This document shows, piece by piece, positions 1 through 64,000 of a stretch of DNA of 64,000 nucleotides. Under the pieces are notes generated by a model, which was not told the origin of the DNA, made no database searches, and worked only from the letters and a program-made list of their open reading frames with translations. Position numbers and translations under genes: made by a program. Numbering within the stretch: position 1 is the stretch's first letter; each line of letters begins with the position of its first letter. This DNA is from Parvibaculaceae bacterium (GTDB lineage Bacteria; Pseudomonadota; Alphaproteobacteria; Parvibaculales; Parvibaculaceae), in contig JARGNZ010000004.1 of NCBI GenBank assembly GCA_029209985.1, positions 62,001-126,000 of the forward strand, given 5' to 3'.

Positions 1-710
1 CCAGTCAATACCCTGCTGCTGCACGGGAATTGCCGGATGTTGGCTATTTCCGTCGTCTATCTGCAGAGCCGATTGTGGCACTCTCTCCGACGCTCGTTTT
101 GGCTTCAGACCAAGCAGGGCCTCCTGAGGTGTTGGAGCAAATCGCAGGTGCGGGCATTCGTGTTGTGCATGTGCCCGAATTGAAGTTGGGCGCGGACATT
201 GGTGAGAAAGTGCGCCAAGTGGCGGGTGTGCTTGATCGTAAGGCAGAGGGCGATGTGCTTGCTGCGGACATTGATCAACAAATGTCTACTTTGTTGCGGG
301 ATGTGGCGGCTGCTACGAGTGCAAAGCCGCGTGTTGTGTCATTGATGTCGATGGGTAACGGTGCATTTCAAGCAGCAGGACAACATACAATTGCGAACCA
401 CTTGATTGAGTTGGCGGGTGGTGAGAATGTTTTTGCGGAGATGGAAGGGTATAAGCCCATTGCACAAGAAGCGATGATTGCGGCTGCCCCTGATATTATT
501 CTTGTCCCGTCGCATTTGCTTGATCGGACAGGCGGGCTTTCTGGGTTTAAGGAAAACCCTGGCATTGCGCAAACACCTGCTGGAAAGACGGATAAGGTGC
601 TCGTTGTGGATAGTGGTAGTTCCTTGGGCTACGGACCGAGATTTCCACAGGCAGCAAGAAATCTTGCTCACATTTTTCATCCAGAGATCCCAGAAAATTC
701 TGCTGAATAA
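1..710 (+). CDS. hmuT: Heme ABC transporter periplasmic binding protein, 5' end outside window
   Basis: This gene is open from the left edge (reading frame begins at base 3) to a TAA at 708-710, so its signal peptide and N-terminal lobe lie outside the window. The visible part is the rest of a periplasmic-binding-protein fold of the BtuF/HmuT type: it starts in the conserved stretch SQYPAAARELPDVGYFRRLS and continues through SPTLVLAS and a C-terminal lobe ending near FHPEIPENSAE. HmuT proteins capture heme in the periplasm and hand it to the HmuUV permease/ATPase. The two genes that follow are exactly those partners, on the same strand, which is the main reason to call heme rather than another siderophore or corrinoid. 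A TTG at 30 is in frame but lies inside the conserved domain and is not the real start. Confidence 0.88.
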   Translation, partial: SQYPAAARELPDVGYFRRLSAEPIVALSPTLVLASDQAGPPEVLEQIAGAGIRVVHVPELKLGADIGEKVRQVAGVLDRKAEGDVLAADIDQQMSTLLRDVAAATSAKPRVVSLMSMGNGAFQAAGQHTIANHLIELAGGENVFAEMEGYKPIAQEAMIAAAPDIILVPSHLLDRTGGLSGFKENPGIAQTPAGKTDKVLVVDSGSSLGYGPRFPQAARNLAHIFHPEIPENSAE

Positions 711-751
711 CGGTACGCCGCACAGAATTCGATCTGACGAAAGTTGTCTCA

Positions 752-1864
752 ATGTTTGATCATGTGATGTCTGTTTTGAACATTTGGGGATCATTGAAGC
801 GCTTCCTCGCACAAAACCGTGAGCGGTCTGGCTGGCTTATGTTGGTCTCGTCGCTTGCGGTTTTGTTTGGTGTTTTAGTGATTGCCGCCGGTGCGGGCGC
901 TATGCACATTAGTGCCTCTAAGATCATTCAAATTCTTATGAACTTAATTCATCTCGGTGACGTTGACATGGTTAGCCAAGCTGAGACTGCTGTGTTTCTC
1001 AATATTAGATTGCCTCGCGTTTTGTTTGGTGCGATCGCGGGCGCTGCCTTAGCGGCTGCAGGGGCTGCAATGCAGGGTCTGTTTCGCAACCCCCTCGCTG
1101 ACCCTGGATTGATTGGTGTGTCGTCTGGTGCTGCTTTGGCGGCTGTTGCCACAATCATTTTTTGGACAACGATTGCGTCGGGTGTTTCTGCGGACTTTCT
1201 CCCCTACGTCTTGCCTGTTATGGCCATGGTAGGGGGCATCTGTGCGGTCTTCATTGTGTATCGATTGGCTGTAAAAGATGGGGTGGTGCATGTCGCGACT
1301 ATGTTGCTTGCGGGCGTGGCGCTGAATGCTTTGGTTGGTGCTTTTATTGGCCTTGCCTTTTTTATGGCTGACGATCAGCAATTGCGTGACATCAACTTTT
1401 GGATGTTGGGGTCATTAGCCTCGGCGCGGTGGTCTATTATGTTGCCGGTCGTTATATGCGCGCTCATTCCCTTGGTTTTCATTTCGATGCAAGCACGTAC
1501 GCTGAATGCCTTTTTGCTGGGCGAGCGGGAGGCTCATTATTTGGGCTTTAATGTTGAAAAGTCGAAACGCTTCCTTCTTCTTTTGGCCGCGGCGCTCACC
1601 GGTGGGATTGTCGCTTTTGCGGGCATGATTGGGTTCATTGGACTTGTGGTGCCCCACATCATCCGAATGATTATTGGTCCTGATCATCGCTGGCTGCTGC
1701 CGAATGCGATGGTTCTCGGCGCTACGTTGATGGTGCTGGCGGACTTGTTGGCGCGTACGGCGGTGGTGCCGGCTGAATTGCCTCTTGGTGTTGTGACCAG
1801 CGCTTTGGGTGCCCCGTTTTTTATCTGGTTACTCTCTAGCGGAAAGGCTCGGATGTCAGGATGA
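752..1864 (+). CDS. hmuU: FecCD-family heme/iron ABC permease
   Basis: This is an integral inner-membrane permease of about 370 residues, the usual size of FecCD/BtuC-type permeases that form homodimers with about ten membrane helices each. The family hallmarks are visible: IRLPRVLFGAIAGAALAAAG near residues 88-107, then MQGLFRNPLADPGLIGVSSG, and GGIVAFAGMIGFIGLVVPHI near residue 290. It lies 41 bases after hmuT and its TGA overlaps the hmuV ATG, so the three genes form one operon for heme import. The first ATG (752) has only a weak ribosome-binding site. An in-frame ATG at 767 is an equally possible start and would shorten the protein by five residues. Confidence 0.92.
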   Translation: MFDHVMSVLNIWGSLKRFLAQNRERSGWLMLVSSLAVLFGVLVIAAGAGAMHISASKIIQILMNLIHLGDVDMVSQAETAVFLNIRLPRVLFGAIAGAALAAAGAAMQGLFRNPLADPGLIGVSSGAALAAVATIIFWTTIASGVSADFLPYVLPVMAMVGGICAVFIVYRLAVKDGVVHVATMLLAGVALNALVGAFIGLAFFMADDQQLRDINFWMLGSLASARWSIMLPVVICALIPLVFISMQARTLNAFLLGEREAHYLGFNVEKSKRFLLLLAAALTGGIVAFAGMIGFIGLVVPHIIRMIIGPDHRWLLPNAMVLGATLMVLADLLARTAVVPAELPLGVVTSALGAPFFIWLLSSGKARMSG

Positions 1865-2640
1865 TTGAAGCTCGCCAAATCTCAGTAAGCCTGGGTCAAC
1901 GCCCAGTTCTCCACGATGTTTCCGTTGAAGTGTCTCCGGGGGAGGTGGTGTCACTGCTTGGTCCCAATGGTGCCGGCAAATCAACTCTGTTGAGTGTTTT
2001 GGCAGGTGGACTACGGCCTGCCAGTGGGGCGGTGACGCTGGACGCGTTTCCATTGGAGCAATTTGATGCGTCATCCTTGGCGCGTAGGCGTGCCGTTTTT
2101 TCTCAGCAGCAGGGACTTAATTTCGGGTTTCAGGTGCGAGAAGTGGTTGCGCTTGGGCGCTCTGGCCACCTGGGGCGTCATGATGACGATCAAGCGATTG
2201 ATGGGGCTTTGGAAGAAACGGGTGCGGCTCATTTGGCGGGGCGATCATTTCAGGCGTTGTCGGGTGGGGAGAGGCAGCGTGTTCACCTCGCGCGGGTTGT
2301 GGCGCAAATCTGGCCGGGAGAAAATGCTTCTGCTGAGGCGGGGCGGTTTCTCTTATTAGATGAGCCGACAAATAATTTAGACCTTGCCCATCAGCACGGG
2401 ATGTTGACCTTGGCGCGTAAATTGGCGCAACGAGGGATCGGCGTCTTGTGCGTTTTGCATGACCCTAATTTAGCGGCTCTTTATTCAGACCGGGTTGTCT
2501 TGATGGAAAATGGCCGGATACAAGCGGCTGGCACCCCTCGCGACGTCTTGCGGCCTGACCTGCTTGAGGCTGTGTATGGGCTGGCTGTTAATGTTTTGGA
2601 CCACCCTAATCGTAATTGCCCCCATATTATCCCTGCTTAG
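1861..2640 (+). CDS. hmuV: Heme ABC transporter ATP-binding protein
   Basis: This is a cytoplasmic ABC ATPase of 259 residues that energises the HmuU permease. The Walker A GPNGAGKST is near residues 34-42, the signature LSGGERQR near 138, and Walker B LLLDEPTNNLDL near 162. The closing region resembles HmuV proteins, with GTPRDVLRPDLLEAVYG near the end. The start ATG overlaps the hmuU stop (ATGA at 1861-1864), the typical sign of translational coupling. Heme specificity is inferred from the neighbours; the ATPase alone could also serve a siderophore system. Confidence 0.92.
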   Translation: MIEARQISVSLGQRPVLHDVSVEVSPGEVVSLLGPNGAGKSTLLSVLAGGLRPASGAVTLDAFPLEQFDASSLARRRAVFSQQQGLNFGFQVREVVALGRSGHLGRHDDDQAIDGALEETGAAHLAGRSFQALSGGERQRVHLARVVAQIWPGENASAEAGRFLLLDEPTNNLDLAHQHGMLTLARKLAQRGIGVLCVLHDPNLAALYSDRVVLMENGRIQAAGTPRDVLRPDLLEAVYGLAVNVLDHPNRNCPHIIPA

Positions 2641-2990
2641 TTTAGTTTCCCGTAGCGCACGCTCTTCTCATAGGGCGGATTTGTAACTGTGCCGGAAGTC
2701 CTGTGATGGTCTGCCGGGCCGTGAGCTTTTTTGAGCCTTAACTACACTGAATTTATGTGAAGAAATATTATTCACATGGGATTGAAAGTAATAGCAACGA
2801 CTGTTATGTGTCTTTTGTAATTTATTTGACCGTTTAGATGGCTGATGGTGCCCGGATTGTGGAAAATCCTTGTATTTTTCATGGCTGGTTTGTACGACCT
2901 GTACTCGCTTCTGTTGGCTTTGACCGTATTGGACATGCGTTTTCCAACTTTGTTTGGTGAATGTGTATCAATCAAATCGTGAGACTTAGC
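2641..2990. other. 350-base gap between hmuV and cysD; no gene seen
   Basis: No open frame here looks like a protein. The middle is AT-rich (about 2740-2830), as expected of a promoter region for cysDNC. It holds a perfect seven-base inverted repeat at 2755-2777. I see no convincing intrinsic terminator for hmuV and no recognisable riboswitch. Confidence 0.5.
2755..2777. promoter_or_regulatory. Inverted repeat ATGTGAA-N9-TTCACAT upstream of cysD
   Basis: Two perfect seven-base arms (2755-2761 and 2771-2777) are separated by nine AT-rich bases, about 215 bases before the cysD start. The half-sites look like CRP/FNR halves (TGTGA/TCACA), but the TGTGA to TCACA spacing is 11 rather than 6, so a normal CRP site is not supported. 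It could be an operator for another dimeric regulator. Confidence 0.3.
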
Positions 2991-3899
2991 ATGTCGATTG
3001 ATCCCCTAAATAATCTGCGTCAGCTTGAAGCTGAAAGCATTCACATCATTCGCGAAGTGGCAGCGGAATTTAAGAATCCGGTGATGCTCTATTCAATCGG
3101 GAAAGATTCCTCGGTTATGTTGCATTTGACCATGAAAGCCTTTTATCCCTCTAAGCCGCCGTTCCCGCTGTTGCATGTGGACACGACTTGGAAATTCAAG
3201 GAAATGATCAAGTTTCGCGATGACACGGTGAAGCGTTTGGGGCTGAACTTGATTGTTCATTCCAATCAAGAAGGCATTGAGAAGAATATCAATCCGTTTG
3301 ACCATGGTTCATCTGGCTATACGCATATGATGAAAACTGAGGCTCTGAAAGAAGCCTTGGATAAATATGGTTTTGACGCGGCCTTTGGTGGCGCGCGCCG
3401 GGATGAAGAAAAATCACGAGCCAAAGAGCGTGTGTTCTCTTTCAGAAACAGTTCTCATGGTTGGGACCCGAAAAACCAACGCCCAGAATTGTGGAACACT
3501 TATAATGCTCGGATTGCGCAGGGTGAGAGTATTCGTGCTTTCCCATTGTCTAACTGGACTGAGTTGGATATTTGGCAGTACATCCTCAACGAAAACATTC
3601 CAATTGTGCCGCTTTATTTTGCCGCGCCGCGCCCTGTGGTGGAGCGCGAAGGCATGTTGATTATGGTTGATGATGAGCGCATGCCTATTTTGCCCGGTGA
3701 GACGGTTGAAGAGCGCCAAGTTCGCTTCCGCACACTTGGGTGTTATCCGTTGACGGCGGCTTTGGAATCGGATGCCGATACTCTTCCAGCTATCGTGCGT
3801 GAAATGTTGATCGCTCGGACATCAGAACGCGAAGGTCGCTTGATTGACCACGATGATTCTGGGTCTATGGAGAAGAAAAAGCGTGAGGGGTATTTCTGA
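2991..3899 (+). CDS. cysD: Sulfate adenylyltransferase subunit 2
   Basis: CysD is the catalytic subunit of ATP sulfurylase, which makes adenosine 5'-phosphosulfate from sulfate and ATP with the GTPase CysN. The PP-loop motif [13 protein letters not shown] is near residues 34-46, and the rest follows the family ([16 protein letters not shown] near 131, then RTLGCYPLT). I use the ATG at 2991 rather than the in-frame ATG at 2961 because it gives 302 residues, the length of E. coli CysD, and begins at the conserved N-terminus. The stop overlaps the cysNC start by one base (TGATG at 3897-3901). Confidence 0.95.
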
Positions 3900-5806
3900 T
3901 GGATCTCAAAACTCAATTGACGAGTGATAAGTCGGTTACCGATTACATCCTCTCTCAGGAAAATAAAGACCAATTGCGTTTTCTAACGTGCGGTAGTGTG
4001 GATGATGGTAAGTCAACGCTTATCGGTCGTTTGCTGTTTGATACGAAATTGATTTTTGAAGACCAGCTTGCTGCGTTGGAAAAAGACAGCGTCAAGCACG
4101 GCACAGTTGGTGAAGATATCGATTTGGCATTGCTTGTGGATGGCTTGGAAGCGGAACGCGAGCAAGGCATTACGATTGATGTCGCGTATCGGTTTTTTGC
4201 GACAGACAAGCGCAAGTTTGTTGTGGCTGATACGCCGGGCCACGAACAATACACACGCAATATGGCCACCGGTGCGTCAACCGCTGATTTGGCTGTGTTG
4301 TTGGTTGATGCGCGGGCTGGCTTGATGCCTCAAACACGTCGCCATGCCTACATTGCTTCGCTGCTCGGCATTCGTCATGTTGTTTTGGCGGTGAATAAAA
4401 TTGATCTGGTTGAGTTTTCGCAAAAACGCTTCAACGAAATTTCTGAAGCCTTTAACGAGTTTGCAGCCGATTTCGGTTTTACCACTCAAATCGCTATTCC
4501 TATGTCGGCGCGCTACGGCGATAACGTCACGATCAAGAGCGAGAGCATGCCTTGGTATGGTGGCAAAACGCTGTTGGATCACTTGGAAACTGTAGAAGTC
4601 GCCGGGACTGACCTTGAGGGTCCGTTCCGCTTTCCTGTACAATGGGTGAACCGTCCGAACCTCGACTTCCGTGGCTTTTCTGGCACGGTGGCTGGTGGCT
4701 CTGTCAGTGTTGGGGACCCGATTGTGGTGCCGACCTCTGGGCAGACCAGCACGGTTAAACGGATCATTACGCCTCATGGAGATGCAGACGCGGCGGGTGC
4801 TGGTGAAGCTATTACATTGCAGTTGAATGATGAGATTGATATCTCTCGCGGAGATTTGCTCAGCGGTGACAATGACCGTCCTGATGTTGCAGACCAGATG
4901 GCCGCTCATTTGATTTGGATGTCTGAAGAAGCTTTGATGCCGGGGCGGCGTTATTTGTTGAAAATTGGGGGAGCTACTGTTTCGGCTTCGATCACTGACA
5001 TTAAATATCAAGTTGATATCAACAGCTTTGAACATTTGGCGGCCAAGAAGTTAGACTTGAATGAAATTGCTGTATGTAATTTCTCTCTTGCGAAGCCACT
5101 TTCATTCGATCCGTATAAAGATAACCGACATACAGGTAGCTTTATTCTGATTGATCGGTTGAGCAATGCAACTGTAGCGGCGGGTATGATTGCTTTCCCA
5201 CTGCGCCGGGCGACCAATATTCATTGGCAAGCCTTGGAAGTGGATAAGAATGCACGTGCAGAAGCTAAGCAGCAAAAACCGGCTGTGCTTTGGTTCACGG
5301 GTTTGTCTGGTTCGGGCAAATCGACTGTTGCGACATTGCTTGAGAAAAAACTGCACGACTTGGGCAACCATACATATGTGCTTGATGGCGATAATGTACG
5401 GCATGGCTTGAACCGCGACTTGGGCTTCTCTGATGAAGATCGGGTGGAGAATATCCGCCGGGTGTCGGAAGTGTCTAAGTTGATGACGGATGCGGGCTTG
5501 ATTACGCTGGTTTCCTTTATTTCTCCCTTCCGTTCTGAGCGGCGCATGGCGCGGGATGCGATGGGCGACGGCGAATTTGTCGAGATTTTTGTGGATACGC
5601 CTATTGATGATTGTCGCAAGCGTGACCCTAAAGGTTTGTATGCAAAAGCTGACCGTGGAGAGATTAAAAACTTCACCGGTATCGACAGCCCTTACGAGGC
5701 ACCAGAAGAAGCCGAAATTCATCTGAAAACTGTTGGGCGCTCGGCTGAAGAGTTGGTAGAGGAAATCTTTGCGTATCTGGCAAGCAATGGATACATCCGA
5801 GGCTAA
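3899..5806 (+). CDS. cysNC: Bifunctional sulfate adenylyltransferase subunit 1 / adenylylsulfate kinase
   Basis: This 635-residue protein joins two steps of sulfate activation. Residues 1 to about 440 are the CysN GTPase (P-loop GSVDDGKST at 32-40, [15 protein letters not shown] near 105, NKIDL near 164), which drives CysD. The C-terminal part is an APS kinase (P-loop GLSGSGKST near 466-474, then [16 protein letters not shown]), which makes PAPS. Fused cysNC genes are common in alphaproteobacteria. The gene is coupled to cysD and ends just before an intrinsic terminator, so cysD-cysNC appears to be a complete two-gene operon. Sulfate reduction genes are not in the window. PAPS may also feed sulfation of polysaccharide, but nothing here proves that. 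Confidence 0.95.
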
Positions 5807-5831
5807 ACCTTGATGCTTTTAGACAAAATTG

Positions 5832-5862
5832 GGGGAGCTGCTTTCGGGCGGCTCCCCTTTTT
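5832..5862 (+). terminator. Intrinsic terminator after cysNC
   Basis: A GC-rich stem (GGGGAGC at 5832-5838 with GCTCCCC at 5851-5857, extended by inner GC pairs) is followed directly by five T's. It lies 25 bases after the cysNC stop and before the GIY-YIG gene. Confidence 0.88.
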
Positions 5863-5899
5863 GTTAAGGTGCCGTGTTGATGGCTAGAGAGGACAGGGC

Positions 5900-6172
5900 G
5901 TGTCAGACGCAAAGAGCTGGTATCTCTATATATTGGAATGCGCGGGCAAGCGGCTTTACACAGGTATTGCCGTGGATGTTGAGGCTCGGTTTCAAGCGCA
6001 TGTGATGGGCAAAGGAGCGCGGTTTACGAAGGCGTTTAAGCCGACACGGATCGCTTATGTTGAGCCACATGCAGATAGAAGTGCGGCCAGTAGTGCTGAA
6101 CATGCCATGAAGAAATTGAGCGCAACACAGAAGTGGGCGTTGATCCGCAGTTACAGCACAACAAGCGAATGA
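5900..6172 (+). CDS. GIY-YIG nuclease-fold small protein
   Basis: This 90-residue protein has the GIY-YIG fold of the YhbQ type. WYLYILECAGKRLYTGIAVD near residues 6-25 carries the two signature strands (YLYIL and YTGI), and EARFQAH with a later EHAMKKLSA follows. Members are single-domain proteins that resemble the UvrC N-terminal nuclease; their cellular role is not settled. The start is GTG (5900) after a GGACAGG-like site. It lies 93 bases after cysNC, past a terminator, so it is probably expressed separately. It converges with the epimerase gene four bases downstream. Confidence 0.85.
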   Translation: MSDAKSWYLYILECAGKRLYTGIAVDVEARFQAHVMGKGARFTKAFKPTRIAYVEPHADRSAASSAEHAMKKLSATQKWALIRSYSTTSE

Positions 6173-6175
6173 TAT

Positions 6176-7231
6176 TTACGCGGGGCCGTTATATCCGCGA
6201 TACCAATCGACAAAGTTTTTTACACCGACTTCAATTTCAGTGTCCGGTTTGAAACCTGTATCGGCGATGAGGTCATCTACGTCGGCCCACGTTGCGTGCA
6301 CGTCTCCAGGCTGCATGGGCATCATATTTTTTTCGGCTTTTGTCCCGATGGCATCTTCTAGGGTGGTGATCAGTTTCATTAACTCAACGGGTTGGTTGTT
6401 GCCAATATTGTAAAGTTTATATGGTGCGCGACTTGTGCTTGGGTTTGGTGTGTCGCTCGACCAAGTCGGATCCCCGGTTGGCTTTTTGTCCATCACCCGC
6501 ACGACGCCTTCGATGATGTCATCGATATAGGTGAAGTCGCGCTGCATGATCCCATTGTTATACACGTCAATGGGATGGCCTTCTAAAATGGCCTTGGTGA
6601 ATTTGTAGAGAGCCATATCAGGGCGGCCCCATGGACCATATACGGTGAAAAACCGTAGGCCAGTGGTTGGGAGGCTATAGAGATGGCTATAGGTGTGGGC
6701 CATTAACTCATTTGCCTTTTTACTCGCAGCGTAGAGGCTTACAGGATGGTTGACCGGATCATTCACTGAGAATGGCATTGTGGTGTTTGCGCCATAGACC
6801 GAACTGGACGATGCGTAGACGAGATGCTGGGTGCCGAAATGTCGGCAGCCTTCCAGAATGTTTCCGAAACCGACGAGGTTGGCGTCGATGTAGCTTTCAG
6901 GGTTCTCAATGGAATAGCGCACGCCTGCTTGCGCGGCGAGGTTGACGACAATGGGAAAATTGTATTTTTCAAACAAAGCCCGCATTGCTGGGCGATCTGC
7001 GAGGTCGCCGCGGATGAAGGTAAAGGCCGTGTTTGATTGGCCTGTCGCTTCAGGGGCCAATCGGTCTAGGCGGCTTTCTTTGAGGCGGGGGTCATAGTAG
7101 TCGTTCACATTGTCGATGCCGACAACTGTATGCCCTTCGGCTAAAAGGCGGCGGCTTAAATGAAACCCAATGAACCCTGCTGCACCTGTGACCAAAATAG
7201 GTTGGCCTTTGATCTGGGAAAGTAAGCTCAT
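6176..7231 (-). CDS. UDP-glucuronate 4-epimerase-type SDR protein
   Basis: This extended short-chain dehydrogenase (351 residues) fits the LpsL/CapI family, which interconverts UDP-glucuronate and UDP-galacturonate for capsule, LPS or exopolysaccharide. NAD-binding TGAAGFIGFHL is at residues 15-25, the ID-NVNDYYDPRLK segment typical of these epimerases at 39-51, and the SSSSVYG with YAASK catalytic pair (Tyr167, Lys171) follows. Its substrate would come from Ugd, whose gene is at 20172-21479. Substrate is inferred from resemblance; a UDP-glucose 4-epimerase is less likely given the NDYYDPRLK signature. Confidence 0.85.
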   Translation of the reverse strand: MSLLSQIKGQPILVTGAAGFIGFHLSRRLLAEGHTVVGIDNVNDYYDPRLKESRLDRLAPEATGQSNTAFTFIRGDLADRPAMRALFEKYNFPIVVNLAAQAGVRYSIENPESYIDANLVGFGNILEGCRHFGTQHLVYASSSSVYGANTTMPFSVNDPVNHPVSLYAASKKANELMAHTYSHLYSLPTTGLRFFTVYGPWGRPDMALYKFTKAILEGHPIDVYNNGIMQRDFTYIDDIIEGVVRVMDKKPTGDPTWSSDTPNPSTSRAPYKLYNIGNNQPVELMKLITTLEDAIGTKAEKNMMPMQPGDVHATWADVDDLIADTGFKPDTEIEVGVKNFVDWYRGYNGPA

Positions 7232-7311
7232 GGGTATCTCTATCTGTTCGGCGTGTTTGAGGGTTGTGCGTGTCTGGTGTGTCAGTCAGATGATGGGCGT
7301 AAGGGCTGCGT

Positions 7312-8316
7312 TTAAGCAATTCCAGCGCGTAAGAGGTCATGCATATGAATGAAGCCAACTGGCTGGCCGTCCGCGACCACAAAAAAGCTGGTGATGCCGG
7401 TGGTGTTGAGAAGCTGTAGGGCTTCGGCGGCAAGCAAAGTGGGGGGGATGGTTTTTGGGGCTTTGGTCATCACTTCGCCGGCTGTTTTGGACAGGAAGTC
7501 TGGGCTCATATGGCGGCGCAAATCGCCATCTGTGATGACGCCGAGTAATTTATTTTCATCATCGACAATGCCGAGCGCCCCGAGGCTTTTTTCCGTCATG
7601 CGTGGCAGGGCTTCTGACATCAGCATATCCGCTGGGGCGAGGGGCAGCTCTTTGCCTTTGTGCATCAGCTCGCCGACATGGGCCAACATGGCGCCGAGTT
7701 TTCCGCCGGGGTGAAAGACTTTATAGTCCTCAGCGCTGAAGCCACGCTTTTCTAGGAGGGCAATCGCAATGGCGTCCCCTAAAGCTATTTGCATGGTGGT
7801 GGACGTGGTGGGGGCAAGGCCGTTCGGGCAGGCTTCTTTTGCTTCGGGCAGTTCTAATAAAATGTCGGCTGCTTGGCCCAAGGGGCTGTCAGCTTTTGAG
7901 GTCATTGAGATGAGAGGAATGCCGAAGCGTTTCGTGTAGATGATGATGTCGGTTAGTTCTGATGCGCCGCCGGACCACGAGAGGGCAAGGACGGCATCAT
8001 CTGGTGTGATCATGCCCATGTCCCCATGGCTTGCTTCGCCCGGATGCACAAATTGTGTGGGGGTACCCAGAGAGGCCATGGTCGCGGCAATTTTGTGCCC
8101 GACGTGCCCGCTTTTCCCCATTCCGGTAATGATGACCCGTCCTTTGATGCTGGCCAGCGTTTCGATGCACGTGCTGAAAGGGGCCTCTAGGGAGGCTTCC
8201 AAAGCTTGCAGACCGGCAATCTCTAAGGCCAAAGTGCGGCGCGCGCTTGTGATATGGGCGCTGCTTGCGGAGGCGCTTGGTGAGACAATGGGTGGTTTGG
8301 ACGGCGTATCGGACAT
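7312..8316 (-). CDS. kdsD: Arabinose-5-phosphate isomerase (KpsF/GutQ family)
   Basis: KdsD converts ribulose 5-phosphate to arabinose 5-phosphate, the first step of Kdo synthesis for LPS and some capsules. The 334 residues show a SIS sugar-isomerase domain (VIITGMGKSGHVGHKIAATM at 61-80, HPGEASHGDMGMI near 91) and two C-terminal CBS domains (about 215-334), the standard architecture. It is on the minus strand in tandem with the epimerase gene (80 bases apart) and diverges from the AGE-family gene, sharing a 185-base promoter region with it. Such genes outside the kdsA/kdsB neighbourhood are often linked to capsule loci, as here. Confidence 0.92.
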   Translation of the reverse strand: MSDTPSKPPIVSPSASASSAHITSARRTLALEIAGLQALEASLEAPFSTCIETLASIKGRVIITGMGKSGHVGHKIAATMASLGTPTQFVHPGEASHGDMGMITPDDAVLALSWSGGASELTDIIIYTKRFGIPLISMTSKADSPLGQAADILLELPEAKEACPNGLAPTTSTTMQIALGDAIAIALLEKRGFSAEDYKVFHPGGKLGAMLAHVGELMHKGKELPLAPADMLMSEALPRMTEKSLGALGIVDDENKLLGVITDGDLRRHMSPDFLSKTAGEVMTKAPKTIPPTLLAAEALQLLNTTGITSFFVVADGQPVGFIHMHDLLRAGIA

Positions 8317-8501
8317 GTTTGGGTCTTTACTCTAGCTGGACTCTCGGTGGGTAAGTATGGGGAGCTTATACCATGTTTTTGCGAATAGCATTTGCGCATT
8401 ATGCGTTCTGGGCCGCAAATTTGGTGTCAAAATGATGTCGCGCGGTGTGATCTCCATGTTAGACCTAAAAGGGCATCGGCTTAGGTAGCAGGAAGGTTTA
8501 C

Positions 8502-9707
8502 ATGGTCGCTTTAGATCAGTCGCATTTGACAGGCGAAGCGTTGCGCACATGGTTGGCGCAAAGCTTTTTGCCCTTTTGGGCCGAGCATAGCTTTGATGCC
8601 AGTTGCGGCGGCTTTCATGATCGCCTGACCCTAGATTTTGAGGTGATGCCGGTTGGGTATAAGCGCCTGCGCGTCCAAGCCCGTCAGATATTTGTCTTTT
8701 CTCATGCCCATCAGTTGGGTCTGTATCCTGAGGGCCTTGAGCTGGCACAACGCGGGGTGGCATTTTGCCTTGCACATGGTTGGGCTGCGGATGAAGGGGG
8801 CTGGGTCTTCAAAGTGTCCCCGGATGGGCGCACTGTGGTTGATGGGACGCGCGATCTTTATTGTCAGGCTTTCATGATTTTTGCGCTGGCGTCTTACTAT
8901 GAGGCCAGCGGCGATCAGGCGGTCCTTGAGTGGATTGAGCGCACGGTTACCTTTGTTGAAAAGCATATGCAGGACGCTGTGCATGGGGGGTATCAGAATG
9001 TGTTCCCAGTGGTGGCTAGAGGCGCGCAGAGTTTTCCCCGGTTGCAAAACCCTCATATGCATTTAACGGAAGCGTTGCTGGTGGCAGCGCGGGCGACGGG
9101 GCGCTCTGATTATTTGCGTAAGGCTGGTGCGCTGGTTGATTTGTTTTTCGCTAGGTTTCTCAAAACGGATGACGGCTTGTGCGGAGTTGTTGAATATTTC
9201 GACGAAGCCCTGACGCCGCTGGCTGGTGAGGCGGGTGCATGTAGTGAGCCGGGACATTTGTTCGAGTGGGTTTGGATTGTGCAGCTTTATCAAAAGTTGA
9301 TGGGGAAGTCGGGACTTTCCGTTGAACTTCAGCAGGCGTTGGATGAAGGCATGAGGCGCGGTTTGGACCAGCGCCCGGGCACTGTGGCGGCATATTTTGA
9401 TGAGGTGTCGCTCTCGGGTGAGGTGTTGAAGTCTGACAAACGCTTGTGGCCTCAAACCGAGGCGCTCAAATCGCTTTGCGCGGGCTATGAAGGCACCCAA
9501 GGGGCTGTGAAGGCTGAGTATGGGGCGCGTGCCCAAGGGCAATTGGCCATGATGATGGAAGTGTACCGGGCGGGGTTAGACGTTCCGGCTTTCCACGAAC
9601 ATCTTGATGCGCAGGGACATGTGCTTACGAATTACTATCCTATCAGCTCGCTGTACCATTTGTTCTTGTGCTTTTCAGAGTATCTGCGGGTATTTTCGCA
9701 GGACTAA
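8502..9707 (+). CDS. AGE-family sugar epimerase/isomerase
   Basis: This 401-residue protein belongs to the N-acylglucosamine 2-epimerase / mannose isomerase family of (alpha/alpha)6 barrels. Family positions visible are RQIFVFSHAHQLGLY near residues 62-76, NPHMHLTEALL near 184 and EPGHLFEWVWIVQLYQ near 246, which carry the conserved histidines. Family members act on N-acetylglucosamine, mannose/fructose, cellobiose or mannose 6-phosphate; the sequence alone does not decide which. Its place in a polysaccharide locus with gmd suggests a role in supplying mannose-type precursors, which is inference. No membrane segment or signal peptide is seen. Confidence 0.82.
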   Translation: MVALDQSHLTGEALRTWLAQSFLPFWAEHSFDASCGGFHDRLTLDFEVMPVGYKRLRVQARQIFVFSHAHQLGLYPEGLELAQRGVAFCLAHGWAADEGGWVFKVSPDGRTVVDGTRDLYCQAFMIFALASYYEASGDQAVLEWIERTVTFVEKHMQDAVHGGYQNVFPVVARGAQSFPRLQNPHMHLTEALLVAARATGRSDYLRKAGALVDLFFARFLKTDDGLCGVVEYFDEALTPLAGEAGACSEPGHLFEWVWIVQLYQKLMGKSGLSVELQQALDEGMRRGLDQRPGTVAAYFDEVSLSGEVLKSDKRLWPQTEALKSLCAGYEGTQGAVKAEYGARAQGQLAMMMEVYRAGLDVPAFHEHLDAQGHVLTNYYPISSLYHLFLCFSEYLRVFSQD

Positions 9708-9779
9708 CGACCAATTGTTGGTTTGTTAAAGACTGATTAAGACAATGGCTTTGGTATGGTAGGGCAAAGGTATGGCGAG

Positions 9780-9838
9780 GCACGAGGTTTCGCGCTAGTT
9801 TAGCATTCGTTAAACGCTGTGGGTCTCGTGCGGTTTTT
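9780..9838 (+). terminator. Probable terminator after the AGE-family gene
   Basis: Perfect seven-base arms GCACGAG (9780-9786) and CTCGTGC (9825-9831) enclose a second small hairpin (GTTTA...TAAAC) and are followed by GG and five T's (9834-9838). The structure is larger than a simple intrinsic terminator but ends like one, 73 bases after the stop codon. Confidence 0.6.
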
Positions 9839-9910
9839 AAGTGATGCTGTGCCTGTGTCGATGTGAATTTATTTGGGCCTGCGTTAGGGTGATCGGAAAT
9901 TCTTCAGAAT

Positions 9911-10723
9911 ATGTCTAGAATGGAACGGCTTTCCCAATGGATAACTCGCTTTGTGCCCGGATTAGGTTCTGGGCATAGTTCGGCGAGTGCTGCGTGTATG
10001 CCGGACGGGCAACGTGTATATGCCATTGGGGATGTGCATGGGCGTTTGGACTTGCTTGAGCAATTGCTAGAGATGATCGTTGCGGATGGCGCTGACTATG
10101 AGGGCAAAAAGCTTCTGATCTTTTTGGGCGACTATATTGACCGGGGGCTTAAATCTCGCGGTGTCTTAGATCTTTTGTCTGGGGACATGCCAGAGGGCTT
10201 TGAGGCGATCTTTTTGAAGGGCAATCACGAGCAAGCGATGTTGCAGTTTCTTGAAGATGCAGAATTTGGCCGTACTTGGAAATATTATGGGGGCTTAGAA
10301 ACCCTCTATTCTTACGGTATTCAAGATGTGGCGCTGAGTGATGACCCTGAAGCGTTTGAAACAGCTCGATTGGCTTTGGGGGCTGTTTTGCCTGACAGTC
10401 ATTTGAATTTTCTGACCAACCGGTTGATCCCCTATTTTGATTTAGGGGGATATTATTTCGTACATGCCGGGGTGCGTCCGGGGTTGCCACTCAATCGGCA
10501 GGTTGAAGCCGACCTCTATTGGATCAGGGATGACTTTCTACAGTCTAAATTTGATCATGGCCGGGTTGTTGTGCATGGGCATACGCCAGTTGAGCATCCA
10601 GAAATCAGGCGAAATCGCATAGGGATCGATACTGGTGCCTATATTACGGGCCATTTAACGGCTTTGGTTTTGGAGGGGCGGGGGCAGCGGTTTTTGTCAA
10701 CTTCTTTACACCCTGTCCGATAA
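9911..10723 (+). CDS. Calcineurin-type metallophosphoesterase (PrpA/ApaH-like)
   Basis: This 270-residue protein carries the full metallophosphatase signature: GDVHG (near 38), GDYIDRG (near 74), GNHE (near 104) and VHGHTP (near 222). It resembles bacterial serine/threonine protein phosphatases of the PrpA/PrpB type and diadenosine tetraphosphatases. The target is unknown. Its place just before the export and tyrosine-kinase genes makes a role in polysaccharide control possible, but a phosphoserine-type enzyme is not the usual partner of a Wzc kinase. No signal peptide is seen, so it should act in the cytoplasm. Confidence 0.85.
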   Translation: MSRMERLSQWITRFVPGLGSGHSSASAACMPDGQRVYAIGDVHGRLDLLEQLLEMIVADGADYEGKKLLIFLGDYIDRGLKSRGVLDLLSGDMPEGFEAIFLKGNHEQAMLQFLEDAEFGRTWKYYGGLETLYSYGIQDVALSDDPEAFETARLALGAVLPDSHLNFLTNRLIPYFDLGGYYFVHAGVRPGLPLNRQVEADLYWIRDDFLQSKFDHGRVVVHGHTPVEHPEIRRNRIGIDTGAYITGHLTALVLEGRGQRFLSTSLHPVR

Positions 10724-10832
10724 AGTGCCTCACAGGCGGTTTGTGGCCCAAAAAGCCTCAAGGTATTTGTAAAACCTTCTCGAAGCCGCTAAGCATATGG
10801 CAATCGCAAAGTTGTTTGGATCGGAACTCTCA

Positions 10833-11426
10833 ATGTCAGGTATCTCAAAGTTCATTCGTGCTGTGTTATTGAAGCGGGTGGTCGCGCTCGTCGGCCTTCT
10901 GGTTCTGACGGCTTGTACTGGGAATGCCATTCCTTCCTTAAAAGGACCGACTGCGGGTACGACAGAAGTTCTTGAGTACCGTTTGGGTTCTGGAGATAAG
11001 CTTCGAGTTATTGTCTTTGGTGAAGAGGCGCTGTCTGGTGAGTTTGATGTTGATGGCACCGGCACTGTGTCGTTGCCGTTGATTGGATTGATCCAAGCTA
11101 AAGACCTTACGTTGCGCGAATTTGAAGCTGAAGTAAGCGACAAGTTGCGGGATGGCTATCTCAAAGATCCGCGTGTGAGTGCGGAAGTATTGAATTATCG
11201 TCCCTTTTACATTTTTGGCGAAGTCGAAGAGCCTGGTGAATACCCGTATACAAATGGGATGACGGCGCTCAATGCGGTTGCGGTTGGCGGGGGATATACA
11301 TTCCGCGCTGATAAATTGCGGATTTACATCTCGCGAGATCAAGAAAATGAAGTTGAATACTTGCTCAATACAAGCGTGCGTATTCAGCCGGGTGACATTG
11401 TACGTATTGCAGAGCGTTTCTTCTAA
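10833..11426 (+). CDS. Polysaccharide export outer-membrane lipoprotein (Wza/GumB type)
   Basis: This is an outer-membrane polysaccharide exporter, the channel for exopolysaccharide leaving the periplasm. From the ATG at 10833 the protein has 197 residues and a lipoprotein signal with the lipobox LTAC (Cys28). The polysaccharide-export domain follows (YRLGSGDKLRVIVFGEE near 50-66, VSLPLIGLIQAKDLTLREFE near 80), then one SLBB-type segment (FYIFGEVEEPGEYPY). It is short: it lacks the extra domains and the C-terminal helix of E. coli Wza and resembles GumB-type proteins, which may work with a separate beta-barrel. A candidate barrel is encoded at 13035-14285. An upstream in-frame ATG at 10797 would spoil the signal peptide. 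Confidence 0.88.
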   Translation: MSGISKFIRAVLLKRVVALVGLLVLTACTGNAIPSLKGPTAGTTEVLEYRLGSGDKLRVIVFGEEALSGEFDVDGTGTVSLPLIGLIQAKDLTLREFEAEVSDKLRDGYLKDPRVSAEVLNYRPFYIFGEVEEPGEYPYTNGMTALNAVAVGGGYTFRADKLRIYISRDQENEVEYLLNTSVRIQPGDIVRIAERFF

Positions 11427-11629
11427 ACAACCATTTGCACGTAAACTGTTGGTTTCATTTTTGATTTGACTTGCCGGGAGGTCCTAGGTTTTAATCATCT
11501 TGATAGTGTATTTCATTCGTTGGTGAACGTTTGAAGACTGGTTTCTTGGCGGGAATCATGGGGTTTTAACAGTTGGATTTGTTTCGTGTGCTGGCGCTGG
11601 AACATTCTCTGACTGGTTGAGGGCTTCAG

Positions 11630-12196
11630 ATGCTTTGGTTTTTTGCGAACCATGATACGACTGCCGTGCGTGCTTATAAAACACCGGGTTTGCCCGACAG
11701 GTGTTTTGCTTTCCCCCGTTCCGTGCTTCTTCTCTTCTTTGGCGTGACCTTTAGTCTCTCTGTTGGTCTCAGCGTGTGGTCAGGCTCTGCGCAAGCGGCT
11801 CTTTCGTCTAGCGAAGAAGGGACTGTGCGCAATTATATGGCGACGTTTGAAACCCTGAATTCCGATGCTGCGGACCCGGCAGACGTTTTTTCTGACTATC
11901 TCGCGACGGCCGAGGACCCTTTTGCTACGATTCAATTTATTCTGAGCATTGGCGGTAGTTTGCCGGAAACAATGCAGGTTCTTGTCGGGAATGCGATTGC
12001 CTTGTACGTCCAAAGTCAGAGTATTGCTGACCCGCAATTATCCTTGCGTATTTCTCAATTGGTTAACGAGGAGGCCAGCTCAAAAATTGTCTCAGGCTTT
12101 ACGGAGGAAGCGGATGCGCAGACTGCGCAGGCCGGGGGAGGGCTTAATGTTCCAACTTCTGAACCGTCATCTTCCAAAGAGACGAGCCCTAATTAA
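11630..12196 (+). CDS. Secreted protein of unknown function, exopolysaccharide locus
   Basis: I do not recognise a named family. The 188-residue product has a long basic N-terminus, a hydrophobic core (SVLLLFFGVTFSLSVGLSVW, about 31-50) and a likely signal-peptidase site after GSAQA, so it should be exported. The mature part is helical, acidic and free of cysteine, and ends in a Ser/Pro-rich tail. Residues from TAEDPFATIQFIL onward line up without gaps over about 65 positions with the product of 12446-12967 (14 identities counted by eye), so the two may be distant paralogues. Its stop overlaps the start of a 25-codon frame (TAATG). The start codon is uncertain because the n-region is unusually long. 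Confidence 0.6.
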   Translation: MLWFFANHDTTAVRAYKTPGLPDRCFAFPRSVLLLFFGVTFSLSVGLSVWSGSAQAALSSSEEGTVRNYMATFETLNSDAADPADVFSDYLATAEDPFATIQFILSIGGSLPETMQVLVGNAIALYVQSQSIADPQLSLRISQLVNEEASSKIVSGFTEEADAQTAQAGGGLNVPTSEPSSSKETSPN

Positions 12197-12273
12197 TGGC
12201 TGGTGCCTCAATGGGAATTGCCGTGTTTTTACTGACTCTTGGGGCTGTGCTGCCTTATTTCGGCAAAGGTTAA
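12196..12273 (+). CDS. Possible 25-residue single-helix membrane peptide
   Basis: An ATG overlaps the stop codon of the preceding gene by one base (TAATG at 12194-12198) and opens 25 codons ending in TAA at 12271-12273. The peptide is almost entirely a hydrophobic helix (MGIAVFLLTLGAVLPYF) with a short Gly-Lys-Gly end, so a single inner-membrane span is expected. The overlap suggests translational coupling. A hairpin with arms near 12277-12288 and 12293-12302 follows directly. No homologue is known to me, and such a short frame can arise by chance, so this is a candidate only. Confidence 0.4.
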   Translation: MAGASMGIAVFLLTLGAVLPYFGKG

Positions 12274-12445
12274 TTTTCGTGTTGCGGGGAGGCAACGAAA
12301 TGAAACAGTTTTGACCTTATTTTGCAACCTTACGCAGAATCATGGTGATTAATGTCTGTATTTGGCGTTCTATGGGATTAGATAGCTTAGAGTCTGATTA
12401 ACCATTTGGCGCGCATCTTGCGCTTGCCTGCGTAAGGGGATCAAA

Positions 12446-12967
12446 ATGATTAAAGAATTGAAAATGACAGCCATGGCAGTCGGGACGCTTTTGGTCGGTG
12501 CTGCTGTTGTTCCTAGCTCTGCTTTTGCAGTTGACGGGGCGGCTGGCGGTGATCAAACCGTTGCTGCGGATGCTGCACTTCAGGCCCAAATCGATGCGGT
12601 CCTAGGCGACGCGTCTTTGAGCGATGACGAGATTGCGACAAAAATCGCTAACATCGTTTCTACTGCCGCTGACCCCGTAGCCGCTGCTAAGTTGGTTATT
12701 GCTTCTTCTGCGAACTTGGACGCTTCAATCCAAACAGCAGTGGGAACCGGCCTAGGTGTTGCTGCAACGACGGTTGGTGTGCAAAATCCAACAGCGGGTG
12801 CCGAAATTGATACCGCTGTGACCACAACGGGGAGCGCTAATATGAAGACAGCCTTCTCTACAACAACGGGAACGACTGGGAGTACGACCAACCCTACATC
12901 TCCACCCTCTGTTCCAGTTGTGACACCTGTGGAGCCATCCAATGAAGTTACCGGCAGTCCTACTTGA
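12446..12967 (+). CDS. Small secreted alanine/threonine-rich protein, unknown function
   Basis: This 173-residue protein has a clean signal peptide (MAVGTLLVGAAVVPSSAFA, cleaved near residue 28), a helical Ala-rich middle (about 35-125) and a low-complexity Thr/Ser/Pro tail that looks unstructured. It has no cysteine after the signal peptide. The middle resembles the product of 11630-12196, with the shared patterns TA-x-DP-x-A, L-x4-Q-x2-VG and I-x3-V. Its placement between the export lipoprotein and the beta-barrel gene suggests a periplasmic or surface role in polysaccharide assembly, which is inference. I cannot assign a family. Confidence 0.65.
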   Translation: MIKELKMTAMAVGTLLVGAAVVPSSAFAVDGAAGGDQTVAADAALQAQIDAVLGDASLSDDEIATKIANIVSTAADPVAAAKLVIASSANLDASIQTAVGTGLGVAATTVGVQNPTAGAEIDTAVTTTGSANMKTAFSTTTGTTGSTTNPTSPPSVPVVTPVEPSNEVTGSPT

Positions 12968-13034
12968 ACAAAGTGGATGCTATGGGTGTGTTAAAGGGAA
13001 GCTTACTTCCAAATGCTAGTGATACGGGGACGTT

Positions 13035-14285
13035 ATGAGCCAAAATAAATTGAAAATTAGTGTTGCGGTGGCAGCGTTGTTGTCTTCTATGACAGGATAT
13101 GCAGCAGCCGAAGACGTGCGCGGCCAAGGGGTTGCGGACCGGGCTCGTCCTGATTATGACGCGATTGGTGTCCGCACGGGCAGTTTCTTGTTTTACCCAA
13201 GTGTGACAGTTGGTGAGTCATATGATGACAATATCTATGCTGCTGAAACCAACACTGAGTCTGATTTCGTAACGGATTTGTCTACTCAGCTGTCTCTCGT
13301 TTCTACGTGGAGCCGGCACGAGCTTATTCTCAATGCAACAGCAGATGCTGCTTTTTATGCTGAGAATGACGATGAAAATACAGTTGACTGGGGCGTTGGC
13401 GCCACTGGACGTATTGATATCGTGCGCGATTCCTCGATTGACCTTGCTGCTTCATATGACCACCTGACAGAAGACCGTGGTTCTGCGAATGCTATCGGCG
13501 TTCAAACTGAGCCAACTGAATATGACCTTCTTTATGGATTGGTTGCGATCAATCACAAGTTCAACCGCGTTTCTCTGCGGGTTGAGGGCACCTATTCAGA
13601 TTATGATTACGACAATGGCAGCTTGATTGGTGGCGGTGTTTCTTTCCAAGACGACCGGGACCGGGCTGAAATGGTTGGTACAGTTCAAGTCGGCTATGAC
13701 GTGTCGCCAGACACAAATGTTTTCCTTCGGGGGAGCATTAACGAGCGTGACTATGATCTTGATGTACCGGCGGCGACTGTTGACCGGGACTCTGACGGGT
13801 ATGAAGTTGTTGCAGGTGTTGAATTTGGTATCTCTAGCCTTGCCTCCGGTGAGATTTATGCAGGTTACCAAGAGCAAGATTATACGGCAGCTGCATTGGA
13901 TAACATCAGCGGCCTTGCTTTCGGGGTTGACGTTGAATGGTATCTGACCCCATTGACGACTGTTCGGGCGACGGCTTCTTCTTCAGTAGAAGAGACAATC
14001 AATGCAACGGCTTCTGGTTATCTTAGTAATTCATATGGCTTGGGCTTAGATCATGAGCTGATGCGGAATGTGATTGTTTCTGCGGATGTCGGATATACGA
14101 CGGATGAATATGAAGGTATCACTCGGACAGAGGATACGTTGACCCTTGACCTTGGCGTGGATTATCTGATTAACCGGAATTTCCGGGCTGAATTTGGGTA
14201 CACATATACAAATCGCGACTCTGATACAGCTGGCCGTGGGTATGACAATAATGTGGTTGGCTTCTCGCTTAAGGCTCAACTATAA
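13035..14285 (+). CDS. Outer-membrane beta-barrel protein of the exopolysaccharide locus
   Basis: This 416-residue protein has a signal peptide (SVAVAALLSSMTGYAAA, cleaved near 25) and then a long run of alternating amphipathic strands rich in Tyr, Asp and Thr, ending in a C-terminal barrel strand (NNVVGFSLKAQL). It fits the 'putative beta-barrel porin 2' type found in many exopolysaccharide operons. Repeated strand patterns such as ATVDRDSDGYEVVAGVEFG and YTYTNRDSDTAGRGY support a barrel of many strands. With a short Wza-like protein nearby, a role as the outer-membrane exit channel is plausible. It is followed by an intrinsic terminator. Confidence 0.8.
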   Translation: MSQNKLKISVAVAALLSSMTGYAAAEDVRGQGVADRARPDYDAIGVRTGSFLFYPSVTVGESYDDNIYAAETNTESDFVTDLSTQLSLVSTWSRHELILNATADAAFYAENDDENTVDWGVGATGRIDIVRDSSIDLAASYDHLTEDRGSANAIGVQTEPTEYDLLYGLVAINHKFNRVSLRVEGTYSDYDYDNGSLIGGGVSFQDDRDRAEMVGTVQVGYDVSPDTNVFLRGSINERDYDLDVPAATVDRDSDGYEVVAGVEFGISSLASGEIYAGYQEQDYTAAALDNISGLAFGVDVEWYLTPLTTVRATASSSVEETINATASGYLSNSYGLGLDHELMRNVIVSADVGYTTDEYEGITRTEDTLTLDLGVDYLINRNFRAEFGYTYTNRDSDTAGRGYDNNVVGFSLKAQL

Positions 14286-14349
14286 ATTGAACGAAACCTC
14301 TGTTTCGACTGGTTTTTCGGATAATATGTAGCTAGTCTCTAAAAATAAT

Positions 14350-14384
14350 AGCCTCGTCTGCTTTGTCAGGCGGGGCTCTTTTTT
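14350..14384 (+). terminator. Intrinsic terminator between the beta-barrel and autokinase genes
   Basis: An 11-pair stem (AGCCTCGTCTG at 14350-14360 with CAGGCGGGGCT at 14367-14377, two G-U pairs) with a six-base loop is followed by CTTTTTT. It sits 65 bases after the beta-barrel stop and directly before the autokinase, so autokinase expression may depend on readthrough or a separate start site. Confidence 0.85.
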
Positions 14385-14407
14385 CTTCAAGCAAATGGAA
14401 TTCAGCA

Positions 14408-16630
14408 GTGTCAAATGAAGTGTCTCCAGAAGCCGGACGATTGGATCAACCGAGCGACGATTGGATTGAGTTTGACCTGAAAAGTTTACTGGGCGCGCTT
14501 CGCCGTCGTTTGCGTCTTATTCTTGGCGTTTTCCTTTCGTTGACGGTTATTGCGGTCATTGTGATTTTTCAAATTACACCGCGTTATACAGCAACGAGTA
14601 CCGTTCTCATTGATACGCGCACCACTCAGGTGGTCGATATGGATGCAGTCTTGTCTGGTCTTTCGGCAGACACAGCTGTGGTCGATAGCCAAGTTGAATT
14701 GATTAAGTCTCGCACGCTTGCAGGGCGTGTGGTGCGTCAACTGAAGCTGGCTCGAGTGTCAGAGTTTAATGCGACCTTACGTGCACCGAGTTTGCTGAGC
14801 TATGTTGATCCGCGTCCTTGGATTAGAGATTTCTTGAAACCAACTGCAGAGTTTTCTGCTGAGGAAGAAGAAGAGCGCATACACAATCGGGTTGTCGACA
14901 ATTTTCTGTCAAACCTTTCTGTGTCGCGCAAGGGCCTGACTTATATCATCCGAATTTCCTATACATCAGAGGACCCGCGGTTGGCGCAGAAAATCGCCAA
15001 TGTGATCGCAGACCTTTATATTGTTGAGCAATTGGAAGCCAAATATGAAGCAACCCGAAAAGCGAACCTTTGGTTGAGCGAACGACTGGCGACACTGCGG
15101 TCGCGGCTGCGTGATTCCGAACGGGCTGTTGAAATTTTCAGAAGCCAAAATAACCTTGTGGGATCCGGTGGCCTCACTGTTAATGAGCAACAATTGTCCG
15201 AACTGAATGCTCAACTTATTCTTGCTCGCACCGACCGTGCCGAACGGCAGGCGCGTTACGACCGGTCACAAACCATTATTCGCCAAGGGGGTAAGCTAGA
15301 CGAAATTGGGGACGTTCTTAAATCTAATGTGATTGCTGATTTGCGCCGGCAGGAAGCAGAGATTGGCCGCAAATTATCCGACCTATTGTCTCGCTACGGC
15401 GACAAATTTCCGGCTGTCCAGGATGCGCGTAATGAACGCAATGGGCTTCGTCAGCAAATTCGAGAACAGGCAAACCGGATTGTTGCGGGTCTGAAGAATG
15501 ATGTGGAAGTGGCTAATACGCGTGTGAACTCGCTGGAGAAGAGTTTAACAGACTCCCAAGAGTCTGCCGGTGTGAACAATCAAGCTCAAATTCAATTGCG
15601 CGAACTTGAGCGGGAAGCCGAAGCCAATAAAGCTCTTTATGGTAATTTCTTGGGCCGCTTTAAGGAGACCGAGGAGCAAGAGCAACTGCAAGCGTCCGAT
15701 GCGCGCATTATATCAGCTGCGACGATGCCGTCGGCCGCCAGTTATCCTAAGAAGTCTCTGTCGTTGTTCCTGATTATGTTTGTGAATGGTGCGATCGGGA
15801 TCGGCCTTGGGTTCTTGATGGATCGGCTTGATAATACGGTACATAATGCACGTGAATTGGAAAGTGATCTTGGTTTGCCCGTTCTGGCATCTGTCCCTCT
15901 TCTGGATGAGGAGGATGGGCTGACGCCACAAGATTACTTACTTCAGAAACCGCTTTCAGCATTTACCGAATCTTTGCGTGCCGTGCGATCCTCTTTGGAG
16001 TTGAGTAACGTTGACCGTGCTCCTCAAGTGATCGTCTTCACGTCTGCATTGCCGAATGAAGGCAAGACTACAACCTCTATTAGCTTTGCTCGGGCGGCAT
16101 CGGTTGCAGGTAAAAAGGTTTTGCTGATCGATTGTGATTTGCGTCGCCCTTCAGTTCATAAAATGTTGTTGGCACCGGGGGATAAACCATCGGCTGGCTT
16201 GGTAGAGCACTTGGCGGGCAAAGCCAGTTTTGACGAGGTTGTGTGCCAAGATGCTCAAACGAACCTCTCTTTTGTTCCTGTTGTTTCGAGCAGTATCAAT
16301 CCGACAGAAGTTTTAGGCTCTGCGCAGATGGAGCGGATGCTCGCTCATGCACGGACTGAGTATGATTTGGTTGTGATTGACTGCGCCCCTGTTTTGGCCG
16401 TGACAGACCCACGGGTTATTGCCCAACGGGGGGATGAAATCCTGTTTATTGTGCGGTGGAACTCGACGCCTAAAGATGCTGTCATTGATGCTGTCAAAGC
16501 GTTGCATCAACACAACCTATCTGTAACGGGTGCGGTTTTGACGCAAGTTGATATGGCGCAAATGTCAAAATATAGCTACGGCAAGGGCGGTTATTATTAT
16601 GGTCAGTATCAAAGCTACTATTTGAACTAG
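14408..16630 (+). CDS. Polysaccharide co-polymerase / tyrosine autokinase (Wzc type)
   Basis: This inner-membrane protein sets polymer length and couples polymerisation to export. From GTG 14408 it has about 740 residues: a Wzz domain with a first membrane helix (LILGVFLSLTVIAVIVIF), a long periplasmic coiled-coil region, a second helix (LFLIMFVNGAIGIGLGF) and a cytoplasmic BY-kinase. Kinase motifs are Walker A SALPNEGKTTTS near 544, Walker A' VLLIDCDLRRPS near 571 and Walker B VVIDCAPVLAVTD near 655. The C-terminus is a tyrosine cluster (YSYGKGGYYYGQYQSYY), the expected autophosphorylation tail. A TTG at 14363 is also in frame but lies in the loop of the preceding terminator, so I prefer the GTG. 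There is no good Shine-Dalgarno site for either. Confidence 0.92.
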   Translation: MSNEVSPEAGRLDQPSDDWIEFDLKSLLGALRRRLRLILGVFLSLTVIAVIVIFQITPRYTATSTVLIDTRTTQVVDMDAVLSGLSADTAVVDSQVELIKSRTLAGRVVRQLKLARVSEFNATLRAPSLLSYVDPRPWIRDFLKPTAEFSAEEEEERIHNRVVDNFLSNLSVSRKGLTYIIRISYTSEDPRLAQKIANVIADLYIVEQLEAKYEATRKANLWLSERLATLRSRLRDSERAVEIFRSQNNLVGSGGLTVNEQQLSELNAQLILARTDRAERQARYDRSQTIIRQGGKLDEIGDVLKSNVIADLRRQEAEIGRKLSDLLSRYGDKFPAVQDARNERNGLRQQIREQANRIVAGLKNDVEVANTRVNSLEKSLTDSQESAGVNNQAQIQLRELEREAEANKALYGNFLGRFKETEEQEQLQASDARIISAATMPSAASYPKKSLSLFLIMFVNGAIGIGLGFLMDRLDNTVHNARELESDLGLPVLASVPLLDEEDGLTPQDYLLQKPLSAFTESLRAVRSSLELSNVDRAPQVIVFTSALPNEGKTTTSISFARAASVAGKKVLLIDCDLRRPSVHKMLLAPGDKPSAGLVEHLAGKASFDEVVCQDAQTNLSFVPVVSSSINPTEVLGSAQMERMLAHARTEYDLVVIDCAPVLAVTDPRVIAQRGDEILFIVRWNSTPKDAVIDAVKALHQHNLSVTGAVLTQVDMAQMSKYSYGKGGYYYGQYQSYYLN

Positions 16631-16638
16631 GAGCGAGG

Positions 16639-17352
16639 GTGGCACAGAGCAAAATTGCCGATGGTGGACTGATTGGTGTCCTGCTTCTGATTGCAGCTGG
16701 TTTGATTGCTTTGGCCGGGCCGCGATTATACGCCCATGGGCAAACAATTTCTGCTGAGCATATCTTGTGGAGTGTTGATCAGGGCGACTTGGCGCGGAAT
16801 GCGCCCCAAGTAGAGCGTGCGCGGGTTGCTTTTTCGCAGGCAGGTACTGTCGGTGTGGACAGTGGATATTTTTCCATTCGTGAAGGCAACAGCGTTTTTA
16901 CCCAACTTAACAGCACCGACGCGTCGCAGGTGCCTGAAGCACTTGATGCTTTACGAACCACTTATACTGCTGCACTAGCCCAGCGTCCTATGTATGCCCG
17001 TGCGTGGCCGAGGTTGGCACTGGTGTCATTGCACCAAGCAGAAAACCCTGAAGAGCTGCATCGGTTTTTTGAAGCTTCCTATATTATCGGTCCAGAAGAT
17101 TATCGACTGAGAGTGATGCGGGTGTGGTTGGGCTTACGCATGTGGGACAGCTTGGACGAGGCCTTGCAACGAAAAGTGCGCAAGGATGTTCAGGCACTTT
17201 GGCAGCCTCGGCTCAAAAAAGACTTGGCTGAGCTTTATTTCCATGGATCGTTTGAGCATCGTGTGTTGATCCGCTCGCTCATGAAGAGCGAAGGTGACGC
17301 CAAGGATGTCGCACGTTTAACGCAACGATTGCTCGACGAGGGATACTTTTGA
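16639..17352 (+). CDS. Membrane-anchored protein of unknown function, exopolysaccharide locus
   Basis: This 237-residue protein starts at GTG (16639) behind AGGAG, eight bases after the autokinase stop, so the two are co-transcribed. It has one N-terminal membrane helix (GLIGVLLLIAAGLIALAGP, about 10-28) that could be an uncleaved anchor. The rest is helical and looks like degenerate tetratricopeptide repeats (ALRTTYTAALAQRPMYARAW near 108-127, then HRFFEASYIIGPEDYRLR). I do not recognise the family. Its position suggests a periplasmic scaffold for the polymerase/co-polymerase complex. Its last 36 bases overlap the converging polymerase gene. Confidence 0.65.
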   Translation: MAQSKIADGGLIGVLLLIAAGLIALAGPRLYAHGQTISAEHILWSVDQGDLARNAPQVERARVAFSQAGTVGVDSGYFSIREGNSVFTQLNSTDASQVPEALDALRTTYTAALAQRPMYARAWPRLALVSLHQAENPEELHRFFEASYIIGPEDYRLRVMRVWLGLRMWDSLDEALQRKVRKDVQALWQPRLKKDLAELYFHGSFEHRVLIRSLMKSEGDAKDVARLTQRLLDEGYF

Positions 17353-18873
17353 TTGCCGTTTCCCCTTTTTCTTTCGGGATGATTGGGCGAGGGCCACACC
17401 TAACATTGCTGCAAAGGTGACAGAGACAGCCGGTATTTGTAGGCTGAAATCTACAAGGCTATGCAGGCCCACAAGGATTGCAGCAGAGAAGCCAATGATC
17501 GGATAAAGTTTTCCAGAGCGACGTTCACCAATACCGCGAAATGCAGATCCAACAAAAAGTGCAATGGCTGTGAAATACAGAAGGGCCGCTGGAATGCCCA
17601 ACTCTAGCAACAGCTCTAAGTAGGTATTGTGGGCCTTGTCCCATAAAAAGGGCATCGAGATGGTGGTGTCTCGGTAATACTGAAATATGTCCTCAAAGCC
17701 CCCTAAGCCAACCCCCAGAAGTGGATTGTCGAGAATGATTTTCGAGATAATCAGATAAGCATCCCATCTGGTGGGGCCGGCATCTGTGTGAACGATCGCT
17801 TCAACGCGGGTACTCAACTGCCCGGCGCTGAGGGCAAATAGAAGTGCTGCTGCCCCTAAAACGCTGAAGAGGGCAATCCAGTTGGTTTTTTGTTTTCCGT
17901 TTCTTTTGTGCTGAAACATAAACAGAATGAGCACGCTCAAGCCCACCATGCCAGCTAAGGTCCCCCCGCGCGAGGCGGTGAGCGCAAGGGCGGTGAGCAC
18001 CAGAAGGACACCGATGAGGGACCAGAGTTGGTGCTGGAATAGAAATTCGAGAAGAGCTGTGAGCTTGATGGAAAAGGCTTGGGAGGCGCGCGTGATTGGT
18101 TTGATCTTTTGGCAGATGTACCCGACGGACATCAGAAGGATGAGGCCCGCATAGGTCGCATATGAGTTTCTGTTTACAAAAGTGCTGGAGAGGGACTCTT
18201 TATACGCCCACTTTTCGTACATCAAGATGGTGCCGTTGCCGCTGAAATACACGAGTATGCCGTAAAGCGCATAAAAGGCCCCCGCCACCACAAGCGTTTT
18301 TAGAATGATGTCGGCGGTTCTTTGGCGTCCAGCTAACAACAAGCCGATCCAACCCATGGCCCAATATGTCAAGATGTGCATCAGGCCGCGCAAGGTGCCG
18401 TCAGGGTTGATACTGACCCGGCTCCGGCTCTCTAAAGGAAGCGCAAGGGTTTCCGCAGTGAATCGCCAGATTGGGTGATGAAGGGTTTGCGGGGTCCATG
18501 TGCTCCATTGAAATAAAACCCACAGGCAGACAACGCCAAATAGGGCGAAGGGCACTTTGTACCGGTAAAGTTGGGCACGTGCGCGTGCTCTGAGGGCTGG
18601 ATAGGCAAGGCTTGTGAGAAGAATGAGACCGGCCCCGAGAGCGAGTAACGCCTCTGAAAAGGGGCGGTTGCTGGCTAAGGGCAAGGGGGCGAAACACAAA
18701 AGCGCTAAGTAGGGAAACAAAACCAGCTTAAACGGGACGGTCGAGGTGCGGGGGTCTTTGGGCTGGGCAGAGTAGCGCATTTTTGTGTCGTTCATTTCTA
18801 CGATGCCTGAGCAGGGATCGGGTGGGCTCTTCTTTGAAGGGGCCATCTTACCGAGTGGGGGGCATGTCGGCAA
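17317..18873 (-). CDS. O-antigen ligase / Wzy-type polymerase
   Basis: This 518-residue polytopic membrane protein fits the O-antigen ligase/polymerase superfamily, which joins lipid-linked sugar units or transfers them to an acceptor. About 11-12 hydrophobic segments are visible (for example LVLFPYLALLCFAPLPLA and LIGVLLVLTALALTASRGG). The large periplasmic loop before the last helices carries LLGVGLGGFEDIF and KAHNTYLELLLELGIPAALL, the common end-loop motif with its conserved His. In a locus with a Wzc-type kinase and Wza-type exporter the Wzy polymerase role is most likely. Other in-frame ATGs at 18846 and 18795 make the start uncertain. The 3' end overlaps the neighbouring convergent gene by 36 bases. 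Confidence 0.85.
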   Translation of the reverse strand: MPTCPPLGKMAPSKKSPPDPCSGIVEMNDTKMRYSAQPKDPRTSTVPFKLVLFPYLALLCFAPLPLASNRPFSEALLALGAGLILLTSLAYPALRARARAQLYRYKVPFALFGVVCLWVLFQWSTWTPQTLHHPIWRFTAETLALPLESRSRVSINPDGTLRGLMHILTYWAMGWIGLLLAGRQRTADIILKTLVVAGAFYALYGILVYFSGNGTILMYEKWAYKESLSSTFVNRNSYATYAGLILLMSVGYICQKIKPITRASQAFSIKLTALLEFLFQHQLWSLIGVLLVLTALALTASRGGTLAGMVGLSVLILFMFQHKRNGKQKTNWIALFSVLGAAALLFALSAGQLSTRVEAIVHTDAGPTRWDAYLIISKIILDNPLLGVGLGGFEDIFQYYRDTTISMPFLWDKAHNTYLELLLELGIPAALLYFTAIALFVGSAFRGIGERRSGKLYPIIGFSAAILVGLHSLVDFSLQIPAVSVTFAAMLGVALAQSSRKKKGKRQSKVSLVEQSLR

Positions 18874-19018
18874 ATCACCATTGCCCCGGGATGCGGAATA
18901 TCAGCGTCGCTGCTGGGCAGAGGGGCGGAAAATAGAAGAACCAAATTTGACTAGACGGGGCTAGAGCTGGTTGTGGTAAGGTGCACGCTTAGCTGACATA
19001 AATGATAATAGTGCGAGA

Positions 19019-20158
19019 TTGCAGGTGCAAGCGAAGAACGAGACCCAGCTGACAGCAGGGCAGGCGAGTAAAACAAGCCGGGTGGCGTTGATTACCGGGA
19101 TTACGGGGCAAGATGGCGGCTATTTGGCTGAGCTTTTGCTGCGTAAGGGCTACCGTGTTCATGGGTTTGCTCGTGAAGCAACCGTGCCTCTGCGTCTGCA
19201 ACATGCGGGCTTGGCTGATGACCCGCGCTTGACGATTACGTCACTGGATATGCGCGATGATAGGGGGCTTGAAGAGCTTCTTGCGGACTGCCAGCCGGAT
19301 GAGATTTACAATCTGGCGGCGCAATCTCATATTCATACGAGTTTTGAACGTCCAGATGAAACGTCCGATATCAATGCGACTGCAACGATGCGGTTGTTGA
19401 AATTGGTGGTGCGCTTGGGATTGGTCGAGAAAAGCCGGATTTATCAGGCCTCGACTTCTGAAATTTTTGGGGACAGCCAGTTGCCGCGCTTCGATGAAAC
19501 GGCTCCCTTTCATCCGATGAGCCCTTATGCGGTATCCAAATTGGCGGCTTTTGAAGCGGCGATGAATTACCGTGAAGCGTATAATGTGCATGTTTCCAAC
19601 GGGATTTTGTTTAATCATGAAAGCCCTTATCGCGGAGAAAACTTTGTCACCCGCAAGATTACGCAGTCGGTGGCGCAGTTGGCTTGCGATACGAAAGGGG
19701 CTTGGTCGCCTTTGCATTTAGGCAATCTGGATGCGAGCAGGGATTGGGGCCATGCGCGTGATTATGTGGACGCGATGTGGCGGATGTTGCAGCAGGACAC
19801 GCCGGGGGACTACGTCATCGCAACGGGCAGTGTTCATTCTGTGCGGCAGTTGGTCGAAGCTGCGTTTGGCCATATCGACCGAACATTGGTTTGGGATGGG
19901 GCGGGTGTGTCGGAGACTGGCCGTGATGCAGAAACGGGCGAGCTGCTTGTCTGTGTTGACCCGCAATTTTTCCGGCCAACAGAAATTTTATGCCCGTGCG
20001 GTGATGCGCGTAAAGCGCAAGACGTTTTGGGGTGGTCTTCGACGACTCGGTTTGATGAATTGGTTTCTGATATGGTTCGAGGAGACATTGCGTTGTTACA
20101 GCAAGCCTCCTCGAAAAATCATTCAGTCTCTGCTTCTTTGCTCTCTGCTGAGGGCTAA
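19019..20158 (+). CDS. gmd: GDP-mannose 4,6-dehydratase
   Basis: Gmd turns GDP-mannose into GDP-4-keto-6-deoxymannose, the precursor of GDP-fucose, rhamnose or perosamine. The protein has the dinucleotide site TGITGQDGGYLAELLL, the family stretch EIYNLAAQSHIHTSFERP, ASTSEIFG with catalytic YAVSK, and ILFNHESPYRGENFVTRKIT, all hallmarks of Gmd. No ATG lies before the conserved start; TTG 19019 and GTG 19025 are candidates, giving about 378 residues, and GTG 19082 opens directly on the fold. The next enzyme (fcl, rmd or per) is not in the window. It faces ugd with a 13-base gap. Confidence 0.9.
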   Translation: MQVQAKNETQLTAGQASKTSRVALITGITGQDGGYLAELLLRKGYRVHGFAREATVPLRLQHAGLADDPRLTITSLDMRDDRGLEELLADCQPDEIYNLAAQSHIHTSFERPDETSDINATATMRLLKLVVRLGLVEKSRIYQASTSEIFGDSQLPRFDETAPFHPMSPYAVSKLAAFEAAMNYREAYNVHVSNGILFNHESPYRGENFVTRKITQSVAQLACDTKGAWSPLHLGNLDASRDWGHARDYVDAMWRMLQQDTPGDYVIATGSVHSVRQLVEAAFGHIDRTLVWDGAGVSETGRDAETGELLVCVDPQFFRPTEILCPCGDARKAQDVLGWSSTTRFDELVSDMVRGDIALLQQASSKNHSVSASLLSAEG

Positions 20159-20171
20159 GGACGCAGGGGCT

Positions 20172-21479
20172 TTAGACGGCCGGGCGTCCAATTGAGTGGT
20201 AGGCAATGCCCGCATCTTGCATTTCGCGCACCGCATAAATGTTACGCAAATCAATAATGAGGGGGCGGGCGAGCATCTCTTTGATTTGGCTTAAATCGAG
20301 TGCTCTAAACTCGTTCCATTCGGTCAAAATTACCAAGGCTTCCGCATCGCGTAAGGTGTCTTGCGCATTGGTTTCCCAATGAACATCTGGCAAGAGAGGT
20401 TTGGCTTCTTCCATGCCTTCGGGGTCGTAGGCGTGGACTAAAGCGCCTGCCTTTTGCAATGCCGGGATGATGTCCAAGCTTGGCGCGTCGCGCATGTCGT
20501 CGGTGTTGGGCTTGAAGGTAACGCCGAGAATGGCGAGCTTTTTGCCTTTTACATCACCAATTGCATCAAGCACCTTTTGGGCCATTTGTATTTTACGGTT
20601 GTTGTTTGTTTCAACCGTGGCTTTGACAATGTTCATGGGCGAGCTGAAATCTTCGGCTGTTTTCAACAAGGCCAATGTGTCTTTGGGAAAACACGAGCCG
20701 CCGTAGCCGGGGCCAGCATGCAGGAACTTAGACCCGATGCGCCCATCTAGACCAATACCTTTGGCAACTTGTTGAACATCGGCCCCAACGGATTCACATA
20801 AGTCTGCGATTTCGTTGATGAAGGTGATTTTTGTCGCCAAGAATGCGTTAGCGGCATATTTGGTCAATTCAGATGTGCGCCGCTGTGTGCAGAGCATGGG
20901 TGTTTCATTGAGGTTGAGGGGGCGGTAAAGCTGGCGTAGTACATCAAGGGCACGCTCGGTTTCAGCACCCACGACGACGCGGTCAGGGCGTTTGAAATCC
21001 TCAATCGCGGAGCCTTCGCGCAGAAACTCTGGATTTGACGCGACATCAAAGTCAGCATCTGGACGGCGATTGCGGATTAGTTCTTCGATTTTGTCGCCCG
21101 TGCCGACTGGCACTGTCGATTTGGTGACAATGACGGTGTAATCCTCAAGTAGATCTGCAATTTCTTCGGAAGCAGCATACACATAGCTTAGGTCTGCATG
21201 GCCATCGCCGCGCCTGCTTGGGGTGCCGACGGCAATAAAGATCGCTTGAGCGCCCTTCATGCCTTCTGCCAAATCTGTCGTGAAGCTGAGGCGTCCCGCA
21301 AATCGATTGCCATTTACCAGGACATCAAGGCCGGGCTCGTAGATGGGGATTTCCCCTTTTTTGAGCCGTTCAATTTTTGAAGCGTCCTTATCAATACAGA
21401 CAACCTCGTGGCCAAAATCGGCAAAACAAGCCCCCGATACCAACCCAACATACCCTGTACCAATCATGGCGATGCGCAT
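20172..21479 (-). CDS. ugd: UDP-glucose 6-dehydrogenase
   Basis: Ugd oxidises UDP-glucose to UDP-glucuronate with two NAD. The 435 residues show the N-terminal GTGYVGLVSGACFADFG NAD site, the central helix region, and the active-site GPGYGGSCFPKDTLAL with the catalytic Cys, followed by the C-terminal ILGVTFKPNTDDMRDAPS. It is on the same strand as galU (53 bases upstream), which supplies UDP-glucose, so the pair forms a two-step route; the 4-epimerase at 6176-7231 can take the product to UDP-galacturonate. Length and motifs are those of the TuaD/RkpK type. Confidence 0.95.
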   Translation of the reverse strand: MRIAMIGTGYVGLVSGACFADFGHEVVCIDKDASKIERLKKGEIPIYEPGLDVLVNGNRFAGRLSFTTDLAEGMKGAQAIFIAVGTPSRRGDGHADLSYVYAASEEIADLLEDYTVIVTKSTVPVGTGDKIEELIRNRRPDADFDVASNPEFLREGSAIEDFKRPDRVVVGAETERALDVLRQLYRPLNLNETPMLCTQRRTSELTKYAANAFLATKITFINEIADLCESVGADVQQVAKGIGLDGRIGSKFLHAGPGYGGSCFPKDTLALLKTAEDFSSPMNIVKATVETNNNRKIQMAQKVLDAIGDVKGKKLAILGVTFKPNTDDMRDAPSLDIIPALQKAGALVHAYDPEGMEEAKPLLPDVHWETNAQDTLRDAEALVILTEWNEFRALDLSQIKEMLARPLIIDLRNIYAVREMQDAGIAYHSIGRPAV

Positions 21480-21532
21480 AAAATCTTCCTGTCTTCGCAG
21501 TTAGTCCGCACGGCATTTCGTACGGTGTGGTC

Positions 21533-22405
21533 TTAATATTTGGCCAGAATTTCTGTGAGGCCGGGCCGAATATCCTCTCTTGCCATTCCGTAGGCAATGT
21601 TAGCCTCCAAAAAGCCTATTTTGTCGCCACAGTCAAAGCGTTTTCCTTCAAAGCTGAAGCCGTGGAAGGGCTGAGTGCCTAAAAGGGTCGCCATTGCGTC
21701 TGTGAGCTGGATTTCGTTGCCGCTGCCGCGCTTTCCTTCTGTGAGGGGCGCAAAGACTTCTGGCTGCAATATGTAACGACCAATGATGGCCAAATTAGAC
21801 GGGGCTTTACTTGGGTCTGGCTTTTCAACAAGGCCTTTGATCCGGGTGAGGGCGCCTTTGGTCTCGCCGGGGTTGAGCACACCGTACCGATTTGTATGTT
21901 CGTGGGGGACTTCCTCAACAGCGACGAGATTGCCGCCGGTTTCGTTGTAGGCTTGCACCATTTGCGCGAGGCAACCTTTTTCACCCAGGACCATGTCATC
22001 GGGCAATACCACGGCGAAAGGTTCGTCACCGACAATTTTATGGGCGCACCAAACAGCATGTCCTAGGCCCAACGGCTCTTGCTGGCGCACGAACATCATT
22101 TGACCGGGTTGCGGCATTGATTTGTTGAGAAGGCTTAGCTCTTTGTTTTTGTCCCGAGCATCTAGGGTCACTTCCAATTCGAAGGCTTTGTCGAAATGGT
22201 CTTCGATGGCGCCCTTTCCGCGCCCGGTGATGAAAATGAAGCGATCAATGCCAGCTTCGAGGGCTTCTTCTACCGCATATTGAATGAGGGGCTTGTCCAC
22301 CACTGGGAGCAATTCCTTGGGCACCATTTTTGTTGCCGGAAGGAAGCGTGTGCCAAGACCGGCAACAGGAAATACAACAGTTCGGATTGGTTTATGCGTG
22401 CTCAT
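21533..22405 (-). CDS. galU: UTP-glucose-1-phosphate uridylyltransferase
   Basis: GalU makes UDP-glucose from UTP and glucose 1-phosphate. The 290-residue protein begins with the nucleotidyltransferase motif PVAGLGTRFLPATKMVPKEL (residues 13-32) and keeps the family segments YAVEEALEAGI, FAVVLPDDMV and VEKPDPSKAPSNLAIIGRY. It lies upstream of ugd on the same strand and downstream of the WcaJ-like gene, consistent with a galU-ugd unit for exopolysaccharide precursors. Confidence 0.95.
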   Translation of the reverse strand: MSTHKPIRTVVFPVAGLGTRFLPATKMVPKELLPVVDKPLIQYAVEEALEAGIDRFIFITGRGKGAIEDHFDKAFELEVTLDARDKNKELSLLNKSMPQPGQMMFVRQQEPLGLGHAVWCAHKIVGDEPFAVVLPDDMVLGEKGCLAQMVQAYNETGGNLVAVEEVPHEHTNRYGVLNPGETKGALTRIKGLVEKPDPSKAPSNLAIIGRYILQPEVFAPLTEGKRGSGNEIQLTDAMATLLGTQPFHGFSFEGKRFDCGDKIGFLEANIAYGMAREDIRPGLTEILAKY

Positions 22406-22582
22406 ATATGTTGTCTATCTTTGATTGAATTGCCGATGGTAGCGGTGAACGGTAGATGATTCTGAATGAGGTTCGATGACATTGGTGCCATCCCTGTGCC
22501 AGCCTAAGGTTAAACCCTAAATAAATTGGTAGCGCAGTCCGTTTCCTGCGGGGATGTCCCATTTCATGACTATGGTGTTTCG

Positions 22583-24046
22583 TTAATATGCGTTGGGATG
22601 CACGAGACCTTTGAAGGGGGTTAGCGCGATGATCTTTAAGTCTAACCAAATTGACCAGTGCTCAATATAGAATAAGTCATGTTGTATGCGCTTTTCCATC
22701 AGTCTGGGGTCGGTGGTTTCGCCGCGATATCCATTGATTTGTGCCCAACCGGTAATGCCGGGCTTTACTTTATGGCGCTGGGCATAGTGTTTGATCAGCT
22801 CCGCATATTCTTCGTTGTGGGCAAGGGCATGGGGACGCGGGCCGACAAGCGACATTTCACCTAGGGCCACATTAATCAGCTGAGGCAGTTCGTCTAAACT
22901 GGTTCGGCGCAACCAGAAACCAATTTTGGTGACCCGTTGATCGCTTTTGGTCGCTTGTTTTACGGTGGCGCCATCTTCTTGAACTGTCATGGAGCGGAAT
23001 TTGTAAATCTTGATGATTTCATGATTGAAGCCGTGGCGTTGTTGTTTGAAAAAGACAGGCCCCGGGCTATTGAGTTTAATAGCAAGAGCAATAAAGCCAA
23101 ACAGCGGCCATGCGAGCGCCAAAAATGTCACCGCCAGAATTCTATCTTCTAAAGCCTTGGCCACACGTGCCCAATTGCTGATGGGAGGGGTGTGAATGAT
23201 TTGAGTGTGGACGCCCCCAAGGACCTCCATCGTATTATTCAAAAAGGAATAGCCAATCTCGTCAGGGCTTAGCTTTACATTAATGGGCAGCACGGCAAGA
23301 CGTTCAGCGATTGAGAGAATGCGCGTTTTGGCTGCATGGGGAAGGGCAATGATGATGTCATCAACGCGTTGGTTTTGCGCCAGTTGAATGAGGTCTTCTA
23401 AATCACCGTTCACGGGGAGCACGAGGTCATTCTCTCGCCCGTTTTCAGCTCTGGTATCGAAAACACCGACAACGTGTAAATAAGGATCGCGGGCACTGGC
23501 ATGGTCAATGAAGGATTTGCCAATACTACCTGCCCCGACAACAGCGATGTTGCGTCGCAAGTGGCCTGCAGAGGACAGTTTGCGCAATGCCCACGCATAG
23601 GCCAAATGACCCATGCCCAAAGAGGCTGCGGAAAAGAAAAACCAGGTGATGGCCCAGCCGCGTGAGTAGGTGCCTGCTGACTTGACCAGAAACGCGATGG
23701 CGATGAGGCCGAGAAATGTGAGGGCCCATGTTGATAGAACTTTGCCAAAGTTTCTGGACCATTCGAGCAGTGCGCTGAGGGTATGGATGCCTCGATAGCG
23801 CATGACAAGCACTGTAAGGCTGGCACCAAGGGCGGCTCCGGTGAGGGTGAGGGTCCAGTTTCCCGTTGTACTGAAGAGGGGGAAATACAAAATATGGGCG
23901 AGGATGCCGCTGGCCAATATGAGGATGCCGTCGCTGATGGACGTTAAATCACCAAATAATTGTCGAGAAAGGCTTGATCGTTTTTGACGGTTGGCTTTGA
24001 GGGCGCTCATAGTGCTCACACTTATCGACGAGGCTTTTGATAACAT
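22583..24046 (-). CDS. Undecaprenyl-phosphate glucose phosphotransferase (WcaJ-like)
   Basis: This enzyme starts lipid-linked repeat-unit assembly by moving hexose 1-phosphate (glucose in WcaJ) onto undecaprenyl phosphate at the inner membrane. The 487 residues have four to five N-terminal membrane helices, a Rossmann-like middle (NIAVVGAGSIGKSFIDHA near 168), one more hydrophobic segment (AVTFLALAWPLFGFIALAIK near 298) and the bacterial sugar transferase domain. Catalytic-domain motifs are intact: SLDELPQL, GEMSLVGPRPHAL and KPGITGWAQINGYRGET, the last typical of glucose transferases. Another in-frame ATG at 24010 is possible as the start. A second initiating transferase is encoded at 26818-28407. 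Confidence 0.9.
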   Translation of the reverse strand: MLSKASSISVSTMSALKANRQKRSSLSRQLFGDLTSISDGILILASGILAHILYFPLFSTTGNWTLTLTGAALGASLTVLVMRYRGIHTLSALLEWSRNFGKVLSTWALTFLGLIAIAFLVKSAGTYSRGWAITWFFFSAASLGMGHLAYAWALRKLSSAGHLRRNIAVVGAGSIGKSFIDHASARDPYLHVVGVFDTRAENGRENDLVLPVNGDLEDLIQLAQNQRVDDIIIALPHAAKTRILSIAERLAVLPINVKLSPDEIGYSFLNNTMEVLGGVHTQIIHTPPISNWARVAKALEDRILAVTFLALAWPLFGFIALAIKLNSPGPVFFKQQRHGFNHEIIKIYKFRSMTVQEDGATVKQATKSDQRVTKIGFWLRRTSLDELPQLINVALGEMSLVGPRPHALAHNEEYAELIKHYAQRHKVKPGITGWAQINGYRGETTDPRLMEKRIQHDLFYIEHWSIWLDLKIIALTPFKGLVHPNAY

Positions 24047-24332
24047 CTCATTTCCTAGCTGAATGTAGGAGCTTTGAGTTCTGCAACCTTAGGTAAGAAC
24101 GGATGCATAATATATACTCAATATGTATACCTAATTATACGAACAGCATTGGTAAAATATGAATTTTCCATAAAATAATCAACTGTTTAATGCGTAGCAT
24201 CACTCTCTGTCTTCACATAGGGGAGTTTAGCTTAGCAGGGCTTGGCAAAACGTGAAGATGGGGCGATAAGAGTAGAGCTTTCAGATTTGATTTTGGTAGA
24301 CCGCCGATGAGTGGGCGTGGAAAGACATAGTG

Positions 24333-25790
24333 ATGATTGAAACGTTAGATGCGATTCGAGGCGCCAAGGTTTTGTGTGTGGGCGACTTGATGCTGGACTC
24401 ATTCGTCTATGGCAAAGTGGAGCGGGTGTCGCCTGAAAGCCCTGTGCCTGTGATGTTGGGGGACAGAGAAAGCCGGATGTTGGGCGGCGTCGGTAATGTT
24501 GTGCGCAATGTGAGTTCGTTGGGCGGGCATACTGTTTTAGTTTCTGTGGTGGGTGACGATGAGGGAGCGCGCCAAGTGCAGGCTCTTGTTGAGCAAACGG
24601 CCGATGTCACAGCTTGTCTATTCAAAGACTCTACGCGTCCAACTACGGCTAAAACAAGATATGTCGCTGGGGGGCAACAATTGTTGCGCGTGGATTATGA
24701 AGTTGCCATGCCGGTTTCTGTTGAGCTGGAAGACCAGTTGATCCAAGCGGTGCGCGATCGGTTGCCGGATGTGGGTGCGCTGATTTTGTCGGATTATGCC
24801 AAGGGCGTGTTAAGCCAGCGGGTGATCAAGGAGTGTATTCACCTTGCACGGGCGCAGGGTTGTCCTGTTGTGGTTGACCCGAAATCGCGCGACTTCTCCC
24901 GCTATGCGGGGGCCACTCTCATTAAACCCAATACAAAAGAGATGGAGCTTGCGGCCGGGCAATCGTGCCAGGGGGATGAGGCGCTTGTTCAGGCAGCTCA
25001 GAAGCTGATCGAAGAGGGCGACTTGGACGCGTTGTTGGTCACGCGCTCAGAAAAAGGAATGTCTTTGGTGCTGCGGGACGGCACGGCCCAACACCAACGT
25101 ACAGCTGCGCGAGAAGTGTATGACGTGTCAGGTGCGGGGGATACGGTGAATGCGGCCCTTGGTCTTGCGCTGGCGGCGGGTGTTGAATTGTCCGTTGCCA
25201 TGGCGTTGGCAAATGAAGCGGCGGGCATTGCGGTGAGTAAAACAGGGACGGCGACGGTGTCGAGTGAAGAGCTTTTGCGTGCCTTGTTGGTGAAGCATTC
25301 CCAAAGTGCTCATGCAGGCGCGGTTGCGTGGAGTGATGCACGGGGAGTGGTTGAAGATTGGCAAAGTCGTGGGTTGAGCGTTGGCTTTACAAATGGATGT
25401 TTTGATATTCTGCATCCGGGCCATATTCATCTTTTGCGTTCGGTGCGCGCGCAATGCGACCGGCTGGTTGTGGGCATTAATTCTGACGCGAGTGTTGCGC
25501 GGCTTAAAGGTCCTTCGCGGCCCATTAATGAAGAGGCGTTTCGTGCAGAAATGCTGGCGGCCTTGGTGGATGTCGATCTTGTTGTTGTGTTTGAAGAAGA
25601 CACGCCCTTGGAAGTGATACAAACTTTGCAGCCTGATGTGCTCGCCAAGGGGGGTGATTATACGGTCGATACCGTTGTTGGAGCACAAGAAGTGCAGGAC
25701 CGTGGTGGGAAAGTTATTCTTATTGATTTGGTGGAAGGTCATTCCACAACGCGGCGTCTTGAAGTGATGCGCAAAGGAGAAGTTTCGTGA
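24333..25790 (+). CDS. hldE: Bifunctional heptose 7-phosphate kinase / heptose 1-phosphate adenylyltransferase
   Basis: HldE phosphorylates D-glycero-D-manno-heptose 7-phosphate at C1 and later adenylylates heptose 1-phosphate for LPS core synthesis. The 485 residues show the two-domain order of E. coli HldE: a ribokinase-like kinase (GGVGNVVRNVSSLGG near 50, anion hole DVSGAGDTVNAALGLAL near 264) and a nucleotidyltransferase (TNGCFDILHPGHIHLLR near 352, with the HxGH motif). The ATG at 24333 directly follows an in-frame GTG (24330); the ATG is preferred. Its last four bases overlap the hldD start (GTGA), so the two are coupled. Confidence 0.95.
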   Translation: MIETLDAIRGAKVLCVGDLMLDSFVYGKVERVSPESPVPVMLGDRESRMLGGVGNVVRNVSSLGGHTVLVSVVGDDEGARQVQALVEQTADVTACLFKDSTRPTTAKTRYVAGGQQLLRVDYEVAMPVSVELEDQLIQAVRDRLPDVGALILSDYAKGVLSQRVIKECIHLARAQGCPVVVDPKSRDFSRYAGATLIKPNTKEMELAAGQSCQGDEALVQAAQKLIEEGDLDALLVTRSEKGMSLVLRDGTAQHQRTAAREVYDVSGAGDTVNAALGLALAAGVELSVAMALANEAAGIAVSKTGTATVSSEELLRALLVKHSQSAHAGAVAWSDARGVVEDWQSRGLSVGFTNGCFDILHPGHIHLLRSVRAQCDRLVVGINSDASVARLKGPSRPINEEAFRAEMLAALVDVDLVVVFEEDTPLEVIQTLQPDVLAKGGDYTVDTVVGAQEVQDRGGKVILIDLVEGHSTTRRLEVMRKGEVS

Positions 25791-26773
25791 TTGTTGTCAC
25801 CGGTGCAGCTGGGTTTATTGGTTCTTGTGTGTTGGCGGAGCTTGAAGCGCGTGGCTATGACGACTTAGTGGTCGTGGATTTTTTCTCAACGGATGACCGT
25901 TGGAAAAATATTGCTAAACGGCGCATTGAGGCGGTTGTTCACCCTTTCGAGCTGCTGGAGTTTCTGAACAAGAATGTTGAGAAGGTCGATGCCATCATTC
26001 ATATGGGGGCCATTTCTGCGACAACTGAGTTGGATATTGATCGTCTGATTCAGCAAAATGTTTCTTACACAAATGATTTATGGGACTGGTGCACTACCCA
26101 TAAGAAACGGATCATCTACGCCTCTTCTGCGGCGACTTATGGGGACGGAGATGCGGGTTTTGAGGATGATTGGTCTTCTGCTGCCCTTGCGAAACTTCAA
26201 CCACTGAATGCGTATGGATGGTCTAAGCACGTTGTGGACCGTCGCTTTGTGCATCATGTTGAAAGTGGACGGCCAGCTCCTGCGCAGTGGGTGGGCTTAA
26301 AGTTTTTTAATGTCTTTGGGCCAAATGAATATCATAAAGATGACATGCGATCGGTGATCGAAAAACTCTTTAGATCGGTGCAAAACGGTGAGCCTATCCG
26401 GCTTTTCAAGTCGTATAAAAAAGAGTTTCCCGATGGGGGGCAGCAACGGGACTTTGTGTACGTAAAGGATTGCGTGAACGTGATCTTGTGGTTGTTGGAA
26501 AATGACCGGGTGAATGGGCTGTATAATGTTGGCACTGGCCAATCGCGCTCATTCATCGATTTGGTCACATCATTGGGTGCAGCACTCGATAAAACCCTGA
26601 CGCCAGAGTTTATTGATATGCCTGACGGGCTTAAAGAGCGGTACCAATATTACACCAAGGCTGATATGGCGCAGTTGCGTGCGGCCGGGTGTGATGTTGA
26701 GTTTATGTCTTTGGAAGAAGCGGTTGATGACTACGTGCGTCATCACCTTGCCTCTCCCGATCCCTACCTTTGA
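25787..26773 (+). CDS. hldD: ADP-glyceromanno-heptose 6-epimerase
   Basis: HldD converts ADP-D-glycero- to ADP-L-glycero-manno-heptose, the donor used for the LPS inner core. The 328 residues carry TGAAGFIGSCVLAELEARG at the N-terminus, the family signature FNVFGPNEYHKDDMRSV near 178, and the catalytic YGWSK (near 143). The start is GTG at 25787, overlapping the hldE stop by four bases. Together with hldE and the phosphatase gene gmhB, three of the four heptose enzymes are in this window; gmhA is not. Confidence 0.95.
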   Translation: MIVVTGAAGFIGSCVLAELEARGYDDLVVVDFFSTDDRWKNIAKRRIEAVVHPFELLEFLNKNVEKVDAIIHMGAISATTELDIDRLIQQNVSYTNDLWDWCTTHKKRIIYASSAATYGDGDAGFEDDWSSAALAKLQPLNAYGWSKHVVDRRFVHHVESGRPAPAQWVGLKFFNVFGPNEYHKDDMRSVIEKLFRSVQNGEPIRLFKSYKKEFPDGGQQRDFVYVKDCVNVILWLLENDRVNGLYNVGTGQSRSFIDLVTSLGAALDKTLTPEFIDMPDGLKERYQYYTKADMAQLRAAGCDVEFMSLEEAVDDYVRHHLASPDPYL

Positions 26774-26817
26774 TTGTTGCTGGTCCCGTTTTGGCCAGGC
26801 TTATGGCGACGACGGGC

Positions 26818-28407
26818 CTAGTAGGCACCGTCGCGCAGCCATACCGCTGGCACTGTTTTGAGCAGGATGGTGACATCTTGCCATAGGGTCCAGTTGCGAA
26901 TGTACCAAGCGTCTAGCTGAACGCGGCGTTCGTAGCTGACATTGTTGCGGCCAGAAACCTGCCACAAGCCAGTGATGCCGGGTTGTGCATCAAGGTAGTA
27001 TTCGACATCGTCGCCATATTTTAGCAGCTCATCGAGGACAACAGGACGCAAGCCGACAAGGCTCATTTCGCCTTTGAGGACATTGAGCAATTGAGGCAAT
27101 TCGTCCAAGCTGGTGTCTCGAAGAAACTTGCCGATGCGCGTGATGCGCGGGTCGTCTTTTAGCTTATGCTCGCGTTCCCATTCGGCCGCTTTTTCTGGAT
27201 CATTGGCAATGACCTCAGCTAAACGGTCCTCGGCATTCACGATCATGGTGCGAAATTTGAGGCAATAAAACATATCGCCATTTCGGCCCACGCGGCGGTG
27301 TCCAAAGAATGCAGCGCCGCCATCTTTTTTGATGAGAGCTGCAGCGAACAGGAAGAAGGGCGAGAGGGTCAATAAAAGGCCACCGGCCACAACAAGATCA
27401 AAACACCGTTTGATAATGCGCGCGATTGGCTGGCGTAAGTTATCTTCAGAGGACAGCATCAATAGATCATGGTTATAAAAAGCCGTCGCCCGGACATGAA
27501 GCACAGCCAAGCCTTTGAGCGGTGGAATGATGGAAAACTTGATCCGAGCACGGTTCAATTGTCGGGTGATTTTTTCAATCAGTTCAAATTCTTTGGCAGT
27601 GGGTGCTAGAACGACCATTTCCACTTTGGCGCGGTTCATTGTTTCCACAAGGACATCCTTGAGGGACCCGCCCATCTCTTGGAATAGACTTGCCAACCGA
27701 GATTCTTGATTGTCCGGATCAAATTGATCGACGGGCATTGATGTTTCCACTTGGTAGCCAAAGTAAGGCTCTGATGCCAAGGCGGCATGTGCTGATTGGG
27801 CTGGCTCACCAGACCCAATGATTAAAACGCGGCGTGACCATAGTCCGGCTTTGATGAGCAGGTCGCGGCTCACGCGTCTGCCAAGGGGCAGTAAGAGCAA
27901 GCTTACCGTCCAGCCTGTGAGCAACCAAAGTGAGGCGCTTTGCGAGATTTGGAATTCGGGACCGAGCAACAAATGGGCAAAGCCGTCGAGCAATACAGCA
28001 AGGCTCATCAGCAGTAAGATGTCGCGGGTTTCGGACCAAAAAGAATTTCGGTTGTGATAGTGGCCGCGCAATGCGCACGCAATGAGGATGAAGGCAATGA
28101 GGAGGCTGCTTTTAGCAAAGTGGCCGATCATCGCGGTGACTGCCTCAGGGCCGGTGATCGTGACTGCGCCAACTATTCTGGCAATCGCGTAGCCGTTTAC
28201 AATGCCCGCAACCATTAGGGTGCCATCCATCACAAAGAGGCAGGCGCGTTCTAGCCATATCTTGCGCCGCAATAAACTTTCTGTTTTTCTATGTGGAGCG
28301 CTTTGGCCCCCTGTCGAAGTTCTGGGTGCATTAGTGCTGTTGGCCACCGCACCATTTCGGTACGAATTAGCTTCAGCCAAAAACTTGTATGTTTCAAAGC
28401 GAGACAT
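26818..28407 (-). CDS. Second polyprenyl-phosphate sugar-1-phosphate transferase (WbaP-like)
   Basis: This 529-residue membrane protein has the same layout as WbaP: N-terminal helices (about 55-180), a middle Rossmann-like domain (RVLIIGSGEPAQSAHAAL near 192), a further hydrophobic segment (VVAGGLLLTLSPFFLFAAAL) and the sugar-transferase domain. The C-terminus (PGITGLWQVSGRNNVSYERR, then WYIRNWTLWQDVTILLKT) closely follows Salmonella WbaP, which transfers galactose 1-phosphate. One strongly conserved position differs: the usual SLVGPRP reads SLVGLRP, with Leu453 encoded by TTG (bases 27049-27051). Whether that lowers activity is unknown. The gene diverges from gmhB and converges with hldD. 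Confidence 0.87.
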   Translation of the reverse strand: MSRFETYKFLAEANSYRNGAVANSTNAPRTSTGGQSAPHRKTESLLRRKIWLERACLFVMDGTLMVAGIVNGYAIARIVGAVTITGPEAVTAMIGHFAKSSLLIAFILIACALRGHYHNRNSFWSETRDILLLMSLAVLLDGFAHLLLGPEFQISQSASLWLLTGWTVSLLLLPLGRRVSRDLLIKAGLWSRRVLIIGSGEPAQSAHAALASEPYFGYQVETSMPVDQFDPDNQESRLASLFQEMGGSLKDVLVETMNRAKVEMVVLAPTAKEFELIEKITRQLNRARIKFSIIPPLKGLAVLHVRATAFYNHDLLMLSSEDNLRQPIARIIKRCFDLVVAGGLLLTLSPFFLFAAALIKKDGGAAFFGHRRVGRNGDMFYCLKFRTMIVNAEDRLAEVIANDPEKAAEWEREHKLKDDPRITRIGKFLRDTSLDELPQLLNVLKGEMSLVGLRPVVLDELLKYGDDVEYYLDAQPGITGLWQVSGRNNVSYERRVQLDAWYIRNWTLWQDVTILLKTVPAVWLRDGAY

Positions 28408-28579
28408 ATAACCTGTACTTTCGAGCCATAGCGGGACGATTTTCCCGCGATTGTTTGTTTTGTTTTGGATGTCGCAAAGAAGAGGCCAAGTACTTGTTAT
28501 TGCAGGTGGAAGCCTTGTTTTGAGGAGGAGAGGTCGCTAAACCTCTTTTGAGGGTTAATCATTGGTTTCGATTGGAAAT

Positions 28580-29119
28580 ATGGATTTGGCATACGACGTT
28601 GTATTTTTGGATCGAGACGGCACTGTGATTGAAGATAGTGGGTATCTCAGTGACCCTGACGGCGTTGTGTTGCTGCCCAATGCGGTGACTGGCCTTAAGC
28701 TTTTTCAGGCGGCTGGCCTGAAGTTGGTGATTGTCACCAATCAATCTGGTATTGGCCGGGGATATTATGAGGTCGCAGACTATGAAGCGGTCACGGCCCG
28801 TATGGTTGATATGCTTGCCCAGCAAGGGGTGGTGTTTGATGCGATAAGGTTTTGTGCCGATGCGCCCGAAACCCCCAGTGATTGGCGTAAACCAGCGCCG
28901 GGCATGTTGCTGGATGCTGCCCGCTTTTTGGAGCTTGACCCCTCTCGCTCAATTATGATCGGTGACAAACAAGCCGATATGCAGGCAGGCAGGGCGGTTG
29001 GGGCTAAGACTGTTTTGGTGCAAGGACCGGGCAGCCATGTGTCAAAAGATGTTCCCGATGTAGAGGTTGATTTGCGTGCTGGGGATTTGGCGGAGGTCGC
29101 CCGCGTGCTTGGATTTTGA
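28580..29119 (+). CDS. gmhB: D-glycero-D-manno-heptose 1,7-bisphosphate phosphatase
   Basis: GmhB removes the C7 phosphate between the two HldE reactions. The 179-residue HAD-family protein shows DVVFLDRDGTVIEDSGYL at the N-terminus (nucleophile Asp in DRDGT), the Lys loop (DWRKPAPGMLLDAA) and the acidic motif MIGDKQADMQAGRAVGAKT. It seems to lack a full set of zinc-ligand cysteines between the first two motifs; only one Cys (FCADAPE) is seen. ATG 28580 behind TTGGAAAT is preferred to TTG 28562. A histidinol-phosphatase role is less likely given hldE and hldD nearby. Confidence 0.88.
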   Translation: MDLAYDVVFLDRDGTVIEDSGYLSDPDGVVLLPNAVTGLKLFQAAGLKLVIVTNQSGIGRGYYEVADYEAVTARMVDMLAQQGVVFDAIRFCADAPETPSDWRKPAPGMLLDAARFLELDPSRSIMIGDKQADMQAGRAVGAKTVLVQGPGSHVSKDVPDVEVDLRAGDLAEVARVLGF

Positions 29120-29128
29120 GGCGGGTGG

Positions 29129-30577
29129 TTATTTGGCGATAGATTGGGGAGCTACTAAGGGAGTTTCCTCGAAGCGTGCGGCACCTGATAGATCGATGCT
29201 TTGGTCTAGGGTGCAGGTGACCGGTAGCGTGATGGTGATGGTTGTGCCTTTGCCAACTTGGCTTTCTACTTCGATCTCACCGTGGTGCGCTGCTACCAAT
29301 TGTTTGGTGATGTATAGACCGAGGCCAGAGCGGCCTGTGGTGCTTTGGTAAGCGTTGCCATCTCCCTTGACGAAGGGCTCAAAAATTTTATCCACGACTT
29401 GCATGTTCATGCCGCAACCGGTGTCTTCAACTATCAGGGCCACAGTATTTGTATTGGCGTTCAGCCGCGCGGATAGCGTCAATGATCCACCGGGTTGCGT
29501 ATGCCGAATGGCGTTGCTCATCAAATTGAGGACAACTTGTTTAATCGATAGATGGTCAGCGGTAATGTGGATAATGCCGCGCAGTTTGAGATGCAATTCA
29601 ACGTCTGCGCTTTGGGCGTTAAATTGCTCCAGTGCAATGCATTCATTGAGCAGTTCGCCAACGGAGAAAAGCTGTGGTTGATATTCTCGCTTACCTGCCT
29701 CGACCCTTTGGATGTCTAATATTTCATTGATGAGTTGCAGCAAATGGCTCCCGCTGCTGTGAATGTCTGCGGCGTATTCGCTATATTTATCGTTGTGGGG
29801 ACCAAATATTTGATGCTGAATGATTTCTGAAAACCCCAGAATAGCATTGAGGGGCGTGCGCAGTTCATGGCTCATCATGGCCATGAAATTGGATTTTGTC
29901 CGTGACGCATTTTCAGCTTCTTGTTTGAGGATCAAGGCGGCGCGGTGGGCCTCACGGCTTTCTGCTTGGGCGGCTTCTACCTCTTCGTTTCTTTTAAGCA
30001 TGTTCGACACATATTTGTTCAGTCGGTGCCCAACTGACAGAAGCCAGACCGCATAGACAAAACACAAGACGCCGAGGGCTTTCTGGAAAGCGGTTTCTTT
30101 CATCAAAAAGAAAAAGGCAAAGGCAAGCGCCACTGGCATTAAGGCACCAACGAAGGTCCTGAAATGGGGGCTTTGCTGCACTGTTTGCGAAATGGTCAGC
30201 GTCGTAAAAATGAGCAAGGTGAAAACCTGCGTGACTAAATCCTTATCGCCCCAAATGAATGTGAGGGGGACGCACCACAGAAGACTGTTGAGCGCGTAAA
30301 GGGAGATCATCGTGCGACGCCACGCAATTAGGTTTTCTGTGGTTATGGGATGGCGGCTGTATCTTCGGCTTATCATATATGAGAGGCCGACCCAGCCCCA
30401 CATCATTGCAAGCCAGGAGAATACCAGTGTTGCAGGTGTTTGATTGAGGTGCTGAATATTGGCGGTGTAGAGCCAACCGAGTACAACCGTCCATGCCATT
30501 ACCGTGAGGCGGCTGGTAAAACTGTTCCTCAGCAGATACTGGATCTGTCCGATTTCAATTTGACGCTCGATAGACAT
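29129..30577 (-). CDS. Membrane-bound sensor histidine kinase
   Basis: This 482-residue kinase has about six membrane helices in residues 25-185, a coiled linker (about 190-230), a HisKA domain with the phospho-accepting His237 in MMSHELRTPLNAILGFSEII, and an ATPase domain (N-box NLMSNAIRHT, G1 VEDTGCGMN, G2 GRSGLGLYIT). The HisKA and G2 segments resemble PleC/DivJ/PdhS-type alphaproteobacterial kinases. There is no receiver domain and no partner regulator next to it, so its target must be encoded elsewhere. It ends nine bases from gmhB in a convergent layout. The integral-membrane sensor has no recognised ligand. Confidence 0.88.
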   Translation of the reverse strand: MSIERQIEIGQIQYLLRNSFTSRLTVMAWTVVLGWLYTANIQHLNQTPATLVFSWLAMMWGWVGLSYMISRRYSRHPITTENLIAWRRTMISLYALNSLLWCVPLTFIWGDKDLVTQVFTLLIFTTLTISQTVQQSPHFRTFVGALMPVALAFAFFFLMKETAFQKALGVLCFVYAVWLLSVGHRLNKYVSNMLKRNEEVEAAQAESREAHRAALILKQEAENASRTKSNFMAMMSHELRTPLNAILGFSEIIQHQIFGPHNDKYSEYAADIHSSGSHLLQLINEILDIQRVEAGKREYQPQLFSVGELLNECIALEQFNAQSADVELHLKLRGIIHITADHLSIKQVVLNLMSNAIRHTQPGGSLTLSARLNANTNTVALIVEDTGCGMNMQVVDKIFEPFVKGDGNAYQSTTGRSGLGLYITKQLVAAHHGEIEVESQVGKGTTITITLPVTCTLDQSIDLSGAARFEETPLVAPQSIAK

Positions 30578-30740
30578 TTGGGGCTCACATCGTTTTCCTA
30601 GTTAGACGAGTATATCTAACGTTTCATAATTCTATATTAAGTTTCCTAGTTAATAAGTTTCGTCTTTTAGTCTGTATTACCTGCCTTTATCAGACCCTTT
30701 GACGATGAATATAGGCGGAAGTTGTGTGGGCAGGCGTGCG

Positions 30741-31241
30741 TCAGATGACGATGCGGTTTGTCCATTGGCGAATGCCTAGGCCGATTGCGCTGCCAAAGCT
30801 TAACCCCAGCAGATTGGCGAGCAGGTCGTAAAGTGAGGACGAGCGGTTGGGAAGCATTGATTGCAAGCCCTCAAGGCCAAGACCGAGCAGGGTGAGTGCG
30901 CAAATGACAATGATGATGTGTTTTGTGTTGTTACTTAGGAATGTAGGCAGGATGGCGAGGGAGAAATAGGCGCTAAAATGAGCGACTTTATCGATATGAT
31001 GATAGTCCGGTAGGATGCCATGGGAGCTCATGGAGAGAGCGGCTACAATGAGTGTGCATAAAGCCCAAAAACTCACAAGCGCATATTTAAGCGGCGGCTG
31101 GCGCAGGGCTTGTAATCTTTTTCCAATCGCGCGCACCGCTCTTTGAAAAATATGCTGCGGCATTTGTTGAGCCGCAAGCGCGTCTGCACAGCCTGTCGGC
31201 GGTGTCAGGTCAATCGGTGAATAATTATCGGTCGTGTTCAT
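30741..31241 (-). CDS. VanZ-like membrane protein
   Basis: From ATG 31241 the protein has 166 residues with four hydrophobic segments, HIDKVAHFSAYFSLAILP and EGLQSMLPNRSSSLYDLLAN carrying the VanZ-family pattern. VanZ-like proteins occur next to exopolysaccharide and cell-wall genes; their biochemical role is unsettled. The frame stays open to an ATG at 31448 (235 residues), which adds one more possible helix but begins only 35 bases from the divergent transglycosylase gene and has no ribosome-binding site; I prefer the shorter form, with modest certainty. Confidence 0.72.
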   Translation of the reverse strand: MNTTDNYSPIDLTPPTGCADALAAQQMPQHIFQRAVRAIGKRLQALRQPPLKYALVSFWALCTLIVAALSMSSHGILPDYHHIDKVAHFSAYFSLAILPTFLSNNTKHIIIVICALTLLGLGLEGLQSMLPNRSSSLYDLLANLLGLSFGSAIGLGIRQWTNRIVI

Positions 31242-31483
31242 GTTTATGCCATTTTTGACGTCAATTGATGTGATCGGCTGAAATGGTTCACCGTTTGCCT
31301 TATCAGCGTTGCTCGGTTGTAGGCCGTTGCAGTTTGTAAGGTAACTTTGTCTGATCTGGCTTAATAGGCGGTAAAGAGCGTAGCTTGGAACCGCAACATA
31401 TGCGACAAAGATGGATGAAAAGGGTGCGTGAGCTTGACCGATGGCCATTTGACGTGGCGGTCAAGTAAATCAGGGAGACGAAT

Positions 31484-32737
31484 GTGCGTTCATCGCGGGT
31501 GATCGGTTTTGTGATTGCGTCAATGTTGGCGAGCAGTGCAACCATTGGATTTTCAAGTCAAGCGAGCGCCGCTGTTCGGTTGCCACTACCGCCGCCGTCA
31601 CAGGCGGATGGTGACTTTGCTAATTGGCTTACGGCATTCCATAAAAAAGCGATGCAGGCTGGCATTAGCCAATATACATTTGATCGCGCGTTGCGGTGGG
31701 TATCGCCGGATCCTAAGATTATCAATGCGGATCGTAATCAACCTGAGTTTTCTAGGCCTGTATGGGCCTATTTGGATTCTGCGGTTTCAGAAACGCGGGT
31801 CAAAAATGGGTTGCAGAAACTCACAGATCACCGCTCCCTTTTGAAAAAATTGGAAAATGCATACGGCGTTGATAAAGAGGTCTTGGTCGCTATTTGGGGG
31901 CTTGAGACAGGATATGGGGCCTTCACTGGTGGGAATTATGTCACCCGTGCCCTTGCGACGTTGGCCTTTGAGGGGCGGCGGCGTAAATTTGCAGAAGAAC
32001 AGTTGATCGCTGCGTTGAAGATTTTGCAAAACGGCGACACAACGCCCGATAAGATGCAAGGCTCTTGGGCAGGTGCGATGGGGCATACCCAATTTATTCC
32101 CACAACGTACCAAGTGCATGCAGTTGATTTTAATAAGGATGGTCGCCGCGATATTTGGGACACGATTGACGATGCCTTAGGCTCTGCGGGTAATTATCTC
32201 AAAGCATCTGGGTGGGACTATAAAGCGCGCTGGGGTTATGAAGTGACGTTAGAGCGTGGTTTTGACTATGCGCAGGCAAGTTCAGCAGTTCGCAAGCCGT
32301 TGATGCAATGGATTGAGCTGGGGGTTGAGCGGATCGACAATAAGGCGTTTGATCGCCGGGCCTTGGATCAAGAGATGCGGTTGCTGATGCCTGCGGGAGC
32401 GCGTGGCCCTGCTTTTCTGGTGGGCAGCAACTTTAAGACGGTGTTGGCCTACAATAACTCGACGTCTTATTCACTGGCAGTGAATATTTTGGCCGACCGT
32501 TTGCGCGGGCGTCCCGGTGTTTTGGCGCAATGGCCGCGTTCAGACAAGCAGATGGGGCGTAGTCAGCGGGAAGAAATGCAGCGATTGCTGACGAACTTGG
32601 GGTTTGATACGCAGGGGGTCGATGGAATCATCGGCGGAAATACGCGCAAAGCGTTGCGGCGATTCCAAAAATCTCGTCATATCCCTGCGGATGGCTATCC
32701 AAGTTACAAAATGCTTGAGCGTTTGCGGGCTGATTAA
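31484..32737 (+). CDS. Lytic murein transglycosylase (MltB family) with peptidoglycan-binding domain
   Basis: This secreted enzyme cleaves peptidoglycan glycan strands to 1,6-anhydro products. It starts at GTG (31484) behind GGGAG and has a signal peptide (VIGFVIASMLASSATIGF, cleaved after SQASA). The SLT domain 2 region shows VLVAIWGLETGYGAFTGG near 127-144, whose Glu is the expected catalytic acid, and GSWAGAMGHTQFIPTTYQ near 198. A C-terminal PG_binding_1 domain (GVDGIIGGNTRKALRRFQK) anchors it to the wall. With 417 residues and this order it is like other alphaproteobacterial MltB proteins. It has no lipobox, so it is probably periplasmic and soluble. Confidence 0.92.
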   Translation: MRSSRVIGFVIASMLASSATIGFSSQASAAVRLPLPPPSQADGDFANWLTAFHKKAMQAGISQYTFDRALRWVSPDPKIINADRNQPEFSRPVWAYLDSAVSETRVKNGLQKLTDHRSLLKKLENAYGVDKEVLVAIWGLETGYGAFTGGNYVTRALATLAFEGRRRKFAEEQLIAALKILQNGDTTPDKMQGSWAGAMGHTQFIPTTYQVHAVDFNKDGRRDIWDTIDDALGSAGNYLKASGWDYKARWGYEVTLERGFDYAQASSAVRKPLMQWIELGVERIDNKAFDRRALDQEMRLLMPAGARGPAFLVGSNFKTVLAYNNSTSYSLAVNILADRLRGRPGVLAQWPRSDKQMGRSQREEMQRLLTNLGFDTQGVDGIIGGNTRKALRRFQKSRHIPADGYPSYKMLERLRAD

Positions 32738-33368
32738 GGCTCCATTTCTTGGTCTTGATTTTGGGCTTTTTAAGGCAAATATTGCTGAGATCTACTGGTG
32801 TTTTGGCAGGTTTCTGCCAAAAACCCTTGAAGTTCTGGGGTTTTGAACTAATCTGCCGCAGGCGCTTTAGGTCAGTACCGCTGTCTTATTTGCTTGCTTT
32901 TTAAGGTCCCCTATTGCAGTATCCGGCCATCGAAAGAAAGACCTCGTGAAAGCTCTGGTGATGAGACTATAGGGATAGGCTTATATTCTTCATTATACAG
33001 GCGCTCAAAATGCCCAAGTGCATGGCGAGTCGTAGCGAGAAAGTCTGGCCCGGACTTGTTTGAATGGGGCATCTAGCAGAAAAATCCGCAAGGGCGGAGC
33101 TGCAAGAGGGCACGTGGCAGCGCGTAGGGTTCCGGCATTTATGCTGGGGTGCTTGAGAGCGAGCCGCAATTGCGCCCCCCCAATTTCGCCAGCAGGCGAA
33201 AAATTGGGGAGAAGGGTGGAATGTGCCAATTTTTATGATTCCAGGCTTTGCCTTCGGGCGCCTGACTGGGTAGTGTGCCCGGCCTTGGCAAGACAGGTTT
33301 CTGTCTTGCCGAAATGGGTACGAAACAGCGCATTTGCGCGCCGACACTGTTTGTAGGGAAGTAAAGTC
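32738..33368 (+). other. 631-base gap before gltB, rich in hairpins; possible structured leader RNA
   Basis: No credible gene is seen. The second half (33041-33339) holds seven separate hairpins on one strand, the last ending 29 bases before the gltB ATG. They are AAGTC/GACTT (33041-33057), TCCGC/GCGGA (33085-33098), CCGGCAT/ATGCTGG (33132-33147), CCCCAATTTCGCC with GGCGAAAAATTGGGG (33178-33209), CAGGC/GCCTG (33242-33264), perfect ten-base arms GGCAAGACAG/CTGTCTTGCC (33287-33310) and GCGC/GCGC (33328-33339). Another perfect hairpin lies nearer the upstream gene (TTTTGGCAG/CTGCCAAAA, 32801-32822), with the same GTTT loop as the ten-base one. It matches no riboswitch class I know. Confidence 0.5.
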
Positions 33369-36300
33369 ATGACTCAGAATACCGATTCTTTGAGCCAGGC
33401 ATCTAAAAAGGCTGATGAAAGCCGCCGCACAGCCGTGCTGCGACCTGCGGGTATGCCTGCAGCGCAAGGGATGTATGACCCGAGCAACGAACAAGATTCG
33501 TGCGGAATTGGCTTTGTTGCCAATTTCCATAACAAGAAGAGCCATAAGATTGTTGAAGATGGGCTCAAAATTCTTGAGAAGCTTGAGCACCGGGGCGCCG
33601 TAGGGGCTGACCCGAAGGCGGGTGATGGCGCAGGTATTCTTATTCAAATGCCGGATACATTTTTCCGCACTGTTACGGCCGATCTCGACTTTACGTTGCC
33701 TGCTGAAGGTGAGTATGGCGTTGGCTTCTTCTTTATGCCGCCTGATGATGCAACACGCGCGCGTATCGAAGAGCGCCTTGAAGCTTTTGTCGTGGCTGAA
33801 GGTCAGGAAGTATTGGGCTGGCGGGATGTGCCGGTTGATAATTCTGACTTGGGTTATTCGGTTATTCCTACAGAGCCCGTTCACCGCCAGCTTTTTGTTA
33901 AGCGCGGAACAGCGACGGCTGACCAAGATACATTCGAGCGGAAGCTTTTCATCATTCGGAAATTGATCGAAATTACCGTGATGAAAGAGTTCGGTGAAGA
34001 TGATTTCACGCGCTATTTCTATGTGCCTTCTTTTTCTAGCCGGACAATTTGCTACAAGGGCATGTTGTTGTCGACGCAAGTTGGTAACTACTACCTAGAT
34101 TTGCAAAATCCAGAAATGGTGTCGGCTTTGGCATTGGTTCACCAACGCTTTTCAACCAATACATTCCCAACATGGTCATTGGCCCATCCGTTCCGCATGA
34201 TTTGCCACAATGGTGAAATCAATACGGTGCGGGGGAACAACAACTGGATGTTCGCGCGTCAAGGTTCTATGGCGAATGAATTGTTCGGTGATGACTTGGA
34301 AAAAGTGTATCCGGTTATTCCTGAAGGCCAATCCGATAGCGCTTGCTTTGACAATGCCCTTGAGCTGATGGTGGCGTCTGGATATTCTATGGCGCACGCG
34401 ATGATGATGCTTGTGCCTGAAGCTTGGGCCAGCAACCCGTTGATGGATGCAAAGCGCCGGGCGTTTTACGAATATCACGCTGCGTTGATGGAACCTTGGG
34501 ATGGCCCAGCGGCGATTGCCTTTACAGACGGTCGCCAAATCGGGGCGACTTTGGACCGGAATGGTTTGCGTCCTGCACGTTATTACGTGACAGATGATGG
34601 CACTGTTATGATGGCGTCTGAAATGGGTGTGTTGCCTGCTGATGAGAGCACCATTGTTCAAAAATGGCGCCTCCAGCCCGGTAAAATGCTGCTGATCGAT
34701 CTGGAAGAAGGTCGCATCATTGGTGATGAAGAAATCAAATCTGAATTGTCTGCCTCACACCCTTATGAAGAGTGGCTTAGTCAAACTCAAATCGTTTTGG
34801 AAGACCTGCCCGCTGTTGAAAAAGTAGGCGTCGACCACAGCAATGCAAGCTTGCTCGATATGCAGCAAGCCTTTGGGTATACCCAAGAAGACCTCAAAAT
34901 CCTGATGACGCCAATGGCAGAAACAGGACAAGAAGGCATTGGCTCCATGGGGTCTGATACCCCTGTGGCTGTTTTGTCGAACAACTCCAAAACGCTTTAC
35001 AATTATTTCCAGCAAAACTTTGCGCAGGTGACCAATCCGCCAATTGACCCGATCCGCGAAGAGATCGTGATGTCCTTGGTTTCCTTTATTGGACCGCGCC
35101 CGAATTTGTTGGAGCTTGAAGGCACGTCTGATCAAAAACGGTTGGAAGTACGTCAGCCTATTTTGACCAATGAAGACTTGGAAAAAATCCGGCACATCGG
35201 GGACATTGCAGACAATCACTTCAAAACCGCGACGCTCGACATCACGTATGATGCCAGCGCAGGGGCTGCGGGTATGAAGGCGGCTCTTGAAGCGCTTTGT
35301 GTTCTTGCAGAAGAAGAAGTGCGTCAAGGTGATAACATCATCATCTTGTCTGATCGTAAGGTCAGTGGCGACCGGATTGCGATCCCGGCTTTGCTGGCGA
35401 CGTCTGCTGTGCACCATTATTTAATTCGCAAAGAGCTGCGGACTTCTGTTGGCATCATCGTGGAAACTGGTGAAGCCCGCGAAGTACATCACTTTGCTTG
35501 TCTTGCAGGTTACGGTGCGGAAGCAATTAATCCATATCTTGCTTTTGAAACATTGGAAGATATGCGCGCTAAAGGCGATCTGCCCGGCGATCTGACTGAT
35601 AGTGAAGTATGTAACCGGTTCATCAAAGCGGTGAACAAAGGCTTACTTAAAGTGATGTCCAAAATGGGGATCTCTACGTATCAGTCATATTGTGGTGCGC
35701 AGATTTTTGATGCGGTGGGTCTTTCTAAGAGTTTCATCGAAGACTATTTCACAGGCACAGCGACTAAAATTGAGGGTATTTCTCTTAAAGAAGTGTCGAA
35801 TGAAACGGTGCGTACCCATGCTTTGGCATTTGGGTCATCACCGGTTCTTGCGGACAACCTTGAAGCCGGTGGGGATTATGCTTATCGCCAACGTGGTGAA
35901 GAACATGCGTGGACGCCGGAAACAATTCGCGATTTGCAACACGCTGTGCGGGCTAATAATGCTGATGACTATCAGTCTTTTGCTGACACAATTAATGAAG
36001 CCAATGAGCGTTTGCTGAATGTTCGTGGGCTCTTCAGAATTAAAACTGCGGACGAAGTGGGCCGTAAGCCAGTTGCTTTGGAAGAAGTAGAAGCTGCGGA
36101 AAACATTGTGAAGCGGTTTGCAACCGGTGCGATGTCTTACGGATCTATTTCGTGGGAAGCACATACAACATTGGCTATTGCCATGAACCGTATGGGTGGT
36201 AAATCCAATACGGGTGAGGGTGGTGAAGAGCCACGGCGCTTTAAGCCTTTGCCAAATGGCGACACCATGCGTTCTGCGATTAAGCAGGTTGCATCTGGCC

Positions 36301-38108
36301 GTTTTGGTGTGACGACAGAATATCTTGTCAACTCAGACATGATCCAAATTAAGATGGCACAGGGTGCAAAACCAGGTGAAGGGGGGCAATTGCCCGGTCA
36401 CAAGGTTGATGCTGTGATTGCCAAGGTGCGCCACTCTACACAAGGTGTTGGCTTGATTTCGCCTCCGCCGCACCATGATATTTATTCCATCGAAGATTTG
36501 GCTCAGCTGATCTACGATTTGAAAAACACTAACCCGTCTTCTGATATTTCAGTGAAACTTGTGTCTGAAGTGGGTGTGGGAACGGTTGCGGCTGGTGTGT
36601 CTAAAGCCCGTGCTGATCACCTGACAATTTCAGGGTTTGAAGGTGGTACAGGGGCGAGCCCGCTGACCTCTATCAAACATGCGGGTGCGCCATGGGAATT
36701 GGGCCTTGCTGAAACTCACCAAACTTTGGTGATGAACAAATTGCGTGACCGGATTGCGGTGCAAGCCGATGGTGGTTTGCGTACAGGTCGTGACGTTGTC
36801 GTTGCTGCTCTTCTGGGGGCTGACGAAGTGGGCTTTGCGACTGCCCCGTTGATCGCCGCTGGGTGTTTGATGATGCGTAAGTGTCATTTGAACACATGCC
36901 CTGTTGGGATTGCGACGCAGGACCCTGTATTGCGTAAACGCTTTACGGGTACGCCGGAACACGTCATCAACTACTTCTTCTTTGTTGCTGAAGAAGTGCG
37001 CGGCTACATGGCTGAGCTTGGCTATAAAACTTTCGATGAGATGGTTGGCCAAATGGATATGCTCGACAAAGACCGGGCGCTGAAGCATTGGAAATCAGAG
37101 GGGCTCGACTTTGCGCCTATGTTCACCAAGCCAGAAGCGCCTGAAGGCGTTGGGATCTTCCACAGCAAAACTCAAGACCATGAGCTTGAGGCTGTGCTTG
37201 ACCAGACGCTTATCGAAAAAGCTAAGCCTGCATTGGAAAACGGTACGCCAGTTTCCTTTGAGCAAGAGATTATCAACATCAACCGTTCTGCGGGGACGAT
37301 GTTGAGCGGAGAAGTGGCACGCCGGTTTGGTCATGAAGGGCTGCCGGAAGACACCATTCACATCAAGCTTAAAGGTACTGCAGGTCAGGCACTTGGCGCT
37401 TGGGCGACACGTGGTGTGACCTTGGAGCTGGAAGGCGAAGCCAATGACTACGTTGGTAAAGGATTGTCTGGCGGTCGTTTGATCGTTTATCCGCCAAAAG
37501 AAGCGCGTCAGATCGTGCCGGAAGAAAGCATCATTGTCGGGAATACTGTGCTGTACGGTGCGGTTGAAGGTGAGTGCTATTTCCGGGGTGTCGGCGGGGA
37601 ACGCTTTGCTGTGCGTAACTCTGGTGCCATTGCCGTTGTTGAAGGTACAGGCGATCACACATGTGAATATATGACAGGTGGTATTGTTGTGGTGCTCGGG
37701 CAAACGGGCCGTAACTTTGCTGCGGGCATGTCCGGCGGTATTGCTTATGTGCTGGATGAAGACGGTATGTTTGAGCGTCGCTGTAACCTCTCTATGGTTG
37801 AGCTCGAGCCGATTGAGGCTGAGGATGATGCGATGATTGATCGCCATCATCAGAGAGGCGATTTGGAGTCACACGGACTTGTTGATGTGCGTTCTGACCT
37901 CACGCGTTTCGATGGCGAGCGTTTACGCCAACTTGTTGAAAATCAAGCCCGTTACACAGGATCGACACGTGCGCGTGCCATCTTGGATGACTGGGAAGGG
38001 TATCTTCCAAAATTCCGCAAAGTGATGCCGACTGAATACCGTCGTGCACTGCGTGAATTGGCTGAACAAAAAGCAGCTGAAGATCAAATTGCTGCGGCAG
38101 GGGAGTAA
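33369..38108 (+). CDS. gltB: Glutamate synthase (NADPH) large subunit
   Basis: GltB with GltD makes two glutamates from glutamine and 2-oxoglutarate, the main ammonium assimilation route with glutamine synthetase. The 1579-residue protein has a propeptide of about 44 residues before the class II amidotransferase nucleophile Cys45 (DSCGIGFV), the central domain, the FMN-binding synthase domain ([16 protein letters not shown], then [17 protein letters not shown]), 3Fe-4S cysteines in [20 protein letters not shown] (about 1165-1184), and the C-terminal beta-helix ([13 protein letters not shown]-like region). Length is normal. It is followed after five bases by gltD and preceded by a long structured leader. 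Confidence 0.97.
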
Positions 38109-38113
38109 GTTAG

Positions 38114-39535
38114 ATGGGAAAAATCACCGGCTTTTTAGAGATTGACCGTCAAGACCGTACTTATGCTCCGGCTGCGGATCGTTTGCGTAATTTCAATGAA
38201 TTTGTCATTCCTTTGAGCGAAGACAAGTCCAAAGAACAAGCGGCGCGTTGCATGGATTGCGGCATTCCGTTCTGTCACAACGGGTGCCCGGTTAATAATC
38301 AAATCCCTGATTGGAATAACTTGGTTTACAAGGGTGATTGGAAGCGTGCTTTGCTCGACTTACAATCGACCAATAACTTCCCTGAGTTTACGGGACGGAT
38401 CTGTCCTGCTCCTTGTGAAGCAGCGTGTACGCTGAACATCATTGATCAGCCTGTTACAATTAAAACGATTGAATGTGCGATTGTGGACCGTGGATGGAAA
38501 GAAGGCTGGATTGAGCCTCAAATTCCAACCAAAGAAACAGGCAAAAAAGTTGCGATTGTTGGGGCCGGTCCTGCAGGTATGGCTGCGGCTCAGCAATTAC
38601 GTCGTGCGGGTCATGAAGTGCACTTGTTTGAGAAGAACAACTTTATTGGTGGGCTTCTGCGATATGGCATTCCTGACTTTAAGATGGAAAAGCAAATTAT
38701 TGAGCGCCGTGCTGAGCAAATGCGGGCTGAGGGTGTGCACATCCATACGGGTGTGAAAATTGGTGTTGATAAAACCACTGATGAGCTCAAAGCTGAGTTT
38801 GATGCGGTGATCATTTCTGGCGGTTCAGAAAAAAGCCGTGACCTACCTATCCCTGGCCGCGATTTGCACGGTGTGCACTTTGCAATGGACTTCTTGCCAC
38901 AACAAAATCGCCGTGTGAGCGGTGAAGACCTTGGCGATGTTGAACCCATTATGGCAACGGGCAAACATGTTGTTGTCATCGGTGGTGGGGATACGGGGTC
39001 TGACTGTATTGGGACATCGCGACGTCAGGGCGCTGTTTCCGTGACGCAGCTTGAGATCATGCCGCAGCCGCCGATTAAAGAAAACAAAATGCTGACATGG
39101 CCTGATTGGCCGCTCAAGTTGCGCACGTCTTCTTCGCAAGAAGAAGGGGCGGAACGTGAATTTGCTGTCATGACAAAAGAGTTTGTCGGCAATGATCGCG
39201 GGCAAATTGAAAAGCTTGTGTGCGTGCGGGTTGATGAAAAAATGCAGCCGATTGCGGGCAGTGAATTTGACCTCAAAGCCGATGTCGTTTTCTTGGCGAT
39301 GGGTTTTGTACACCCTGTGCATGAAGGCATGATTGATGATCTGGGCGTTGATAAAGATGCGCGCGGGAACGTCTTGGCTAATACGATCGATTATCACAGC
39401 TCAGACGAGAAAGTCTTTGCGTGTGGCGACATGCGTCGCGGTCAGTCGTTGGTTGTGTGGGCTATACGCGAGGGCCGCCAATGTGCGCGCTCCGTAGACG
39501 AGTTCTTGATGGGCTCAACAGTTCTTCCCCGCTAA
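38114..39535 (+). CDS. gltD: Glutamate synthase (NADPH) small subunit
   Basis: GltD passes electrons from NADPH through FAD and iron-sulfur clusters to GltB. The 473 residues show N-terminal 4Fe-4S ligands ([17 protein letters not shown] and [10 protein letters not shown], about 41-57 and 96-105), an FAD site ([17 protein letters not shown] near 148) and an NADPH site ([15 protein letters not shown] near 290). It starts five bases after the gltB stop, and an intrinsic terminator follows, so gltBD is a two-gene operon. Confidence 0.97.
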
Positions 39536-39559
39536 GTTTTACAGAACGTCGATACAGTT

Positions 39560-39590
39560 AAACGCGCTCTCATTTGAGGGCGCGTTTTGC
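39560..39590 (+). terminator. Intrinsic terminator after gltD
   Basis: AAACGCGCTCTC (39561-39572 region) pairs with GAGGGCGCGTTT across the loop ATTT, followed by further T's (TTTTGC). It lies about 25 bases after the gltD stop. Confidence 0.85.
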
Positions 39591-39611
39591 GTATGGGGAC
39601 TGGAGGGATGG

Positions 39612-40142
39612 TTAGCCGGTGCTGGTGGAGCCACGCAAGCTGAGGGGCTCATCTGTGTGGGTGTCAGATGCTTCGGGGACGGGGGTGTCGCCTAATATGG
39701 TTTCCAGCCAAGCCTGCACATCGTCCCAATCTGCATCATGAAACGCTTCTACGTTTGCTCGGATTTTTGTTGAAATGTCGGTCAGTTCGTGGCGCTGCAT
39801 TTCCTCTTCCCATGTTTGGCTCATCACGATGGTTGTATCTGCCCAACTTCCGACGGGTAGAGATTGGACCATACGTGCAAGGCGGTCTGCATTGAGAAAG
39901 AGTAGAATGAGGACGGCGATTGTCATGGCCCGCCATACGCGCCCTGTTGTGCGATGGGTTTCGCTTTCCAGTCGTGCATAAGAGCGGGGAACAGATTCCC
40001 AACCTTCGCTTAAATGGGTGTTTTCAAATTCAAGATGCTCTGGCAGGGCGCCTACTTCCGCACCGGCTTGTTCTAAAACCGTGTCATCTCTGAGGTCCGT
40101 TCCAGTTGAGCGGGCGACCCCTTTAATTTGTTCTTCGGTCAT
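39612..40142 (-). CDS. Single-span membrane protein of unknown function next to MBOAT gene
   Basis: I do not recognise this 176-residue protein. It has one membrane helix (AMTIAVLILLFLNADRLARMV, about 74-94) between an acidic cytoplasmic-looking N-terminus and a C-terminal domain rich in acidic and Trp residues (DADWDDVQAWLETILG). It begins eight bases after the MBOAT gene's stop on the same strand and is probably co-transcribed, so it may be an accessory subunit of the acyltransferase system. ATG 40142 behind GAGG is chosen over GTG 40148. Confidence 0.7.
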   Translation of the reverse strand: MTEEQIKGVARSTGTDLRDDTVLEQAGAEVGALPEHLEFENTHLSEGWESVPRSYARLESETHRTTGRVWRAMTIAVLILLFLNADRLARMVQSLPVGSWADTTIVMSQTWEEEMQRHELTDISTKIRANVEAFHDADWDDVQAWLETILGDTPVPEASDTHTDEPLSLRGSTSTG

Positions 40143-40150
40143 GGGCACCT

Positions 40151-41602
40151 CTAAAACTGGAAGTAGATAAAGGGAGCCACACCATTTGGTGCGATGGCCC
40201 AGATGAAAAAGATACCGAAGCCGAGGATTGCGCCGAGCATCGGAGAGGGGAATTCTTTGATGCCCTCTGCGAGCCAGCGCCCTAAGCGAGAGGGTGTGAA
40301 TTGGAACAGTAGTGTGACGGCAATGAGGGTGACGAGAAACGGCGTGACCAATTCATTTGGTGTGGTCCAGTTAGCAAAGCCTTTGATGTAGTCCCATGCC
40401 AGTGCAATGCTTTCGGCGCGGAAGAAAATCCACGCGAGGCAAACAAAGTGGAATGTCCAAATAATCCCAACCAAGTGCATGGTGCTGCCGGACAGGCGCT
40501 CGATGATGCTGGGGGTGCCGTCGTCTTTGGGCGCAAAGGCATTGAGGCGACGGGTGAGATAGCGTTCAATGCCAAGCATGGTGCCGTGCAATGTTCCCCA
40601 GACAACAAATGTCCATGCTGCCCCGTGCCAAAGTCCCCCAAGGAACATGGTGAGGAATAAATTGCGATAAGTGGCAATGGGTCCTTTACGACTGCCACCC
40701 AGCGGAATGTAGAGGTAGTCCCGTAACCAGGAGGACAGGGAGATGTGCCACCGGCGCCAGAAGTCTTGGAGGCTGGCGGAGCGATAGGGTTGGTTGAAGT
40801 TGGCGGTGAACCTGTACCCAAGAAGAGCGGCGATCCCGATGGCGATGTCGCTATAGCCTGAGAAATCGCAATAGATTTGCACGGCATATCCATATACGCC
40901 GATGAGCAGGTCGCCTGCCCCGCGTGTGGATGGATCAAAAAAGACAGGGTCCACCAACTGTGTGGCCAAGTAGTTGGCAATGACCATTTTCTTGAGTAGA
41001 CCGGTTAGAATGAGAACCGTGCCCATGCCCACCATGGCGCGGGTAAGGCGCGGGGTCTCGTCGAGCTGAGGCAGGAAGTGGGCGGCCCGCACAATCGGTC
41101 CTGCAACAAGTTGTGGGAAAAACGAAATGTAGAGGAATACATTCAGGATTGAGTGCGATGCTTTGACGTGACCGCGATAGACATCGACGACATAGGAAAT
41201 ACCTTGGAAGGTGAAGAACGAGACACCTACTGGCAAAATCACGTGCAGGAATGGTAAGTCGCGGGCAAGGCCGAGGGCTGCCATCGCGTCGTCTAGGCTT
41301 TCAAGGAAGAAGCCGTAATATTTAAAAAATCCTAGAATACATAAATTCAAAGTGACGGCGATACCGACGGTTAGCTTTTGCGATAAAGGGGTCTGCGTGC
41401 GGCCAACCAACCACCCAGCCGCAAAGTTGATGAGGGATGATAAGGCGAGCAGGGCCAGGAAGCGCCAATCCCACCAGCCGTAGAAAAAGTAACTTGCGGC
41501 AACGAGAAAAAGTTTGCGCAGCGAGAGTTCACGGCGCAGTTCCCAGCTCACCGCAAATACGATGAGGAAGAACAATCCAAATTCAAAGGTGGGAAATAAC
41601 AT
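40151..41602 (-). CDS. MBOAT family O-acyltransferase (AlgI-like)
   Basis: This 483-residue polytopic inner-membrane protein is an AlgI/DltB-type acyltransferase, which passes acetyl groups across the membrane for O-acetylation of a periplasmic polymer. Family motifs include YPVSFFTFQGISYVVDVYRG-like GVSFFTFQGISYVVDVYRGH near 126, DFWRRWHISLSSWLRDYLYIPLGG near 278 (shown here in part) and the catalytic His region FLGGLWHGAAWTF near 316. Two SGNH hydrolase genes lie upstream on the same strand; AlgI-type proteins usually work with such AlgX/AlgJ-like partners. The polymer could be the exopolysaccharide made by the locus at 6-31 kb, but that is inference. Confidence 0.92.
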   Translation of the reverse strand: MLFPTFEFGLFFLIVFAVSWELRRELSLRKLFLVAASYFFYGWWDWRFLALLALSSLINFAAGWLVGRTQTPLSQKLTVGIAVTLNLCILGFFKYYGFFLESLDDAMAALGLARDLPFLHVILPVGVSFFTFQGISYVVDVYRGHVKASHSILNVFLYISFFPQLVAGPIVRAAHFLPQLDETPRLTRAMVGMGTVLILTGLLKKMVIANYLATQLVDPVFFDPSTRGAGDLLIGVYGYAVQIYCDFSGYSDIAIGIAALLGYRFTANFNQPYRSASLQDFWRRWHISLSSWLRDYLYIPLGGSRKGPIATYRNLFLTMFLGGLWHGAAWTFVVWGTLHGTMLGIERYLTRRLNAFAPKDDGTPSIIERLSGSTMHLVGIIWTFHFVCLAWIFFRAESIALAWDYIKGFANWTTPNELVTPFLVTLIAVTLLFQFTPSRLGRWLAEGIKEFPSPMLGAILGFGIFFIWAIAPNGVAPFIYFQF

Positions 41603-41801
41603 CCACCGCTCCGCTTTTTAGCTGCGCTCACCGCAACTGGCCCCATTGATCGGCGCGTTAACTTTTTACGCCTGCTTTGTTTCGTATTGTCAGGATTTAA
41701 GCGGTAAAGCTCAACGGTAGGATGGTTTTAAGGTTAACGACCTGTTTCAAAATGGTACGAAATGGTGCCTGTGAGGGGCTTTGGGAAGGGATGGTAAGAA
41801 A

Positions 41802-43256
41802 TTAGGGTGAAAGTGTTGCTTTTTGGCGGCAGGCATAACTTTCATAGGGGCGTATGAGCTGATCCCAAAAGGCGCGCGCCATGGATTGTGCGCCGAGGGA
41901 GGTTAAATGCACATGATCGCCGTAAGCGCGGGGTGGTGATTCTTGTACCCATTGGTGCATGCCGCACGGGCCTCCCATCACTGCCTGTCCGTCAAAATAC
42001 CAAAGGCCGTTTTTTTGAGCGAGTTGTTTTTGAACGCGGCGCACTTGTGCCAGACGTGGGGGTTCGTGCCAGCGAGCTAACACCATATTTTGATTTTGCA
42101 ACAAGATGTCATAGGTCGCCCGTTCATTGAGTTCTAATGGGCGGCAGGGAAGGTCTTTGCGTGCGATGTTTTTGATTTGTGACCAAGCTGCCGTTTGCGA
42201 CCATCGGGGCAGGCGGTTGCCGCTGAACGCGCCGAGAATGAGGATGCTGGCTTTTGGCGCGTTGGATTCGAGAAAGACGATCTTTTCTTCCATCAGCGCG
42301 CGGTAGGCTTTCATGTTGAGATGGTCATCAAACCCTTCATTTGTGCCGTATCCTAGAATAATGACATCGGGTTGCATTGCCGATAGCTGAGCGGAGAGGA
42401 TCGCCTCATCCCATTTGTTCATCAATGCGAGGGTGGCCCCGGGGATGCCGTGGCTTTCATATCGCACACCTGCCCGCGCTTTCTCACTGCCCATGCCCAA
42501 CAGGCTAACGGGGCCATCCCCATTGGGGGAGAGGAGGATTGTCTGCGCGGTTTTTCCGTTCAAGTTCACGCGCATAAGGCGTGTGCTGGTGCCATGTGTG
42601 GTGAACGGGCCAAGCGGTGTGCCATCTAGGGTGAGTGTGAAGCTGCCGCCACCGGGTTGCTGGAGCACATCCAGTTCAATGTTGCCAAATCCATCGGGGG
42701 TGTCTGCTCGCAGGCGGATGAGGTCGTGGGAGGCGGCGCTGGTTGTGCGTACACCGCTTAGCCCAAAGAGTCCGGTTGCTTGTGGTGAAAGACTGTTGAC
42801 GGTTTGCCATCCGTCCGTGGCTGAGATGGTGAACCCTTGGCGTCGAAAATAAGGGAATGGCTCACCGGCTGGGAATTGTCCGCGCCCAGCATCTCCAAAA
42901 CGGGCGTGGAAGAGTTTTGCGAGGTCGCCTGAAAAATTATCTGCTGCAATGTGACTGTCGCCTAAGTGCAGAATCCGCAGGGGTGTTGAGGATTGTTGGC
43001 GGCCAAGGGCGTGAAATTTCTCATAAAGAGAGGTTAGACGTGGGTCTGCGGGCAGGGAGGGGTCGCATTGAGAAACAGAGGCGCAGCTTGCAAGGGAGGC
43101 GAAGAGCACCAGCGGGCTGATGGTTTTTGCAAAAGGGGCAAGAAGTTTCCGCCATGGATTGGGGCGGCTGAAATTTTCGCGTATCTCAGTTTGCCGTTTG
43201 GCTTTCTGGCCAACGCCAATCATCTGACCGGCCCGGTTTGATTTCGGGTTGTTCAT
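41802..43256 (-). CDS. SGNH-hydrolase-type lipoprotein, likely O-acetylation partner
   Basis: This 484-residue protein has an N-terminal hydrophobic segment ending in a lipobox-like LASLASC (Cys58) and a GDSL/SGNH hydrolase fold. Block I is ILHLGDSHIAADN (Ser nucleophile), block III is GYGTNEGFDD, and block V is DHVHLTSLG (Asp and His of the triad). In AlgI systems such proteins (AlgX/AlgJ-like) place acetyl on the polymer; a deacetylase or lipase role is the alternative. The annotated ATG overlaps the upstream gene by 71 bases; ATG 43223 reduces this to 38. Both overlaps suggest coupling with the upstream SGNH gene. Confidence 0.85.
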   Translation of the reverse strand: MNNPKSNRAGQMIGVGQKAKRQTEIRENFSRPNPWRKLLAPFAKTISPLVLFASLASCASVSQCDPSLPADPRLTSLYEKFHALGRQQSSTPLRILHLGDSHIAADNFSGDLAKLFHARFGDAGRGQFPAGEPFPYFRRQGFTISATDGWQTVNSLSPQATGLFGLSGVRTTSAASHDLIRLRADTPDGFGNIELDVLQQPGGGSFTLTLDGTPLGPFTTHGTSTRLMRVNLNGKTAQTILLSPNGDGPVSLLGMGSEKARAGVRYESHGIPGATLALMNKWDEAILSAQLSAMQPDVIILGYGTNEGFDDHLNMKAYRALMEEKIVFLESNAPKASILILGAFSGNRLPRWSQTAAWSQIKNIARKDLPCRPLELNERATYDILLQNQNMVLARWHEPPRLAQVRRVQKQLAQKNGLWYFDGQAVMGGPCGMHQWVQESPPRAYGDHVHLTSLGAQSMARAFWDQLIRPYESYACRQKATLSP

Positions 43257-44292
43257 AAACTCGTCCGCGCAATGTATTGACCATGGCAGAGTCTACACCG
43301 ATTTTTCCAGCAGGTGCGCCTTTTTCATCTTCCAGTGCGGCGTGCTGCCAATAGGGGAACCCGCTATCGACTTGTGCGAGCAATTCATCAGCAACAATTT
43401 TCGCCCATGATTGGTAGCCCGCTAAGGTGAAGTGAATGCCGTCATCGGCGCGCAGGAGACGGTTTCGTCCGCGCAAATCGGGACCATATGCGTTGTATTT
43501 ACCGGTCTTGGCGTCAAGGGTGCGGTCCCATGTGGGCACGAAGTAGTAGTTGTTGGTTTTTGCTAAATCAGAATAAATGCCGTTGAAATATTGCATGTCT
43601 CCACCAAAACGGGGAGAGCGCATGGCGGGTAGGCCGACCCAGAAAATGCGTGCGCCTGCGTCATTTAAGTCATTGCTAAAGCGGGTTGCCCGGTCGCGGT
43701 ATTCTGTTTCCCAACCGGGTTGGCGTAATCTGTGGCGCTTGCCGTTTTTATCGACAATGACTTGGCGGTCGTTTGTGCCCATTAGGATAACGGCAATATC
43801 GACCTTTTCTTCATTGAGAATATTACGAACTTGTTTGTTCCAATCATAATATTCTGTGCGCACAAAACCTGAAGCAACTTTAGAGCGCTTAATTAAATGA
43901 AACCGTTTGTCTTTGCGCAAAACACGGTAGAGGCCCGCCCATAGGCCGTCGCCTAAACTATCTCCAAGAATGACTACATTATATGGCTTGGTGCGTTTTG
44001 ATGTACCGTTGGCTGCTGGTGTTTTTGTCGGCTTTTCTGCGAGAGGAGTAGAGAGGGGCAGGACTTCTACGGGACGTGTTTTATCCGGTGTAATGCGGCC
44101 AGAGTTGCGCGGCGCAGATTGCGGACGAGGTAAGGGAATATAGCGGGTGGTGTTGACGGGCGCGGCGACTTGACTTTCAGGGGCGGCGCCTATTGTCACG
44201 ATGTTTTTAATGGCCATTGCTGGCAAAGACGGGCCCACAATAAGGGCACACATCGTTAAACTGGCTAAAACTACTTTACTTATCAAACGCAA
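43186..44292 (-). CDS. Secreted SGNH-family hydrolase (DUF459-like)
   Basis: This 368-residue protein has a signal peptide (VVLASLTMCALIVGPSLPAMA), a Pro-rich linker (about 45-95) and an SGNH domain with NVVILGDSLGDGLWAGL (block I), VILMGTNDRQ (block III) and DDGIHFTLAGYQSWAKI (block V). The pattern fits the DUF459/SGNH proteins common in alphaproteobacteria near alginate-type acetyltransferases. It is the first gene of a minus-strand run that leads to the second SGNH protein and the MBOAT protein. Its substrate is not known. Confidence 0.85.
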   Translation of the reverse strand: MRLISKVVLASLTMCALIVGPSLPAMAIKNIVTIGAAPESQVAAPVNTTRYIPLPRPQSAPRNSGRITPDKTRPVEVLPLSTPLAEKPTKTPAANGTSKRTKPYNVVILGDSLGDGLWAGLYRVLRKDKRFHLIKRSKVASGFVRTEYYDWNKQVRNILNEEKVDIAVILMGTNDRQVIVDKNGKRHRLRQPGWETEYRDRATRFSNDLNDAGARIFWVGLPAMRSPRFGGDMQYFNGIYSDLAKTNNYYFVPTWDRTLDAKTGKYNAYGPDLRGRNRLLRADDGIHFTLAGYQSWAKIVADELLAQVDSGFPYWQHAALEDEKGAPAGKIGVDSAMVNTLRGRVYEQPEIKPGRSDDWRWPESQTAN

Positions 44293-44614
44293 CTGATCCC
44301 CCTAGCCGTTTCGGTATGTCCGAAATCGTCTGGTTCTCTGAACGTCCCCCGATTAGACTTGTGAAGTCCATCCGCATTCTGCCTCAACATATGAGCTCAA
44401 GCTAGAAAACATATCAGTAAGGGAACACGGTTTCAGGGACAAGAGTTTTCCCTTGTTATAAAAAGGATATTTGCGGCTTGGTTAATGGGAAGAGGGGTGC
44501 ATGATTGCGGCCATAAAAGCTCCCAGCAGTGCTGCTGAGGGCTCACTTTTCTTCATTCACTTGTTCGGGGCGCTATAAGTCGCTGATCTATCTAGATCAT
44601 TACAGCATTTGCCT
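44293..44614. other. 322-base gap downstream of the VWA gene; holds its terminator
   Basis: The half near 44293-44450 is upstream of the SGNH gene and should hold its promoter; an AT-rich stretch lies at 44385-44465. The other half holds the terminator of the VWA gene (44514-44543). No gene is seen. Confidence 0.5.
44514..44543 (-). terminator. Intrinsic terminator of the moxR-VWA operon
   Basis: On the minus strand AGCCCTCAGCAG pairs with CTGCTGGGAGCT (one mismatch, one G-U) and is followed by TTTTA. It lies 72 bases past the stop of the VWA gene. Confidence 0.7.
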
Positions 44615-46090
44615 TTATTGGCCCTTACGCAGAATGTCGCTGACCACACGCTCTAAGTCTTTTAGCGAGGTGCAGGTGGCGGCGCTGTCGCAATAAGCTG
44701 AGAGGCTTTTCATTTCACTGTCTCCGGTGCCCCACATGCTTTTGGGTTCGGGATTGAGCCATAGCACTCGTTTAGCGCGCGCGTGCACGACTTTCAAAAT
44801 ATCGGCGCGCGGGTCTGCATTGTTTGACCGTCCGTCACCTAGGACAATGACCGTTGTACGATGATCAATGTCATCGAGCACTGTACGCTCAATTTCCTCA
44901 AATGCCCGTCCGTAATCGGTGGAGCCACTGCCGTAAATTTTGAGTGTTTCCCCAATCGCGGTTTCTAGGTCTTGTGTCTTGAAAAGGTCTGTGACTTCTC
45001 CCAGTTCCCCTGAAAAGGCAAAGGCGCGGACCTTTGGTAAGACTTCTTGGAGGGAGTAGAGGAACATCAACAAGAAGTGTGCGTAGGAAGAGACAGAGCC
45101 GGAGACATCGCAAATGGCGACGAGCTTTGGCCGGTCGATTTTCTTTTGCTTCCAGTGGATGTCGAACATGAGGCCGTCGAAAGCAATGTTTTGGCGGATG
45201 GTTTTTCGGAAGTTTAGAGCGCCGCGAATGTCTTTCTTTTTGCGGCGGCTGTTTAAGGCAACGAGCCTTTTTGCCATTTTGCGTACCAAACCTTGCATCA
45301 ACCGCATGTCGCGGCGGTCTACATTGGTGAGGCGAACGCGCGAGAGCACTTCTTCGCGCAATTGTTGGCCAGCGTTGGCGGTATATAGGTCAAGCTGACG
45401 TTCTACATAATCGCGCACCTGTTCGCGCAGACCATCGCGCAAACCTCTGATGTGGTCGGCGCGATTTTCGTTTTCTTCTGATGCGCGTTCAATCTCCAAC
45501 TCTAAGCCTTCAAGGCCCATGTCTTCCATAATCCGGCGCACATACATGCCGCGTTGAGTGAAAAGACGAATGCGGTCGATGCGGGCATTTTGTCCAGCTT
45601 CAGCTAAGGCTTGTTGCAGGGCAACGGCGTCTCCGCGCTCCAACAAATCCAGAAGGTCTTGGGAACCTTGAGCGTTTTGGGCTTCTTGTGCGGTTGCATC
45701 GTCAGCTTTCTCTGACTGGCCGCCTGCGCCGCCGCCACTGCCGGGTTGGCCGCCTTGACCTTGGCTTTCCGCTTCAGATGGACCGTCTGCTTGGGTTGTT
45801 TCTTCAGAGGGGATGTCGTCTGTGGTTTCGCTTTCTCCCTGTGCAGTGCTGTCATTCGCTGCGGGAGACTCAACCTTCTCAAAGGTGAAGTAACGGTCAA
45901 AAACCCCATTAAAAGCGTATTTATCTTCGTCGGTTTTGGCCAGCACTTGTGAAAGGGCGGATTTGAGGACCTCGCGATCTTCAAACCCCACCAGTTCAGC
46001 TGTGCGCCCCGCATCTATGCTTTCAGATATGGAGACACGCACATCGGATGCCCGTAGCGCCCGAATGAAATTTCCCAGCATTTGGGTCAT
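44615..46090 (-). CDS. CoxE-like VWA domain protein
   Basis: This 491-residue protein ends in a von Willebrand A domain with a complete metal site: CDVSGSVSSYAHFL (DxSxS) near 325, followed by STDYGRAFEE and VIVLGDGRSNN. An acidic, Gln/Gly/Ser-rich linker (about 85-145) separates it from the N-terminal helical part, and a charged helical region (about 195-290) precedes the VWA domain. It is encoded three bases after a MoxR ATPase. MoxR/VWA pairs act as chaperone-like machines that assemble metal cofactors or other complexes (CoxD/CoxE in CO dehydrogenase). No cox genes are present here, so the client is unknown. Confidence 0.9.
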   Translation of the reverse strand: MTQMLGNFIRALRASDVRVSISESIDAGRTAELVGFEDREVLKSALSQVLAKTDEDKYAFNGVFDRYFTFEKVESPAANDSTAQGESETTDDIPSEETTQADGPSEAESQGQGGQPGSGGGAGGQSEKADDATAQEAQNAQGSQDLLDLLERGDAVALQQALAEAGQNARIDRIRLFTQRGMYVRRIMEDMGLEGLELEIERASEENENRADHIRGLRDGLREQVRDYVERQLDLYTANAGQQLREEVLSRVRLTNVDRRDMRLMQGLVRKMAKRLVALNSRRKKKDIRGALNFRKTIRQNIAFDGLMFDIHWKQKKIDRPKLVAICDVSGSVSSYAHFLLMFLYSLQEVLPKVRAFAFSGELGEVTDLFKTQDLETAIGETLKIYGSGSTDYGRAFEEIERTVLDDIDHRTTVIVLGDGRSNNADPRADILKVVHARAKRVLWLNPEPKSMWGTGDSEMKSLSAYCDSAATCTSLKDLERVVSDILRKGQ

Positions 46091-46093
46091 GCT

Positions 46094-47023
46094 TTACGCC
46101 CCTCGTGCTTTGCTCACCAAGGCGTTGAGCTCGCCGTCAATGCCTTCAATGTCGTCTTGGAACTTCAGCAAAACATTGAGGGTGTTGCGCACGAGGTCTG
46201 CATCCAACTCATTGGCATGGAGCAGCATGAGTGTGCGGGCCCAATCAATGGTTTCGGAAACCGCTGGGTGTTTCTTGAGGTCTTCGCCGCGCAAGCCTTG
46301 GACAAAGGCAACGAGTTGTTTGCGTAGGCCCTCGTCAATTTCTGGTACACGGGCGGCGATGATTTTTTGCTCCAACTCAGATTCCGGAAAAGGAATGTAG
46401 AGGTGCAGGCAGCGGCGTTTCAGAGCGTCACCGATTTCGCGGCTATTGTTCGAGGTTAAGAAAACAATAGGGGCAGAGCGGGCTTTGATTGTGCCTAGTT
46501 CTGGAATTGAAATTTGATAATCTGACAAGAGTTCGAGCAGAAATGCTTCGAATTCGTCGTCTGATTTATCGATCTCATCGATCAACAATACAGAGCCGTT
46601 TTCTTCCCATAGGGCTTTAAGCAGCGGGCGGGGCTCTAGGAAGTCTTCAGAGAAAAATGTGTCATCAAAATCGTGCAGGCGGGCAATGGACTCGGTAAGT
46701 CCTTCGGCGCCCTGCATAAGATCGCCAAGTTTTTCTTTGAGAACTTGCGTGTAAAGCAATTGCTTGCCGTATTTCCACTCGTAGAGAGCTTTGGATTCAT
46801 CAACGCCTTCGTAACATTGCAAACGAATGAGCGGTAAGGAAAGAAATTCGGCTGTTGCCTTTGCCAATTCAGTTTTACCAACGCCGGGAGGGCCTTCGAC
46901 AAGAATTGGTTTTTGTAATTGTTGGGCTAGAAAAATCGATGTGGCGATATGGGTGTTGCAGATGTATCCGGATTGCGCGAAGCCTTCGCGAATGGATTCG
47001 ATTTCTTGACGCTGAACTGACAC
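46094..47023 (-). CDS. MoxR-family AAA+ ATPase
   Basis: This 309-residue AAA+ ATPase has Walker A GPPGVGKTELAKATAEF (about 40-56), LQCYEGVDESKALYEW, Walker B SVLLIDEIDKSDDEFEAFLL (about 129-148) and sensor 1 FLTSNNSREIGDALKRR. It fits the MoxR subgroup next to CoxE-type VWA proteins. The stop lies three bases from the VWA start, so the pair is one operon, moxR first. The VWA protein is the expected working partner. It has no link to a client gene in the window. Confidence 0.93.
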   Translation of the reverse strand: MSVQRQEIESIREGFAQSGYICNTHIATSIFLAQQLQKPILVEGPPGVGKTELAKATAEFLSLPLIRLQCYEGVDESKALYEWKYGKQLLYTQVLKEKLGDLMQGAEGLTESIARLHDFDDTFFSEDFLEPRPLLKALWEENGSVLLIDEIDKSDDEFEAFLLELLSDYQISIPELGTIKARSAPIVFLTSNNSREIGDALKRRCLHLYIPFPESELEQKIIAARVPEIDEGLRKQLVAFVQGLRGEDLKKHPAVSETIDWARTLMLLHANELDADLVRNTLNVLLKFQDDIEGIDGELNALVSKARGA

Positions 47024-47265
47024 GAGGTGTTTCCTTGATTTTTTAATATCTGTTGGGGCGGAGACTATCAGCGGAGGGGATAAAGGGGAATAGGGAAGCG
47101 CATTCCCCCTGTTCTTTGTTGAACAGGGCTTGTTTGGATTTGCTTAGAAGAATTTTTCAGGAAGGCTGGTTTTCTGCTGTGTTGAGGGTACAATCCCGGC
47201 AAAGCGCACGCACGGTGTGCATGAACAAGCGCATTTAATGCGTGTCCAAACCGGGAGACTGCTTG

Positions 47266-49353
47266 ATGACCAAGATTAATGACGTCATGACCCTAGAGAA
47301 TGAGGGCGACATTGCTGTCCTTTCACTCAATTCACCGCCTGTAAATGCTTTGTCTGCGCCTGTGCGCGAAGGTATTTTTGAGGGTGTGAAGGCTGCGATC
47401 GCGGATACTTCCGTCAAAGCCATTGTGTTGATCTGTGAGGGACGCACCTTTATTGCGGGCGCCGATATTACAGAATTTGGCAAAAAGCCAGTGGGGCCGA
47501 GCTTGTTTGAAGCTCAGGACATGATTGAAAACTCCTCTAAGCCTGTTATTGCCGCTATTCACGGCACGGCCCTTGGGGGCGGTTTGGAAGTGGCATTGAC
47601 GTGCCATTACCGCGTTGCTGTGCCTTCAGCTAAATGTGGTTTGCCAGAAGTGAACTTGGGTCTGTTGCCTGGTGCGGGCGGGACTCAGCGTTTGCCACGG
47701 ATTGTCGGTCCAGAAGCGGCTTTGCAAATGATGGTGACGGGCGCTCATGTTCCTGCGCCGGTTTGCTTGAAAACTGGCTTGGTGGATAGCTTGGCTGAAG
47801 AAGGTGCACTGCGGGCTGGGGCGGTTGCTTTCGCTCAGAAAGTCCTCAGCGATGGTTTGCCATTGAAAAAAGTGCGTGATTCCAATGAAAAAGTGGAAGC
47901 TGCACGTGGCAAGCCTGAAATCTTCAGCGATTTCCGTAAATCAATCGCGCGCAAGACACGCGGTTTCCTTGCTCCTGAATACAACATCCAATGTATTGAA
48001 GCGGCTGTGAATTTGCCATTCGATGAGGGTGTCGCGGTTGAGCGTAAGCTCTTTGGTGAGTTGGTTACTGGCGAACAGTCAGCGGCGCAGCGCCATGTAT
48101 TTTTTGCGGAACGTCAAGTTTGGAAAATTCCGGGCATTGATAAAGATATTCCGCTCATTCCAATCAATAAAGTTGGGATCATCGGAGCTGGCACCATGGG
48201 TGGTGGCATTTCAATGAACTTTGCCAATGCAGGCATCCCAGTTGTGATTGTTGAGCGTGACCAAGCACCTCTCGATCGGGGCTTGGGTGTTATTCGTAAG
48301 AACTACGAAAACACAGCGGCAAAAGGCCGGATCAGTGCCGATGATGTGGAAACCCGCACGGGGCTTATTTCTGGTTCCACAGATATGAATGCTTTGGCAG
48401 ACTGTGATTTGATCATTGAAGCTGTGTTCGAAAACATGGACGTGAAGCAAGACATCTTCCGTAAGCTGGATGAGATTTGTAAAGAGGGGGCGATCCTTGC
48501 GACGAATACCTCTGCGCTGGACATTAATGAAATTGCTTCTGTTGTGAAGCGTCCAGAAGCTGTGATCGGCTTGCACTTCTTCTCTCCTGCCAATGTGATG
48601 CGCTTGCTTGAAGTGGTTCGGGCAGACAAAACATCTGACACTGTGATCGCCACATCTATGGCGCTTGCTAAGCGGATTAAGAAAATTGCCGCTTTGGTAG
48701 GTGTGTGCCCTGGTTTCGTAGGCAACCGGATTTTGGCTCAACGCCAACGGGAAGCTCAGAAGCTTATCTTGGAAGGCGCGATGCCTTGGGATGTGGACAA
48801 AGTCTTGTTCGACTTTGGTTTGCCAATGGGTCCATTTGCAATGTCAGACCTTGCCGGTCTTGACCTTGGATGGCAGGCAGATAAGAGCAACTCGTCAACC
48901 ATTCGTGAAGTGCTCTGCGAGATGGACCGTCGTGGTCAGAAAACCAGCGCTGGTTTTTATGATTATGATGAGAACCGCAAATCCACACCCTCGCCAGTGG
49001 TTGCTAAAATCATTGAAGAGTTTTCCGAGAAGCACCAGATCAAACGTCGCGAGGTTTCCCAAGAAGAAATCTTTGAGCGGTGTGTTTATCCAATGATCAA
49101 CGAGGGTGTTAAAATTCTCGAAGAAGGTAAAGCAATCCGTGCATCGGATATTGATATCGTATGGATCAATGGATACGGCTGGCCTGTCTACCGTGGTGGC
49201 CCAATGCACTACGGTGAGAAAGTGATCGGCTTGGATAAGGTGTTGGCTAAAATGAAAGAGTTTGAAAAAACTCTTGGGCCTGACTTTAAGCCAGCTGCTT
49301 TGTTGGAAGACATGGTTGCACAAGGGAAGAGCTTCGCCCAAATGGGTTATTAA
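47266..49353 (+). CDS. Bifunctional enoyl-CoA hydratase / 3-hydroxyacyl-CoA dehydrogenase
   Basis: This is a beta-oxidation multienzyme of the FadB/FadJ type, 695 residues from ATG 47266 (behind GGGAGA; a GTG at 47242 is also in frame but has no such site). The N-terminal crotonase domain has the oxyanion segments [14 protein letters not shown] and [16 protein letters not shown] with both Glu positions ([20 protein letters not shown]). The dehydrogenase domain has [20 protein letters not shown] near 306 and two C-terminal HCDH repeats. It probably oxidises fatty acyl-CoA intermediates. No thiolase is adjacent. A strong terminator follows. Confidence 0.94.
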
Positions 49354-49384
49354 TTAAGTTTTTGTCATAACTCTAGCAATTGAA

Positions 49385-49410
49385 GGCCCGCAGTTTTGCG
49401 GGCCTTTTTT
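49385..49410 (+). terminator. Intrinsic terminator after the beta-oxidation gene
   Basis: Perfect eight-base arms GGCCCGCA and TGCGGGCC around the loop GTTT are followed by six T's, 31 bases after the stop codon. Confidence 0.95.
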
Positions 49411-49679
49411 GTGCGTGTTTGGGTTTCTGGCTGTTTTCCTACGTCGCGCTGGGGCTTTGTTGGGGCGCTCGCGGGATGTCACCGATTTCATCACAAATCA
49501 GTGAGCGATTAGTTGAACATTTTGCACTGCTTCGTGATTTCCAGTTGAAGACAAGGTCGGGCACTGTCTTTTTACAGACAGAGACGATGCAATGATCCTC
49601 CAAACGATCCTTTCGCATTTGTCTGTAGGAAGATCAGTTTATGTATCTGCATGATGCAGCTGTCGTGTGAAAGATTGTT

Positions 49680-49718
49680 GGCACCAGTTGAGACATTCAT
49701 GTTCGAGATCATGCGAAC
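49680..49718 (+). promoter_or_regulatory. Candidate promoter/operator region of the bufferin operon
   Basis: GGCACC at 49680-49685 resembles the -35 boxes of extracytoplasmic-function sigma factors, and CGAG at 49704-49707 could be the -10 core, but the spacing (18) is longer than the usual 15-17. GTTCG-N8-CGAAC (49701-49718) overlaps the same place. In Caulobacter, bufferin operons are under the ECF factor SigF; no sigF or nrsF gene is in this window. Weak evidence. Confidence 0.25.
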
Positions 49719-49741
49719 CCAAATTTTGAGGAGACGATATT

Positions 49742-50032
49742 ATGACTAAATCTACAACAGCCCTCGCGCTTGCCGGTGCTTTGACCGCAGCTGTTTCATT
49801 GGCAGCCGTTGCCTCTACTGCTCAAGCCGCGGTGCCAGACAATATGGAAAAATGCTTCGGCGTGTCTAAAGCAGGTGCCAATGATTGTGCGGCAGGTGCG
49901 GGCACAACATGCGCAGGCACATCAACAGTTGATTACCAAGGCAATGCTTGGTCATTGGTTGCCAAAGGGACCTGCACGTCGATTGACACCCCGTTGGGTA
50001 AAGGTTCTTTGACTGAAATCGAACGCCCTTAA
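49742..50032 (+). CDS. bufA1: Bufferin precursor peptide (DUF2282, four cysteines)
   Basis: This is the presumed substrate of the adjacent MNIO enzyme: a 96-residue exported RiPP precursor. It has a signal peptide ([17 protein letters not shown], cleaved near residue 29) and a mature part with four cysteines, Cys38 (MEKCFG), Cys49 (ANDCAAG), Cys57 (TTCAGT) and Cys78 (KGTCTS), the DUF2282 pattern. In described bufferins, made by Caulobacter and other proteobacteria, cysteines are turned into thiooxazole rings and the product binds copper outside the cytoplasm. That chemistry is from published work; here only gene order and motifs are seen. A GCCCTTAAGGGC palindrome spans its stop codon. Confidence 0.9.
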
Positions 50033-50036
50033 GGGC
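50025..50036 (+). promoter_or_regulatory. Palindrome GCCCTTAAGGGC across the bufA1 stop codon
   Basis: A perfect 12-base palindrome covers the bufA1 TAA (50030-50032) and lies just before the bufB1 ribosome-binding site. As RNA it would give a short hairpin that might protect the precursor transcript or lower enzyme translation relative to the precursor. There is no T-tract, so it is not a classic terminator. Confidence 0.35.
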
Positions 50037-50054
50037 TTGAGAAGGAGCGGATTG

Positions 50055-50984
50055 ATGTTTCCCCGACCTCACCAATCCTTCCGTGCTCTTGATCCGATCC
50101 CGGCGCGTGCCGGGATCGGACTCAAAGGTGAGCACATGGATGATGTGCTTGAGACGCGCCCTGACCTTGGGTGGTTTGAAGTTCATCCCGAAAACTATAT
50201 GAACTCTGGTGGTATATTGCATGACCGCCTTGAAAAAATTCGTGCGCTCTATCCACTTTCCTTACACGGTGTTGGTTTGTCGCTTGGCACTTATGGGCCG
50301 CTGGACCGAACGCATTTGTTGCGCCTAAAGGAGCTGGAAGAGCGATATCAACCCGGCCTCGTCTCGGAGCATCTTGCGTGGTGCCGATATGAAGATAAGC
50401 ATTTCAATGACCTGCTGCCGCTGCCTTTGACGCAAGAGGCCTTGGACGTGATGATTGCGCATGTTGACGAGATGCAAGATGTGCTTGGACGCCAAGTTCT
50501 GATTGAAAATCCATCTAGCTATATTTCATTTGATCATGTGGAAATGAACGAGCCTGAGTTTCTTGCCGCACTTGCTTATCAAACTGGATGTGGACTGCTG
50601 CTTGATATTAACAATGTTTATGTGTCAGCGCAGAACCATGGGTTTGATGCTGTCGACTACTTACGCAACTTTCCAGCAGCTTCAGTCCAAGAAATTCATT
50701 TGGCCGGACATGCGCTTGAAGTGCGGGACGGTCATAAAATTCGCATTGATGACCATGGTAGTGAAGTAAGCCAAGAGGTGTGGCAGCTCTATCGATTCTA
50801 TTTACAACAAGTTGGCCCTGTTCCTACTTTGATTGAGTGGGATACGAATGTCCCTGCGTTGAGCGTTTTGTTGGAGCAGGCAGCCCTTGCTGATGTTGAG
50901 TTAAATGGTGGCCCGCTTATGGGCGCACCGCATGGGGCGGGTCATGGTGTGTTTCCGTCTCTCTTCGGAGGGCGCCATGGATAA
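50055..50984 (+). CDS. bufB1: MNIO-family (DUF692) iron oxidative enzyme of the bufferin operon
   Basis: This 309-residue TIM-barrel enzyme belongs to the multinuclear non-heme iron oxidative family (DUF692), which modifies cysteines of RiPP precursors, as in methanobactin and bufferin biosynthesis. Likely iron ligands are all present: His71 (LHGVGLSLG), His106 (VSEHLAW), Glu151 (IENPSSY), Asp184 and Asn187 (LLDINNVYV), His215 and His219 (EIHLAGH), Asp233/His234 (DDHGSEV) and Glu261 (LIEWDTNVP). The ATG at 50055 sits seven bases after AAGGAG; TTG 50037 would lack a site. It follows the precursor by 22 bases and overlaps bufC1 by eight bases. Confidence 0.93.
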   Translation: MFPRPHQSFRALDPIPARAGIGLKGEHMDDVLETRPDLGWFEVHPENYMNSGGILHDRLEKIRALYPLSLHGVGLSLGTYGPLDRTHLLRLKELEERYQPGLVSEHLAWCRYEDKHFNDLLPLPLTQEALDVMIAHVDEMQDVLGRQVLIENPSSYISFDHVEMNEPEFLAALAYQTGCGLLLDINNVYVSAQNHGFDAVDYLRNFPAASVQEIHLAGHALEVRDGHKIRIDDHGSEVSQEVWQLYRFYLQQVGPVPTLIEWDTNVPALSVLLEQAALADVELNGGPLMGAPHGAGHGVFPSLFGGRHG

Positions 50985-51777
50985 CGGGCTTGAGCTGAAA
51001 GATTTTCAAGCAGGTTTTTCGCGTGTTTTGGGAGGGGCACCCACGACTGCTTTGCCCATGCCCCTTCGAGATTTTGGTATGCCGGCTGAACGGCGCTTAG
51101 ATGTGTACCGGAACAATGTTCACCTTAGTTTACGAGAGGCGCTGGCGGCCAATTTTCCGATTGTGCAGCAGTTGGTTGGCGAGGCATTTTTTAGTGCAGT
51201 GGCGCAGGTGTTTTTAAAAACACACTTGCCGGATCAAGCAGGCTTGATTGGATTTGGCAAAGCTTTCCCTGATTTTTTAGAAGGCTTTGAGCCGGCACAG
51301 TCGTTGCCCTATTTGCCGGATGTGGCGCGGTTTGAATGGGCATGGATCTGTACGGCTAAGTCAGCAAATGCAGTGACACTTAAGCCGGAGCGGCTCGGTC
51401 GTGTGACGCCGGACCGTATTGCTGACCTGCAATTTATCCTGCATCCCTCTTGCCGTTTTGTCTCGTCTCAGTTTCCTGTTGTCAGTCTTTGGAACCGTTC
51501 GGTTGCGGGGGAAGATTTAGCGGGCTTGTCTTTTGAAAATAATGGGGAAAACGTTGTGCTGTTTCGTCCTCACTTTGATGTTTTGCAGCGCTCTCTTGGG
51601 CTGGGTGGCTTGGCTTTTCTGAAAGCGCTGGGCGAAGGGTTGGCTCTTGGTGGGGCGGCAGAGCGAGCTGCGACGTATGATGATTTTGATATTGAACATT
51701 CGGTGGAAACTGAGTTGGCAGCAGCGCTTGGTGCTGGTTTGTTTTTAGATGTGAAGCTGCCTGGGGCAGTGATCTGA
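50977..51777 (+). CDS. bufC1: DUF2063 partner protein of the MNIO enzyme
   Basis: This 266-residue protein has the DUF2063 N-terminal domain (FGMPAERRLDVYRNNVHLSL near 30-49, then FPIVQQLVGEAFFSAVAQVF) and a less conserved C-terminal half. DUF2063 proteins accompany MNIO enzymes and are needed for, or help with, recognition of the precursor; the older label 'DNA-binding' has little support. The ATG at 50977 lies within the last codons of bufB1 and behind GGAGGG, so translation is coupled. It has one cysteine pair region (ICTAKS, PSCRF) but no obvious metal site. No signal peptide, so it should act in the cytoplasm with BufB1. Confidence 0.9.
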   Translation: MDNGLELKDFQAGFSRVLGGAPTTALPMPLRDFGMPAERRLDVYRNNVHLSLREALAANFPIVQQLVGEAFFSAVAQVFLKTHLPDQAGLIGFGKAFPDFLEGFEPAQSLPYLPDVARFEWAWICTAKSANAVTLKPERLGRVTPDRIADLQFILHPSCRFVSSQFPVVSLWNRSVAGEDLAGLSFENNGENVVLFRPHFDVLQRSLGLGGLAFLKALGEGLALGGAAERAATYDDFDIEHSVETELAAALGAGLFLDVKLPGAVI

Positions 51778-51784
51778 GGAGGTT

Positions 51785-52273
51785 ATGATGAACGGAAACA
51801 GTCAATCTAGTTCTTTGTGGGGGTCTGTTCAGGGCTTGGTGGTATGGGCCATTGGGATGAGCGAAAAGACACCGGCTTGGATTTACCAATTGGCCATGCG
51901 CGTTGCTATTGGCATGGTGTTTTGGCAGTCAGCCCGTACAAAGGTTGAAGGTGTTTTGACGTTGAAACAGTCCACCTTTTTTCTTTTTCAATACGAGTAT
52001 GATTTGCCGCTGATCCCAGCTGATATTGCCGCTTATATGGCGACTTATGCGGAAACGATTTTTGCCATCTTATTGATCGTTGGCTTGGCGACACGGTTTG
52101 CGGCTGTGTCCCTATTTGTGATGACATTGGTCATTCAAATTTTTGTTTACCCGCAAGCGTGGGTTGTTCATCTGAGTTGGATGGCTATTTTGGCTTATTT
52201 GATGGCCCGTGGTGCGGGACTATTCTCGGTGGATCATTGGCTTAAAAAGGCCTTTATTTCTCAAAAGATGTGA
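51785..52273 (+). CDS. bufD1: DoxX-family membrane protein of the bufferin operon
   Basis: This 162-residue protein has about four membrane helices (IYQLAMRVAIGMVFWQSART, then ETIFAILLIVGLATRF and SLFVMTLVIQIFVYPQAW) in the DoxX pattern. DoxX proteins close many DUF2282/DUF692/DUF2063 operons; their function is uncertain, possibly linked to membrane redox chemistry. A strong site (GAGGAGGT) precedes two adjacent ATGs (51785 and 51788); the second has the better spacing. It follows bufC1 by seven bases and is the last gene before a GC-rich hairpin. The symbol follows published bufferin naming. Confidence 0.87.
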   Translation: MMNGNSQSSSLWGSVQGLVVWAIGMSEKTPAWIYQLAMRVAIGMVFWQSARTKVEGVLTLKQSTFFLFQYEYDLPLIPADIAAYMATYAETIFAILLIVGLATRFAAVSLFVMTLVIQIFVYPQAWVVHLSWMAILAYLMARGAGLFSVDHWLKKAFISQKM

Positions 52274-52289
52274 GCCGTTTGTGGGATTT

Positions 52290-52321
52290 GCGTGGGGGAG
52301 ATGTTAAACTCTCCCCCACGC
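52290..52321 (+). terminator. GC-rich hairpin after the bufferin operon, no T-tract
   Basis: Perfect 12-base arms GCGTGGGGGAGA and TCTCCCCCACGC are separated by eight bases, 17 bases after the bufD1 stop. No T-run follows, so it may act as a transcript stabiliser or a weak or Rho-assisted terminator. Confidence 0.55.
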
Positions 52322-52355
52322 CGCCATAAGAGCTGGCCACATAGGGAGTTTAGAT

Positions 52356-53360
52356 ATGGGTACCCCATCAACAGATTATCGAATTTATGGGGCGGAATTG
52401 TCCCCTTATTCTGTCAAAGTCCGCAGCTATTGCCGATACAAGTCGATCGCGCATGAGTGGATTAATCGCGATATGTCTCGCATGAAAGAGTTTCAGGCGC
52501 TGGCCAAACTCCCGCTTATTCCTCTCGTGTTGACGCCGGATGAAGATGTTTGGCAAGACAGCACACCGATTTTGGAAAAGATGGAAGCTCGTTTTTCTAC
52601 TCCTTCCATCCATCCTGAGGACGGAGTGTTGAACTTCATTTCCGTATTGCTAGAGGAATTTGGAGACGAGTGGGGCAATAAGATGATGTTCCATTATCGC
52701 TGGGCGCGTGATGTGGACCAAATTTCTGCTGCTAACCGGCTGGCTGCATCCAATATGCCGGAGGCCGGGGCCGAAGAACTTGTGGGCATCTCAAAAATGA
52801 TCCGCGAGCGTATGTCTGGCCGGGCCTATTTTGTTGGTTCTTCTCCAGAAACAGCAGAGCAGATTGAGACCTCCTTTAAGGAAACGATGGGATTGCTGGA
52901 AGCGCATCTTGCAAACCGGGCGTATCTCTTAGGCGGGCGTCCGTGTTTTGGGGATTTCGGCCTTTGGGCGCAAGTCTACGAAGCGTGGACTGACCCAACT
53001 CCTAAAGCTGTGCTCGAAGCAGACTTTCCGGCTGTTGTTGCTTGGGTGGCGCGGATGCTTGATCCGAAAGAGGAAGGTGATTTTGAGGATTGGGCACAGC
53101 TATCTGGCACCTTAATGCCGCTTTTACGCGAGCAAGTGGGCGCGAATTTTCTACCGTGGAGTGCTGCCAATGCTGCCGCCCTTGAAAGTGGGGCAGAGAC
53201 CTTTACGGTTGAGCTGAAAGGCCAACCTTATTCTCAGCAACCGCAAAAATATCATGGGCGTAGCCTGAAGGTGCTTCGAGAGAAGTATCATGCGGTGCGG
53301 GAAAACCGCGCATTGGCTGAGGTTCTACGCGAGGCAGGCTGCCTAGAATGGCTGTCTTAG
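52356..53360 (+). CDS. Glutathione S-transferase family protein
   Basis: This 334-residue protein has an N-terminal thioredoxin-like domain (YRIYGAELSPYSVKVRSYCR near 7-26, then VWQDSTPILEKMEARF) and a C-terminal helical GST domain (ENRAYLLGGRPCFGDFGLWA-like segment near 195, seen as LANRAYLLGGRPCFGDFG). It is longer than typical GSTs (about 200-230) because of an extra C-terminal part. The substrate is unknown; the Ser-Pro-Tyr-Ser stretch stands where GSTs carry a catalytic Ser, Tyr or Cys. It follows the bufferin operon after an 82-base gap with a hairpin, so it is probably separate. Confidence 0.82.
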   Translation: MGTPSTDYRIYGAELSPYSVKVRSYCRYKSIAHEWINRDMSRMKEFQALAKLPLIPLVLTPDEDVWQDSTPILEKMEARFSTPSIHPEDGVLNFISVLLEEFGDEWGNKMMFHYRWARDVDQISAANRLAASNMPEAGAEELVGISKMIRERMSGRAYFVGSSPETAEQIETSFKETMGLLEAHLANRAYLLGGRPCFGDFGLWAQVYEAWTDPTPKAVLEADFPAVVAWVARMLDPKEEGDFEDWAQLSGTLMPLLREQVGANFLPWSAANAAALESGAETFTVELKGQPYSQQPQKYHGRSLKVLREKYHAVRENRALAEVLREAGCLEWLS

Positions 53361-53474
53361 TTTGTTGGCTTGAATTCAGGAATTTTTAAAGGGAACCCCC
53401 TAGTCTAGAGTCGTGAGCGTTCTATCTGAGCGCGTTGGCACTTTGTGCCTCAGACTGTAAATTAGGGGGCCTTT

Positions 53475-53894
53475 ATGGCCGAAAATGCACATATGCCGAA
53501 GCTAGACGCCGACTTACTAGCGAAAGCAGAGGCTGCGGTTGAGGCTCTTAAAGAGGGCTACCGGGAGCATTTGGTTGCGGCAGGAAATCGGCTGACTGAA
53601 TTGCTGTCTGCTTATTGTGCTGGAACGGATCGTCTTGAGACTGCACGCGATCTTTTTGCGGCTGGCCACGACTTGAAAGGGCAGGCGGCTACATTTGGGT
53701 ATGAGTTGATCACAGAAGTCGCAGATTTGTTGTGTGATGTTCTACGCCCTGGTGAAGAAATTCAGGTCGCTGAGGTGAACCTCGTGGAAGTGCATATTGA
53801 AACCCTGCTCAAGTTAATTGATCAAGATTTTCAAGGGGCTGGTGGCGAGACGGGTGAGGCGATACTACAGCATTTACGGTCTTTGGCTAAATAG
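53475..53894 (+). CDS. Histidine phosphotransfer (Hpt) protein
   Basis: This 139-residue protein is a single Hpt domain: the phospho-accepting His65 lies in AAGHDLKGQAATFGYELI, with helical flanks. Hpt proteins pass phosphate between a receiver of a hybrid kinase and a response regulator. The hybrid kinase at 54025-56217 converges on it from the other strand and lacks an Hpt domain of its own, so they are a likely relay pair. The start ATG (53475) is behind AGGGGG. The AKAEAAVEALKEGYREHL stretch suggests a charged N-terminal helix. Confidence 0.88.
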   Translation: MAENAHMPKLDADLLAKAEAAVEALKEGYREHLVAAGNRLTELLSAYCAGTDRLETARDLFAAGHDLKGQAATFGYELITEVADLLCDVLRPGEEIQVAEVNLVEVHIETLLKLIDQDFQGAGGETGEAILQHLRSLAK

Positions 53895-54024
53895 GCCACA
53901 GCTTCATAGCCAGCGCCTTCATAGCTCACGCCTCCGGTGGCATATTCTCAAAATTTGAAATGATCTCTTGGCGCTTTGGTTTGGCCGGGGGAGCCCCTGA
54001 TATTTTCTTGGGGTACCCCTGTGG

Positions 54025-56217
54025 TCAAGGATGCCGAGCTTTTTTTAGTTGCGCCAAAATCGTTTCGAGATCAGCAGAGGGCTTGCTGTTTTCGTCTTCG
54101 GTGAGTTTTTGCGCTGCTGGTACGGGTGCATTGTGCTGCCCAGACGGGAGCGCGATGTTGATCGCTGTCTTCTTTGGTTCGGCTTGCCGTGTACGCGTAT
54201 GGGCCGGACGTTTGATCAACGCTTGGTCAATCTCGTGGATGAGAGCGGGAATGTCGATTGGCTTTGACACATATCCATCCATGCCGGTTTGCAAATAATG
54301 CTCTCTGTTGCCTTCCATGGCGTGGGCTGTGAGTGCAATGATGGGGATGTCGCGCCATGGATCGTCTGAGCTGCGTATCACTTTGGTTGTCAACAAGCCG
54401 TCCATTTCTGGCATTTGGATGTCCATCAAAATGAGATCAAAATGCTCTTCACGAAGGAACTTGATGGCCTCGACACCGTTGTTGGCGATCACGAGACTAA
54501 AGCCCATGCGCTCTATCACGGCGCTCATTAGCTTTTGATTGATGGGATTGTCTTCTGCGAGTAAAACATGGCGCGGTTTTTCGTCCTGCACGGGGGCGGC
54601 TGTGGGAGCCGCCAGTGCCTTTTGCGCGGGCACTTGAGGTTTTGCAGTTTGGTGTGTGGCACCCGAATGGGTGAGGGCTGGATGAAGTGTGGTGGGCACT
54701 GATGCAAGATCTCTGGGGCGCTGAATATAAGGCCAGCGAACCCGGAAGAGGCTTCCTTGCTTTTCAGTGCTTTCAACTTCGATGGAGCCGCCAATTTGGC
54801 TGACAATCTCTTTGCAAATAGACAAGCCAAGGCCTGTGCCGCCGTGGGTGCGGGAAATGGAGCTATCTGCTTGATAGAACCGACTGAACAGGTGCGGCAG
54901 TTTTTTCTCTGGAATGCCTATGCCTGTGTCGGAAACTTCAATGCATATGAAATCGCCTGTCGGCTCTTCTAGGGAATTGAATTTAACGACAACTCTGCCT
55001 TTATCGGTGAACTTGATGGCGTTGCTGGTCAGGTTGAAGAGCACTTGCCGTAATCTTGTGGGGTCCGTTTGAATGAGATGTGGCAAACGGTCATCGGTTC
55101 GCACGTGCAGTTTCAAGCCTTTTTCAGTGGCGTTTGGCCGCATTACGTCGGCAACCGTTGATACGATGTCGTGCAAATTAACATCGATAAATTCTAATTT
55201 GACCTTGCCTGCTTCGAGTTTGGAAAGATCTAAAATGTCATTGAGCAGGACAAGCAGGCTTTCACCGGATTCGCGAATGGCGGTGACATAGTCATGCTGT
55301 TTGGTGTCGAGATTACTGTCACGCAACAGCGCGGTCATGCCCAATACGCCGTTCATTGGGGTGCGTAGCTCGTGACTGATTGTTGCGAGGAATTCAGACT
55401 TTGTGAGGTTGGCTGCTTCGGCTGCTTCTTTTGCTTCGCTCAATTCGGAAGCGGAGTCGGCCAGTTTGGTGCGTTCGCCTTCCAGTTCCTTCTGCGTGTT
55501 TTGCAGTTGATGGATTCTGTCATGCAACTGGGAGCGGTGCGCTTCCAAAGACAGTTCCGTTTGTTTGGAGGCGTTGATGTTGCGGATGACGGAGAGCATT
55601 TGTTTCATTTGGCCGTTGCCGTCAAAAACAGGATGGGCTTCTAGCATGACCCAATAAGGCTCTTGTCCGTTGAGATGTAAGACAGTCTCGCGTTGCACGG
55701 AACGCCGTTCGCGCAGGGCCAAATCAATGAGATAGGCAAGAGGCGAAATGGTTGTGCGTAGGACGTTTTTGTCTTTGATATAGGGGCCACCGCCGGCGGC
55801 TGTGTCATCGGATGAGATGCCAGTAATATCTTCAAAGGCCGGATTGCACCATAAGGGCGCGCCTTTGGGGTCTGTGATCAACATGCCTTGATTGTTGTTC
55901 TGAGCGACAATGGACAAAAATTGATAACGTGCGGCGTTGTCAACGTTGCGCTCATGCAGGGTGATGAGAGGCTTATACAAAAAGGCACAGATGATGAGTG
56001 TGACGGTGACAGCTCCCCCAGCGAGAATGCCAAGGTCGAGAGAGATGTTGGTTCGGCCGAATACGAGCGGGGTTATAAAGGTTGCGGCGATGATGCAGGT
56101 AATCGTCAACGTCAATGCAATCGAGCCTATGGGGACTCGATTCATGGTTGCATAGAATTTTCTTGAAGCCTCAAGCACATAGGTGCCGAGGTCTTCTCTT
56201 TTCCCGATCTGGCTCAC
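54025..56217 (-). CDS. Hybrid sensor histidine kinase / response regulator
   Basis: This 730-residue inner-membrane kinase has two membrane helices (about 31-53 and 61-81), a PAS domain (about 100-220, [20 protein letters not shown]), a coiled coil (about 222-270), HisKA with His282 ([15 protein letters not shown]), the ATPase domain ([11 protein letters not shown], then [14 protein letters not shown]) and a receiver with Asp599 ([13 protein letters not shown]) and Lys652. About 60 extra residues follow the receiver. There is no extracellular domain of note, so it probably senses through PAS. It starts next to the hsp20 operon and converges with an Hpt gene, its probable partner. Confidence 0.92.
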
Positions 56218-56496
56218 GAAACCACCCTTTAGGACCTTCCGCTCATCAGTATTGCGACTGATCTCACACCCATGTAGAGCGGCAAGTTCTTTATAAAATA
56301 GCGGTTGGATATTAATGGGCGCTTAAGGGTGATTGGTTTTGGTTCGTGAGAGGGTTTGTTTGGCTGTTCTCCGGCCTTTTTGGAGGAGGAGGGAGCGCGG
56401 GATGGGGACGCGCGCACCCTCCGACAGGCTTGGTGTGGTGAGGCATTTCAGGGGGAGTGGTGCCTCACCAGTTTCAAGGCAAGCTTGTCGTAAGCT

Positions 56497-56982
56497 TTAT
56501 GCGTCCGCGAGAGCAGGCGCTTCAGCTTGTTGTTCCACAGATCGCGTCGTGACGGGGTGGCCCGATTTGATCTGGATTTGACGGGGTTTGAGGACCTCTG
56601 GCAATTCGCGTGTGAGGTCAACATGGAGGAGACCGTTTTCCAAGCTGGCATTGGTCACCTCCACATGGTCCGCCAATTGGAACCGGCGTTGAAAGTCGCG
56701 TGTGGCGATGCCGCGATGGAGGTAGTTGGCTTCGTCACCACTTTGGGAGGGTTTTGACCCTGAAATTGTGAGCGTGTTTTCACGGCTTTCAAGGTTGAGC
56801 TCGTCTTCACTAAAGCCTGCGACAGCCATGGAAATACGGTAGCTGTTTTCGCCTGTCCGCTCGATGTTGTAAGGGGGATAGCCTGGTTGGGCTGGGTCGC
56901 TCAAAACATTGTCGAAGAGACTAGAGAGTTGGTCAAAGCCAACAGTGGAGCGATAAAGAGGGGAAAGATCAAAAGTACGCAT
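56497..56982 (-). CDS. Small heat-shock protein (Hsp20/alpha-crystallin)
   Basis: This 161-residue chaperone holds unfolded proteins in a refoldable state. The alpha-crystallin domain spans about 35-135, with YNIERTGENSYRISMAVAGF at its start and ASLENGLLHVDLTRELPE near the end; it fits the IbpA class found in alphaproteobacteria, including the N-terminal RTFDLSPLYRSTVGFDQL. A complete sigma-32 promoter and a ROSE-like leader precede it, so it should be induced by heat both at transcription and translation. Confidence 0.95.
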   Translation of the reverse strand: MRTFDLSPLYRSTVGFDQLSSLFDNVLSDPAQPGYPPYNIERTGENSYRISMAVAGFSEDELNLESRENTLTISGSKPSQSGDEANYLHRGIATRDFQRRFQLADHVEVTNASLENGLLHVDLTRELPEVLKPRQIQIKSGHPVTTRSVEQQAEAPALADA

Positions 56983-57097
56983 GGTTCATCCTTTCAAGAA
57001 GCAATGAAAACAGGAAATCCTGTCTGTTATTTGCGAGCCGCCACCTCATGGTCGACGTCTCTGGTTTGGTATCGAACCCTTCAGTAGGCGTCCGATG
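56983..57097 (-). promoter_or_regulatory. ROSE-like RNA thermometer in the hsp20 leader
   Basis: The leader from the predicted start (about 57097) to the ATG is about 115 bases, the usual size for ROSE elements. The final hairpin (57004-56989) pairs TTGCTT with the ribosome-binding AAGGA: U-A, U-G, a bulged G, C-G, U-A, U-A, the ROSE signature. Just upstream is the hairpin ACAGGA-TT-TCCTGT (57023-57010). Melting at high temperature would free the AAGGA six bases before the ATG. The call rests on sequence pattern; no folding was run. Confidence 0.75.
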
Positions 57098-57103
57098 AAT
57101 TAG

Positions 57104-57131
57104 ATATGGGGATGGGAATTTTGGCTTCAAG
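57104..57131 (-). promoter_or_regulatory. Sigma-32 (RpoH) promoter of hsp20
   Basis: On the minus strand CTTGAA (57131-57126) is followed after 14 bases by CCCCATAT (57111-57104). This equals the heat-shock sigma consensus (CTTGAA, 13-15 bases, CCCCATNT). It sits about 120 bases before the hsp20 ATG and points at it. Confidence 0.9.
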
Positions 57132-57248
57132 AGGATTTTTGCAAATTCATGATTGTGCGGACTGGGGGCCATATTGCAGTTGTGTGGGCAATGGTTACTA
57201 TGTGGCGCGACGATACTCGCCGCTAAAGGCGGTTTGGAGGGGGACTGT

Positions 57249-59360
57249 ATGAGATCGGGCATTTATCAAATATTGATGAGCATTTGGGCGGCATTGCTGT
57301 TCATGGGGGCTGGGATACCGGCGGCTCAAGCCAAGGTTGAGGGGGAGACCATATACCTTGGGGCTGCGGTTTCTTTAACGGGTAAATATTCCACCAACGG
57401 CGAGTTGACCCGCCGAGGCTATGATATGGCGGTGGAAAAAATTAACCAGAACGGAGGCGTTTTGGTGAATGAGGTCCCCTATCAATTGGCCGTGGTTTAT
57501 TATGATGATGAATCCACACCCGCGCGGGGCACGCAGCTTGCGGAACGGTTGATTTTGCAAGACGGTGTACGCTTTATGCTGGGGCCTTATTCCTCCGGTC
57601 TGACTAAAGCTATGGCCCCCATCACGGAGCGTCACCAAGTGCCGATGGTGGAAGCGAACGGGGCATCGCTTTCTCTTTTCCAGAATGATTATCGCTATTT
57701 GTTCGCGGTTCTTTCCACAACGGAACAATATCTTACCAGTGCGGTTGATTTTATGGATCAGCAAGGTAAGGCGGCGTCGGATGTTAAGGTTGCGATGGCC
57801 TTTGAAAATGACCCCTTCTCGCAGGATGTGCGTGCAGGGGTTTTAGAGGCGCTGGGTAAATTGGGGATGCAAATTGTTGTTGATGACAAATTGCCGCCTG
57901 AGCTGGATGACATGTCATCGACTTTGACGAAAGTAAAAGTGACCCAACCTGACTTGCTCTTGATTTCTGGTCATGCGCGGGGTGCGGCATTGGCGGTGCG
58001 GCAATTAGATGAAATGCAGATTGATGTGCCCATGGTGGCGCTGACCCATTGTGATGCGGCGCAAATTATTCGCAAATTTGGGGCGCGGGCGGAAAATATT
58101 CTGTGTGCGGCGCAGTGGGCGTCGTCTTTGACTTATCAAGATGAGCTGTTTGGCTCTGCAAGCGACTTCGCACTTGCCTATGAAGCACAATATGATGAGC
58201 CACCTGCGTATCAAGTTGCTGAATCTGCGGCGGCTGTGATGATTTATGCAGATGCGTTTGCACGGGCAAACAGTTTTGACCCGACGGCGGTGCGCGATGC
58301 ACTTTCTGCCACTGTTCTTGAGACGTTTTATGGGCCTGTCACATTCGACGCGGCGGGGAAAAATATTGCTAAGCCGATGGTATTGATGCAGGTGCAAGAC
58401 GGGGCTTACCGGGTTGTGTATCCACCAGCGGCGGCCGAAGCTGCTCTGCGGTATGAAGGTAAAGTGGGGGAAGATGCGCAGCTGAGTTATTTCGGTGTGG
58501 GGGCAGACCTTGTGCTCAATGGCATGATGATTGGCGCTGTGTTTGCTTTGGCCGCCCTTGGCATGGCGCTTGTTTGGGGCGTGCTGAACATCATTAATAT
58601 TGCGCAGGGCGAGTTTGTTATGCTCGGCGGGTTTGTCGCCCTCACAGCCGTATCTCTTGGGGTGCCCCTGATGTTGACGGTGCCGCTTGCCGCCCTCGTT
58701 ATGTTTTGTGTGGGCTGGGCAGTTTATCGTTTGGTGATATTCCGCATTATTGAGCGGGACCTCTTTGTCTCGCTGTTGGCAACCTTTGGGCTTTCTATTC
58801 TGTTTCAACAATTGGCTAATCAGGTTTTTGGGTCTGATGTGCGCACGCTTGAGACGGGCCTCGCGACATTGAACTTTGCGGGCGGGGCCTTGTCCATCTC
58901 TGCGGTTAAACTTGTTGCCTTTGTTTTGGCAATCCTGATTGGAGTGGCCTTGTGGGCATTTTTAAGTCGGTCGCGTTTGGGGCAAGCCATTCGAGCGACT
59001 GCGCAAAATGCGCGGGCCGCGCGTATTCTCGGTATTGATACAGATAAGGTTTACGCGGCCACCTTTGGACTGAATGCAGCTTTGTGCGGGGCTGCAGGTT
59101 CGCTTGTTGTGATGGCTTGGGCGGTGCATCCCTATATTGGATTGCCTTATACAGTTCGCTCTTTTCTTATTGTTGTTGTGGCAGGGGTCGGCAATGTGGC
59201 GGGCGTTGTGGCGGCAGGGCTTGGTCTTGGAGCTGCGGAAAACGTGGCGGGCTTTTTGTTTGGGGCAGAGATGCAAATTGCCTTTGTCTTCATTTTGATG
59301 GTGGGCGTGCTTGTGTGGCGTAATTGGCGCCTACAACGCCGACGGGAGTATTTGAAATGA
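57249..59360 (+). CDS. Fused branched-chain amino-acid-type binding protein and LivH permease
   Basis: This 703-residue protein joins two parts that are normally separate. Residues 1-28 are a signal peptide (IWAALLFMGAGIPAAQA). Residues 31 to about 400 are a type I periplasmic binding protein (AAVSLTGKYSTNGELTRRGY, LGPYSSGLTKAMAPI, PPAYQVAESAAAVMIYA). From about 420 a LivH permease follows (NGMMIGAVFALAALGMALVW, NIAQGEFVMLGG), with the coupling loop AARILGIDTDKVYAATFG near 610. The frame is open throughout. ATG 57249 is behind GGAGGGGG. It is the first gene of an operon with livM-, livG- and livF-type genes. The substrate is not certain; related systems also take up amides, urea or short acids. 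Confidence 0.9.
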   Translation: MRSGIYQILMSIWAALLFMGAGIPAAQAKVEGETIYLGAAVSLTGKYSTNGELTRRGYDMAVEKINQNGGVLVNEVPYQLAVVYYDDESTPARGTQLAERLILQDGVRFMLGPYSSGLTKAMAPITERHQVPMVEANGASLSLFQNDYRYLFAVLSTTEQYLTSAVDFMDQQGKAASDVKVAMAFENDPFSQDVRAGVLEALGKLGMQIVVDDKLPPELDDMSSTLTKVKVTQPDLLLISGHARGAALAVRQLDEMQIDVPMVALTHCDAAQIIRKFGARAENILCAAQWASSLTYQDELFGSASDFALAYEAQYDEPPAYQVAESAAAVMIYADAFARANSFDPTAVRDALSATVLETFYGPVTFDAAGKNIAKPMVLMQVQDGAYRVVYPPAAAEAALRYEGKVGEDAQLSYFGVGADLVLNGMMIGAVFALAALGMALVWGVLNIINIAQGEFVMLGGFVALTAVSLGVPLMLTVPLAALVMFCVGWAVYRLVIFRIIERDLFVSLLATFGLSILFQQLANQVFGSDVRTLETGLATLNFAGGALSISAVKLVAFVLAILIGVALWAFLSRSRLGQAIRATAQNARAARILGIDTDKVYAATFGLNAALCGAAGSLVVMAWAVHPYIGLPYTVRSFLIVVVAGVGNVAGVVAAGLGLGAAENVAGFLFGAEMQIAFVFILMVGVLVWRNWRLQRRREYLK

Positions 59361-60358
59361 GCTTTCTCGCATTAAAAAATCCGCGTGAAGCATCCGTCAT
59401 GGCGGCGCTCACGGTGGGCATGGTGATGGCCCCTTTCTTCTTTCCTCAGTTGTTGCAACAACTGACAATGCTGTGGTTGATGGTGGTGTTTGCCTTAACG
59501 TGGGACATGACCGGCGGCCAGATGGGCTACAATTCATTTGGCAATGTTTTGTTTTTTGGGATCGGGGCTTATGCCGGGGTCATGGTGCAGCGGGAAGCCG
59601 GGTTTGATTATCATACGGGCTTTGTTGTGGGCGTTTTGGCAGCCACAGTTCTTGCGGGTGTTGTGGCCATGGTGTTGGGAATAGGGATGCTGGGGCTGCG
59701 GGGGCATTATTTTGCCATTGGCACGCTTGGGCTGGGCATTGCGGCTGGTGAGCTTGCAGGCGCGTGGGACCTGATCGGGGCTGGCTCTGGTTTAACCTCG
59801 CCGCTTTATCCAGCGGATGCCGCTCACGGGCGCTCAGCGGGCGATGGGGGGCAGTTCTTTTATTGGTGGATGGCGGGGCTTGCTGTCGTGTGCTTTTGGG
59901 TGTCACGCGCGCTTTATCGAACGCGGTTCGGACTGGCGTTAAACGCTATCCGGGATGATGAAGATAAGGCTGAGGCATTGGGCCTTCCGACCACATCGAT
60001 CAAAATTTTCGCGTGGAGCCTCTCGGCCTGCTTGCTTGGGGCAGCGGGGGCGATTGCGGGCAATGTGATTGGCTTCATTGACCCGAAAGATGTGGCTTTT
60101 GCGGGCGCTACTTTTGGTGTGTGGATGGTTTTAATGGCCATCTTGGGTGGTAAGGGTACTTTATGGGGCCCGGTTCTGGGTGCCGTGATTTTTCACCTGA
60201 CACAAGAATTGTTCTGGACGTATCTGCTGGGATGGCAGCGTGTCGCTTTGGGGCTTTTTATCATTTCCATTGTGGTGTTCTTTCCTGAGGGCATATTGGG
60301 ATCTTTACGCACGCGGTTTCCAGCGCTGTTTGGTGTACGTGTGGAGGAACGCTCATGA
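59357..60358 (+). CDS. livM: Branched-chain amino-acid-type ABC permease
   Basis: This 333-residue membrane protein is the second permease of the importer, with about nine to ten helices. The LivM pattern is seen in LVVFALTWDMTGGQMGYNSF-like MVVFALTWDMTGGQMGYNSF near 46, GHYFAIGTLGLGIAAGE near 118 and the loop FGLALNAIRDDEDKAEALGL near 191. The ATG overlaps the fused gene's TGA (ATGA at 59357-59360). An in-frame ATG-like start at 59324 lies inside the previous gene and is not used. It pairs with the LivH half of the fusion. Confidence 0.92.
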   Translation: MSFLALKNPREASVMAALTVGMVMAPFFFPQLLQQLTMLWLMVVFALTWDMTGGQMGYNSFGNVLFFGIGAYAGVMVQREAGFDYHTGFVVGVLAATVLAGVVAMVLGIGMLGLRGHYFAIGTLGLGIAAGELAGAWDLIGAGSGLTSPLYPADAAHGRSAGDGGQFFYWWMAGLAVVCFWVSRALYRTRFGLALNAIRDDEDKAEALGLPTTSIKIFAWSLSACLLGAAGAIAGNVIGFIDPKDVAFAGATFGVWMVLMAILGGKGTLWGPVLGAVIFHLTQELFWTYLLGWQRVALGLFIISIVVFFPEGILGSLRTRFPALFGVRVEERS

Positions 60359-61098
60359 GTGTGTTGTTGAATGTTCAAAATGTGAACAAGGCTTATGGCG
60401 GCGTGGTGGCCAATAAGGACGTGTCGCTGCAAGTGAAACGTGGCGAAATTTCCGGGCTTATTGGACCGAATGGGTCGGGTAAAACGACTTTGTTCGGCTC
60501 CATTGTGGGGGCGCATCCGATTGATGGGGGGCGCATTCAATTTGATGGGGAGGAAATCTCTAGCTTGCGGGTGCCTCAAATTGCACGGCTGGGGCTGTCG
60601 CGTACGTTTCAACAAACACGTATTTTTGGGGAAATGGATTGCTTGCAAAATATGCGCATTGCCAGCCCCATGCAGGCGCGCCATTTCGGACAATGGTTGA
60701 GCCGTGTGCCTGCTTCGGTTGATCGTAGGGCAGATGAATTATTGGACTTTGTGGGCTTACATTCCAAGCGTTTGTTGAAAGCGGGGTCTTTGAGTTTTGG
60801 GCAGCAAAAGTTGTTAGAATTTGCAATGGCCTTGATGAATGAACCCAAACTGTTGTTGTTGGATGAACCTACGGCGGGCATTAACCCAACATTGATCAAC
60901 GGCGTTGTGGATCGCTTAAAGCGTGCGAACGAAGAGATGGGTATTACGTTGTTGGTGATTGAACACAACATGCGGGTGATTATGAATTTAGCCACCCATA
61001 TTACCTGCTTGGCGCATGGAGAGGTCTTGGCGAGTGGCACGCCGGATGATGTACGCGACGACAAGCGGGTTGTTGATGCTTATTTGGGAGCTGCGTAA
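60355..61098 (+). CDS. livG: Branched-chain amino-acid-type ABC ATPase (LivG)
   Basis: This is one of the two cytoplasmic ATPases of the importer, 247 residues. Walker A is GPNGSGKTT (about 38-46), RTFQQTRIFGEM is the Q-loop region, the signature is LSFGQQKLLEFA near 145 and Walker B LLLLDEPTAGINP. The C-terminal HITCLAHGEVLASGTPDDVR is typical of LivG. The ATG overlaps the livM stop by four bases, and its stop overlaps the next gene's start by one base (TAATG). Confidence 0.93.
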   Translation: MSVLLNVQNVNKAYGGVVANKDVSLQVKRGEISGLIGPNGSGKTTLFGSIVGAHPIDGGRIQFDGEEISSLRVPQIARLGLSRTFQQTRIFGEMDCLQNMRIASPMQARHFGQWLSRVPASVDRRADELLDFVGLHSKRLLKAGSLSFGQQKLLEFAMALMNEPKLLLLDEPTAGINPTLINGVVDRLKRANEEMGITLLVIEHNMRVIMNLATHITCLAHGEVLASGTPDDVRDDKRVVDAYLGAA

Positions 61099-61958
61099 TG
61101 GGGACAGATAACAGCAGATCCGCTAGTGGATACGGCGAGGGCGATGTGAGTGCTGTGATCAGCACTGAAGATGTGGCACGGCAAGCTGAAGCATTGGGCG
61201 CTACGGTTTCGCGTGATGCAGTACGTGCGCTTGTTGAAGGCGAGCCGCTTCTTGAACTCTCCTCTCTTGTCGCCGGATATGATGCCATGGAAATATTGCA
61301 CGGTATCGATTTGGCTGTTGGTGCGGGGCAGAGCTTGTGCCTTGTGGGTCCTAATGGGGCAGGTAAATCTACGGTGTTGCATTCCATCTTCGGGTTCACG
61401 CGTATATTTGGCGGTGAAATTGTTATCGATGGAGAGACGGTGACGGCCCTTACACCGGCGCAAAAGCTCAAGCAAGCTGGCATTGCCTATGTGTTGCAAG
61501 ATAATTCTGTTTTCCCTGACATGAGCGTTGAAGAAAACTTACTCATGGGCGGCTATTTGAAAGATAAGCCGTTTGAGGCGCGGGAAGCAGCAGAAAGGGT
61601 ATTTGAAAAATATGACCGTTTGGCTGCCAGGCGGTCAGAGAAGGCGGGGGTGTTGTCGGGCGGTGAGCGCCGTTTGTTGGAAATTAGCCGGGCTTTGATT
61701 ATGGAGCCTAAAGTGTTGTTGGTGGATGAACCGTCGATTGGACTTGAGCCACGTTATATCGACATGGTGTTTGACATTCTTGCGGATTTGCAAACGTCGG
61801 ATGGCAAAACCATCATACTTGTTGAGCAAAATGCGAAGAAGGGGTTGGCGTTTGCGGACCTAGGCTATGTGTTGGTTTCTGGAAGAGTGGCCATGGTGGA
61901 TGAAGGTGAGGCTTTACTTGCCAACCCTGAGGTCGGGCGATTGTTTTTGGGGGGATGA
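61098..61958 (+). CDS. livF: Branched-chain amino-acid-type ABC ATPase (LivF) with N-terminal extension
   Basis: This second ATPase has 286 residues, about 50 more than usual LivF proteins. The extra N-terminal part (residues 1-50) is polar and includes EDVARQAEALGATVSRDAVR; it has no recognised domain. The ATPase follows: Walker A GPNGAGKST near 86, LQDNSVFPDMSVEENLLMGG, signature LSGGERRLLEI near 184 and Walker B VLLVDEPSIGLEP. The ATG overlaps the livG stop by one base. Both ATPases complete the importer. Translation from the first ATG is supported by the overlap, but a start further in is possible. Confidence 0.9.
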   Translation: MGTDNSRSASGYGEGDVSAVISTEDVARQAEALGATVSRDAVRALVEGEPLLELSSLVAGYDAMEILHGIDLAVGAGQSLCLVGPNGAGKSTVLHSIFGFTRIFGGEIVIDGETVTALTPAQKLKQAGIAYVLQDNSVFPDMSVEENLLMGGYLKDKPFEAREAAERVFEKYDRLAARRSEKAGVLSGGERRLLEISRALIMEPKVLLVDEPSIGLEPRYIDMVFDILADLQTSDGKTIILVEQNAKKGLAFADLGYVLVSGRVAMVDEGEALLANPEVGRLFLGG

Positions 61959-62136
61959 TTTGGGACAATCCTTAGCCTCAAATGGATTGGATTGAATTCT
62001 AAATGGAAGATGAATATTGATCCCAGATTACATTCAGGCTCGTTCGCATAGGTTGTTTTTACAGGCAGGGTGATACCTGCTTACCTAGGGCAGATCATAT
62101 AGGGTGATCTGCAAAATATTTTGGAGGGACGACGTC

Positions 62137-62919
62137 ATGAAGAAGATGATTGCAGCAGCTGGAGTGATGGTGGCGATGGTGATGGCCGTCCCTGCACAAG
62201 CAGACCGTATTAGTTTTAAGGGCGCTCAAACACAGAGCTTCCAAGTTGCTAATTTGAATGTTCGGTGGTTCTTGAATGGCTTTGATGTACAAAGTCCGCA
62301 TACCAATAAAAATACTATTTTGCCTTTGCGCCAAGTTGCGCGGATGTTTGAAAACAACGGCCAGCGCAAAATCACCGATATTGTATTGGATAAGAACCAA
62401 CGCTTTTATCAGGTAACTTTCATTAACCCGCAGGGAAAGTTGACCAAAGCAAAACTGGCTTCTCATAATGGGGCGGTATTGGCCTCGCAAACGGTTAAAC
62501 AGAATGCGCCAAAAAAGCTGAAAAACCTGGCCTCCATTTACAAAGTGATTGGCAAAGCCCGCGAAAAAGGGGCACGTCACTTTGACCGTGTTGACTGGCA
62601 GTCTAAGACAAATCGTTTTGTTGTGCGTGGTTTGAGTAAAGTTGGTAAACCGGTGAAAATTACCGTTGGACCAAAAGGTAACCGTGTTTTCTCTGTTAAG
62701 CCTGCGAGCAATTATAACGGTCCGAAATATGCGAAATATCAGTCACGTCCTTTTTCTCACTGGAAAGCAAAATTGACGGGTCGGTTTGATTACATTGGAC
62801 CAGCGGTTGTTTATGATGATGCCTATGTTGCATTAGCCCGCACAAAAAAGGGTAAGCCGGTCGAGATCGTTGTTGATCGGTACAGTGGTCAGATCATTCA
62901 AGTTAAGAATTTGAGATAG
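62137..62919 (+). CDS. Secreted protein with three PepSY-like units
   Basis: I do not know a named family for this 260-residue basic protein. A signal peptide (IAAAGVMVAMVMAVPAQA, cleaved near 22) is followed by three similar units at about 66-117, 135-187 and 208-257. Each runs helix, then a strand such as FYQVTFINPQGK, FVVRGLSKVGKPVKI or YVALARTKKGKPVEI, then a closing strand with Gly such as VVDRYSGQIIQV. The third fits PepSY domains best. Such domains often inhibit or bind proteases or sit in the periplasm. ATG 62137 behind GGAGGGACG is preferred to the frame's earlier ATG at 62104. It ends at a shared bidirectional terminator. Confidence 0.7.
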   Translation: MKKMIAAAGVMVAMVMAVPAQADRISFKGAQTQSFQVANLNVRWFLNGFDVQSPHTNKNTILPLRQVARMFENNGQRKITDIVLDKNQRFYQVTFINPQGKLTKAKLASHNGAVLASQTVKQNAPKKLKNLASIYKVIGKAREKGARHFDRVDWQSKTNRFVVRGLSKVGKPVKITVGPKGNRVFSVKPASNYNGPKYAKYQSRPFSHWKAKLTGRFDYIGPAVVYDDAYVALARTKKGKPVEIVVDRYSGQIIQVKNLR

Positions 62920-62934
62920 TTTGGTTCAGTGCCA

Positions 62935-62976
62935 ATGCATAAAGCCTCCGCCAGTGATGGCGGGGGCTTTATGCAT
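62935..62976. terminator. Bidirectional terminator between convergent genes
   Basis: An 18-pair stem (ATGCATAAAGCCTCCGCC with GGCGGGGGCTTTATGCAT, one G-T pair) has a six-base loop. The stem's own A/T-rich ends and flanking T's on both strands allow it to end transcripts from both sides. Confidence 0.8.
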
Positions 62977-62980
62977 TTTA

Positions 62981-64000
62981 TTAGGGGCGCATGGTGGTGA
63001 GATACGGCCCTAGCTCGGCGGCTTGGCGCTGAGGTTGCACCATGTCGAGCCAGTCAATCAGTCGGGGCCGGGTTTCGCGGGGATCAATGAGTTCATGGAC
63101 AGAAAACCCTTCAGCCCGTGGGAAGGGAGACTGGCTTGCGGCTAGTCGTTCTTCTAGCTCTTTGCGTAAGGCGTCAGGGTCTTCTGCGGCCGCAATCTGA
63201 CGGGCAAAAGCGACGGCAACGCCGCCCTCTACTGGCAATGCGCCGGTTGCTGCACTGGGCCATGAGAGGACATATCCATCCGGGGCGAAGTGGGCTGCAC
63301 CAGCCACGCCGAATACTTTATGCACAATAACGCTGGCCCAAGGCACGCGGCTTTGCATGACGGCTGCAATGGCGGCGGTGCCGTAGCGAATGGTGCCTGC
63401 TTGTTCAGAGGCTGAGCCGATCATAAAACCGGGTTCATCGACGAAGGAGAGAATGGGTAGATGGAAAGTGTTACACATGTCGACAAAACGGCGTAGTTTT
63501 TGTGCCGCTTGTGCTGTCATGGCCCCTGCATAATACATGCAATCATTGCCAATGACGCCAACCGGGTGGCCATTCATACGGGCTAAGCCTGTGATGAGAG
63601 AAGGGCCGTATTTTTTTCCCATCTCAAAAAAGCTTCCCTGATCGAGCACGGCTTTCAGGATAGGCCGCATTTTGAAAGGTTTGCGTCTGTCTTTTGGGAC
63701 AATATCGCGCAAGCTTTCTTCCATCCGGTCCGGGCTGTCGGTTGGTTCCCTATAGGGCGGTAACTGCCATACGTTGTCGGGGAGATAAGAGAGGAAGGTG
63801 CGGATTTGATTGAGGGCATCCGCTTCGTCCTTGGCGACATTGTCGATGGCACCGCTTTTCGCGTGCACGTTGGGGCCGCCTAATTCTTCTTTGGTCTTGT
63901 CTTCATCCAAGGCGCGTTTGACAACGTGGGGTCCCGCGATGAGGAGCTGGGCGTCTCGGGTCATGACGGTGAAGTGAGAGGCGACCAAACGCGCGGCGGG
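62981..64000 (-). CDS. Acyl-CoA carboxylase carboxyltransferase subunit, 5' end outside window
   Basis: This gene is open to the right edge, so its N-terminal part is missing; the visible 340 codons are the C-terminal carboxyltransferase half. Family motifs are SFFEMGKKYGPSLITGLARM near 118, GHPVGVIGNDCMYYAGAMTA, FVDEPGFMIGSASEQAGTIR and HYAPDGYVLSWPSA-like HFAPDGYVLSWPSA with the second active-site region. It resembles propionyl-, methylcrotonyl- or other acyl-CoA carboxylase beta subunits, and the RLIDWLDMVQPQR end is seen in several of them. The substrate cannot be fixed from the C-terminal half. The frame reads P-A-A-R-L-V-A-S-H before the first TTG, so that TTG (63988) is not the start. 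Confidence 0.85.
   Translation of the reverse strand, partial: PAARLVASHFTVMTRDAQLLIAGPHVVKRALDEDKTKEELGGPNVHAKSGAIDNVAKDEADALNQIRTFLSYLPDNVWQLPPYREPTDSPDRMEESLRDIVPKDRRKPFKMRPILKAVLDQGSFFEMGKKYGPSLITGLARMNGHPVGVIGNDCMYYAGAMTAQAAQKLRRFVDMCNTFHLPILSFVDEPGFMIGSASEQAGTIRYGTAAIAAVMQSRVPWASVIVHKVFGVAGAAHFAPDGYVLSWPSAATGALPVEGGVAVAFARQIAAAEDPDALRKELEERLAASQSPFPRAEGFSVHELIDPRETRPRLIDWLDMVQPQRQAAELGPYLTTMRP

Follow-up and report, generated by a model that had tools for sequence, protein, structure and literature searches.

A four-gene Buf1-type bufferin operon in a Parvibaculaceae bacterium and a candidate promoter distinct from that of Caulobacter

Bufferin clusters of the Buf1 type have a published core of four genes, which encode a DUF2282 precursor, an MNIO maturase, a DUF2063 partner, and a DoxX-family protein (PMC12452194). 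Buf1 peptides carry modifications on their two central cysteines and a disulphide between the outer two, and copper is sequestered in the periplasm by the thiooxazoles (PMC12452194). The Buf1 operon of Caulobacter vibrioides (CCNA_03363-03366; CC3254-CC3257) is driven by SigF from the site GTAACC-N16-CGAA and held by NrsF (PMC3511200, PMC8224329). Gold and copper induce the gig operons of Cupriavidus and Legionella, bufferin clusters that share these core genes; the gig operons belong to a different lineage, and their regulation is not comparable with the data presented here. The captophorins (oxazolin, fontiphorin, and gonophorin) likewise pair an MNIO enzyme with a PME1 partner, and 5-thiooxazole is installed by all MNIO-PME1 systems characterised so far (PMC13097082). 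Captophorin precursors carry Lys-Cys repeats (EGKCG), which sets them apart from the DUF2282 group to which the precursor described below belongs.

We analysed a window of 64,000 nucleotides from a Parvibaculaceae bacterium (contig JARGNZ010000004.1, positions 62,001-126,000). At 49742-52273 of this window, four packed genes on the plus strand encode a DUF2282 precursor, an MNIO enzyme, a DUF2063 partner, and a DoxX protein, the same four gene types as in the Caulobacter operon and in identical order. An earlier note had read this stretch as a complete bufferin-type RiPP operon. The four-gene layout was borne out, with every frame present, open, and on the plus strand, and the bufferin reading is supported by all sequence-testable defining features of a Buf1 cluster: the precursor family, its four cysteines and Sec signal, the match to the BufB equivalog model, the iron-site residues, the DUF2063-RRE partner, the DoxX gene, and the gene order. 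All four Pfam matches (DUF2282, MbnB_TglH_ChrH, DUF2063, and DoxX) exceed their gathering scores, and a genome-wide search found a single MNIO gene and a single DUF2282 gene. Because the core genes are all published for Buf1 (PMC12452194), the operon is a further example of a known bufferin type, and it adds a clean single-copy case from an alphaproteobacterial lineage without NrsF. The best overall explanation, to which we assign a probability of roughly 0.9, is a complete Buf1 (DUF2282) bufferin operon whose peptide would be modified at Cys49 and Cys57, exported through Sec, and copper-binding, and which would be transcribed from a lineage-specific promoter. Apart from the promoter-like element, the findings confirm published knowledge, and the surprise is low.

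The precursor gene, bufA (49742-50032, plus strand), encodes a 96-residue protein that matched PF10048 at 84.9 bits against a cut-off of 22.4. The four-cysteine DUF2282 pattern described previously is present: Cys38, Cys49, Cys57, and Cys78 align with those of relatives, among which the core CYGV/I...NDC...CAGTS and all four cysteines are retained. A Sec-type signal can be read at the N terminus, spanning approximately residues 1-29 and ending in AQA, with A as the next residue. The palindrome GCCCTTAAGGGC that had been reported at the precursor stop was also found (50025-50036, spanning the bufA stop codon), but its conservation did not extend beyond the genus; it is common to the same-genus relative only and missing in the rest of the family. 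Its RNA fold was no better than that of shuffled sequences (z -0.25). On these two grounds, we rejected GCCCTTAAGGGC as a regulatory hairpin or attenuator, and its position over the stop codon is probably incidental.

The maturase gene, bufB (50055-50984, plus strand; 309 residues), likely starts at ATG 50055, which has AAGGAG upstream; TTG 50037 is merely the mechanical start of the open reading frame. BufB matched PF05114 (MbnB_TglH_ChrH) at 346 bits and, with 379.8 bits, passed the cut-off of 310 for the NCBIfam model NF050167 (MNIO_BufB). Counting residues from ATG 50055, the candidate iron-site and catalytic set (H71, H106, D119, E151, D184, N186, N187, H215, D232, H234, E261, and D263) shows no variation in an alignment of 74 MNIO sequences that takes in the solved structure 3BWW, and neither do N47, N152, E166, and N194. 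The statement that the likely MNIO iron ligands are retained thus agrees with the alignment, with the assignment of which invariant residues bind iron taken from the family literature. HvfB requires N175, D242, and H244 for its activity (PMC13419390). Aligned through 3BWW, and allowing a one-residue numbering offset, these are taken to correspond to N187 (or N186), D232, and H234 of BufB. By its motif, D263 reads as the counterpart of FonB Asp249, the proposed catalytic base of that enzyme (PMC13097082).

The third gene, bufC (50977-51777, plus strand; 266 residues), likely starts at ATG 50977, with an 8-nt overlap with the bufB stop, and the DoxX gene starts 7 nt past the bufC stop. BufC matched PF09836 (DUF2063) at 74.8 bits. 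Its profile matched no PDB sequence, whereas fold comparison did find matches: an AlphaFold2 model built on a 26-sequence alignment (pLDDT 93.4, pTM 0.88) scored Z 14.5 against 3dee, a gonococcal type-1 MNIO partner, and Z 13.5-13.6 against TglI in TglHI structures. At Z ~5, residues ~151-261 resembled RiPP recognition elements from lasso-peptide pathways in their leader-bound form. This score alone is not above background; these rows are consistent with the published DUF2063-RRE architecture. The model predicts an RRE-like domain joined to the DUF2063 part of BufC, as in a PME type 1 partner. The fourth gene (51785-52273, plus strand) encodes a 162-residue DoxX-family membrane protein (PF07681, 58.6 bits; PF04173, 32.2 bits). 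Against the Hvf-named NCBI models, both DoxX and BufC scored below cut-off, as expected of a sister group.

By analogy with the described systems, we infer the chemistry, export, copper binding, copper response, and stress role of this operon as follows. The RRE-like domain of BufC would hold the BufA precursor while the multi-iron site of BufB oxidises the two central cysteines, Cys49 and Cys57 only, most likely to 5-thiooxazoles. BufA would then be exported via Sec and cleaved after AQA (residue 29), and Cys38 and Cys78 are expected to pair as a disulphide. With two central cysteines modified and one disulphide formed, full maturation would lower the mass by ~8 Da and a further 2 Da, rather than by 4 Da at each of four cysteines. 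The matured, secreted peptide would probably mop up excess copper in the periplasm, and DoxX has a putative accessory role.

Copper-related genes were found elsewhere in the genome. A heavy-metal P-type ATPase at C17 scored 571 bits against the copper-translocating model (cut-off 397). A second heavy-metal P-type ATPase, at C12, adjoins ccoG- and ccoH-like genes and probably serves as a CcoI-type pump in oxidase assembly. Both C20 and C21 carry multicopper-oxidase domains; RND pumps lie elsewhere, outside the window. Within the window, no ECF sigma, heavy-metal P-type ATPase, RND, or multicopper-oxidase match was obtained, and neither a copper regulator nor a copper exporter stands beside the bufferin operon. 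The observation that no sigF, nrsF, or copper exporter is nearby therefore holds as tested, all such matches being outside the window. With these genes outside the window, copper handling exists in this organism, not clustered with the bufferin operon.

Of 58 named relatives, 40 yielded the four genes in this order, with the partner scored as a long open reading frame directly after the MNIO gene and not by family. Of the named records, Rhodobiaceae bacterium NORP139 comes closest, with 87% identity in the MNIO enzyme. A DUF2282 gene is present in 19 of 40 family genomes, a patchy distribution. Two loci (L058, 1807-2491, and L071, 5107-5952) show a tandem pair of bufferin precursor genes ahead of one MNIO gene. 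Bradyrhizobium erythrophlei has an unusual split (L076, 3869-6900), with the precursor and DoxX genes on the opposite strand to the MNIO gene.

The lack of a copper gene in the window bears on what the peptide is for. It might be modified as a bufferin and serve against gold, silver, mercury, or cadmium, chromate, or thiol-oxidation stress instead of copper. Homologous gig and SigF-controlled operons respond to gold, silver, chromium, and cadmium (PMC8224329, PMC3511200), so the metal may differ from copper here, and MerC-bufferin fusions exist (PMC12452194). However, published bufferins bind copper, and the Caulobacter sigF mutant, which has lost the regulon, is copper-sensitive with a chromium and cadmium profile like that of the wild type (PMC8224329). 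We therefore regard a role in another stress as unlikely, though it is the most serious of the alternatives, and favour copper binding.

The other two alternatives concern the identity and the integrity of the operon, and both appear highly improbable. An oxazolin/HvfA-type (EGKCG) pathway would share the MNIO-PME1-DoxX module, and BufB does match the HvfB model, at 244.3 bits. That score falls under the HvfB cut-off of 360, whereas the BufB cut-off is passed, and the precursor is a DUF2282 protein with four cysteines and without EGKCG repeats; the precursor type and model scores together refute an oxazolin (Hvf) cluster. The patchy presence in the family could be taken to indicate a decaying or silent remnant. 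Against decay, all frames are open, the iron-site residues are invariant, the overlapping or close starts are kept, and the same-genus copy (MNIO 87% amino acid identity) comes with its precursor, partner, and DoxX genes as well.

Upstream of bufA lies a gene for a fatty-acid oxidation multienzyme with Pfam 3HCDH and enoyl-CoA hydratase domains (47242-49353). It adjoins an ordinary pair of genes on the minus strand (44615-47023) that encode a MoxR-type AAA ATPase and a CoxE-like VWA protein. Past the fatty-acid oxidation gene, a GC-rich hairpin with a T-run can be read at ~49383-49411; it is retained in the same-genus locus (L022) and was not listed by the consensus terminator scan. This hairpin is likely a terminator separating the fatty-acid oxidation gene from bufA, so bufA probably begins its own transcription unit. 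Scans for sigma-70 promoters and terminators gave no excess over shuffled sequences, and Rfam returned no match within the window.

The suggestion that regulation may differ from that in Caulobacter was supported. NrsF is absent genome-wide, and the same search recovered NrsF in Caulobacter as a control. Allowing up to 2 mismatches, no GTAACC-N16-CGAA site was found upstream of bufA, the nearest match lying inside bufA at 49998. With neither NrsF nor an upstream SigF site, we rejected a Caulobacter-type SigF/NrsF-controlled operon. Unlike Caulobacter, the genome carries a different conserved element upstream of bufA, the candidate promoter GTGATTTCC-N19-CACTGT (49534-49567, plus strand), 175 nt upstream of the bufA ATG.

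GTGATTTCC is the sole 9-mer common to the bufA upstream regions at 12 of 12 family loci, and also the sole 9-mer common to six representatives of different types; when those six upstream regions were shuffled, even a common 6-mer arose in just 2 of 2000 trials. At a fixed 19 nt after it, CAYTNT or near variants follow in nearly all loci. Beyond the family, nearly all loci compared lacked GTGATTTCC upstream of bufA. We also examined held-out loci, which were further bufA loci from one of the genera represented among those 12, unused in deriving the pattern. Of the seven that were readable, six gave a best match at 1-3 mismatches (p<=0.017 versus shuffles), though these loci are mutually related and the six matches are not six independent tests. 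The seventh, of a divergent precursor type, had no good match (p 0.18).

These data make GTGATTTCC-N19-CAYTNT a candidate promoter of bufA, and transcription of bufA probably starts from this lineage-specific, non-Caulobacter-sigma-F promoter at ~49534-49567. Two blocks at a fixed spacing suggest an alternative sigma factor. We would give even odds that the family's bufferin operon is switched on at this element by a factor other than SigF/NrsF, probably an ECF-type sigma. The conserved non-SigF element, put forward here as a hypothesis, is the only part that we flag as new, and it offers a testable handle on bufferin induction outside Caulobacter.

GTGATTTCC was missing from every ECF locus retrieved from this genome, and we therefore rejected an ECF sigma gene sharing the promoter of bufA. 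One other exact match to the motif occurs in this genome (C47:1376), near an ECF gene and within a TonB-receptor-like gene; as it sits inside a gene, we rejected it as a second regulon member and attribute it to chance. Exact matches outside bufA in genomes G004 and G008 were likewise taken as chance, being inside genes. An ECF sigma gene, a probable anti-sigma gene, and a Metal_resist gene (PF13801, CnrX-like) stand consecutively elsewhere in the same genome (L080, 1096-2930; G000:C42, ~80.7 kb), a row that is possibly a metal-sensing sigma system. This ECF sigma and an rpoE-chrR pair on C40 are, only by their nature, candidates for the factor acting at the element. In one sister genus (g3), a GTGATTTCC-N19-CA element lies just upstream of a DUF547 gene in three genomes (L121, L122, and L129), which suggests a small shared regulon.
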